A stretch of DNA of 33,700 bases, from positions 1-33,700 of the IMG/VR virus record IMGVR_UViG_3300010158_000199. One strand, written 5' to 3'. Below are positions 1 to 33,700 of the stretch, in pieces (the first letter of the stretch is position 1; every line of letters starts with the position of its first letter). Both the position numbers and the translations under genes were made by a program. The stretch comes from a virus. Under the pieces are notes generated by a model, which worked only from the letters and a program-made list of their open reading frames with translations, did no database searches and had not been told where the DNA came from.

Positions 1-1
1 A

Positions 2-103
2 ACTGGCTCAACTAGTTCAGACATTATCAAAGGTTATTTACCAGCAAATACGCCTTACATCATCTCGGATTACATTGACACTGGAGTCATGAAACTTTCG
101 TAG
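2..103 (+). CDS. C-terminal end of a truncated gene, unknown
   Basis: An open frame enters from the left edge and ends at TAG (101-103), leaving 33 residues that finish GVMKLS. It is on the same strand as all following genes and stops 12 bases before the next start, so it is probably the previous member of the rightward transcription unit. The piece is too short to recognise: no motif, membrane segment or cysteine pair is visible. The alternative is an accidental open stretch; spacing and strand argue mildly for a real gene end. Confidence 0.45.
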   Translation, partial: TGSTSSDIIKGYLPANTPYIISDYIDTGVMKLS

Positions 104-115
104 TATGCTGTCCGC

Positions 116-385
116 ATGGACACTTTTTTCGTAGTAATTATTTCTGGTATGGCGGCAGGTTATGTCGTTGAATTCCTTGTGACTATCCTTGAAAAACTCA
201 TAAGTGGCAGAGTACTTAGGACTATTCTGACTGCTCCGTTGAGCATTTTGGCTGTTTGGTCGTTTGGTTTATCTGGCTGGCTAATGGTAGTCGCAGGGTT
301 AGCAGCGGCATTTTTTGCCTTGGTAATCTTGGGTCTAATCAACAAACCACAAGTAGTTACGGCTCCCTTGACACGTAGGCTATAG
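116..385 (+). CDS. small integral membrane protein (holin-like size, function unknown)
   Basis: An 89-residue protein made mostly of hydrophobic stretches: about residues 3-25, 35-53 and 55-75, with a short basic tail ending TRRL. Two or three membrane helices fit. Length and topology are within the range of phage holins, but no lysin gene is nearby and the neighbours are replication genes, so holin is only a guess. No good ribosome binding site precedes ATG 116 (upstream is TAGTATGCTGTCCGC), which may mean weak or coupled translation. It sits 7 bases before the initiator gene, so the two are probably co-transcribed. Confidence 0.6.
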   Translation: MDTFFVVIISGMAAGYVVEFLVTILEKLISGRVLRTILTAPLSILAVWSFGLSGWLMVVAGLAAAFFALVILGLINKPQVVTAPLTRRL

Positions 386-392
386 TAGCCCC

Positions 393-1379
393 ATGACCGT
401 ACCACTACCCGTTGAAGCATTCAGTCTAGAACTAGACGATAAAGAGTTTCGCCTACTCGTCGCCATGTGCCATCTATCAGCCTCTGACGGGGGTGTAGAA
501 GCCACAATGGAGGACTTGGCAATCCTGACTCGTCGAGGCGAAGAGAACGTCCGTAGGGCTCTCAGAGGGCTGGAATCAAAAGGTCTGGTTCAGACCACTA
601 GAACCAAGCGAAACCTTGGTCGTTTATACAAAAACCGCTACACTTTGACCCACTGTATGGTGGGGTCAGAAACAACTGTCATCCACCATACGGTGGGGTC
701 AACAGGTGGTATGCAGATGGTACCAGTTATTACTAATACTACTAATAGTCAAGTAAGTAGGGTAATAAATACTACGTATTTATTAGTGGGAAACGAAGTT
801 CCCCACAAGGAGGAAACTATGAACCGATGGGAAGAAGACGACGACACAGTCGCATTTGGATTACTGGATGGCGAACTACCAGCCAAGCAAGCACAGGCTA
901 GAGTCAGCGATAAACGCAAGCCAAAGACTCGTGGCAATAGACCAGTCACAGACTGGACAACCTACGACGTTGCCTGTGAGTTTTCCTACCGACTCAGCCG
1001 CAAGTTCCCCCTGATTCCAGGGCTAGTCAACGTCAAAGGATTGGCAGGTGCCTTGGCTAAGAACCGCCGTGAGTACGGGATTACTTCGGTAGTCGAGATT
1101 GAAGTCATGGATTTATTCTTTGGCGATGAACGTCGATGGCGTGCTGCAGAACAACACCCTGAAAAGATTCACGGTAAGTATCTCCGCATGTTCACCACCA
1201 ATTTGGAAGAGGCTCTAGGCAACCTGGGCATGCTTGACCAACTCACCGATACCGCAGTAGTAGCAACCAAAGGTTCTTTTGTGTATGCTTCTGATGGAAC
1301 ACGCTTCAACGATTCATTCTTGGGGCGTAAAGCGTTACAGCAACATGAGCAAGATTTGGAGAACACCCGTGCCCTATGA
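393..1379 (+). CDS. winged-helix replication initiator-like protein
   Basis: 328 residues. Residues about 15-85 read as a winged helix: a helical start, a recognition-helix-like segment (RRGEENVRRALRGLESKGLV) and a basic wing (TRTKRNLGRLYKNRYTL). This resembles the N-terminal domain of phage and plasmid initiators such as lambda O or DnaD-like proteins. A low-complexity linker (about 90-190) follows, then a second helical domain (about 195-290) containing FSYRLSRKFP and KYLRMFTTNLEEALG. The gene directly precedes a DnaC-type loader, the classical initiator-loader order. The linker is encoded by repeats and AT-rich DNA that look like an origin (see 655-785). Role as initiator is inferred from fold, order and embedded repeats; a plain transcription factor is possible. 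Confidence 0.65.
   Translation: MTVPLPVEAFSLELDDKEFRLLVAMCHLSASDGGVEATMEDLAILTRRGEENVRRALRGLESKGLVQTTRTKRNLGRLYKNRYTLTHCMVGSETTVIHHTVGSTGGMQMVPVITNTTNSQVSRVINTTYLLVGNEVPHKEETMNRWEEDDDTVAFGLLDGELPAKQAQARVSDKRKPKTRGNRPVTDWTTYDVACEFSYRLSRKFPLIPGLVNVKGLAGALAKNRREYGITSVVEIEVMDLFFGDERRWRAAEQHPEKIHGKYLRMFTTNLEEALGNLGMLDQLTDTAVVATKGSFVYASDGTRFNDSFLGRKALQQHEQDLENTRAL
655..701 (+). repeat. iteron-like direct repeats inside the initiator gene
   Basis: GTATGGTGGGGTCA (655-668) and ATACGGTGGGGTCA (688-701) share the core GGTGGGGTCA, with starts 33 bp apart, close to three helical turns. Between them CCACCATA (683-690) is the exact reverse complement of TATGGTGG (656-663), so the half-sites also face each other. 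The repeats encode part of the low-complexity linker of the initiator, as in lambdoid O genes where the origin lies inside the gene. Initiator binding is inferred. Confidence 0.5.
721..785 (+). other. AT-rich segment with perfect palindrome: candidate origin unwinding region
   Basis: Bases 721-780 are about 73% A+T, clearly above the surrounding gene, and contain repeated ACTAATA units. They end in a perfect inverted repeat, TAATAAATAC (763-772) and GTATTTATTA (776-785), around the 3-base centre TAC. Following directly after the GGTGGGGTCA repeats, this has the layout of an origin: binding sites next to an easily melted element. Function is inferred. Confidence 0.45.
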
Positions 1380-2097
1380 TTTAAACTCTTTATCCCCGAT
1401 GAAGCGTGCTTGGATTATGCATAACTCAAACATTCCTGAAAGGTTTTTTGGATGGGGCAAAGAAGACATCCAAAGAGACCTAGGTGTATTTCCAAAAGAA
1501 GTTGAACATTGGCTAACTCAAGCCTTGTCTGGCAAAATCATCAAGTGCCAAGGTGGTTTAGGAACTACTGGAGTAGGACTAGGGTTTGATGGACCTCCAG
1601 GTCGTGGCAAGACTACTCATGCTGTAACTACAATCATGGAATTCATTAGAAATCTTCCTGAAGATGAGGAAGAAATCGCCAAGATACTTGGTTACAAGTT
1701 AGAGGACTTGAGCCGTAAGTGTCGCCCAATCTACTACTTGACTTTCCCTGACTTGTTCAATCGTAAGAAAGCAATCTTTGATGCCCGTGACGAGGAACGT
1801 CAAAGACTTATTGACGAAATGGAAGGTCTTCACGGTCGTGCCAAGGACGACAGACTCAACGTTCGTATCCTAGTTCTTGATGACCTAGGCAAAGAATACG
1901 GCTCGACTTTTAATGACGCTGCCTTTGATGAAATCTTACGCTCACGCTATGACAAAGCCATTCCAAACATAGTTACCACAAATGTTCTTATAGAAAACTG
2001 GGGCAAACAGTACAAGGATGCCATGGGCTCATTCGCTTACGAGGCTTTTAGACAAGTTACGTTGGATAATAGAACTGACCTACGGAGGTCAAATTGA
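1345..2097 (+). CDS. DnaC/IstB-type AAA+ helicase loader
   Basis: 250 residues from ATG 1345 (MSKIWRTPVP); the frame stays open upstream to 1279, but that would overlap the initiator gene by 100 bp. Walker A is GPPGRGKT at residues 83-90, Walker B is ILVLDDLGKEY in the centre, and IVTTNV fits the sensor I strand. Family knowledge: DnaC-like ATPases open the replicative helicase ring and place it on origin DNA with an initiator. The gene overlaps the winged-helix initiator by 35 bp and lies two genes upstream of a DnaB-type helicase, which supports this role. No strong ribosome binding site precedes ATG 1345, suggesting coupling to upstream translation; ATG 1399 is another possible start. IstB transposition helpers share the fold, but no transposase is present. 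Confidence 0.85.
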   Translation: MSKIWRTPVPYDLNSLSPMKRAWIMHNSNIPERFFGWGKEDIQRDLGVFPKEVEHWLTQALSGKIIKCQGGLGTTGVGLGFDGPPGRGKTTHAVTTIMEFIRNLPEDEEEIAKILGYKLEDLSRKCRPIYYLTFPDLFNRKKAIFDARDEERQRLIDEMEGLHGRAKDDRLNVRILVLDDLGKEYGSTFNDAAFDEILRSRYDKAIPNIVTTNVLIENWGKQYKDAMGSFAYEAFRQVTLDNRTDLRRSN

Positions 2098-2399
2098 AAG
2101 GTTCTAGTATGGAAAGCGAATGGCGTACAGTCCAAATCTTCCTAGATGAAGAAATGACTGGCGTGTTTGAGGTTCAAGTAAGCAATACAAACTCAAAGAA
2201 GTTATCTTGCTCTTGCAACACCTACGCTAATTCATCCAAGTGCAGGCACATCCGTTATGTCAAAAACGCTATGGACAATAACTCAGGTCACTACGCTATC
2301 CAGATACCAGCCACAGCAACCGAAGATGCCAGAGACATAAGCACTGCTGAGGAATGGCGTAACTTTGTAGTTAAGCACGCCAAAGTAATAGTCCTGTGA
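2094..2399 (+). CDS. SWIM-type zinc finger protein
   Basis: 101 residues with a compact CxC...CxH zinc motif: C39-S-C41, then eight residues, C50-R-H52. That is the SWIM signature, a nucleic-acid or protein binding module found in SWI2/SNF2-associated and recombination proteins. Translation most likely starts at TTG 2094, which overlaps the loader stop (TGA 2095-2097) and has GGAGGT four bases upstream; ATG 2109 has no such site. A SNF2-type ATPase (5053-6606) is encoded nearby, and SWIM domains often accompany SNF2 proteins, so a partnership is plausible but unproven. The N-terminal 38 residues look like two beta strands. Confidence 0.65.
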   Translation: MKGSSMESEWRTVQIFLDEEMTGVFEVQVSNTNSKKLSCSCNTYANSSKCRHIRYVKNAMDNNSGHYAIQIPATATEDARDISTAEEWRNFVVKHAKVIVL

Positions 2400-2815
2400 G
2401 AGGCGGCGACATCTCCAACGAGACATCCCCAAAGATTGTTGTTGTAATTGATGTTGTTGGAACTGTAGTAACTGAGGAAGTCAACAAAGGATTTCTAAGA
2501 AAAGAACAGATTCAAAGAGTAAAAACTATTGACTTGAAAAACGTTTCTCAGTTATGGAACTTGGGTAACAAGTATGGGTTGTCAATAGAGTTAGCGGCTT
2601 TTGCCAGCGATGGTTGGACTCAGGAAACGCTAGAAGAAGTAATGGAAAAATTGGAAAGAAGAGTTTCAAATCCTTTTAACTACGCAGAAGTTTACGCAGA
2701 CATTGAGGAACTAATCTCGGTGCTTCCATACCGTGCAAACCTAAAGGGAGTAGTTGATGTGCAAGAACGTGTTGCACGATACGGCTCCTATGGTGTAGAA
2801 CTAAATAATCTTTAA
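2396..2815 (+). CDS. unknown protein, possible degenerate HAD-like fold
   Basis: 139 residues starting at GTG 2396, overlapping the previous stop by four bases. The N-terminus contains a strand-loop pattern, KIVVVIDVVGTVV, resembling motif I of HAD phosphatases (DxDGT), but the second aspartate is Val, so catalysis by the usual mechanism is doubtful. A helical middle follows and the C-terminus is well ordered (NLKGVVDVQERVARYGSYG). I do not recognise a named family with confidence. It lies between the SWIM protein and the replicative helicase and is probably part of the replication operon. Confidence 0.5.
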   Translation: MRGGDISNETSPKIVVVIDVVGTVVTEEVNKGFLRKEQIQRVKTIDLKNVSQLWNLGNKYGLSIELAAFASDGWTQETLEEVMEKLERRVSNPFNYAEVYADIEELISVLPYRANLKGVVDVQERVARYGSYGVELNNL

Positions 2816-2832
2816 AAAAGAACGAGGGTAAA

Positions 2833-4083
2833 ATGGCTTACGATAACGAACACAGACTTGTAAGTAAAGTCATCATGGACCGTGACATTGTCAGGGTTAT
2901 TGAGCAAGGCATCAAAGACGAATGGTTTGTTGATAGTGACCTACGTCGAGTTTGGAAGTTTGTTCGTGAGCACTACTCTAACTACCGTGAAGTGCCTACA
3001 CACATAGCCGTCCATGACAACTTCCCTAACTTTAAAATCCTAAAAAATGTCGAAGACACTATCGATTATTTGATTGACCAGATGGTTTCATTCCGTCGCC
3101 GTACCCTGACCCGTAACGGTATCGAGAACGTAATCGAATTAGTCCAACAGAATGACCACGAGGCTGCTCTGTCAGAAATGAGCAACACTGTCACAGTGGT
3201 AAACGCTCAAGGTGTCATTGGAACAACTCACCTAGACCTCACCAAGGACCCAGATAAGTTTTGGGATGAATACCAAAGCGTGCAGAACTCGGTCCTCCTT
3301 GGGGTTCCTACGGGCTTTGACAAGATAGATAAGGCTACTGCAGGGCTACAGGGTGGTCAGTTGATTACTGTTATCGCTCCACCTAAGACAGGTAAGTCAC
3401 AGATTTGCTTACGTATGGCTACTAATGTTCATAACGCTGGGCTTACTCCAATGTTCCAATCCTTTGAGATGAACAACCACGAGCAGACTCAACGCTATTA
3501 CTCCATGGCATCGAACGTTTCAAACGCAAGACTGCGTCTTGGAAACCTTAACACTCAAGAAGAAGAACGATTAATCAAAACTATTGATGGGCTAAAGATT
3601 AAGCATCCATTCCACTTCGTGGATGCCGTTAACGGTTTAACAGTAGATTCACTGATGGCAAAGGCAGAACAACTAAAGCCTGATGTGTTGTTTGTTGACG
3701 GCGTATACCTGATGCTTGACCAAGTAACAGGTGAGGCAAATACTCCACAGGCTTTGACCAACATCACCCGTGCCCTAAAGCGTGTCGCTCAACGCCTAGA
3801 CATCCCAGTAATCATCAGCACACAGACCTTGTTATGGAAGATGCGTGGCGGTAAAGTAACTGCGGACTCCATTGGTTACTCGTCATCATTCTTTCAAGAC
3901 TCGGATGTCATCCTAGGTTTAGAAGAGGTAGAAGAAGACGATAAAGTTCGTCTACTAAAAGTTGTTCAGGCTCGTAACTGTCCGCCATCCGAGACCAGCA
4001 TTACTTGGAATTGGGAGACAGGATGTTTCCATGACGAATCAGCCAAGTGTTCTTACTGCACCGTGTATGGAATCAAGCCTTGA
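2833..4083 (+). CDS. dnaB-like: DnaB-type replicative DNA helicase
   Basis: 416 residues. The helical N-terminus (about 5-115) matches the DnaB primase-interaction domain. A RecA-like ATPase domain starts near residue 155 (LGVPTGFDKIDKATAGLQGG), with Walker A PPKTGKS at 183-189, Walker B DVLFVDGVYLM in the middle and VIISTQ as the following strand. The protein unwinds DNA 5'-3' ahead of the polymerase as a hexameric ring, loaded by the DnaC-like protein upstream. GAGGG precedes ATG 2833. The C-terminus carries an extra CSYC pair, which may be a small metal knuckle. It overlaps or abuts the primase gene, the common phage helicase-primase pairing, here as two separate proteins rather than a T7 gp4 fusion. 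Confidence 0.9.
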   Translation: MAYDNEHRLVSKVIMDRDIVRVIEQGIKDEWFVDSDLRRVWKFVREHYSNYREVPTHIAVHDNFPNFKILKNVEDTIDYLIDQMVSFRRRTLTRNGIENVIELVQQNDHEAALSEMSNTVTVVNAQGVIGTTHLDLTKDPDKFWDEYQSVQNSVLLGVPTGFDKIDKATAGLQGGQLITVIAPPKTGKSQICLRMATNVHNAGLTPMFQSFEMNNHEQTQRYYSMASNVSNARLRLGNLNTQEEERLIKTIDGLKIKHPFHFVDAVNGLTVDSLMAKAEQLKPDVLFVDGVYLMLDQVTGEANTPQALTNITRALKRVAQRLDIPVIISTQTLLWKMRGGKVTADSIGYSSSFFQDSDVILGLEEVEEDDKVRLLKVVQARNCPPSETSITWNWETGCFHDESAKCSYCTVYGIKP

Positions 4084-5087
4084 AAACCTTTGACATTCCA
4101 ACAGTCCTAGCCGCTTTAGGCATGGACTATTCCGAGCGTGGTGCAGAGGCTAACGCTCTATGCCCTATGCATAAAGAACGCACAGGCAAAGAAGACCATT
4201 CGCCTTCGTGGTGGATAAACCTTGAGTCAGGCATGCACACTTGCTTCTCTTGTGGATACAAAGGTAACTTAGTCCAGTTAGTCTGTGACATAAAAGACTT
4301 TTACATAGAGGTCTGGGATGTCCGTACAGAGTACGACTACAAGGCAGCCGAGGCTTGGATTGCCAGCGTTGCTGAAGTTCCTATCGAAGTTCTTGTGGAG
4401 ATGGTAAAGAGATTACCGACCTACATTCTGCCTTCACCTAAGCCAATACAAATGTCAGAGGCTAGATTAGCCGTGTTTACTGCCCCTCCTATGGAGGCTA
4501 TGGAGGGTAGGTCCCTTTCCCCTGTGGAGGTCCATAGATACTCCGTAATGTGGGAGCCTGCCACCAAGACTTGGATACTTCCACTTCGAGACCCCGATAC
4601 ACATACCCTGCTGGGTTGGCAGGAAAAGGGTACAATTGACCGTACCTTTAAAAACCGCCCAGTAGGACTACATAAGTCCAGGACATTATTCGGAATCGAG
4701 AACCAAAATAAAGATGTTGTATTTGTTGTGGAGTCTCCCCTTGATTGCGTCCGTATGGCTTCTGCTGGAATTGATGGAGCGGTGGCAATCTGTGGAGCGT
4801 CTGTTTCGGAAGAACAAATCAAACTCATCAGAGCCTCGGATAAAATAATCATTGCTTTAGACAATCCAAACTTTGATAAGGCAGGGCGTAAAGGTTGTGA
4901 AGAGTTCCGTAAGTACGCACGTCAATACGGAATGAATCTATTCTTTTTTAACTATGGAACTTCTGAAAAGAAAGACCCAGGTGAGATGACAGATGAAGAG
5001 ATACTTTGGGGAATAGCAACCGCTAAACCCTCAATACTTGGAGAACAGGCTTATGTTTCAAGGAACACTGAAACCGTATCAGGTTGA
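4080..5087 (+). CDS. dnaG-like: DNA primase with CHC2 zinc finger and TOPRIM domain
   Basis: With TTG 4080 as start (overlapping the helicase stop TGA 4081-4083), the protein has about 335 residues. CHC2 zinc finger: C28-x2-H31 ... C55-x2-C58. TOPRIM motifs: VVFVVESPLDCVRMA, with the catalytic Glu in VES, and IIIALDNPNFDKAGRKG as a variant of DxDxxG. It makes RNA primers for lagging-strand synthesis and should work with the adjacent DnaB-type helicase. An ATG at 4047 in the same frame would overlap the helicase by 37 bases; the TTG is favoured because GGA lies at a good distance and the same TTG-overlap style is used at 2094 and 12431. It is shorter than bacterial DnaG (about 580-600 residues). 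Confidence 0.87.
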   Translation: MKTFDIPTVLAALGMDYSERGAEANALCPMHKERTGKEDHSPSWWINLESGMHTCFSCGYKGNLVQLVCDIKDFYIEVWDVRTEYDYKAAEAWIASVAEVPIEVLVEMVKRLPTYILPSPKPIQMSEARLAVFTAPPMEAMEGRSLSPVEVHRYSVMWEPATKTWILPLRDPDTHTLLGWQEKGTIDRTFKNRPVGLHKSRTLFGIENQNKDVVFVVESPLDCVRMASAGIDGAVAICGASVSEEQIKLIRASDKIIIALDNPNFDKAGRKGCEEFRKYARQYGMNLFFFNYGTSEKKDPGEMTDEEILWGIATAKPSILGEQAYVSRNTETVSG

Positions 5088-6606
5088 CGCTGTCGCCAAG
5101 ATGGTGGCTAAGAAGCAAGTTCTTGTTGCGTATGAAATGGGTCTTGGTAAAACACCTATGACCATTGCTGCTATTGAAAAGCAGTCACCTAAACTAACTT
5201 TGGTACTTTGCCTAGCCAGTTTGAAATACCAATGGCAAAAAGAAATAGCCAAGTTCTCAGACAGTACCTCCATAGTCATAGACGGAACATCAACTCAACG
5301 AAACAAACAATACGAACAAATGTTCGAACACAAGTATGTAATCATGAACTACGAACAAGTAGTTAACGATTGGGATGTCATTAAGAACATCGAGTTCAAT
5401 GCTGTGGTCTGTGACGAGGCAACCGCTATCAAAGGATTTAGGGCTAAGAGAGCCAAGCGAGTTAAAGACTTGGCTAAAAGAATTCCAATAAGATACGCCT
5501 TAACTGGCACACCTATTGAGAATGGTAGACCAGAAGAAATCTTCTCCATCATGCAGTTTGTAAATCCACAGGCTTTAGGTCGCTTTGACATCTTTGACAA
5601 GACATTCATAGTCCGCAATCACTTTGGTGGGGTTCAGAGATACCGCAATCTTCCTTTGCTCCATAAGACTTTAATGGACCACGCAGTCCGTAAAGCACAG
5701 AAGGATGAAGACGTTAAGCCGTACCTACCTGATGCCGTGTACCGAGACCCAATCATTGTGAAGTTAGACCGCAAGAGCCAACAACTGTACGACCACATAG
5801 CCAAAGATTTATACAGGGTTCTTATGGAGGCTAAAGAACTATTGGGAAGCAACTTCAACATTGCCGCTCACTATGGACAAACCTATGACGCTAATGACCC
5901 AGCCAATCAGATTCGTGGTGAAGTCATGTCCCGAATAACCGCACTACGAATGCTGTGTTCAAATCCTTTCTTACTCCATAACAGTGCGGCTAATTTTGAG
6001 AAGCACACAGGCAAAGGCAGTGCCTACATTCATTCCATCCTGGAGCAGTTAGAGGGCGTAGCAAAAACGCCAAAACAAGACACGCTTATTGCTTACCTTA
6101 AAGACCATTTAGACATAGACAACACCTACAAGGCTGTAGTATTTACTTCGTATTTAGATTCAGTTAGTGCCATTACAAAATCTTTAAACGATTCAGGCTA
6201 TGGAGCAGTAGCCTATACAGGAGAGATGAATGCCAAACAAAAAGAGTCAGCCAAAGTATCCTTTCAGACCGAGCAAGACGTTCGTGTTCTGGTATCTAGT
6301 GACGCTGGTGGCTATGGGGTGGATTTGCCTCAAGGTAATCTTTTAGTAAACTATGACCAGCCATGGTCTGCTGGACTTGCCGTCCAACGCAATGGTAGAA
6401 TCAACCGCACATCATCAGAGTGGGAAGTAATCACTGTGCAAGACATACTTGTGGCAGGCTCCATTGAGCAGAGGCAGTACGACATGCTAAAGCAAAAAGG
6501 AAATGTTGCAGGAGCAATCCTTGATGGCTCTGGAATTAATTCCAAGGGTGGGGTTGACTTAACTGTGGGTAGTCTTATAGACTTCCTAACAACCAAATTA
6601 ATTTAG
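5053..6606 (+). CDS. SNF2/DEAD-like superfamily 2 ATPase (helicase)
   Basis: About 517 residues from ATG 5053, which has GGAG nine bases upstream; the frame extends to TTG 5038 but without a ribosome site. Motifs in order: MGLGKT (I, residues 29-34), VVCDEAT (II), ALTGTPIENG (III), then in the second RecA lobe VVFTSYLD (IV), VLVSSDAGGYGVDLPQ (V) and QRNGRINRTSS (VI). This is the full SNF2-type set, giving a dsDNA translocase or remodelling ATPase rather than a classical strand-separating helicase. Phages use such proteins in replication restart or recombination (T4 UvsW is an analogue in role only). It overlaps the primase gene by 35 bp. Confidence 0.88.
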   Translation: MFQGTLKPYQVDAVAKMVAKKQVLVAYEMGLGKTPMTIAAIEKQSPKLTLVLCLASLKYQWQKEIAKFSDSTSIVIDGTSTQRNKQYEQMFEHKYVIMNYEQVVNDWDVIKNIEFNAVVCDEATAIKGFRAKRAKRVKDLAKRIPIRYALTGTPIENGRPEEIFSIMQFVNPQALGRFDIFDKTFIVRNHFGGVQRYRNLPLLHKTLMDHAVRKAQKDEDVKPYLPDAVYRDPIIVKLDRKSQQLYDHIAKDLYRVLMEAKELLGSNFNIAAHYGQTYDANDPANQIRGEVMSRITALRMLCSNPFLLHNSAANFEKHTGKGSAYIHSILEQLEGVAKTPKQDTLIAYLKDHLDIDNTYKAVVFTSYLDSVSAITKSLNDSGYGAVAYTGEMNAKQKESAKVSFQTEQDVRVLVSSDAGGYGVDLPQGNLLVNYDQPWSAGLAVQRNGRINRTSSEWEVITVQDILVAGSIEQRQYDMLKQKGNVAGAILDGSGINSKGGVDLTVGSLIDFLTTKLI

Positions 6607-6616
6607 GAGAAATAAA

Positions 6617-7060
6617 TTGGCAAACACAGCACCAGAAGAGGGCGTACGTTTCTCAGGTCCAGATGACCTAGAGTCACAGGTACGTGAGTACATCAAACTT
6701 AAATCAACAATGGAAGTCCTAGAGACCCGTCAGAAAGAACTTCGTGAGAAGTTGTTTGAAAAGATTGACGAGAATGGTTTTGAAGACGACAAGGGTAACG
6801 TAATCCTTGAACTAGCATCCACCATTGAAGAGGTAGTACGCCTAGAAAAGCAGCGTCGAGTAACTCGCAAGATTGACGAGACCAAAGCAGATGAAATCAT
6901 TGCTGAGAAGCAACTTGAAGGCACTGTCTATGAGATGAAGCGAGTCATTAATGAGGACGCTTTGATGGCTGCTCATTATGAGGGAAAGATTTCAGAAGAC
7001 GAAATCGACGAGATGTTCCCTGCAAAAATTGTTTGGGCTCTAACTACCAAAAAGAAGTAA
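6617..7060 (+). CDS. coiled-coil protein, unknown (Gp157-like in style)
   Basis: 147 residues, highly charged. Residues 17-60 (KLKSTMEVLETRQKELREKLFEKIDENG) and 75-110 are predicted coiled coil or long helices. Start is TTG 6617 with AGGAG (6605-6609) upstream. The C-terminus, FPAKIVWALTTKKK, is a beta strand and basic tail. Overall style resembles siphophage Gp157 or nuclease-inhibitor-like coiled-coil proteins, but I see no diagnostic motif. It sits between the SNF2 ATPase and the MerR-like gene, so a recombination accessory role is a reasonable guess. Confidence 0.6.
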   Translation: MANTAPEEGVRFSGPDDLESQVREYIKLKSTMEVLETRQKELREKLFEKIDENGFEDDKGNVILELASTIEEVVRLEKQRRVTRKIDETKADEIIAEKQLEGTVYEMKRVINEDALMAAHYEGKISEDEIDEMFPAKIVWALTTKKK

Positions 7061-7068
7061 TAGATTTA

Positions 7069-7548
7069 ATGGCTGGATTACGCAGCGATAAAGAAATCCT
7101 TAAAGCATTTGAGGGTTTGAATCTCGCTCCTGGGTCTAAACAACCTAGACGTACTGTGACTGAGAAGTCCCAGAAAATCCGTGCCAAGATTCTTGGTGAA
7201 TCTAATGGTTGGGATAAATCCCCAATCATTAAAGTCATCAAGGGAGCAGAGACAGAGTTATTTACTGTTGGTGCACTAGCACTAGCATTAGAGAAACAAG
7301 TTGTCACTATCCGATTCTGGGAGAAGAAAGGATTTTTTCCTAACGCTCCCTACCGCCTACGTTCAAAAAGTTTGAATGGGAATAAAGTAAATGGTAATCG
7401 AGTTTATACTCGTGAACTAATTGAAATTGCTATTCAAGAGTTTAACCAACGTGGACTTCTCGGCTCCGCTCGTATAGAATGGAGTAAACACGAAGACTTG
7501 ACTGACGCAATAGTAAAGCGTTGGAAAGAATCCGTGGAGAAACCCTGA
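7069..7548 (+). CDS. MerR-like helix-turn-helix DNA-binding protein
   Basis: About 159 residues from ATG 7069, the first good start after the previous stop at 7060. The segment ELFTVGALALALEKQVVTIRFWEKKGFFPNAPYR has the MerR-type pattern: HTH with a helix containing TIRFWEKKGFFP, equivalent to the Arg-x-Trp/Tyr-Glu-x-x-Gly-Leu motif. A basic insertion and VYTRELIEIAIQEF follow. There are no sensor cysteines. It is probably a DNA-binding regulator or excisionase-like architectural protein; small winged MerR-like folds are used by many phage Xis proteins, though this one is longer. Genes on both sides are replication functions. Confidence 0.65.
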   Translation: MAGLRSDKEILKAFEGLNLAPGSKQPRRTVTEKSQKIRAKILGESNGWDKSPIIKVIKGAETELFTVGALALALEKQVVTIRFWEKKGFFPNAPYRLRSKSLNGNKVNGNRVYTRELIEIAIQEFNQRGLLGSARIEWSKHEDLTDAIVKRWKESVEKP

Positions 7549-7613
7549 GAGTCACCCGACCTCATAACCAACCGAGACCGCAAGGCTCACTACCAAATAA
7601 GGAGATGGTCATT

Positions 7614-8267
7614 ATGACTATCAACAAGCCAATCATTGACGCAGATGATTACTTGACGGACGACATCGAAGATGTTGCTCCGAAACACGGCACAACCGTC
7701 CAAGCAGGATGGGCTGCTGCCGATGCTCTACTAAAGCCTAAGAAGGATTCTGGTGAATACGCTAGTGACTTCCGCTTTACTGAGCAAGCCCAACTCATTC
7801 GCTTTCTAGAGGATGAGCCGTTCTCCGTTTACTTCCAGCACTGGATTGACCGTGATGGCAAGAAGTCGTTTGTATGTCTAGGCGATGACTGCCCTCTCTG
7901 CACCATTGCAGGCGACAAGCCACGTGGCAAGTTTGCTTTCAATGTCCTTGTCCTATCGGACGAGGAGCCAGGTGTCATGATTTTGACAGCCCCTCCAACA
8001 CTGGCACGCCAGTTAAAGGCTGCAAATGACGATACCAAGCGTGGTCCGTTGACCAAGTACTACTGGGCAATCTCTCGTCAGGGTTCAGGTCCTCAGACCA
8101 CTTACACGCTTGACCGTGTTCGTGGCACCGACCTTGCCGAAGAGTGGGAACTCGACCAAGAGGATGTGGAAGACCTAGTTGCTAACGCAACTAAGTACGA
8201 CACAAGTGCAGTATACGTAACCCCTCGTGCGGAACTGCTAACCATCGCTAGGTCACTAGTCTCCTAG
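7614..8267 (+). CDS. putative phage single-stranded DNA-binding protein with zinc site
   Basis: 217 residues from ATG 7614, with AAGGAG (7599-7604) nine bases upstream; ATG 7605 is too close to that site. The core (50-160) is beta-rich and contains FVCLGDDCPLC: C88, C93 and C96, with H76 as a possible fourth zinc ligand. This CPLC arrangement in an OB-like context is typical of T4 gp32-like ssDNA-binding proteins in actinophages. The C-terminus is acidic only in the middle (EEWELDQEDVEDL), where SSB proteins often contact partners. Position directly before the polymerase and after helicase and primase supports the call. A strong terminator follows, so it may be made at higher level than downstream genes. 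Confidence 0.6.
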   Translation: MTINKPIIDADDYLTDDIEDVAPKHGTTVQAGWAAADALLKPKKDSGEYASDFRFTEQAQLIRFLEDEPFSVYFQHWIDRDGKKSFVCLGDDCPLCTIAGDKPRGKFAFNVLVLSDEEPGVMILTAPPTLARQLKAANDDTKRGPLTKYYWAISRQGSGPQTTYTLDRVRGTDLAEEWELDQEDVEDLVANATKYDTSAVYVTPRAELLTIARSLVS

Positions 8268-8280
8268 TCTCACTCACTAA

Positions 8281-8326
8281 AGAGGGCTAAGGTTTTACTT
8301 CCAATTCCGCCTTAGCCCTCTTTTTC
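8281..8326 (+). terminator. intrinsic terminator after the SSB-like gene
   Basis: AGAGGGCTAAGG (8281-8292) pairs perfectly with CCTTAGCCCTCT (8310-8321), a 12-bp GC-containing stem with a 17-base loop, followed by a run of T (8321-8325). This is the clearest rightward terminator within the replication block. It lies 14 bases after the SSB-like stop codon and 17 before the polymerase start, so it should reduce or regulate read-through into polA. Confidence 0.9.
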
Positions 8327-8342
8327 AATCTCTGAGGGAACA

Positions 8343-10364
8343 ATGAACATCATTACAACTGCTGAACAGTTACAAGAGTTTGTGGAGTACTACTCCAAAG
8401 TCAATGCCTTTGCATTTGACGTAGAAACAATCGGCGAAGACCGCCTATACCCAGTCATCAACGATGTCTGCTGGATTTCCTTTGCGACCGAGGGTCGCTC
8501 AGATGTAATACCTATGGGTCACCCTAACGGGGAACTTGATGGGTACGATAAGCCTTTGCTACTTGAGGGTCAGCGTCGCCTAGCATCAGGCAAAGAAATT
8601 TTAGACACCCACTATTCCAAAGACACACGCAAATGGGTGGCTAAGTTTGGTGAGGCTCCTAAGCAACTCAACCCTGCTGAAGTATTTAAAGCCATCGAAC
8701 CATTGATGTTTAGTGACAAGTTAAAGGTGGCTCACAATGCTAAGTTTGATTTAAAGTCTGTAGCCAAATACTTTAAAGGTCGTGTACCAAGTAAGCCATA
8801 CTTTGACACGCTGACTGCTGCATTCATAGTAAACAATTTAAACAAGAATGCCCTTAACCTAAAGGCATGCGTACAGCGTGAACTAGGCGTGGACATGAAC
8901 AAAGGTATTGGTGAAAATGTTGCCCTACATTCTTTTAGCGATGTTGCTAATTATTCTGGCATCGATGCAGAATTAACTTGGGACTTATACAAAGTACTCA
9001 ACGAAAAAATCACAGGTAACTTGCAAAAGGTATGGAAGTTAGAAATGGATGTTCTTGCCGCACTCTGTGACATGGAACTTACTGGGGCTTACATTGACCA
9101 AAACATGCTAGGTACCTTGGCTACCCAGATTGAACAGGACAAAGTTGCTGCTGAGGCTAAGGCGTACAAGATTGCTGGTAAAGCATTCCCTATCAACTCT
9201 GTTCCTACAAAGCAAAAGTTACTCTTTGCATCTCAAAATGGAAAGGCTCCAAGATGTCGCCCAAATCTAAAGTACTCAAATGTTCTTACAGACAAAGGCA
9301 AGGAACTTGTCAGGTCATTGCCTCGAAACGCAGACCTATCCGAAGCCCTAAATGAAACTCACTTCTCAGTATCAGCAGAGGCTCTAGAGTATTACCGAGG
9401 AAAAGATGACCTAGTAGACGCACTGCTGGAGTATCAAGACCTAAACAAACTTATGACTACCTATGTAACTCCTTACACAGGTGGCATGGTTAAGCGTGTA
9501 ACCAATGGTAAAGAGACTAGTACCATGCGGAAGTCACTACTTATTAATGGTCGTGTCCACACCAACTTCAAGTCTCACGGGGCTGAGACAGGTAGATTCT
9601 CCTCCAGTGAACCTAACCTCCAGAACATACCCTCTTCTGGAGACTACGGAAAACTAGTTCGTGACCTATTCGTTGCTCCCCCAGGACACAAACTTATTGT
9701 TGCTGACTACTCACAAATTGAGCCACGCATCATCGCTTCATTTAGCCAAGACCCAATCCTCATAAACAACTACTTAACTGGTGGCGACATCTATACCACC
9801 ATTGGTGACACCATGGGCGTAGACCGCAAGGCTGGTAAGGTTCTTGTACTTGCTATCTCTTATGGAGTAGGACCAGACAAGATTGCTAGTTCCATTGGTT
9901 GTACTGTTACTGAGGCTAAGAAGTTGCTCCGTGACTTTGAGGCAAAGTTCTCCAGCATTCCAAAGTACAAAGCCAAGGTAGTTCGGTTTGCTAAACAGTC
10001 TGGACCAATTCCATTTGTAGAAACTATCTTTGGTCGCCGTCGCTACATCCCCGACCTACTAAGTAAAGACCAAGGACTATTGTCTCGTGCTGAACGCCAA
10101 GCGTTTAACACAGTCATCCAAGGTTCAGCCGCTGACATCATGAAGTTAGCACTTGTTCGTGCCCATTCTTGTTTTGTTAATGAACCTCGCATAAATGTTG
10201 TGCTTACTGTCCATGACGAGTTAGTAACCATTGCACCCGATGAACTCGCTGAGGAGGCTGCGGAGGCAATCAAAATCTCTATGGAGGGTATAAGATTGAA
10301 CGTATTAAACGTTCCATTAATCACAGAGCCAAAGGTAGTAAACAAATGGGGAGAAGCCAAGTGA
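8343..10364 (+). CDS. polA-like: family A DNA polymerase with 3'-5' exonuclease domain
   Basis: 673 residues. Proofreading domain: D26-V-E28 (Exo I), VAHNAKFD (Exo II), YSGIDAELT (Exo III). Polymerase domain: GRFSSSEPNLQNIP, motif A ADYSQIEPR with catalytic D455, motif B RKAGKVLVLAISYG (R495, K499, L503, Y507), motif C VHDE (H624, D625, E626). The N-terminal 5'-nuclease domain of bacterial PolI is absent, as usual in phages. The residue equivalent to E. coli Phe762 is Leu503, and the following Gly is Ala. Metagenomic work on viral PolA has associated Leu at this site with slower replication and temperate lifestyles, which suits the integrase here. It should be the main replicative polymerase. 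GAGGGA lies just upstream of ATG 8343. Confidence 0.95.
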   Translation: MNIITTAEQLQEFVEYYSKVNAFAFDVETIGEDRLYPVINDVCWISFATEGRSDVIPMGHPNGELDGYDKPLLLEGQRRLASGKEILDTHYSKDTRKWVAKFGEAPKQLNPAEVFKAIEPLMFSDKLKVAHNAKFDLKSVAKYFKGRVPSKPYFDTLTAAFIVNNLNKNALNLKACVQRELGVDMNKGIGENVALHSFSDVANYSGIDAELTWDLYKVLNEKITGNLQKVWKLEMDVLAALCDMELTGAYIDQNMLGTLATQIEQDKVAAEAKAYKIAGKAFPINSVPTKQKLLFASQNGKAPRCRPNLKYSNVLTDKGKELVRSLPRNADLSEALNETHFSVSAEALEYYRGKDDLVDALLEYQDLNKLMTTYVTPYTGGMVKRVTNGKETSTMRKSLLINGRVHTNFKSHGAETGRFSSSEPNLQNIPSSGDYGKLVRDLFVAPPGHKLIVADYSQIEPRIIASFSQDPILINNYLTGGDIYTTIGDTMGVDRKAGKVLVLAISYGVGPDKIASSIGCTVTEAKKLLRDFEAKFSSIPKYKAKVVRFAKQSGPIPFVETIFGRRRYIPDLLSKDQGLLSRAERQAFNTVIQGSAADIMKLALVRAHSCFVNEPRINVVLTVHDELVTIAPDELAEEAAEAIKISMEGIRLNVLNVPLITEPKVVNKWGEAK

Positions 10365-10774
10365 GTCTTTTCAAAAAGAAAAAGACTAACCTATCCATGA
10401 TAGACATGGCGTCCAGACTCCGTGGCTTTATACTTGATTCCCAAATACAAAACCCACACGAACTAGCAGAACTGCTTGGGCTGTCTGTTATCAGCGATGA
10501 AGTAGCCGAAAGAGAAGAAGAGGAAAGCGACATCCGTGTAGACCGCATTGCTCATTTAGTTCCTTTGGCTTACACCTATGCACATTCCTTGGCTGAAGGT
10601 TCCATAGAGTTTCAGAAAAAGAATGTAGCAGATTTACAAGGAATACCTGAAGAAGTTTGGATGTTCAGTCGTCGCATGGTCGAGCAAGTAGCCATGTCAG
10701 CAATGCTCGGTTCCATTTCACAATTAATTGACATGGGTTTATTAGAAATTCCAAAACAAAGAGGTAGAAGATGA
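10361..10774 (+). CDS. unknown helical protein in the replication operon
   Basis: About 137 residues starting at GTG 10361, which overlaps the polymerase stop (TGA 10362-10364) and has GGGGAG seven bases upstream; ATG 10346 in frame is an alternative. A lysine-rich start (LFKKKKTN) precedes three or four predicted helices, with an acidic patch EREEEESD near residue 55 and a basic end QRGRR. I recognise no family. The tight overlaps on both sides show co-translation with polymerase and the zinc protein downstream. Confidence 0.6.
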   Translation: MSLFKKKKTNLSMIDMASRLRGFILDSQIQNPHELAELLGLSVISDEVAEREEEESDIRVDRIAHLVPLAYTYAHSLAEGSIEFQKKNVADLQGIPEEVWMFSRRMVEQVAMSAMLGSISQLIDMGLLEIPKQRGRR

Positions 10775-11160
10775 ACAATGCTGATTGGTGGGCTAAAAAA
10801 TTAAACAACCCACAACAACAAACAACTAGACCTGACCCAACACCACAGATGCCACCTAGTCAACTGCCTATGAGTGCGATGCCCAGGTTTCCAGACCAAG
10901 GGCTACCCCCATTACCAGGGCAGAACAACAAAGCCCAGTCTTCTAAGCAGACTGCTACGTGTCCTGACTGCGGGTCAATCAACTTTATGGCTATTGAAAA
11001 TGCGAAAGCACGCTGCTTTGACTGTGGGTACCCCACCGAACAGTCGGGGTCACGTTTCGGTGGTCTCGCTGGTGCACATGTTGAAGGCTCGGCGAAACCA
11101 GCACAAGGTAATAGCACTTCAGGCGGGTACAACCCACAACAAATTATCGGAAGAATCTAA
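10771..11160 (+). CDS. proline/glutamine-rich protein with a zinc ribbon
   Basis: 129 residues. The first 60 are disordered, rich in Pro, Gln and Asn, a composition seen again in the 16-22 kb array. A zinc ribbon follows: CPDCG, then about 18 residues, CFDCG. The tail is Gly/Ser/Gln rich. ATG 10771 overlaps the previous stop (ATGA) and its own stop overlaps the RecA start (TAATG). Zinc ribbons bind nucleic acids or proteins; a RecA or polymerase accessory role is only suggested by position. Confidence 0.65.
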   Translation: MNNADWWAKKLNNPQQQTTRPDPTPQMPPSQLPMSAMPRFPDQGLPPLPGQNNKAQSSKQTATCPDCGSINFMAIENAKARCFDCGYPTEQSGSRFGGLAGAHVEGSAKPAQGNSTSGGYNPQQIIGRI

Positions 11161-12206
11161 TGATTAACGCAGACGCTTTAAAAGTAATGGCACAACTAAA
11201 CAAACGCTTTGGTACAGATACCGTAGTGATTGGAGGAGACATCCGTGGAGAACTTATCAAACGAATCACTACAGGAAGTACTACGTTTGACTACATCCTT
11301 GGGGGAGGGTTCCCAAGTAACCAGTGGAATGAACTTGTTGGTGAACCTTCGCATGGTAAAACCGCAATTGCCCTCAAAACTATTGCAGCCAATCAAGCCC
11401 ATGACCCAAACTTCACCACAGTCTGGGTTGCTGCAGAGCAGTGGGTCCCAGAGTACGCAGAGATGTGTGGAGTAGATACCAGCCGTGTCATCGTCATTGA
11501 AACCAACATCATGGAAGAAGCGTATGATGCGGTCATTGCTTTTGCTGAGTCTAAGTCTGTTGATGCTATTGTTATCGACAGTTTACCTGCTCTTGTCCCC
11601 AGTCCTGAAAGCGAAAAAACGATGGATGAAATGACTGTTGGTCGTGGAGCCCTAATCACTAACAAGTTCTTCCGTAAGGCTGGAGCCGCTATGAAGCGTA
11701 GTCTAACTGAAGACGAACGCCCTGTTCTAGGCATCATCATCAACCAATACCGTATGAAAATTGGTGTGATGCACGGAGACCCTCGTACAACTCCAGGAGG
11801 TCAAGGCAAGGATTACGCATACTTCACACGTTCAGAAGTTCGCCGTGATGAATACATTGAATCGGGAACTGGAGTCAACAAGACTCGTGTAGGTCAACGT
11901 ATCAAGATTAGAACTTTGAAGAACAAGACTGCTCCTCCAAGTCGTACAGCGTATGTGGACTTTTATTTTTCAGACCACAGCATCTACAAGGCTGGAGACT
12001 ACGACACCGCTAAAGAAGTTGCTGCAATGGTAATTGTTAAAGGCATTGTTGACCGCAGAGGCGGTTGGGTTTACTATGGAGAACGCAAGTGGCAGGGTCA
12101 AGAGGCTCTTGTCAATAGCCTGCGTGAAGAAGTAGACTTCTTTGAAGAGTTGAGGGAAAAGGTCTTATCAACACCAGACAGTTTTGTAGGAGGAACTGAT
12201 GAGTAA
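11160..12206 (+). CDS. recA-like: RecA/UvsX-type recombinase
   Basis: 348 residues. GGGFPSNQWNELVGEPSHGKT gives the RecA core entry with Walker A GEPSHGKT near residue 60. AIVIDSLPALVP is Walker B. GRGALITNKFFRKAGAAMKR and PVLGIIINQYR match the L1/L2-flanking strands, with the usual INQ ending. PGGQGKDYAYFTRSEVRR matches the region after L2. It promotes strand exchange and recombination-dependent replication. It is close to bacterial RecA in length (about 350) but diverged as phage recombinases are. It overlaps the zinc protein upstream and the next gene downstream, within a recombination block with Hjc-like, Cas4-like and RuvC-like nucleases. Confidence 0.92.
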   Translation: MINADALKVMAQLNKRFGTDTVVIGGDIRGELIKRITTGSTTFDYILGGGFPSNQWNELVGEPSHGKTAIALKTIAANQAHDPNFTTVWVAAEQWVPEYAEMCGVDTSRVIVIETNIMEEAYDAVIAFAESKSVDAIVIDSLPALVPSPESEKTMDEMTVGRGALITNKFFRKAGAAMKRSLTEDERPVLGIIINQYRMKIGVMHGDPRTTPGGQGKDYAYFTRSEVRRDEYIESGTGVNKTRVGQRIKIRTLKNKTAPPSRTAYVDFYFSDHSIYKAGDYDTAKEVAAMVIVKGIVDRRGGWVYYGERKWQGQEALVNSLREEVDFFEELREKVLSTPDSFVGGTDE

Positions 12207-12441
12207 TAAGCGAGTAGTAATAAACGATGATGCTTGGGCTAAGAAACTTGAAACCGAGTATGAAGAGTACATGTGGAACTGTGAGTCCATGGTTGATGGT
12301 GAAGAGCCTGATGACTTTGTAACCTTGTCAGGGGAACCGTTCTGTGGTTGTTCTACTTGTTATACACGTGAACAACTATTTTTCCTTATCCCTCGTATCA
12401 TCGATGCTTCCCAGAAGGGTCAAGTAGCCGTTGAAGAGTGA
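12199..12441 (+). CDS. small acidic protein with Cys cluster, unknown
   Basis: 80 residues, acidic, with a cysteine-rich core GEPFCGCSTCYTREQLFFLIPRII. CGCSTC could bind one metal ion or take part in protein contacts. ATG 12199 overlaps the recA stop by eight bases. I recognise a conserved-looking phage style but no named family. The next gene (nuclease) starts within its last codons. Confidence 0.6.
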   Translation: MSNKRVVINDDAWAKKLETEYEEYMWNCESMVDGEEPDDFVTLSGEPFCGCSTCYTREQLFFLIPRIIDASQKGQVAVEE

Positions 12442-12745
12442 AGGTCAGAAGCAGTCCCAGAAGCACGAGAAACGTCTCGCTAAAGCCATTGGAGGGCAAA
12501 CCACGGCTGCTTCTGGGGCGTTCTGGTCTCGTAAAGGTGACGTCCGTAACGCAGACTTGCTGATTGAACATAAGTGGACAGGCAAAAAGTCAAAGACTAT
12601 TCAGTCAGCAGAGTTGAAAAAGATAGTTACTGAAGCCATAATGGATGGTAGGTTGCCAGTGTTTGGCATCCATCTTGATGGAGAAGACTACGTCATCCTT
12701 ATGGAGACTGACTTCCTGGAGTTATGGAACAAAGTAAATGAATGA
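12431..12745 (+). CDS. Hjc-like PD-(D/E)XK nuclease (putative Holliday junction resolvase)
   Basis: 104 residues with a compact PD-(D/E)XK pattern: E13 in KHEKRLAKAIGG, D42 in NADLLIEHK, E46 and K48 forming the E-x-K element. Size and motif order match small archaeal-type Hjc or phage VRR/Hjc-like nucleases, which cut branched DNA. Start is TTG 12431, overlapping the previous stop; no ATG is available upstream. Its neighbours are RecA and a Cas4-like nuclease, consistent with recombination. A single-strand or restriction-type activity is possible. Confidence 0.65.
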   Translation: MKSEGQKQSQKHEKRLAKAIGGQTTAASGAFWSRKGDVRNADLLIEHKWTGKKSKTIQSAELKKIVTEAIMDGRLPVFGIHLDGEDYVILMETDFLELWNKVNE

Positions 12746-13055
12746 AAACTGGATACATCAAGCAAGATGTAAGACAGCAGACCCTGAAATCTTTTTTCCT
12801 CCACGAGATAAAGAACAGTACAAACTTGTAGCCGCAGAGGCTAAAGCATTTTGCTTAGGACCCAACGGAAACAATCCATGTCCAGTTCGCAAAGAATGTC
12901 TGTGGTTTGCTATAGACTCAGATGAGCAACACGGAATCTGGGGAGGGCTATCTCACCGAGAACGCAACGCCCTAGTCCGTAAATGGCAACGCAAGTACAA
13001 GAACCAAATGACCTTAGAAGAATACATAGACCAATTAGATAAAAAGGAATACTAA
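12738..13055 (+). CDS. whiB-like: WhiB-family iron-sulfur regulator (first copy)
   Basis: 105 residues. Cysteines C11, C39, C48 and C54 and the signature GIWGG (66-70) followed by LSHRERN identify a WhiB-like protein; these bind a [4Fe-4S] cluster and act on the primary sigma factor in Actinobacteria. Between the second and third cysteines there are eight residues (LGPNGNNP) instead of the usual two, an insertion next to the cluster. The basic tail RKWQRKYKNQ can contact DNA. Phage WhiB proteins can alter host WhiB-controlled genes and superinfection. The gene overlaps neighbours on both sides in a recombination operon, an unusual place for a regulator. Confidence 0.85.
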   Translation: MNENWIHQARCKTADPEIFFPPRDKEQYKLVAAEAKAFCLGPNGNNPCPVRKECLWFAIDSDEQHGIWGGLSHRERNALVRKWQRKYKNQMTLEEYIDQLDKKEY

Positions 13056-13921
13056 TGCCAACACCAAAGACCGACCTAAAGAAGTTTCTTGATGCCAAAG
13101 CAAAGCCATCACGTTTGATTGGCGACATCGAGCGTCACCTACAAAAGCGTCCAGTAGGAGACCGTAGCACCACTGTGTTGCACCCATCAGAAATTATCAA
13201 GAAGGATTGGTGCAAGCGTGCATCGTACTTCCTGTTGAATGGACACACTAAGATTGCCGAAAAGCCTAACCTACGTTTGCAGTCTATCTTTGACGAAGGT
13301 CACGCTATCCACCACAAGTGGCAAACATGGTTCCAAGAGATGGGCGTGTTGTATGGTCGTTTTACCTGTACCTCATGTGACTTCAGCATCTTTGACCTAG
13401 GCGTTATGGATTGCCCACAGTGCGGCAAGAACACTTTTGAATACCGTGAAGTAACTCTTAAGGATGACGAACTCCGTATTGCTGGGCATACAGATGGTTG
13501 GGTTAAGGATGACCGTGGAGACACGCTTATTGAAATAAAATCAATCGGTCCAGGAACTATCCGTAACGAACAGCCAGGGTTGTTTATGGATGCTGGTGGA
13601 GACTTCATGAAAGCATGGAAGAATGTTCGTCGTCCATTTGCCAGCCACATCCTGCAGGGTCAGGTATACCTAGAACTCATGAGCCGCATGGGTTATGTGG
13701 GGGCTAATGGAGAGCCAATCAACGAGATTGTTTTCCTATACGAACTTAAGGCTGACCAAGACTACAAAGAGTTCACAGTAAAGCGTGACTACGAGTTGGT
13801 ACAGCACGTCTTTGATGGAGCCGCAATGGTTGTGGAGGCTGTCAAGAACAAGAAGGCTCCAGTATGTTCAAACAACTGGGCTGGCACTTGTAAGCAATGT
13901 GACCCATACACGGAGGATTAA
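13055..13921 (+). CDS. Cas4/RecB-like PD-(D/E)XK exonuclease with Fe-S cluster and zinc ribbon
   Basis: 288 residues. Nuclease core: H145, D147 in GHTDGWV and E160-I-K162 in LIEIKS. C53 near the N-terminus (WCKRASYFLL) and C271, C279, C282 near the C-terminus match the one-plus-three cysteine pattern that holds a [4Fe-4S] cluster in Cas4 and AddB. A zinc ribbon, C105-x2-C108 ... C120-x2-C123, is inserted before the catalytic core. Cas4-like enzymes resect DNA ends to give single strands for recombination. There is no CRISPR array or other cas gene nearby, so this is the phage recombination form. It lies in the recA-resolvase block. Confidence 0.85.
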   Translation: MPTPKTDLKKFLDAKAKPSRLIGDIERHLQKRPVGDRSTTVLHPSEIIKKDWCKRASYFLLNGHTKIAEKPNLRLQSIFDEGHAIHHKWQTWFQEMGVLYGRFTCTSCDFSIFDLGVMDCPQCGKNTFEYREVTLKDDELRIAGHTDGWVKDDRGDTLIEIKSIGPGTIRNEQPGLFMDAGGDFMKAWKNVRRPFASHILQGQVYLELMSRMGYVGANGEPINEIVFLYELKADQDYKEFTVKRDYELVQHVFDGAAMVVEAVKNKKAPVCSNNWAGTCKQCDPYTED

Positions 13922-14367
13922 TGTCTGCATTAGAAAGATTTGGTGAGTGGAACTTACACTTTAATAAACCAGATACCGAACAAGTAACTCTGCCCTCAGA
14001 CATCACAGATGTCAGTTCGGAAGAACTTGGCAATTTGTTTACTAGACTCACCGCTTGGACAGACTACATTGCCTCACAACTTGCAGTCGCACAGTTAGAA
14101 GAACGTGCCTCACAAAAGAAACTAGAGTTCTTAGAGAACACCCTGCTAGTTAAACGGATGGGTGCACACACCAAAGGTGAACGAGTAACTACAGTCAAAG
14201 CAGAGATTGCTGTCCATCAAGATGTAGTGGACTTGTCTAACGAGTACGAAGAGAAGTATGCTTATCGTAAGTTAGTAGAAATGCTATTGAACAACCACGA
14301 GCGTGACTTAGCGTTGGTCAGCCGTGAAATAACTAGACGCTCAAACGAAAACAGGAGAAACATCTAA
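13921..14367 (+). CDS. coiled-coil protein, possible recombination accessory
   Basis: 148 residues, strongly helical. Residues 45-90 and 105-148 have heptad-like spacing and many charged residues; the C-terminus is basic (TRRSNENRRNI). TAATG overlap with the Cas4-like gene, and a TAATG overlap with the next, indicate coupled translation. No motif is recognised. Phage single-strand annealing or mediator proteins can look like this, but that is a guess from position. Confidence 0.6.
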   Translation: MSALERFGEWNLHFNKPDTEQVTLPSDITDVSSEELGNLFTRLTAWTDYIASQLAVAQLEERASQKKLEFLENTLLVKRMGAHTKGERVTTVKAEIAVHQDVVDLSNEYEEKYAYRKLVEMLLNNHERDLALVSREITRRSNENRRNI

Positions 14368-14792
14368 TGGGTAAAATGAAAGAAATTTATACAGAACTAG
14401 TCTCTCAGGGGTTAGACCCAGCGGAGATTGCACGTGAAGGACTACCTAATGGTGACTTCGAAAAGATGCCTAAGCATTTGCAAGACTTATTTCGTGACGC
14501 CGACCCCAACAAGGAGTTCAACGACGCAGTCCAGCAGAAGTTTCAACATGCAAAGCACGTACTTCTTAGCAAGCACAAAGACTACGGACCAACCAACATT
14601 AGCCTAAGCCCAGGTGGACCGTTAAACGGTCTGCGTGTTCGTATGCACGACAAGATGGCTCGTATCAATCATTTGATTGACTCAAAACAAAAGCCAGAGT
14701 ACGAGAGCCTCAAGGATTCTTTCCTTGACCTAGCAAACTACGCCATCATCGCCATGCTAGTGCTGGACGATGAGTGGGACAAGCGTGGCTAG
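14367..14792 (+). CDS. Nmad1/DUF1599-type, MazG-like nucleotide protein
   Basis: 141 residues. The second half reads KHKDYGPTNI ... NGLRVRMHDKMARINHLI ... KDSFLDLANYAIIAMLVL, the pattern of the Nmad1 (DUF1599) family, which is related to all-alpha MazG-type NTP pyrophosphohydrolases. Acidic residues in the KDSFLDLANY helix are the expected metal ligands. Family knowledge: Nmad1 proteins are common in phages that alter or regulate nucleotide pools, and the name comes from association with nucleotide modification. Here it could hydrolyse a host or phage dNTP. The N-terminal 60 residues are an extra helical piece. The TGT-like protein at 25419 is a possible functional partner. Confidence 0.7.
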   Translation: MGKMKEIYTELVSQGLDPAEIAREGLPNGDFEKMPKHLQDLFRDADPNKEFNDAVQQKFQHAKHVLLSKHKDYGPTNISLSPGGPLNGLRVRMHDKMARINHLIDSKQKPEYESLKDSFLDLANYAIIAMLVLDDEWDKRG

Positions 14793-14994
14793 GTGGAAAG
14801 ACCTGTACCTTAAATACAATCCAATGAATGCCAACAAACCAGCATCAATTGCCGACATCGCTTTTGACACAGGCGTTATTGCCGAGCGTGAACGTATCAT
14901 TAAACTGCTAGAAACACAAGCGGAAGTTACAGGCTATGTTGAAATCGAACTTGGCAAACTTATCGCTCTTATCAAAGGAGAAATCAATGGCTGA
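14770..14994 (+). CDS. small helical protein, unknown
   Basis: 74 residues with a helix-forming second half (RERIIKLLETQAEVTGYVEIELGKLIALIKG). ATG 14770 overlaps the Nmad1 gene by 23 bases; GTG 14785 in the same frame is an alternative start. No motif is recognised. It is followed directly by a small zinc protein whose start overlaps its stop. Confidence 0.5.
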   Translation: MSGTSVARWKDLYLKYNPMNANKPASIADIAFDTGVIAERERIIKLLETQAEVTGYVEIELGKLIALIKGEING

Positions 14995-15106
14995 AAAGTT
15001 TATTTGTACAGGATGCGGTCAAGACGCAGTCCAAGATGACTACAACTACTGTAATACTTGTGAGTCCTACAAGTACTTTGCATGGGTAGAAGATGAAGAT
15101 GAGTAA
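14987..15106 (+). CDS. 39-residue zinc ribbon protein
   Basis: A short gene starting at ATG 14987, with AAAGGAG (14975-14980) six bases upstream. It encodes two cysteine pairs, CTGC near residue 7 and CNTC near residue 22, then an aromatic patch (SYKYFAW) and an acidic tail (EDEDE). This is a minimal zinc ribbon. Overlaps with the genes before and after support translation. Function unknown; such mini-ribbons often modulate host RNA polymerase or other complexes. Confidence 0.65.
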   Translation: MAEKFICTGCGQDAVQDDYNYCNTCESYKYFAWVEDEDE

Positions 15107-15317
15107 AGATGCCAAAATGCTTTTTATTTCATTAGCATTGTTCTTTATAGCCTGTGTAATCATAATTTTTAATTCGCAACACGACTGCGGAACTATTGAG
15201 TACCAAGATTTAAGTGGCACACATTCTCAATACGAGTGCCACGATAAAAAGCCAGCAACCTGCTGGGACAAGTACGCCACAGAAGCGTTGGCAATACAAA
15301 TGTGTGAAGGAAAATAA
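15093..15317 (+). CDS. single-pass membrane protein with extracytoplasmic cysteines
   Basis: 74 residues (ATG 15099 is an alternative start two codons in). Lys-rich N-terminus, one hydrophobic segment (LFISLALFFIACVIIIF, about residues 10-26), then a hydrophilic domain with four cysteines. The positive-inside rule predicts the C-terminal part faces outside, where the cysteines could form disulfides. It could be a signal-anchored superinfection-exclusion or lysis accessory protein; no family recognised. Confidence 0.6.
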   Translation: MKMSKDAKMLFISLALFFIACVIIIFNSQHDCGTIEYQDLSGTHSQYECHDKKPATCWDKYATEALAIQMCEGK

Positions 15318-15319
15318 CT

Positions 15320-15424
15320 ATGGAGCAAGTACTTTGGATACTAGGTGGCTTTGCCATTGGCTACGTTGTTGTTAAGGCTGCACTAGCCTTAATTACTTGG
15401 GCTGAAAAACAAGAAAAGAAATGA
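15320..15424 (+). CDS. 34-residue membrane peptide
   Basis: Small gene beginning at ATG 15320, two bases after the previous stop, and ending in an ATGA overlap with the RuvC-like gene. It encodes one hydrophobic helix (VLWILGGFAIGYVVVKAALALI) and a charged tail (WAEKQEKK). It pairs with the membrane protein immediately upstream, so the two may form a small membrane complex. Function unknown. Confidence 0.55.
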   Translation: MEQVLWILGGFAIGYVVVKAALALITWAEKQEKK

Positions 15425-16008
15425 CCGAGAAACGGTTTGGGTCAGGCATCGATAACCCAACCTCAATCTCCATAGGCATTGACCAATCCTTAACAGGGTT
15501 TGCAGTCACCTTTCTTGATACAGATGCCCCAGACCAGTTTGTTACCTATGTCTACAAGTCTCCATACAATGGAGTCCAAAGACTAAAGGACATCTCTCGC
15601 TGGCTTATGGAGAAAATAGAGTCCTTTAGAGACTATTACATTGTGGACGTGGCTATGGAGGGGACAGTCCTAGCCAGCCAGTCAGCCCTAGTTCTTGGAG
15701 AACTATCAGCCACTGTAAAACTGACTCTTTGGGACTACTTTGACGAGTACACGAAGCAACCTCACCTCCAGACACCCCTACAAATACCCCCAATGACCCT
15801 CAAAAAGTACGCTGCAGGCAAGGGAAACGCCAAAAAGCAGGAGATGCTGCTCCAAATCTACAAGCGGTGGGGTGTCGAGTTCAACGACGATAACGCCGCA
15901 GATTCCTACGCTCTGGCAAGGCTTGCTGGAAAAATTTCTGAAGGGGTCATCGAAAACGCAGTAGCCGAACAAATAAAAGACCCTAAGTATAGGGACCAAA
16001 TCAACTAG
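15421..16008 (+). CDS. RuvC-like Holliday junction resolvase
   Basis: 195 residues with an RNase H fold pattern: D21 in ISIGIDQSLTG, E80 in VAMEGT, and D157/D161 in NDDNAADSYALARLA. The Lys-rich stretch KKYAAGKGNAKKQEM matches the DNA-binding helix of RuvC. It resolves four-way junctions, probably before packaging. It closes the rightward replication and recombination block that contains RecA, Hjc-like and Cas4-like proteins. A phage may carry both an Hjc-like and a RuvC-like enzyme for different substrates. Confidence 0.85.
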   Translation: MTEKRFGSGIDNPTSISIGIDQSLTGFAVTFLDTDAPDQFVTYVYKSPYNGVQRLKDISRWLMEKIESFRDYYIVDVAMEGTVLASQSALVLGELSATVKLTLWDYFDEYTKQPHLQTPLQIPPMTLKKYAAGKGNAKKQEMLLQIYKRWGVEFNDDNAADSYALARLAGKISEGVIENAVAEQIKDPKYRDQIN

Positions 16009-16018
16009 ATTTCCTTTA

Positions 16019-16058
16019 TCCTTAGATGGAGGTAGGCGTATAACCCGTATTCTAAGGA
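16019..16058 (+). promoter_or_regulatory. inverted repeat covering the ribosome site of the SpoVS gene
   Basis: TCCTTAGA (16019-16026) and TCTAAGGA (16051-16058) are perfect inverted repeats around a 24-base loop. The right arm contains AAGGA, the likely ribosome site for ATG 16065. RNA folding would hide it; as DNA it could be an operator. No T run follows, so it is not an intrinsic terminator. Confidence 0.45.
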
Positions 16059-16064
16059 CCACAA

Positions 16065-16367
16065 ATGAGCGAAGAACTCACCCCTGAAACCCTACCCTCA
16101 ACGGTAGAAGATTACCTCCGTGTAAGCAATAGTTCAAATCCACAATCCGTAGCCTCGGCAATAGCACACGCTATTTATGAAAGCCGTCAAGTAAAACTTC
16201 GTGCAGTTGGTGCTGGAGCAGTTAACCAAGCAGTAAAGGCTATTGCCATTGCTCGTGGTTATGTTGCCCCAAGAGGTTTAGACCTTACATGCAAACCAGG
16301 TTTCACTACTATCGATAGCCGTGATGGCGAGATAAGTGCAATCGTGTTTGCCATTTCAGCAAGTTAA
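16065..16367 (+). CDS. spoVS-like: SpoVS-family (stage V sporulation protein S-like) protein
   Basis: 100 residues. From VSNSSNPQSVASAIAHAI through VKLRAVGAGAVNQAVKAIAIARGYVAPRG to the final strand ISAIVFAI, the sequence follows the SpoVS/Alba-like pattern closely, including the invariant AVGAGAxNQAVKAIAIARG core. Family knowledge: SpoVS affects septation and sporulation in Bacillus, has an Alba-like fold and may bind nucleic acid; homologues occur in actinobacteria and phages. The first 20 residues are an acidic extension. It is the first gene after the replication block and lies behind an inverted repeat, so it may be separately regulated. Confidence 0.88.
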   Translation: MSEELTPETLPSTVEDYLRVSNSSNPQSVASAIAHAIYESRQVKLRAVGAGAVNQAVKAIAIARGYVAPRGLDLTCKPGFTTIDSRDGEISAIVFAISAS

Positions 16368-16373
16368 AAAAGC

Positions 16374-16390
16374 CTTACTCTAGTAGTAAG
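16374..16390 (+). promoter_or_regulatory. small hairpin before the small-gene array
   Basis: CTTACT (16374-16379) pairs with AGTAAG (16385-16390) over a 5-base loop, seven bases after the SpoVS stop. It is followed by AAAGGAG, the ribosome site of the next gene, rather than by a T run. It may be an RNA processing or stability element at the junction of two units. Confidence 0.3.
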
Positions 16391-16404
16391 CAAAGGAGTT
16401 ATCC

Positions 16405-16851
16405 ATGGCTAAATGGACATCAATGGGGCATGGCATGCGTAAACGTGCAGGTCTGCCTTCAAATCACCACGAATCGGCAGGAGCCAACATGCGTGAACGC
16501 AATCACCCAACCCATCACGAAGCCTATGCAGCGGCACAGGAAGTCGGTTCAAGCCGTATTCCAGTAGGCGATGCAATCTATCAGGCTACCCCAGCCCCAG
16601 CACTTCAAGGAGCCCTAATTCCTAAGAAGAACCTGCAGGCGGGAGACCCAACTGGTATGGGAACCAAGCAGAACAAGCAGAACGTACCTTACGACGAGCG
16701 TCACGGTGCTCAGTACCGTATTACTGTTCCGTTTACCCCAACAATTGACCCTGCTGCTGGTCCAACCATGCAGAGTGCCAAGATTGTTCCATCTGTTCCA
16801 GGTCGCCAGAACCCAAACTTCCAGTCTGGTATGGAATACGCAAACCAGTAA
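16405..16851 (+). CDS. unknown His/Asn/Pro-rich protein, first gene of the array
   Basis: 148 residues with a very good ribosome site (AAAGGAG) before ATG 16405. Basic start (MAKWTSMGHGMRKRAG), a His-rich stretch (HHES, HPTHHEAY) and a Pro/Gly/Gln-rich, probably disordered second half. I recognise no family. The strong ribosome site suggests that this gene leads the coupled set of small genes to 22274 and that the array is well expressed. Virion-associated or host-acting roles are both open. Confidence 0.6.
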   Translation: MAKWTSMGHGMRKRAGLPSNHHESAGANMRERNHPTHHEAYAAAQEVGSSRIPVGDAIYQATPAPALQGALIPKKNLQAGDPTGMGTKQNKQNVPYDERHGAQYRITVPFTPTIDPAAGPTMQSAKIVPSVPGRQNPNFQSGMEYANQ

Positions 16852-16861
16852 GGATTAATTG

Positions 16862-17095
16862 ATGTCCGCATCAATTTTGCAGAGTCAGCAAGCATTTAGC
16901 CTTCCATCGGACCCAGGTGTCCATTGGAACGCTAATGCCGCTTCCTCTACCCCTGGAGCCAATGCAAACTCCGTAGGATTAAAGTCGCATGCTCGGGGGG
17001 TTATTGAGCGTGGTCCTAATACTCCACCACGTTCGTATGACGCCGCTACTGGAGGCAGAAGCGACGTAGACTACGGAGCAGTTTATGGCACTTAG
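16862..17095 (+). CDS. small Ser/Ala/Gly-rich protein, unknown
   Basis: 77 residues from ATG 16862 (an in-frame TTG lies directly before it). Composition is Ser, Ala, Asn, Gly and Pro, with no hydrophobic core and no motif, so it is probably disordered. AAGGA at 16850-16854 serves as ribosome site. Its last codons overlap the next gene. Confidence 0.5.
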   Translation: MSASILQSQQAFSLPSDPGVHWNANAASSTPGANANSVGLKSHARGVIERGPNTPPRSYDAATGGRSDVDYGAVYGT

Positions 17096-17366
17096 TCCAC
17101 GTGCTCAAGGAGTGCTACAAAAGCACCGAGTAATGTCTCAACCTCAGTTTAAAATCGTAGGTATTGAGTCCCCCGTAGAATCAGGACAAATTCAGTCAAA
17201 AGGTAAAGTAAACCAGAAATCTGGTGCGTTTAACATTGCCGTGAGTGATTTTAACAAGCAGACCCACAGCGACGAACACCCAGGAGTTTTGTCTTACCAG
17301 ACTGCAACTAGCGGTACTTTCTTGAGTCAAAATGAAGAACCTGTAAAGCAAGAAGGCGGTTACTAA
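17085..17366 (+). CDS. small protein of the array, unknown
   Basis: 93 residues, basic N-terminal half (SPRAQGVLQKHRVM) then Gln/Ser/Gly-rich sequence. ATG 17085 overlaps the preceding gene by 11 bases and its stop overlaps the next start (TAATG). No recognisable motif. Confidence 0.55.
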   Translation: MALSPRAQGVLQKHRVMSQPQFKIVGIESPVESGQIQSKGKVNQKSGAFNIAVSDFNKQTHSDEHPGVLSYQTATSGTFLSQNEEPVKQEGGY

Positions 17367-18178
17367 TGCCTAGAGGTGCCGCAGAGTTTAACGTAGGAAT
17401 TCAGGCTGCTGTTCCAGCAATAGCCAGAGGAGCCGCTGACTACACTCAACAAATGGGTCTTGCTCCACGCCCAGCGTCTTTCAATAACATAGCAGTGGAT
17501 TTGCCACAAGCACAGGGTATCGCTAGAGACTATCTAGCAGCACCTGACTTTGACCCAGCGGCACTGCCACATTACAGAGCCATGCGTGATGAAATTGGTC
17601 GTCAATACGATTTTATGACTAAACCAGTTGCTAAAGGTGGGTTAGGTCTATTTCATACTATTACCGCAGAAGACCCATACCCATCTGCTCGTGCCATGTT
17701 TAACGATGTTTCCGAAGGCAGAATCAAGAGCCTCGCCACTAAAAGCACTGGTTCACATCCTTTCTTTACTGATGATGAAAACGACATGTTCCGTGCCGTT
17801 CATGACGTATTTGGTCACGCTGGTTCTGGTCGTAATTTCAATCCTGCTGGAGAAGAGGCTGCTTTCCGTAGCCACTTTGGCATGTTTACTCCTTTGGCTC
17901 GTGGAGCCATGGCTGCAGGTACTCGTGGGCAAAATAGCACCAACAACTTTGGTGGACAGCCACCAGGTTCTTATGTAAAGGGCAAGACTATTGTTTTGCC
18001 GTCTACTTTAAAGTTTTTGCCTACTCCAAACCAGTTAATTTTGCCAACAACACTTACAGCACAGTCATCTATTGGATTGCCTGCTAACGTAGGTCAGCAA
18101 TTCCTAGCCACTATGGAGCACGCTAGGTCGTTTGGTCTTCCAGGGGCTCCACATCCAGAAGCGAAATGGTTGAACTAG
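17366..18178 (+). CDS. phage polyvalent-type domain protein with HDxFGH motif
   Basis: 270 residues. The centre carries DPYPSARAMFNDV, then MFRAVHDVFGH (H146, D147, H151), GEEAAFRSH (E163, E164, H170) and TRGQN (186-190). I recall this order of motifs from large polyvalent proteins of phages and conjugative elements, where it is one domain among many; here it stands alone. The paired histidines and conserved glutamate resemble a metal site, and the HDxFGH string also recalls the iron ligands of aromatic amino acid hydroxylases, but no reaction is established. Polyvalent proteins are thought to enter the cell with the DNA. Ala/Pro-rich N-terminus is probably flexible. Confidence 0.6.
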   Translation: MPRGAAEFNVGIQAAVPAIARGAADYTQQMGLAPRPASFNNIAVDLPQAQGIARDYLAAPDFDPAALPHYRAMRDEIGRQYDFMTKPVAKGGLGLFHTITAEDPYPSARAMFNDVSEGRIKSLATKSTGSHPFFTDDENDMFRAVHDVFGHAGSGRNFNPAGEEAAFRSHFGMFTPLARGAMAAGTRGQNSTNNFGGQPPGSYVKGKTIVLPSTLKFLPTPNQLILPTTLTAQSSIGLPANVGQQFLATMEHARSFGLPGAPHPEAKWLN

Positions 18179-18179
18179 C

Positions 18180-18713
18180 ATGGCAGGTGGAGTAAATAAC
18201 TATAGTGCCCAGCAAAACTGGCAATCTCTTGGCGGTAACGGCTTCAGTGGTTACAACAACCAAGGTGGTTTTGGTGGTCCTGTTGCACGTGGTGAACTGG
18301 ACGCTATGCGTATCGGTACTGGACGTGTTCCACAAGCAGAATACCCTGATGGCTACTTAGGTACCATCCGCAGCCGTCGTGATGACCGCTTACTTGACTC
18401 CATTAAGAGTCGCCTAGGGCAAAAGTCTTACCAGCGTGGTGTCCATAAGGGTGAGCGTATTGAGCCATCTATGTACTACTGGTCACCAAGTTTTAACGCA
18501 GACATGGGCATTAAGCGTCAAATGAAAGCAAAGCAAGTACTGGACAACGGAGTTGTAGTCTGGAAAACCCCGAGAATGGGTCAAGACCTCAACCTCGTAC
18601 CTGCTCCACACCTAGTAAATGACGGTAAGGCAAACACTGTGGCTAATGGTCCAACTGTTATTAACGCCCAACGTGCCAACGCCTTGAATTACTTGAAGCC
18701 AGTGTGGAGATAA
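18180..18713 (+). CDS. Gly/Asn/Gln-rich protein of the array, unknown
   Basis: 177 residues. The first 40 are Gly/Asn/Gln-rich (NNYSAQQNWQSLGGNGFSGYNNQ), followed by an Arg-rich portion (TIRSRRDDRLLDSIKSRLG) and a tail with RANALNYLKPVWR. The mix of flexible and basic segments suggests an assembly or nucleic-acid-associated role, but no family is recognised. It starts one base after the previous stop. Confidence 0.55.
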   Translation: MAGGVNNYSAQQNWQSLGGNGFSGYNNQGGFGGPVARGELDAMRIGTGRVPQAEYPDGYLGTIRSRRDDRLLDSIKSRLGQKSYQRGVHKGERIEPSMYYWSPSFNADMGIKRQMKAKQVLDNGVVVWKTPRMGQDLNLVPAPHLVNDGKANTVANGPTVINAQRANALNYLKPVWR

Positions 18714-18714
18714 G

Positions 18715-19098
18715 ATGCCAGCAAATCTCGCTACCTCGGGCTTCGGTTATGGAAGCAATGAAACTGATGGTCGTTACGACCACACTAAGCCATGGTCTGG
18801 TCCTGGGCAATCAGGTAACTGGTCATACCGTGGTCCATGGTCAAGCAACGAAGAGAAGTTGATTCAACAGGCTCTAGTTGTAAACAGCATGAAGCGTCAA
18901 CTTATCCAAGAAATGGTAAGACCTCCATTACCTCAGATTCAATTGTTTCCACAAAAAACTGGGTACATTATGGAGCAGCCAGGAATTGACGATGTAGTCA
19001 GTGCTGACAGAGTTTACATGGAACCAAGAGTTCAGTGGTTCTCTGGTGGTGTTGGCAGTTACTCAGGTAGCACACGTAATGGATTAGAAGGAGTCTAA
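18715..19098 (+). CDS. array protein starting MPAN, unknown
   Basis: 127 residues beginning MPANLATSGFGYG, then a Trp/Gly/Ser-rich part (KPWSGPGQSGNWSYRGPWS) and a helix (EEKLIQQALVVNSMKRQLIQEMV). It shares the MPAN start with the genes at 19703 and 21362. It ends in a TAATG overlap with the next gene. No motif known to me. Confidence 0.55.
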   Translation: MPANLATSGFGYGSNETDGRYDHTKPWSGPGQSGNWSYRGPWSSNEEKLIQQALVVNSMKRQLIQEMVRPPLPQIQLFPQKTGYIMEQPGIDDVVSADRVYMEPRVQWFSGGVGSYSGSTRNGLEGV

Positions 19099-19703
19099 TG
19101 CAACCCCATTTTGAAGAACTAGCACCATCAGAAGCGTCTATTTTCTTAGACAAGATTCGTACTGCTAAAAAAGCCCAAAAGCACGGTGCCTCTGTAGACC
19201 TAAAACCATTACAAGATTTAATCTCCTCTAAAATGTTTTTGACTAGAGACGGATTGGCTGGATACGCTGTATCTCCAGAAGGAGAACTACACTCAGTATT
19301 TAAGCACCCGTCTGCTCCATACGAAGATGTAGCAAGACACGCCGCAGAACATGGTATTTTAATGGGCGGAGCCTCTCACGCCTCAGCATTTGATGGTTTT
19401 TTAACTGAAGGCTATGCTCGTGGAGGAATGAAGGCTGTTGCCTATCAACCATTTGCCGATGAGTACAAGCCTGCTAACTGGAAATTTAAAGTCAGTGGAA
19501 GACCTGACGTTGCCTTTTTAGCCGCTGACCGAAATGTCGCACACCCTGCAATTTCTGCAAAACAAACTGGTCAAAAGTTTTATAGTCCTGCCTTCCAAGG
19601 CGGACTGCGAGCCCCAACAATTAACGACAATGATTTTGGCTACGCAGCAGCAGAATTAATTGGAAAAGACAACAGAAAAGACCAATTAGGAAGCCAAGCC
19701 TAA
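19098..19703 (+). CDS. GNAT-like phage domain protein, tentative
   Basis: 201 residues. Residues about 50-140 have the strand-helix order of GNAT-type folds: KMFLTRDGLAGYAVSPEGELHSVF, a helix EDVARHAAEHG, then ASAFDGFLTEGYARGGMKAVAYQPFADEYKPANW and later DVAFLA. The last part follows a pattern I recall in phage and prophage proteins annotated as GNAT-like. The acetyl-CoA loop (Q/RxxGxG/A) is not clear, so enzymatic activity is uncertain. Like the HDxFGH protein nearby, it could be a stand-alone version of a polyvalent-protein domain. Confidence 0.45.
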   Translation: MQPHFEELAPSEASIFLDKIRTAKKAQKHGASVDLKPLQDLISSKMFLTRDGLAGYAVSPEGELHSVFKHPSAPYEDVARHAAEHGILMGGASHASAFDGFLTEGYARGGMKAVAYQPFADEYKPANWKFKVSGRPDVAFLAADRNVAHPAISAKQTGQKFYSPAFQGGLRAPTINDNDFGYAAAELIGKDNRKDQLGSQA

Positions 19704-19885
19704 TGCCAGCAAACAGACCGCCAAACAGAGCCAGTATTCATTGGGCTAATCCAGCCTTAGCCGAAGGCATGCGTCAAATCCGCAGAAGCAACGCCGCTGG
19801 CATCCACGCAGACAAACGTACTCGTAGAGCCAGAACTAAAAAATCCGCAGATACCAAAGCAATCAACGAAAGTAAAGAACAGTAA
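19703..19885 (+). CDS. small basic protein starting MPANRPPNRA
   Basis: 60 residues, very basic (TRRARTKKSADTK), beginning MPANRPPNRAS. The first ten residues match the gene at 21362 except one position, and the DNA is alike, so the two N-termini are probably related by duplication. TAATG overlaps with genes on both sides. Likely nucleic-acid binding by charge; no family. Confidence 0.55.
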   Translation: MPANRPPNRASIHWANPALAEGMRQIRRSNAAGIHADKRTRRARTKKSADTKAINESKEQ

Positions 19886-20271
19886 TGGCAACAAATCTTG
19901 TTTTTAAACCTTTTAGAGGTGGAGTAAACACAGCCCAAAAGCACATCAACAACATAGCGGCTAACCTCCATACGATAAGAAATCACGGGTACAGACTTGC
20001 AGATAAGTCCTACCGAATTACTAGCCAGTTCGATGAGCACATGGCAAACGCTTATTCTGCTCTAAACACCTCGTTAAAAGAGGCTCGTGGTGGCTCTAGT
20101 CGTCAGACTGCGGCAACAGCAATTCAGCACTTATCTAGTGCGGTAAACCTAATTGGTGTACACCTACCAAACAGTCTTGCCCATACAGAAGCCTCTGCAG
20201 CCCTGAACTCGGCAATTCAATCCCACGCAGCCCTAACCAAGCACGAAGCGGAAGCGAGTAGCAATGTTTGA
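19885..20271 (+). CDS. helical protein of the array, unknown
   Basis: 128 residues, helix-rich with repeated Ala/His/Asn patterns (AQKHINNIAANLHTIRNHG, TAIQHLSSAVNLIGVHL, SAALNSAIQSHAALTKHEAEA). It looks like a three- to four-helix bundle. It starts in a TAATG overlap with the previous gene and overlaps the next open frame by eight bases. Confidence 0.55.
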   Translation: MATNLVFKPFRGGVNTAQKHINNIAANLHTIRNHGYRLADKSYRITSQFDEHMANAYSALNTSLKEARGGSSRQTAATAIQHLSSAVNLIGVHLPNSLAHTEASAALNSAIQSHAALTKHEAEASSNV

Positions 20272-20290
20272 TGAAGGTGGCGGAGAAACG

Positions 20291-20464
20291 ATGGCACTTC
20301 AGGCTTACACAATCCAGAAAAATGCTAACCTTAATAAGAGGAACATGCTTTGCCCTACCTGCGGCATCATCATGAACCCTGTGGAGTTTATGTACAGCAA
20401 AGGTATGTGCCCTCCATGCTATGAAGACAGAATGGCTAGACGAGTGAAAGGAAAACTTGCCTAA
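20291..20464 (+). CDS. 57-residue zinc ribbon protein
   Basis: Start ATG 20291 is chosen because GGAG (20282-20285) is six bases upstream; the frame is open back to ATG 20264, which would overlap the previous gene by eight bases. Two cysteine pairs, CPTCG and CPPC, about 20 residues apart, form a zinc ribbon; the tail is basic (RMARRVKGK). It is one of at least six small zinc proteins in the window. Confidence 0.65.
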   Translation: MALQAYTIQKNANLNKRNMLCPTCGIIMNPVEFMYSKGMCPPCYEDRMARRVKGKLA

Positions 20465-20772
20465 TGCTTGTAAACTCCAACCGTCGTGGTGCCAAGGACA
20501 TTAACCCTAAAAAGGCTATGCAAATACAGGTTGCCTTGGACTACCTAAAGGCTCTAGACGAACACGGCAGAGCGGTGGGTCAATCAACCGACTTCAGAAG
20601 ACTTTATGCCGCACAGGCTAACCTTCAAACGGCTAAACAAAACCTTCTCCATTATCATGACGGAGATGCGACCTCTGCTTCTCAAACAGTGGACGAAGCA
20701 GACCAATTAAGAATTCAGGGCAAAAGAGACGCAATTAAAAATGGTCAAGACCCTACAAACATCCAAATCTAA
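20464..20772 (+). CDS. helical basic protein, unknown
   Basis: 102 residues, mostly helix (QIQVALDYLKALDEHG, RLYAAQANLQTAKQNLLHYH), with Arg/Lys at the start (NSNRRGAKDINPKK). TAATG overlap with the zinc ribbon gene. No known motif. Confidence 0.55.
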   Translation: MLVNSNRRGAKDINPKKAMQIQVALDYLKALDEHGRAVGQSTDFRRLYAAQANLQTAKQNLLHYHDGDATSASQTVDEADQLRIQGKRDAIKNGQDPTNIQI

Positions 20773-20787
20773 TAGAAAGAAGCAATC

Positions 20788-20994
20788 ATGGCAGTGAACA
20801 CATCCCGTTCAATGAACGAAAGCCTAGGCGAAGGTGCTACCGATGGTAAGTACCGCAAGATTCGTCCTGACACCCAAGTACTAGACCTACAAGGTAACGA
20901 GCAGATTCTGGATAACCGCCAGAGCCTACACCCATTCTATGGGTATGGTTTTGCTACTACCGAGTACCAAGAAAAGCAGAATCCAGGTAAATAA
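20788..20994 (+). CDS. small protein of the array, unknown
   Basis: 68 residues, polar, with a Tyr/Phe/Gly patch (HPFYGYGFATTEYQE) near the end. ATG 20788 follows the previous stop by 15 bases, with AGAAAGAAGC as a weak ribosome site. Its stop overlaps the next start (TAATG). Confidence 0.5.
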   Translation: MAVNTSRSMNESLGEGATDGKYRKIRPDTQVLDLQGNEQILDNRQSLHPFYGYGFATTEYQEKQNPGK

Positions 20995-21359
20995 TGCCAC
21001 TATTTAGAAGACGCAATAAAGCAGGTGCTGGTGCTGGTCCAGTAGTCGAGATGAACCCTCACATCAACATCCCAGGAGTTCCTCGTCCAGGACAGGCAAT
21101 GGGTAGCAGACCTACTCCTTCAATACCTGGAACACCATCGCACACTCCAACCCCAATGTCAACTCCAGAGAAGCCTCGTTCACACAACGACGGAAAGTCA
21201 GAAGAACACCTAAAGGCTCCAAGCAGCGAGTTTCATGGCTACAATAACCGTCAGGTTGGCGAAGCAAAAGACAACGCCATAGACAACGCTAATAGATTTG
21301 GCGGACCAGTTACGACTGCTCACATTCAAGACGCACTAAAGAGATTGAACGGTAGATAA
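20994..21359 (+). CDS. Pro/Gly-rich protein of the array, unknown
   Basis: 121 residues. Basic start (LFRRRNKAG), then a long Pro/Thr/Ser/Gly segment with repeated proline turns (PGVPRPG, PSIPGTPSHTPTPMSTPEKP), and a short helical end (TAHIQDALKRLNGR). Probably mostly disordered. Start overlaps the previous stop. Confidence 0.55.
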   Translation: MPLFRRRNKAGAGAGPVVEMNPHINIPGVPRPGQAMGSRPTPSIPGTPSHTPTPMSTPEKPRSHNDGKSEEHLKAPSSEFHGYNNRQVGEAKDNAIDNANRFGGPVTTAHIQDALKRLNGR

Positions 21360-21361
21360 TC

Positions 21362-21712
21362 ATGCCAGCAAATAGACCCCCAGACAGAGCCCCTTACGGC
21401 AGTCACCTGCCTTCAGGCATTAAGAAACTGGCAGACATGGCTGCCTCAAAGCAGCCTGACAGAACCAGTTCAAAACAAAACCTAGCAAACTATGCTGACC
21501 CAAACTGGAAAGGTCCAAAAGGTCCTGGCACCACTCTTCGCCAGCACCGCAGAGCATCAAAGAAAGCATCTGCTCCACAGCAACCTCCTCGTGACCCTAA
21601 CAACCCAGATGGACCTCTTGGTGGACAACCTGCTAAAAAACCTAAAGGTCCTAAGAAGCCTAAAGACCCAAACTTAAACCCAAACATGGCAGTGCCATTT
21701 GGTAGGAGATAA
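21362..21712 (+). CDS. basic Pro/Lys-rich protein starting MPANRPPDRA
   Basis: 116 residues. It begins MPANRPPDRAPYGS, nearly identical to the start of the 19703 gene, then a basic helix, and ends in a Lys/Pro tract (KKPKGPKKPKDP). This composition fits nucleic-acid binding or an RNA-chaperone-like tail. The similarity suggests local duplication of a short 5' coding module. Confidence 0.55.
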   Translation: MPANRPPDRAPYGSHLPSGIKKLADMAASKQPDRTSSKQNLANYADPNWKGPKGPGTTLRQHRRASKKASAPQQPPRDPNNPDGPLGGQPAKKPKGPKKPKDPNLNPNMAVPFGRR

Positions 21713-21714
21713 CC

Positions 21715-22053
21715 ATGGCTAAACCAAAGAGAGTATCTAACAGAAACGGTGCTGCAGAAGCAATTGTTGCTAGAGAAGCCTTTCAAGGAAACAACTTCTC
21801 AGGTAGCCCTGTTAACTACACCCCATCAAACACTGGTCGTTTGAACAAAGAAAACGCAGATAGATTGTCAGCAGACAACCCTAACTATGTAGTTCATTCT
21901 TATGGAACACCTATTGCATGGCATGGGGATAACGGTTGGGTAGTCCCAGACCAAAAGCACAGTGTTACTACTTCAAACCACCAAGGCATTGTTCGTCGTG
22001 CCCTAGGACTAAATGACCACTTTAAGAGCGGTCAGGGACTAGCGAGAATCTAA
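21715..22053 (+). CDS. protein with mobile-element domain (possibly DUF8033-like)
   Basis: 112 residues. The second half reads YVVHSYGTPIAWHGDNGWVV ... SVTTSNHQGIVRRALG. I recall a closely similar pattern (V-x-SY-x-TPIA ... SxTTSxHQ ... VRRAL) as a small domain common in phages and conjugative elements, possibly the DUF8033 family; the name is from memory and unverified. The first 50 residues are Asn/Ser-rich. Function is unknown for the family as far as I know. Confidence 0.5.
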   Translation: MAKPKRVSNRNGAAEAIVAREAFQGNNFSGSPVNYTPSNTGRLNKENADRLSADNPNYVVHSYGTPIAWHGDNGWVVPDQKHSVTTSNHQGIVRRALGLNDHFKSGQGLARI

Positions 22054-22274
22054 TGGCTACCCCTCCAGACAGAAGCAAATCAACTAAAAGAAGTGATTTG
22101 TACGATAAACTGAAAGTCATTCGCTATAAAATGGCTTATGGCGGTAGTACTGACCCGTTGTCATTTAATTTCAACCCTGCTTTACCCAAAGGTCCAGACG
22201 GAAAAGTAAAAAAGAATCTTAAAACAAGCGAAATAAGTAACTACAAAAAAGGGAACAAACCAAAGTACAACTAA
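22053..22274 (+). CDS. small Lys-rich protein, unknown
   Basis: 73 residues, strongly basic, starting MATPPDRSKSTKRSD, which echoes the PPDR string of the MPANRPPDR protein. Many Lys residues in the C-terminal half (KKNLKTSEISNYKKGNKPK). TAATG overlap with the previous gene. It ends the tight part of the array. Confidence 0.5.
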   Translation: MATPPDRSKSTKRSDLYDKLKVIRYKMAYGGSTDPLSFNFNPALPKGPDGKVKKNLKTSEISNYKKGNKPKYN

Positions 22275-22287
22275 CAAGGAGCATTAC

Positions 22288-22851
22288 ATGTCAGACATTC
22301 CATTACTTGGCTCAAGACAAATGGAGCACAAGGGTCCGCTTATTCGCCTACTACGTTGCCTAGTCTGCAACACCTGGGAAGAACTACCAGATTGGGATGG
22401 CAAAGTAGAGGAAGACTTCCTTCTGGAGGTCTCCATTGAAAAGCATAAGTTCCCATCGGGTGAGCCTCATGTAGGCAAACTGTTTAAAGTCCCAGTGTCT
22501 TACTGGGCTAGTCCAGAAAAGCGTAAGGCTGTTCTACAGCAACTCGGACAGGGTGGCTCCATAGGTTTGGACGCCCTTGACCCAGACAAGTCATTCTACG
22601 ACAGCAAGATGACCTTTGCTGAAGACGCTATGAACTGCTGGAAGTCTCGCCTAAGCCCTAAAGATGGCTGTGGAGATTACCAGACTCCACAGAAGCGTAT
22701 TCTCCCTAAGACCGCTGCGGAGCGTAAGGAGTTAGGTCTCCCTAGTCCAGCAGATGCCCCAGGACCAAAGGTTTACATTTGTAACTTCTGTCCTGTACAC
22801 TCAGTAGTAACAAGTCGTAAACGCCAAATCCTTGGCTTATACGACAAGTAA
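22288..22851 (+). CDS. protein with two distant cysteine pairs (zinc-binding), unknown
   Basis: 187 residues with a good ribosome site (AAGGAG) before ATG 22288. Cysteine pair CLVC near residue 24 and pair CNFC near residue 165 could join one zinc site across a mixed alpha/beta core; CWKS and DGCG in between add two more cysteines. KPVYI-like strands and HSVV near the end are ordered. No family recognised; conserved appearance suggests a real fold, unlike the low-complexity genes before it. Confidence 0.6.
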   Translation: MSDIPLLGSRQMEHKGPLIRLLRCLVCNTWEELPDWDGKVEEDFLLEVSIEKHKFPSGEPHVGKLFKVPVSYWASPEKRKAVLQQLGQGGSIGLDALDPDKSFYDSKMTFAEDAMNCWKSRLSPKDGCGDYQTPQKRILPKTAAERKELGLPSPADAPGPKVYICNFCPVHSVVTSRKRQILGLYDK

Positions 22852-22859
22852 GGAATAGC

Positions 22860-22967
22860 ATGGCAAAAGGTGCTCGTAACACTAACCGTCAAAACGGTAA
22901 AGCGTCCAAAAAACGACCAAAGGTATTCGATGCAATCAAGCGTCGTCTAGTAAACAAGGAGAAATAA
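22860..22967 (+). CDS. 35-residue highly basic peptide
   Basis: Starts at ATG 22860 with AAGGA upstream and ends exactly where the next start begins. Fourteen of 35 residues are Lys or Arg (KKRPKVFDAIKRRLVNKEK), so it is likely to bind nucleic acid or an acidic protein surface. No other motif. Confidence 0.55.
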   Translation: MAKGARNTNRQNGKASKKRPKVFDAIKRRLVNKEK

Positions 22968-23261
22968 ATGGCAAACGACAAGCAAGTAGAAGTAGCATTC
23001 TTGGTACTACTACACACTGATGGCACATTTGCTGTCAAACTTGAAGACCTAACGGAGCCTGTGGAGGCTGCTCGTGTGGCTGATGCTGGAGATGTGCTAA
23101 ACGTCTCACAGACCATCATTGAAGAACTAAAGGCACAGGCTCTAGTCAGCCGTATTGTGTTGGCTCTTCAGCCTCCACAGCAACCAACTGTCTCAGACAA
23201 GGTTAAGGACGCCCTAAAAGAGCGTGGCATTGACCCTGAAAGTACCTCCATAGCCGAGTAA
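22968..23261 (+). CDS. small alpha/beta protein, unknown
   Basis: 97 residues. Begins with strands (VEVAFLVLLHTDGTFAVKL), then an Ala/Val-rich helix region (AARVADAGDVLNVSQTIIEEL) and an acidic helical tail. AAGGAG (22955-22960) precedes the start. It resembles small phage regulatory or structural helper proteins but no family is recognised. Confidence 0.55.
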   Translation: MANDKQVEVAFLVLLHTDGTFAVKLEDLTEPVEAARVADAGDVLNVSQTIIEELKAQALVSRIVLALQPPQQPTVSDKVKDALKERGIDPESTSIAE

Positions 23262-23270
23262 ACTAGTCGT

Positions 23271-24176
23271 ATGACTGGTTTAGGTGCGTATGAGACATCG
23301 TACTTCAGCACACCGTCAGCAACCCTTGACCCGACGCTCTTCCAAGGGCGTCACTTGCAGTCCTGGGTGCGTCAAGGCGTAATGTCTTTACTTAATGACT
23401 TTTTGAGTCAAAAGTATCATCATGCCGAATTATGGACGCACCCTTGGCTTGCAGGGTCAGGGGTTTCTTATCAATGGTCAGCCTCTCGTCAGCCTGCTGA
23501 CCTAGACTGCCTAGTAGGCGTGAACTTTGTACAGTTCCGCAAGGCTAATCCTGCCTTCACTGGTCTTAGTGACAAAGAGATTGCCGCCCAACTAAACGAA
23601 GAGTTTAAATCTGAATTACAGCCAGATACCGAAAACTGGAATGGCTACGAACTTACTTTTTATGTAAACCCAACCGCTACGGACATCCGCTCCATAAAGC
23701 CGTACGCTGCGTACGACCTCAAATACGATGAGTGGACTGTAACTCCTAGCGAAAACTCTAAAGCCCCCTCTAAGCCAGAATGGCAGAGTGTGGCTCATGG
23801 AGATGCCATGATGACTAACCAAGTCGTGACTAGGTTTACTACCGCCAAGAATGACTTAACTGTGGCTACCAATCCAGCCGCTAGACGCAATGCTGAGACC
23901 CGCCTTTGGTCAGCAGGAGCACAGGGCAATGCCCTATTCAATGAAATCCATGACAACAGAGCACTAGCCTTTAGTGCTAATGGAGAAGGCTATAACGACT
24001 TCCATAACTATCGTTGGCAAGCAGGCAAAAGCACTGGAGCAATCCAAGCCTTGCGAACAATTAGGGAAAACATGAAGGGCATGCTACAAGAAAAAAATAG
24101 TTCCACTTATGGAGTGGAATTTCCAGATTCGGCTACGCTTATCAGAAGAGCCGCCCTACAAAGAAATGAGCAATAA
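23271..24176 (+). CDS. putative nucleotidyltransferase-fold protein
   Basis: 301 residues. GSGVSYQW (G62, S63) followed 13 residues later by D77-L-D79-CLVGV matches the GS...DxD metal-binding pattern of nucleotidyltransferases, and IRSIKPYAAYDL supplies the later strand. I recall similar proteins in actinophages and actinobacterial genomes. The last 120 residues are helical with Arg (AARRNAETRLW). Possible roles: transferring a nucleotide to tRNA, protein or DNA bases. It heads a closely spaced set with a HAD-like and a TGT-like gene. Activity is inference. Confidence 0.5.
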   Translation: MTGLGAYETSYFSTPSATLDPTLFQGRHLQSWVRQGVMSLLNDFLSQKYHHAELWTHPWLAGSGVSYQWSASRQPADLDCLVGVNFVQFRKANPAFTGLSDKEIAAQLNEEFKSELQPDTENWNGYELTFYVNPTATDIRSIKPYAAYDLKYDEWTVTPSENSKAPSKPEWQSVAHGDAMMTNQVVTRFTTAKNDLTVATNPAARRNAETRLWSAGAQGNALFNEIHDNRALAFSANGEGYNDFHNYRWQAGKSTGAIQALRTIRENMKGMLQEKNSSTYGVEFPDSATLIRRAALQRNEQ

Positions 24177-24931
24177 TGGCTAAGAAAAAACTTGACCTTA
24201 GTAAGCCAATAGACGTGCCTGTATCTCCATCAGGTCTCCCAACAAAAACTAACGGGTTTATTCGTGCAGCCCAAGACACTAGCCTACAACGCTTTAGAAG
24301 TACTGGTGCAGCCATGCGTGAGCAGTTCAGGATGCTAATGGCACAAGCCAAAGACAGAGCATCAGGGTTACCTGTGAAAGACCGACAAGAGAAATTGAAC
24401 GAGCCCCTAGAAATGGGTGGAGTAGTCCCAGTGACTATAGACCAAAGCAAAGTAGGAGATGAGGTATACCAGTGGTCTGATAGAACCCCTAACTCACGTC
24501 TAAACCAAAAATTAAAACAGCACCTAATTGATTCGGATTATGTGGCAACCAAGGCTTCAACAGGTCATTACGCAAAGTTAGCCCAAAATGAAATTACCTA
24601 CAAGAATAACATTCCAACCTACTCTGATTTAGGTAACCACTTCCTTAGAGTTCATGCAGGTAACCACCAAGCAGAAGTCAATAGGCTTTCAGACTTAATC
24701 GACAAGAACGACCCACAAACAATTCTGGAGCATGCCGCAGCGGCTGGAGTAAGGGTATTCCATGACACTACCTCCATTGGAAGCCATCGAGTACGAGTAC
24801 TTGTTGCTCCTGGGGTTTATGAAAAAGGCGAAGCAAAGAGGTTTACTAATGACGCTTCAACTCCTATCACTGCTACACAAGATGTGGACAGCCTACCCGA
24901 AGCCGCTAGATACGAAAAAAAGAAAAACTAG
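24176..24931 (+). CDS. unknown protein between NTase-like and HAD-like genes
   Basis: 251 residues. Lys-rich start, helical region with TSLQRFRSTGAAMREQFRMLMAQ, and a mixed C-terminal domain with AGVRVFHDTTSIGSHRVRVLVAPGVY, where two strands flank a HD...S.G.H segment. I do not recognise it. TAATG overlap with the NTase-like gene and a five-base gap to the next gene suggest it belongs functionally to that set. Confidence 0.55.
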   Translation: MAKKKLDLSKPIDVPVSPSGLPTKTNGFIRAAQDTSLQRFRSTGAAMREQFRMLMAQAKDRASGLPVKDRQEKLNEPLEMGGVVPVTIDQSKVGDEVYQWSDRTPNSRLNQKLKQHLIDSDYVATKASTGHYAKLAQNEITYKNNIPTYSDLGNHFLRVHAGNHQAEVNRLSDLIDKNDPQTILEHAAAAGVRVFHDTTSIGSHRVRVLVAPGVYEKGEAKRFTNDASTPITATQDVDSLPEAARYEKKKN

Positions 24932-24936
24932 TCTAA

Positions 24937-25422
24937 ATGCAAATACTCGTAGAACTAGATGGCGTACTAAGAAACAAAGACGATGGCATTATCTCCACAG
25001 GAGTGCTTACATACTCCATGCTTACTGCCTATAACCGAATGACTATCATGTCAACCAGCACCGAAGAAGACACCCTTCGCTGGTTAAATGTCAATAAGGT
25101 TGTAGATGTGGACAACATCATAGACTCCTCTGTTGCTTTGGAGGGCGAAGACCTTGCGGAGCGACAAATCAACTTTGCTCGAAGCAGAGGTGCTATTGAC
25201 TTGTTTATTACCAGTAATCCTAAGTTGTGGGCTTACGCTTTTGACTTAGGTATTACCTCCATAATGTTTGGAGTACCTTCTTACATCCGCCCTGAGTTCC
25301 GTCCAGATGCACCTAAAAAGGTTCGTTCTTGGGACTCTATCCAAGAGGCTATTGACCGACAGAACGAGGCTAGGGTCAAAGACTTGCGTCTTACTCGCAG
25401 CACCGATGTGAGTTTTGAATGA
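24937..25422 (+). CDS. HAD-like protein with altered motif I
   Basis: 161 residues. MQILVELDGVLRNKDD resembles HAD motif I (hhhhDxDGx), but the first, nucleophilic Asp is Glu (E-L-D-G). TIMSTST fits motif II (Ser/Thr), and IDLFITSNPKLWAYAFDLGITSIMFG fits the motif III/IV region with the Asp pair replaced. It would be either a binding protein with HAD fold or an enzyme with unusual chemistry. Its stop overlaps the start of the TGT-like gene (ATGA), so the two are probably made in step. Confidence 0.6.
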   Translation: MQILVELDGVLRNKDDGIISTGVLTYSMLTAYNRMTIMSTSTEEDTLRWLNVNKVVDVDNIIDSSVALEGEDLAERQINFARSRGAIDLFITSNPKLWAYAFDLGITSIMFGVPSYIRPEFRPDAPKKVRSWDSIQEAIDRQNEARVKDLRLTRSTDVSFE

Positions 25423-26891
25423 TTATTTTCAATGGTGTGGAGATTCCCTCCAATAGAATTCTTCTGGAGAAGTGTGGAGTTCAGCATGTAATGCTCAACT
25501 ACTGGGGGCTCCGTAAGCGGGGACTTCCTAAGACTAAGGCTTATCTAGTAGGCGAACATTTCTATCCAAACATGAAGGTATGGATAGACTCTGGAGCCTC
25601 TTCTGCGGACGAAGCCAACTTGTCTAAAGAAGAACTGCTTGAATACGCAGCGGATTATGAAGAGTTTATCTCCTACAACTATGAGCGTATTTCAGGCTGG
25701 GTTGAGTTTGACAGTCAAGTCTTAGGGCTTGAATGGGTAGAACAACAACGCTACACCCAAGGGGCGGACCCTAAGCGATGGGTTGTATGGAGAGAAAAAT
25801 ACGGAACCCCTAAACTTCAAAACTGGGCTACGGAGTTCCCAAACATTGCAATCCCTTACGAGACTATTGAGTCTATGACCTCGCTATCAGGCATTGTTCG
25901 AGGCTTGAAGAGCCGTCTCAATGTAGACTTCCATGCTCTTGCAACGGCAAAGCCAGACAACCTTCGTCAAATACCTTTCTCCACAACCTCCACACTGTCT
26001 TGGATAAGCCCTATGAGGCGTGGTGAGACCATCATTTGGGATGGTCAGAAACTTGTTCGTTATCCAAAAAACATGAAGGCACAGGCTCGTCCACGCTACA
26101 AGGCTTTGTTAGAAAAAGAAGGCTTTGACTTTCAGAAGTTTGTGGATGACGACACTTTAGAAGCAACCAAAGTGGCAGTCTGGTCTTACTTACAACTCGA
26201 AGCCAGCATGAAGAAAGGCAATCACATGTCCCAGTTAGCCGATAGTAATGACGACCCCCTATACACAGGTTTGATGCAAACAGGGGTAGGTGCTTCTAAT
26301 AACAGTGGTTCTGAGACTCTCAAACAAGAACATACAGAACTTGTCCAAAGAGACCCTAAAGACATCTCTCCATTGCCTGTTTTTGGCTACCAAATGAAGA
26401 CCATTGTGGAGACTGAAAATGGTCATGATGTGCTCAAAGATGTGCCTGTTGTGCATTCTCAAAGTGCCTCTTTACGCAACTGCAACACCTGCTTTGTCGC
26501 AGCGAACTGCCCTGCTTTCAAGCCCGATAATACCTGTGCTTTCAACTTGCCTGTGGAGGTAAAGACTAAAGACCAACTCAAGTCTTTGCTCACTACAATC
26601 ATCGAGATGCAGGGTCAGAGAGTAGCATTCATGCGGTTTGCAGAGGAAATGAATGGTGGCTATGCAGACCCAAATGTGTCTCAAGAAGTAGACCGCCTAT
26701 TCAAACTTGTAAAGTCTATGAAGGAACTTGATGAAAACAAAGAGTTCATTCGCATCACTGCGGAGAGGCAATCTAGTGGTGGTGTTTTGAGTGCAATCTT
26801 TGGTGATAGAGCACAGGCTTTACGAGAGATGAACCAGCCTCTAAATGAAGAAGAAACCACAAAGATTATCCGTAACTCACTGGAAAACTAG
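25419..26891 (+). CDS. TGT/DpdA-like TIM-barrel protein with C-terminal cysteine domain
   Basis: 490 residues. VWIDSGA (54-60), EFDSQVLGLEWVEQQR, IVRGLKSRLNVDFHALATAKP and FSTTSTLSWI (187-196) follow the order seen in phage proteins related to tRNA-guanine transglycosylase and DpdA, which exchange guanine for 7-deazaguanine in DNA. The usual TGT zinc cysteines are missing. Instead a C-terminal domain has C355-x2-C358-x5-C364-x8-C373 (NTCFVAANCPAFKPDNTC), able to bind zinc or an iron-sulfur cluster, followed by helices. No 7-deazaguanine synthesis genes are in the window, so the base source would be the host. Family placement is from memory of motif order. Confidence 0.55.
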   Translation: MIIFNGVEIPSNRILLEKCGVQHVMLNYWGLRKRGLPKTKAYLVGEHFYPNMKVWIDSGASSADEANLSKEELLEYAADYEEFISYNYERISGWVEFDSQVLGLEWVEQQRYTQGADPKRWVVWREKYGTPKLQNWATEFPNIAIPYETIESMTSLSGIVRGLKSRLNVDFHALATAKPDNLRQIPFSTTSTLSWISPMRRGETIIWDGQKLVRYPKNMKAQARPRYKALLEKEGFDFQKFVDDDTLEATKVAVWSYLQLEASMKKGNHMSQLADSNDDPLYTGLMQTGVGASNNSGSETLKQEHTELVQRDPKDISPLPVFGYQMKTIVETENGHDVLKDVPVVHSQSASLRNCNTCFVAANCPAFKPDNTCAFNLPVEVKTKDQLKSLLTTIIEMQGQRVAFMRFAEEMNGGYADPNVSQEVDRLFKLVKSMKELDENKEFIRITAERQSSGGVLSAIFGDRAQALREMNQPLNEEETTKIIRNSLEN

Positions 26892-26898
26892 GCTTTCT

Positions 26899-26913
26899 TA
26901 CTAGCCGATAGTA
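26899..26913 (+). promoter_or_regulatory. short hairpin between TGT-like and HNH genes
   Basis: TACTA (26899-26903) pairs with TAGTA (26909-26913) around GCCGA in the 36-base gap before the HNH gene; TTAGGA, the ribosome site, follows directly. The stem is only 5 bp, so this could be chance. Confidence 0.2.
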
Positions 26914-26927
26914 CTTAGGAACAATAC

Positions 26928-27287
26928 ATGAAACTAGGTCCAGACAAAAATGATGTCATTTACATCGAAAATGAGACCAGTGAAAAAGCACTTCAACAGT
27001 CGTATTCTCTAAAAAAGTATCTTTATGGAATAAGCAAAGAAGACTATCTTTCTCTTGTGGAGAAACAAGGCTCTAAGTGTGCTTCTTGTGGAGATGATGC
27101 TACTGGTGCTGAACATACGCTACACATTGACCACAACCATGAAACTAATGAGATACGAGGGTTGCTTTGTGCTGGTTGTAATACGGCTTTAGGTTGGCTT
27201 CATGATGACCCAGTTAGGATTACTAAACTTGCGGAGTATCTCCATAACTCTGGTACTGGTATGTTTATCCCTGAAAAATCTTCCTAG
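26928..27287 (+). CDS. endonuclease VII-type HNH endonuclease
   Basis: 119 residues. C51-x2-C54 and C81-x2-C84 hold the zinc, and HIDHNH (66-71) is the His-Me-finger catalytic motif, followed by IRGLLCAGCNTALGWLHDDP, the exact layout of the recombination endonuclease VII family. Members either resolve junctions (T4 gp49) or act as free-standing homing endonucleases. Position directly before the ribonucleotide reductase gene favours the homing interpretation, since nrd genes are frequent targets. The N-terminal 30 residues are a short extension with no dimerisation helices, shorter than T4 gp49. Confidence 0.85.
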   Translation: MKLGPDKNDVIYIENETSEKALQQSYSLKKYLYGISKEDYLSLVEKQGSKCASCGDDATGAEHTLHIDHNHETNEIRGLLCAGCNTALGWLHDDPVRITKLAEYLHNSGTGMFIPEKSS

Positions 27288-27383
27288 ATTTGTGAAGTTA
27301 GCAGAAGGGTTGTAGGCTTCTACCACCGACAATAGAACTCCCACAATCGTGGAGTATTTATCTAAAACAAGAAATGGTGGTCT
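27288..27383 (+). promoter_or_regulatory. structured leader before the ribonucleotide reductase gene
   Basis: A 96-base non-coding gap, one of the longest in the window. GTAG-gctt-CTAC and ACTCCCAC-aatc-GTGGAGT (one bulged C) are two possible hairpins. No T run follows, so neither is a clear terminator. No B12 riboswitch consensus is visible, and the leader is shorter than such riboswitches. It could hold a promoter or an RNA switch; I see no convincing -35/-10 pair. Confidence 0.3.
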
Positions 27384-29420
27384 ATGACTATGTTCTCATT
27401 CCGTCTCGCAGAAGACTTTGTAACAACCTATAAGGACAAGAAGCCACCTTTTGGCTATAAGGATGTTGCTGGCAACTCCGTAGGTGAAATCACCTTTCTT
27501 CGCACTTACTCTCGCAAAAAGCCAGATGGCTCTAAGGAAACTTGGGCTGAAGTCTGTGAGCGTGTAATCAACGGGATGTATTCCCTCCAGAAGGACTGGG
27601 CTAAGTCTTCTAGGCTTCCATGGAGCGATGCTAAGGCGGCTGCCAGTGCTAAGGAGGCTTACGACCGCTTATTCAACTTGAAGTGGACACCTCCAGGTCG
27701 TGGGCTTTGGGTCATGGGCACGGAAATCGTAAACAAGCAACGAAACTCAGCGGCTTTGCAAAACTGTGCTTTCGTATCCACTCTGGAAATGACTAAGAAC
27801 AACCCAGCCAAGCCTTTTGCTTTCCTTATGGAGGCTTCTATGCTGGGCGTAGGTGTGGGCTTTGATGACAAGGGTGCTGACAAGGGCTTTGAAATCTATG
27901 CTCCATCATCTCCACAGGAGTACCTCATCCCTGACACTCGTGAAGGTTGGGCAGAGAGCACTACGGCTCTCATCAACTCTTTCTTGAAGCCAGACCAGCC
28001 TCTATGGAGTTTCAACTACGATGAAATCCGTCCTTATGGAGCACCTATTGCTACCTTTGGTGGAACGGCTGCGGGACACGAGCCTCTTTTGAAACTCCAC
28101 GAGCAAATCGCAAAGATGTTTGCTGGACGCAAAGGTGAAAGGCTTTCTCGCAAAGACATTGCTGACATTGGAAACATGATTGGTGTCTGTGTAGTCTCTG
28201 GAAATGTGAGGCGTTCTGCTGAACTGCTCATTGGTCGCATTGACGATGAGGACTTCTTGAACTTGAAGAACGCTGAACGCTTCCCAGAGCGTAACTCTTA
28301 TGACCCTGAAGCCCCAGGATGGGCTTGGATGAGTAACAACTCCGTAGAAGTCTCCGTAGGAACAAACTTTGACTCCATAGTGGAGGGTATTGTGCGTAAT
28401 GGAGAACCTGGAGTTATCTGGATGGACACATCTAAGGCTTATGGAAGGCTTGTGGATGCTCCAAACAACAAGGACTGGCGAGTCATGGGCTATAACCCTT
28501 GTGCTGAACAGTCTTTGGAGTCTTTCGAAATGTGTACTCTTGTCGAGACTTACTTGAACAGACATGACTCTTTAGAAGACTTCAAGAGAACTTTGAAGTT
28601 TGCTTATCTTTACGCCAAGACTGTGACTTTGCTTCCTACACACTGGGAAGAGACCAACGCCATCATGCAACGCAACAGGCGTATTGGAACCTCCATAAGT
28701 GGCGTGGCAAACTTTGCTGACAACAAGGGGCATCATGTGCTTCGTCAGTGGATGGACGAGGGCTATGCAACTGTCAAGGGCTACGACCAGACTTACAGTG
28801 AATGGCTTGGTATTCGTGAGAGCATCAAGATGACTACTGTGAAGCCTTCTGGAACTGTCTCTATCTTGGCTGGTGAAAGTCCAGGAGTTCATTGGACTTC
28901 TGGAGGTAAGTTCTTCAATCGTGCAATACGCTTTGCTAACAACGACCCTATGCTCCCGTTGTTCAAGATGGCTAACTACACTGTGGAGCCTGCATCCGAG
29001 AGTCCAGCCACTACCTCAGTGGTATTCTTTCCTATCAAAACTGATGCTAAACGCTCCGAGAAGGAGGTCTCAGTCTTTGAAAAGATGGCTTTAGCCTCCA
29101 CAGCACAACGCTACTGGAGCGATAACTCCGTAAGCGTGACTGTTACTTTCGATGTGGAGACAGAGTCAGACCAAATCGGTACTGTGCTCCACATGTACGA
29201 TGGTCAAATGAAGACTGTTTCGTTCTTGCCTATGGGTAACATGACTTATCCGCAGATGCCTTACACGCAGATTACGGAAGACGAGTACGAGGCTTATGCT
29301 ATGAAACTCTTTCCGATTGACTTTGCTGGAGTCTATGGAGGTCTTGGTGTGGAGGCTATTGGTGAGGCTTACTGCACCACCGATGCTTGTGAAATCAAAC
29401 TCATAAAGGACAACCAGTAA
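27384..29420 (+). CDS. nrdJ-like: class II adenosylcobalamin-dependent ribonucleotide reductase
   Basis: 678 residues. Active-site cysteines: C128 (QNCAFVST) and C384 (FEMCTL) as the redox pair, C373 in NPCAEQ as the thiyl radical site, with N371 and E375. The C-terminus has CTTDAC, the CxxxxC shuttle of monomeric ribonucleoside-triphosphate reductase (Lactobacillus type, about 739 residues). PPGRGLWVMG and VKPSGTVSILAGESPGVH are further family signatures. It converts NTPs to dNTPs using coenzyme B12 and so works without oxygen. It needs host cobalamin and thioredoxin-like reductant. It ends just before a bidirectional terminator shared with the leftward operon. Confidence 0.93.
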   Translation: MTMFSFRLAEDFVTTYKDKKPPFGYKDVAGNSVGEITFLRTYSRKKPDGSKETWAEVCERVINGMYSLQKDWAKSSRLPWSDAKAAASAKEAYDRLFNLKWTPPGRGLWVMGTEIVNKQRNSAALQNCAFVSTLEMTKNNPAKPFAFLMEASMLGVGVGFDDKGADKGFEIYAPSSPQEYLIPDTREGWAESTTALINSFLKPDQPLWSFNYDEIRPYGAPIATFGGTAAGHEPLLKLHEQIAKMFAGRKGERLSRKDIADIGNMIGVCVVSGNVRRSAELLIGRIDDEDFLNLKNAERFPERNSYDPEAPGWAWMSNNSVEVSVGTNFDSIVEGIVRNGEPGVIWMDTSKAYGRLVDAPNNKDWRVMGYNPCAEQSLESFEMCTLVETYLNRHDSLEDFKRTLKFAYLYAKTVTLLPTHWEETNAIMQRNRRIGTSISGVANFADNKGHHVLRQWMDEGYATVKGYDQTYSEWLGIRESIKMTTVKPSGTVSILAGESPGVHWTSGGKFFNRAIRFANNDPMLPLFKMANYTVEPASESPATTSVVFFPIKTDAKRSEKEVSVFEKMALASTAQRYWSDNSVSVTVTFDVETESDQIGTVLHMYDGQMKTVSFLPMGNMTYPQMPYTQITEDEYEAYAMKLFPIDFAGVYGGLGVEAIGEAYCTTDACEIKLIKDNQ

Positions 29421-29430
29421 CTTTTGGGTA

Positions 29431-29475
29431 TAAAAAAAGCCCCATGACCAACAGGTCATGGGGCTCTTTTCTTAT
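29431..29475. terminator. bidirectional intrinsic terminator between converging units
   Basis: AGCCCCATGACC (29438-29449) and GGTCATGGGGCT (29454-29465) form a perfect 12-bp stem with tetraloop AACA. TCTTTTCTT follows on the plus strand, and AAAAAAA precedes the stem (29432-29438), giving a T run for leftward transcripts. It stops both the reductase transcript and the integrase operon, whose stop codon is at 29472. Confidence 0.92.
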
Positions 29476-30584
29476 AGGAACTCATTGGCTACTTCTGATG
29501 CCTTTGAGGTCTGGTGTCGTAGACGATGCAAATAGCGTTCAGTAGTGCTTATGCTTTGATGCCCAAGGCGTTCTTTGACTTCATGCACATCTATGCCTCC
29601 TTTGAGGAGCAAAGTTGCATTGGCATGTCGTAAGTCGTGAGTTCTTGGGAACCAGTTTATGGAGGACTTGTCTATTGCTGACCTCCACATACGCCTCCAT
29701 GTGTCCCTAGGGAGATGGTTGCTAGTGTTTGCGGAGGTCTTCTCCACATCCACAGTGCTTGCTATAAGGCTTTTACTAAAAAGTAAGTCCTTACGCTCCA
29801 GACCATGAACTTGTGCATGAGTCAGCAACTCTTTCATGAACTCCGCACTGACTACTACTAGCCTGCGATGCCCAGATTTAGTTGCTGGAATAACCCTGAA
29901 CCTATCCCCATTGTTGGCTTTAGCCCCGAGGTCAGAGACCCTACGCTGGACATAGACCTCGTTTGATTTCTCATTGAGGTCTTTTACTCTTACCTCCGTA
30001 GCCTCTCCATAACGACAACCAGTAAGTGCCAAGAATGTGGCAAACAACTTACTGGAGTCACTAGGGAGGTGGCTAAGGATGTCTTTGAACTCGTCAGGCT
30101 CCAGTACATTACGGAGTTCATTGCTGTCGAGTTGTTTGATTTTGATTTTGTGAGTTGGGTTCGCATCTAGTTGGTCAGCCTCCACAAGGTCTTGCAGTGC
30201 GGAGCCTAATGCTGACTTGGCTTGAATGCGAGTTGCACTACCGATGCCATCTTGACGGAGAGTCTCCAGCATTTCACGCACAGTTACACGCTTGATGCTA
30301 TTGACCTTACGCTTACCCAGCACAGGTAGAACATGGGTGACAAGTACCGAGGTGTAGTTCTTCTTGGTAATCGGCAGGAGGTCGGCTTTAGGGAGCCAAG
30401 CCTTGATGTATTGCTCCAAGGTCATGTTTACCCTGTACGAGCCCTGTATGCCCAGTTTCTCGGCTATTTGGGCTTGCTCCAGTGCCTCTTCCCGACTGGA
30501 GAATGTACCAGCCGAGCATCGGGTGCCTGACTTGTCACGATAGTAACCTGTGTGGCGTTCGCCACGACTAATCGTGTATGCCAT
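29472..30584 (-). CDS. int: tyrosine integrase
   Basis: 370 residues. Arm-binding-like N-terminus (TGYYRDKSGTRCSAGTFSSREEA), SAM-like core-binding domain about 53-145, catalytic domain after 155. Catalytic residues: R191 (GCRYGEA), K236, H316 and R319 (HDLRHANATLL), H342 (GHQS), Y351 (ERYLHR). It would recombine phage attP with a host attB. It is the last gene of the leftward operon, which also holds two HTH regulators. A ribosome site (AGGAA) precedes the ATG. No attP core could be identified beside it; the 92-base gap upstream and the terminator downstream are the places to look. No excisionase is clear, though the MerR-like protein at 7069 is a candidate. Confidence 0.95.
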   Translation of the reverse strand: MAYTISRGERHTGYYRDKSGTRCSAGTFSSREEALEQAQIAEKLGIQGSYRVNMTLEQYIKAWLPKADLLPITKKNYTSVLVTHVLPVLGKRKVNSIKRVTVREMLETLRQDGIGSATRIQAKSALGSALQDLVEADQLDANPTHKIKIKQLDSNELRNVLEPDEFKDILSHLPSDSSKLFATFLALTGCRYGEATEVRVKDLNEKSNEVYVQRRVSDLGAKANNGDRFRVIPATKSGHRRLVVVSAEFMKELLTHAQVHGLERKDLLFSKSLIASTVDVEKTSANTSNHLPRDTWRRMWRSAIDKSSINWFPRTHDLRHANATLLLKGGIDVHEVKERLGHQSISTTERYLHRLRHQTSKASEVANEFL

Positions 30585-30676
30585 TGCGGTTCCTGAACGC
30601 TGGGTGCCTACGCTTTGACCGCTCTTTTAGGATTTGCTCCAAAGAGAGTTCTACGATTTGCTTACGCTTGGTACGC
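30585..30676. other. non-coding gap upstream of integrase
   Basis: 92 bases between whiB and int on the leftward unit, the only real gap in that operon. One minus-strand frame is open across it (encoding an Arg/Lys-rich segment) but has no ATG or GTG start and no ribosome site, so it is not called. It could contain attP arm sites or an int-specific promoter; no tRNA-like core or clear repeat is visible. Confidence 0.3.
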
Positions 30677-30976
30677 CTACTGAACAGGCTTTTTAGTTTG
30701 ACTAATAGCAACCTCTATGCTCCTTCCTAGTCTTTTCAGACTCTTTAGGTGGTCTATCTTTTGTGATGGATGGTTTCTCATTCGCTTACGCTCCTGAACT
30801 GTTGCTCCACCCCAGATGCCATACTGCTGGTTATCTTTGAGGGCAAGGTTCAAGCACGCCAAGACCATAGGGCAGGTAGCACATAGTGCCTTAGCCTCTC
30901 TAATCTTTTCTTGAACTTCCCCAAACTCGGGGAAGAACATTTCTGTCTTGTCAGTACAAGGTAAGACTTTACTCAT
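30677..30976 (-). CDS. whiB-like: WhiB-family iron-sulfur regulator (second copy)
   Basis: 99 residues from the ATG at 30976, which has AAAGGA eight bases upstream; the frame continues to 31048 but the extra part is a Thr/Lys repeat with no ribosome site. C7, C32, C35 and C41 and GIWGG (53-57) give the normal WhiB spacing (C-x2-C-x5-C), unlike the first copy at 12738. The basic tail (RKRMRNHPSQK) binds DNA in the family. It lies between a pyrimidine-dimer-glycosylase-family gene cluster and integrase, so it may be expressed in the lysogen while the first copy is lytic. Confidence 0.9.
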   Translation of the reverse strand: MSKVLPCTDKTEMFFPEFGEVQEKIREAKALCATCPMVLACLNLALKDNQQYGIWGGATVQERKRMRNHPSQKIDHLKSLKRLGRSIEVAISQTKKPVQ

Positions 30977-31122
30977 GGGAGTAATCCTTTTCTTTTTAGT
31001 AGTTGTCGTAGTTGTGGTTTCCAGAACCCATACCATCTGTTCTTCCATAGGGCTACATAAGCCCTGATGGGATAACGGAGCGGTTGGTATGGAGCACGAT
31101 GTCTTGCACTTTGTTTACTCAT
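30973..31122 (-). CDS. 49-residue basic Trp-rich protein
   Basis: Starts at ATG 31122 inside the end of the previous gene (AATGAGTAA) and ends in an ATGA overlap with whiB, so both edges support translation. The sequence is basic and aromatic (RHRAPYQPLRYPIRAYVALWKNRWYGFW). The frame is open further upstream, but that part is antisense-type overlap. No family recognised; small Arg/Trp-rich proteins often bind nucleic acid or membranes. Confidence 0.55.
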   Translation of the reverse strand: MSKQSARHRAPYQPLRYPIRAYVALWKNRWYGFWKPQLRQLLKRKGLLP

Positions 31123-31609
31123 TGGTGAACCAGATGTAAGCGTAACCATCAGGTGCTGTGCCAGTATCTTCTGCCCAACCGAACTGGCTGTACCAGTCAT
31201 AGTTCTTGGCTAGAAGTGCTGTGCGATGGCTAGAGGCGATTGCCTCAAACTTCGCATCATTTCGCATCCACTTAGGTTGAGGGGCTTTACTGGTCGTTTT
31301 ACCAGTTGCTACACCCCTAGCGTAGGTACTCATGACCTTGTCATAGATGGTGCTGTTGTAGCCACGCTTTTTCCATTCGATGACCATTGAGACCACATAC
31401 CAAAGTAGTTCGTGTTCTGCTCCAGCCCACATCTTGACTGCTGGGTGATTAGCCCAGCCCTTTGGCTTGCGGTGGTTGCCATCAGGGTCAAGTTCTAAGA
31501 GGGTCAGCATAATCTGCCAACCCTCCAGAGCCTGCTTGTTGAGACGCTTGTTGTCCAGTGTCTTGGCAACTTCGTCCCAGCCATTAGTTGTTGTTATGAA
31601 TGTCTGCAT
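31115..31609 (-). CDS. pyrimidine dimer DNA glycosylase-family protein
   Basis: 164 residues from ATG 31609 with AGGA upstream (GGAGGAACCAG). MQTFITTTNGWDEVAKTLDNKRLNKQALEGWQIMLTL ... WANHPAVKMWAGAEHELLWYVVSMVIEWKKRGY matches the actinobacterial branch of the Pyr_excise family that includes T4 endonuclease V. In T4 the nucleophile is Thr2 at the processed N-terminus; here residue 2 is Gln, so either chemistry differs or the branch has another role. A repair function against UV damage would suit a phage of sunlit water, but that is inference. Confidence 0.7.
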   Translation of the reverse strand: MQTFITTTNGWDEVAKTLDNKRLNKQALEGWQIMLTLLELDPDGNHRKPKGWANHPAVKMWAGAEHELLWYVVSMVIEWKKRGYNSTIYDKVMSTYARGVATGKTTSKAPQPKWMRNDAKFEAIASSHRTALLAKNYDWYSQFGWAEDTGTAPDGYAYIWFTNE

Positions 31610-31979
31610 CTGGTTCCTCCATAAGTACATCTAGTTGATGTTTGATGCTGTATGCAAATACAGTCAGAGCCAATCGACCCTCGAACTGCTGTAACTCTTC
31701 TTGCCTTGTAACTGTGTCCAATAAAGTGATAGCCCAATCTAACTGACTGTCCTGACCTCTTTGGTGCTCCTCCGAGAACTCGGATGGGCGTACAAGAACA
31801 TCACTGCCTGTTTGATTGACAGGCAGATGGTTCTGCATGTAACGGAGACTCATGGAGAATGCTTTGAGTGTCTGTTGTCCGTTGTAGTCCTTAGTCAGTT
31901 CATCACTGACCAGTCCGTTCAGCACTTCGTTTGCCTCTTTCAAAGCATGAACTTGCCCTTGTTTGTAATCGCTACTCAT
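31584..31979 (-). CDS. unknown helical protein of the leftward operon
   Basis: 131 residues, mostly helical, polar, with pairs of Gln/Glu-rich helices (ITLLDTVTRQEELQQFEGRLALTVFAYSIKHQL) and an acidic tail. GGAGG precedes ATG 31979, which overlaps the stop of the HTH gene upstream. Its end overlaps the glycosylase start by 26 bases. No motif recognised. Confidence 0.55.
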   Translation of the reverse strand: MSSDYKQGQVHALKEANEVLNGLVSDELTKDYNGQQTLKAFSMSLRYMQNHLPVNQTGSDVLVRPSEFSEEHQRGQDSQLDWAITLLDTVTRQEELQQFEGRLALTVFAYSIKHQLDVLMEEPDADIHNNN

Positions 31980-32202
31980 TTATTGCCTCCAAATACTCTG
32001 CGATTTCTCTGAATAGTTCAGCAGTGGAGACACCAAGTCCCACTGCAATAGCCTCCAGAATGGCACTGGACGGCTCTTTGTTGCCTCGTTCTATGTCCGA
32101 TAGATGTCCTATGGAGACATAAGGAGTCATCTTACGGAGCGGTAAGTTCTGCTCGTTTCGTAATCTCCTGATTGTGTCACCTACTGCGTATTTGAGTTCC
32201 AT
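31972..32202 (-). CDS. XRE-family HTH regulator, ClgR-like
   Basis: 76 residues. GDTIRRLRNEQNLPLRKMTPYVSIGHLSDIERGNKEPSSAILEAIAVGLGVSTAELF is a complete Cro/CI-type HTH and closely follows the actinobacterial ClgR pattern (x-YLSEIERGRKEPSS-x-LL). ClgR controls Clp protease genes in Actinobacteria. Here it may be the phage repressor or a mimic that retunes host proteolysis. The short length has no separate oligomerisation domain. Start overlaps the stop of the zinc gene upstream. Confidence 0.85.
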   Translation of the reverse strand: MELKYAVGDTIRRLRNEQNLPLRKMTPYVSIGHLSDIERGNKEPSSAILEAIAVGLGVSTAELFREIAEYLEAINE

Positions 32203-32411
32203 TAGTCTCTCCCTACATCAACATTGTTTTCAGCATCGCACTCTTCACAGTGCACGATTACTTCGTCACTACCTCGTGTGCCAACTGCATCTACACCATC
32301 GTTGTAGTGCTCACAGTCTCCACAATCGAATGAGACAGTCATTGCAACTTCGTCATCCCAAGGTGTGGCTGTTCGCCAGCCATCATAGCCTCCACCGATG
32401 TCATAACTCAT
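32202..32411 (-). CDS. acidic zinc ribbon protein
   Basis: 69 residues from ATG 32411 (TAATG overlap with the HTH gene upstream; GGAGTGGAAG precedes). Cysteine pairs CGDC and CEEC, about 25 residues apart, form a zinc ribbon; the rest is strongly acidic (DDEV, DGVD, DAENNVDVGRD). Unusual in being acidic, so it more likely binds protein than DNA. Confidence 0.6.
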   Translation of the reverse strand: MSYDIGGGYDGWRTATPWDDEVAMTVSFDCGDCEHYNDGVDAVGTRGSDEVIVHCEECDAENNVDVGRD

Positions 32412-32641
32412 TACTTCCACTCCTCACCGATGGCAGTCATCAGTTCGTTAGGGCTCACCTTTAGAGCCTTGCACAGTTCCGCCATCGTGCCTGATGGCAG
32501 TTGGCGTTCCAGATGGAAGTACCTGCTAAGGCTTGACTTCTGCATCCCAGTTGCGATTGCGAACTGGGTTAGTGACTTGTGTCCTAGTTTCTTGTAGCGT
32601 GCTACGAACCAGTCCCATGTGATTTGTTCTTGCTTACTCAT
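32411..32641 (-). CDS. Cro/CI-type HTH regulator
   Basis: 76 residues from ATG 32641, with GAGGATGACA upstream. SLTQFAIATGMQKSSLSRYFHLERQLPSGTMAELCKALKVSPNELM is a Cro/CI HTH with the typical second helix (ATGMQKSSLSRYF). It is one of two HTH regulators in this operon; either could be the immunity repressor. It overlaps genes on both sides. Confidence 0.8.
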   Translation of the reverse strand: MSKQEQITWDWFVARYKKLGHKSLTQFAIATGMQKSSLSRYFHLERQLPSGTMAELCKALKVSPNELMTAIGEEWK

Positions 32642-32951
32642 TGTCATCCTCCTCTAAGGATTTGTTAGTGTCTTTCCATGCTGTTAGGTCATCAAGTATT
32701 GCAAGGTTTTCCTGCACCCTTATCCATCGCAAAAACTCTGCTTGCTCGTCCTCTGACCAGCCCTCAAAGAACTTTTTGACGATGGCACTGTAACCATCCT
32801 GTTCGTCCCAGTAAAGGCTGATAAGGGCTGTACGCCACATCTGTGTTGATGCCTTGAACCCGAGGTTGATTGGTCGTTTCCACGCCAGCACTTCATCAGC
32901 CATAATGTAGGCGATGTCGATGTCTGGGTGCTCTTGTTCGTTGTTACTCAT
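32634..32951 (-). CDS. unknown acidic helical protein
   Basis: 105 residues from ATG 32951 with AAGGAG upstream; the frame remains open to 33023 without a good start. Trp-containing helices (ADEVLAWKRPINLGFKASTQMWRTALISLYW, EFLRWIRVQENLA) and an acidic end (EEDDNE). No family recognised. Confidence 0.6.
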   Translation of the reverse strand: MSNNEQEHPDIDIAYIMADEVLAWKRPINLGFKASTQMWRTALISLYWDEQDGYSAIVKKFFEGWSEDEQAEFLRWIRVQENLAILDDLTAWKDTNKSLEEDDNE

Positions 32952-33072
32952 TGTTGCTCCTTGTGTGTTGTTGTTCGTTTTGGTCTCCATAAGCCATGAG
33001 TTTTTGGTACCCACGACCCGCAAAAAACCCGATGATTAGTACCAGTAGTGTGAACCCGTTGATTACTACCAT
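32944..33072 (-). CDS. 42-residue single-pass membrane protein
   Basis: ATG 33072 overlaps the stop of the gene upstream (TAATG), and the stop at 32944 overlaps the next start by eight bases. Residues about 3-18 (VINGFTLLVLIIGFFAG) form one membrane helix, followed by a hydrophilic Gln/Asn/Arg tail. Small membrane proteins in lysogenic operons are often superinfection-exclusion factors; this is a guess. Confidence 0.55.
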   Translation of the reverse strand: MVVINGFTLLVLIIGFFAGRGYQKLMAYGDQNEQQHTRSNNE

Positions 33073-33251
33073 TAGTTATTACCTGCCCAACTCTTTATTT
33101 CAGCCATAAACTCTTCGTCATCACTTGTGCCACCAAGTAAATACACAGCAAGTTCTACTTGACCTCGTAGGTATTCAGCGTTGGTTGAGCCATTGTTGTA
33201 AAGATAAATGGCGTTCTTTATCCATTGTTTCAGCACTTTATTGCTTGTCAT
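33072..33251 (-). CDS. 59-residue helical protein, unknown
   Basis: Start ATG 33251, with TAGAGGAG just upstream and TAATG overlap with the preceding gene. Helical (VLKQWIKNAIYLYNN, GQVELAVYLLGG) with an acidic stretch (TSDDEEF). No motif recognised. Confidence 0.55.
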   Translation of the reverse strand: MTSNKVLKQWIKNAIYLYNNGSTNAEYLRGQVELAVYLLGGTSDDEEFMAEIKSWAGNN

Positions 33252-33385
33252 TAGTTCTCCTCTATTTGATGGCACTCGCACAGACAAGTCCATGACTTGT
33301 CGTACCAAGTGATTGTGTGCTTACACTTATCGTGAGTTTTGGTTCGGCAGAACCCCGAGATGTATCGGGGCTCCGCCTGCTCCAT
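33251..33385 (-). CDS. 44-residue cysteine-rich (zinc) protein
   Basis: Starts at ATG 33385 (or GTG 33391, which overlaps the upstream stop) and ends in TAATG with the next gene. Five cysteines and two histidines: FCRTKTHDKCKH near the front and WTCLCECH near the end, a probable zinc site. Aromatic and charged residues surround it. Unknown role. Confidence 0.55.
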   Translation of the reverse strand: MEQAEPRYISGFCRTKTHDKCKHTITWYDKSWTCLCECHQIEEN

Positions 33386-33390
33386 ACCCA

Positions 33391-33570
33391 CTACTCTGCC
33401 TCTAGTTCTTCATGCAGGTGGTCTACATCAGTAAGACCGATAGCCTCCAGTTCAGCCTCGAATGCCTCGCAAGCCTTGCCGATAGCCTTGTGGATTTTCT
33501 CCCACGCTTTGGCTGGGTCACTAGCGTTGATGGTGCCCCAGAAGTTGATTGGTACAGTGTACTTCTCCAT
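33391..33570 (-). CDS. 59-residue protein, unknown
   Basis: ATG 33570 has a strong ribosome site (AAGGAGG) and overlaps the stop of the partial gene upstream. Strand then helix pattern (KYTVPINFWGTINASDPAKAWEKIHKAIGKACEAFEAELEAIG) and an acidic end. The fold resembles small phage proteins that follow the same pattern, but no name is known to me. Confidence 0.6.
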   Translation of the reverse strand: MEKYTVPINFWGTINASDPAKAWEKIHKAIGKACEAFEAELEAIGLTDVDHLHEELEAE

Positions 33571-33700
33571 TAGTTCACCTCCTTAGTGATGTCGATGATG
33601 TCCATAACATCTTCAATAGTTGGTTCTCCAGAGTCAGTGATGTGCTCCAGAGCGTTGTTTTGTGAGTTTGACCAACCTTTCCTGTCAGTGACAAGAATGT
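33570..33700 (-). CDS. partial gene entering from the right edge
   Basis: The minus-strand frame is open from the window edge to TAA (33572-33570) and gives the last 42 or 43 residues, acidic and helical (EDVMDIIDITKEVN). TAATG overlap with the next gene shows it is a member of the same leftward operon, whose promoter must lie outside the window. Confidence 0.5.
   Translation of the reverse strand, partial: ILVTDRKGWSNSQNNALEHITDSGEPTIEDVMDIIDITKEVN

What the first reader, a model, noticed from the sequence alone, without database searches (positions are those of the whole stretch)
16405..24931. Long chain of small, coupled, mostly unrecognised genes
Seen: about 20 genes in one direction, many joined by TAATG or overlaps of a few bases, encoding short Pro/Gly/Asn-rich, basic or zinc-binding proteins. 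No classical virion genes are recognised here. At least two members (17366, 21715) resemble domains otherwise found inside large polyvalent proteins; 19098 may be a third. Inference: this may be a split-up, stand-alone version of a polyvalent protein set injected with the DNA, or a divergent virion module.
Basis: partly seen in the sequence, partly recalled or inferred. Interest (0 to 1): 0.62.

Follow-up and report, generated by a model that had tools for sequence, protein, structure and literature searches.

The report
Phage cassette of unfused effector genes
A bacterial virus carries a tightly packed row of small genes in which a fixed set of conserved genes alternates with swappable ones; some of the swappable genes are single-gene versions of pieces that other viruses fuse into large proteins thought to be injected into the host cell.

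Summary
Window 16405-24931 is 98.4% coding with 20 same-strand genes, 8 joined by TAATG; I add a 21st ORF of 35 codons in the one long gap. The window is a fragment of an actinobacterial myovirus-like genome collinear with Streptomyces phage LuckySocke. In 68 related contigs the row has a fixed core (SpoVS-like gene, then homologues of 16405, 18180, 18715, 20264, 20788, 22288, 23271; same order in 68 of 68) and 211 clusters of variable genes between core genes. Two window genes (17366, 19098) are solo versions of domains found inside LPD38/LPD22/ART-PolyVal polyvalent proteins and virion proteins (Rhodococcus phage E3 gp205, Microbacterium phage Caron gp4); sister rows carry two more modules that isolates fuse in pairs, each in its own slot. 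Relatives hold lysis and baseplate genes inside the row, which suggests late expression. Best reading: a late cargo cassette of unfused, probably packaged effectors plus unknown core proteins, one a predicted nucleotidyltransferase. Packaging and injection are untested.

The parts
16009..16064 (+). leader between RuvC-like gene and SpoVS gene; hairpin predicted to cover the ribosome-binding site
   Evidence: 33 of 41 leaders with an AAGG motif have it paired; 8 of 11 stem pairs change on both sides; RNAalifold predicts none
16065..16367 (+). SpoVS-like (Alba-type by recall) gene, first core gene
   Evidence: Pfam PF04232 6.8e-30; 68 of 68 rows (the census required it)
16405..16851 (+). core gene, basic, unknown
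   Evidence: 68 of 68 rows
16859..17095 (+). accessory gene
   Evidence: 1 of 68 rows
17085..17366 (+). accessory gene
   Evidence: 1 of 68 rows
17366..18178 (+). module M1 (phrog_3170): solo version of a domain of virion and polyvalent proteins
   Evidence: model pLDDT 83.9 without PDB match
18180..18713 (+). core gene, most conserved, basic, Gly/Asn-rich N-terminus
   Evidence: 68 of 68 rows, dN/dS 0.05; LuckySocke gp177
18715..19098 (+). core gene
   Evidence: 68 of 68; LuckySocke gp178
19098..19703 (+). module M4 (phrog_2563): solo version of the C-terminal domain of Caron gp4 and of a domain of polyvalent proteins
19703..19885 (+). accessory, very basic (pI 11.7), N-terminus like 21362
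19885..20271 (+). accessory
   Evidence: 1 of 68
20264..20464 (+). core gene, zinc-ribbon-like
   Evidence: 68 of 68; only weak family hits
20464..20772 (+). accessory
   Evidence: 1 of 68
20788..20994 (+). core gene
   Evidence: 68 of 68; LuckySocke gp180
20994..21359 (+). accessory, basic
   Evidence: 3 of 68
21362..21712 (+). accessory, very basic, N-terminus like 19703
21715..22053 (+). accessory (phrog_32689 family), always a small solo protein
   Evidence: 11 of 68 rows; carriers 97-142 aa in 80 of 80
22053..22274 (+). accessory, basic, no relative in the rows compared
   Evidence: 0 of 68
22288..22851 (+). core gene with conserved Cys
   Evidence: 68 of 68; alignment; LuckySocke gp183
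22860..22967 (+). missed 35-codon basic ORF
   Evidence: 10 of 68 rows
22968..23261 (+). near-core gene, acidic
   Evidence: 50 of 68 by tblastn, 67 loci by clustering
23271..24176 (+). core gene, predicted minimal nucleotidyltransferase domain plus helical bundle
   Evidence: 68 of 68 (required by the census); G62 S63 D77 D79 E127 invariant in 41; model pLDDT 90.5; 1ylq Z 7.0, 1no5 Z 6.2
24176..24931 (+). accessory
   Evidence: 1 of 68
24937..25422 (+). conserved flank, relative of LuckySocke gp187 'phosphatase'
   Evidence: 66 of 68
25419..26891 (+). conserved flank, queuine tRNA-ribosyltransferase-like
   Evidence: phrog_887 2.2e-59; 65 of 68

Best explanation
The row is a late-expressed cargo cassette of an actinobacterial contractile-tailed phage lineage. 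A fixed core set of small proteins is encoded together with interchangeable small proteins that sit in set slots between core genes. At least some of the interchangeable ones are single-gene versions of modules that related phages fuse into large virion or polyvalent proteins. I infer that they are packaged with the DNA and delivered on infection, where they act on the host (nucleotidyltransferase-like 23271, 19098 whose relatives are annotated acetyltransferase, and the His/Asp/Glu-rich 17366 are candidate enzymes), with the basic proteins as DNA-bound or internal head proteins. Shown: gene order, conservation, slots, module homology, fusions in other phages. Inferred: late timing (from neighbours in relatives), packaging, injection, enzyme action.
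For: Core order identical in 68 of 68 related rows. M1 (17366): in E3 gp205, annotated 'structural protein', fused to DUF7178; in a 2803-aa protein with LPD38; of 80 relatives 32 lie in ORFs of 500 aa or more, 18 are solo beside terminase or portal on the same strand, 11 lie with core genes of the row. M4 (19098): in Caron gp4 'minor capsid protein' behind a VG15 domain, in DC33 with LPD22 and ART-PolyVal and in a 3443-aa ORF with LPD38. All 218 row profiles against 3,788 ORFs of other phages: 12 profiles hit, five of them accessory families that match large carriers (c8, c9, c10, c15, c23); 0 hits on reversed targets. M1+M2 fused in E3, M2+M3 in Skog gp165, M1+M3 in Ava3 gp107 and 20 metagenomic ORFs. 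In the rows M1 and M3 are always in the slot 16405-18180 (8 of 8, 24 of 24), M2 in 18180-18715 (20 of 20), M4 in 18715-20264 (5 of 5); the window's own 17366 and 19098 obey this. Lateness: LuckySocke's row contains NlpC/P60, transglycosylase-LysM and amidase-LysM genes; in L083 a Collar/Gp10_C baseplate-type gene stands between SpoVS and the 18180 homologue.
Against: No proteomic or transcript data. No virion gene of LuckySocke has a match in the window; in the close relatives read whole the portal is about 40-46 kb away. M1 to M4 occur in 33 of 68 rows only; 206 of 211 accessory clusters show no tie to polyvalent proteins, of which c82 (strong, on a contig with terminase and portal) and c209 (7e-4) had one hit each. 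In L083 and L110 M1 sits after the 18715 homologue, so the slot rule is lineage-bound. Streptomyces phage Dagobah has an M1 homologue in a row of small genes at a genome end with no virion gene in view. 21715 is not a polyvalent module. Searches for portal or capsid in ten carrier records were empty (these queries may miss them). E3's 'structural' label is a database annotation; the proteome paper was seen only as a reference.
Confidence: 0.45

Rival explanations
1. Late intracellular host-control operon: the proteins are made in the infected cell, are not packaged, and modify host proteins, RNA or the envelope before lysis.
For: Flanked by replication and recombination genes upstream and queuine-transferase and ribonucleotide reductase genes downstream; SpoVS, zinc-ribbon-like and basic small proteins; nucleotidyltransferase-like 23271; accessory representatives include HNH, methyltransferase and Lar-like families.
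Against: M1, M2 and M4 homologues in virion-annotated or polyvalent proteins and beside terminase/portal; baseplate-type gene inside the row in L083.
Confidence: 0.28
2. Divergent structural module: the core proteins are small head, neck or tail parts, and the variable genes are decoration or adhesion add-ons.
For: Core strictly conserved in order and sequence; W/Y/P/G-rich extended style like the terminase-portal gene LS71 (by eye); Collar/Gp10_C gene in the row in L083.
Against: Head and tail gene sets lie elsewhere in relatives; no PHROG head or tail family for any of the 20 window proteins; enzyme-like members.
Confidence: 0.17
3. Slots with no common role: the core is one unit, and the variable genes are unrelated selfish or moron genes that insert at tolerated junctions.
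For: 132 singleton clusters of 218; HNH endonuclease families among accessory genes.
Against: Module-specific slots, pairwise fusions of the same modules elsewhere, purifying selection.
Confidence: 0.1

Closest known systems
Polyvalent proteins of phages and plasmids (Iyer et al. 2017, PMC5512222; sections 8, 29, 32 and passages read)
   Same: 17366 and 19098 are homologous to domains inside LPD38/LPD22/ART-PolyVal proteins; the paper notes solo versions near late genes, for example a GNAT in Mycobacterium phage Alice.
   Different: Here every domain is a separate gene, in set slots between conserved core genes; no LPD domain itself is in the row.
Rhodococcus phage E3 gp205, Gordonia phage Skog gp165/gp166, Mycobacterium phage Ava3 gp106/gp107
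   Same: Carry M1, M2 and M3, in regions with head or tail genes.
   Different: Pairs of modules are fused; no core genes of the row were found in the E3, Skog and Ava3 stretches.
Row gp174-gp189 of Streptomyces phages LuckySocke and relatives such as BRock
   Same: Same order of core genes 16065, 16405, 18180, 18715, 20788, 22288, 23271, 24937, 25419.
   Different: Contains three cell-wall hydrolase genes and no M1 to M4; no relative of 20264 found there.
MuF/VG15-type minor capsid protein with a C-terminal extra domain (Microbacterium phage Caron gp4)
   Same: Residues 348-519 are the 19098 domain.
   Different: Fused to a head protein there, free here.

Membership tests
Polyvalent proteins | two or more disparate domains in one polypeptide | tested here: not met
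   window proteins are 35-301 aa; no multi-domain Pfam or PHROG pattern; 23271 may have two domains but one activity
Polyvalent proteins | domains of types found in such proteins | tested here: met
   17366 and 19098 only; 21715 not, 0 of 80
Polyvalent proteins | encoded near late virion genes | tested here: inconclusive
   none in the window; lysis or baseplate-type genes inside the row in two related lineages; M1 beside terminase/portal in 18 of 80
Polyvalent proteins | packaged and injected | not testable with these tools
   needs virion proteomics and an ejection assay
Standard head-tail structural proteins | homology to known head or tail families | tested here: not met
   none among 20 window proteins; LuckySocke virion proteins find nothing in the window
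BRock/LuckySocke-like myovirus lineage | collinear replication genes and row | tested here: met
   20 LuckySocke proteins match the window, the first 17 collinear; endoVII, RNR and WhiB lie elsewhere in LuckySocke
BRock/LuckySocke-like myovirus lineage | contractile tail genes | tested here: inconclusive
   the window is a fragment; sheath found in 10 of 11 related records searched
Minimal nucleotidyltransferase (23271) | GS and DxD motif with a third acid on a strand | tested here: met
   G62, S63, D77, D79, E127 invariant in 41; the motif itself is recalled
Minimal nucleotidyltransferase (23271) | fold | tested here: inconclusive
   1ylq Z 7.0 over 88 residues, 1no5 Z 6.2 over 96; Foldseek gave no match at E 0.001
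SpoVS (16065) | Pfam PF04232 above cut-off | tested here: met
   103.1 bits, cut-off 24

The most novel reading that the evidence does not exclude
The row is a 'cargo rack': core proteins act as a loading or ejection scaffold, each with a fixed slot for one class of effector, and a whole phage lineage has unfused the polyvalent strategy into separately translated, freely exchanged injected proteins under one tightly coupled late operon.
Probability: 0.2. Interest if true: 0.8.

Novelty: new variant of a known kind. Interest (0 to 1): 0.55.

Why it matters
Polyvalent injected proteins are mostly inferred from fused domains. A lineage in which the same modules are separate genes with fixed positions gives a natural dissection: each module can be followed, swapped or deleted alone, and 211 clusters of accessory genes in 68 contigs are a candidate pool of host-directed phage proteins. 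It also gives a testable role for conserved genes that are 'hypothetical' in cultured Streptomyces phages.

Tried and rejected
21715 as a polyvalent module: rejected. DUF7178 as the usual partner of M1: only E3 among 32 large M1 carriers; the usual partner is M3. A link between 19098 and the 'acetyltransferase' gp122 of Ava3: none. Fold of 17366: no PDB match by Foldseek or VIA-align, so no function from fold. 23271: Foldseek listed no nucleotidyltransferase at E 0.001. Host or prophage: the 18180 profile found nothing in genome contigs, so no host is named; the integrase-like gene at 29472 is by eye. The first 19098 scan with a single sequence gave nothing, the profile gave 24. RNAalifold saw no leader hairpin on the MAFFT alignment; the stem named by me was then counted, where sliding by -1 still gives 39 against 43 changed cells, so support is moderate. 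Rfam: none. Papers: 'DUF7178' in 0 papers; 'polyvalent protein', 'actinobacteriophage', 'virion' (two of three) gave 211 papers, 12 listed, Iyer 2017 first and none seen on this row. The BRock announcement (passages) has no proteomics words. Searches for E3, Bxz1 and cluster C proteomics gave no data used.

Rows dropped: 12 of 80 loci without SpoVS upstream of 23271, so SpoVS and 23271 are 68 of 68 by construction; 75 of 211 accessory representatives were not family-scanned (136 scanned); 25 of 68 leaders were left out (20 without an ATG/GTG start found, 5 duplicates). M1 in 8 rows includes two short pieces of about 45 codons. E3 appears twice in the fusion counts.
Full report
What was checked. 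The window is one IMG/VR record of 33,700 bases. Gene calling gives one + strand run from 116 to 29420 and a - strand set after it. The finding's stretch holds 20 genes, 98.4% coding, 10 of 19 junctions overlapping and 8 joined by TAATG. Composition and charge differ from the other 30 + strand genes. Comparison with the close relative L002 shows purifying selection for 18 of 20 genes (dN/dS 0.03-0.35); 19885 has saturated dS and 22053 has no usable homologous stretch there. A 35-codon ORF at 22860-22967 fills the only long gap.

What genome this is. LuckySocke (Streptomyces) proteins match the window from a DnaC-like loader through DnaB, primase, helicase, PolA, RecA, resolvase, Cas4-like and RuvC-like genes to gp174, gp177, gp178, gp180, gp183, gp186, gp187 and gp189, in that order. 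BRock, a relative of LuckySocke by shared row genes, is described as a myovirus (abstract). Related contigs up to 95 kb add terminase, portal, capsid, sheath and baseplate genes of the same lineage. None of the LuckySocke virion proteins matches inside the window, so the window is a fragment without head and tail genes.

The row is a conserved cassette. With a profile of 23271 the viral collection gave 278 relatives, of which 80 were kept. In 68 of these 80 the stretch from SpoVS to 23271 is present; 16405, 18180, 18715, 20264, 20788 and 22288 are in all 68, always in the same order; SpoVS and 23271 were required for inclusion. 22968 is in 50 by tblastn and in 67 loci by clustering. Of 936 called ORFs between SpoVS and 23271, 892 are on the + strand. 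These form 218 clusters, 211 not core, 132 singletons. Gaps between core genes range up to 5,060 bases. The 68 contigs are related and not independent.

Known modules among the variable genes. All 218 cluster profiles were run on 3,788 ORFs of other phages (E3, Ava3, Skog, Caron, LuckySocke, MinM2, ctQRb9, DC33 and metagenomic carriers); reversed targets gave 0 hits. Besides core hits in LuckySocke, L083, L110, L131 and L132, five accessory families hit: c15 (17366, M1), c8 (DUF7178-like, M2), c9 and c10 (one overlapping region, M3) and c23 (19098, M4). Two more clusters had one hit each, c82 (5e-33, on a contig with terminase and portal) and c209 (7e-4). M1 and M2 are one protein in E3 (gp205, annotated structural protein), M2 and M3 in Skog gp165 with M1 as the next gene, M1 and M3 in Ava3 gp107 with M2 as the gene before, and M1+M3 in 20 further ORFs. 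In rows of the window's lineage they are separate genes: 33 of 68 rows have at least one, 22 at least two, and 2 have M1, M3 and M2 in line. M1 and M3 are always in the slot after 16405, M2 always between 18180 and 18715, M4 always between 18715 and 20264. In L083 and L110, another lineage, M1 is after the 18715 homologue.

Link to polyvalent and virion proteins. M1 lies in a 2,803-aa protein with LPD38 and in a 3,209-aa ORF between lysozyme and tail-fibre genes. M4 lies in Caron gp4 behind a VG15 head domain, in DC33 with LPD22 and ART-PolyVal and in a 3,443-aa ORF with LPD38. Of 80 M1 relatives 32 are in ORFs of at least 500 aa, 18 are solo beside terminase or portal on the same strand, 1 on the opposite strand, 11 with row genes, 18 elsewhere or unknown. 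In L116 a 626-aa carrier directly precedes an E3-type portal gene. Large M1 carriers also bear, once each, NUDIX, HAD phosphatase, PemK and Lar domains, as polyvalent proteins do.

Timing. LuckySocke has NlpC/P60, transglycosylase-LysM and amidase-LysM genes within the row; L083 has a Collar/Gp10_C baseplate-type gene within it. This supports late expression by company; it is not a measurement.

Function clues. 23271 is modelled with pLDDT 90.5; residues 35-150 and 19-152 align with two minimal nucleotidyltransferases (Z 7.0 and 6.2), the rest is a generic helical bundle; G62, S63, D77, D79 and E127 are invariant in 41 sequences. 17366 is modelled with pLDDT 83.9 and has no PDB match; its invariant His, Asp, Glu and Arg suggest an enzyme, which is inference. 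Streptomyces relatives of 19098 are annotated acetyltransferase; not tested here. The other proteins of the row have no known function.

Verdict. The row is real, conserved and organised. A part of it is, literally, an unfused set of polyvalent-protein modules. That it is packaged and injected is the most economical reading of where these modules are found elsewhere, and it is not shown. No paper on the row was found in the searches listed, which cover open-licence papers only.

Noticed in passing
window 16009-16064: Leader of the SpoVS gene with a conserved GAGGANGGC box in the loop and a stem that covers the AAGGA ribosome-binding site; stem letters change in pairs among 44 leaders, no Rfam match. 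Possibly controlled by SpoVS itself, an Alba-type protein by recall.
   Followed up: partly
window 22860-22967: Unannotated 35-codon basic ORF, found at the same place in 10 of 68 rows.
   Followed up: yes
window 25419-26891: Queuine tRNA-ribosyltransferase-like gene (phrog_887) conserved next to the row in 65 of 68 contigs; may modify phage DNA or tRNA.
   Followed up: no
window 19703-19885 and 21362-21712: Two very basic proteins share the N-terminus MPANRPP(N/D)RA, suggesting duplication or a shared targeting signal.
   Followed up: no
L083:1712-3649: Collar/Gp10_C baseplate-type protein within the row of another phage lineage.
   Followed up: partly
L023 (Limnohabitans phage DC33): Record is classed as Inoviridae but encodes a polyvalent protein of about 3,100 aa with LPD22 and ART-PolyVal; the classification looks wrong.
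   Followed up: no
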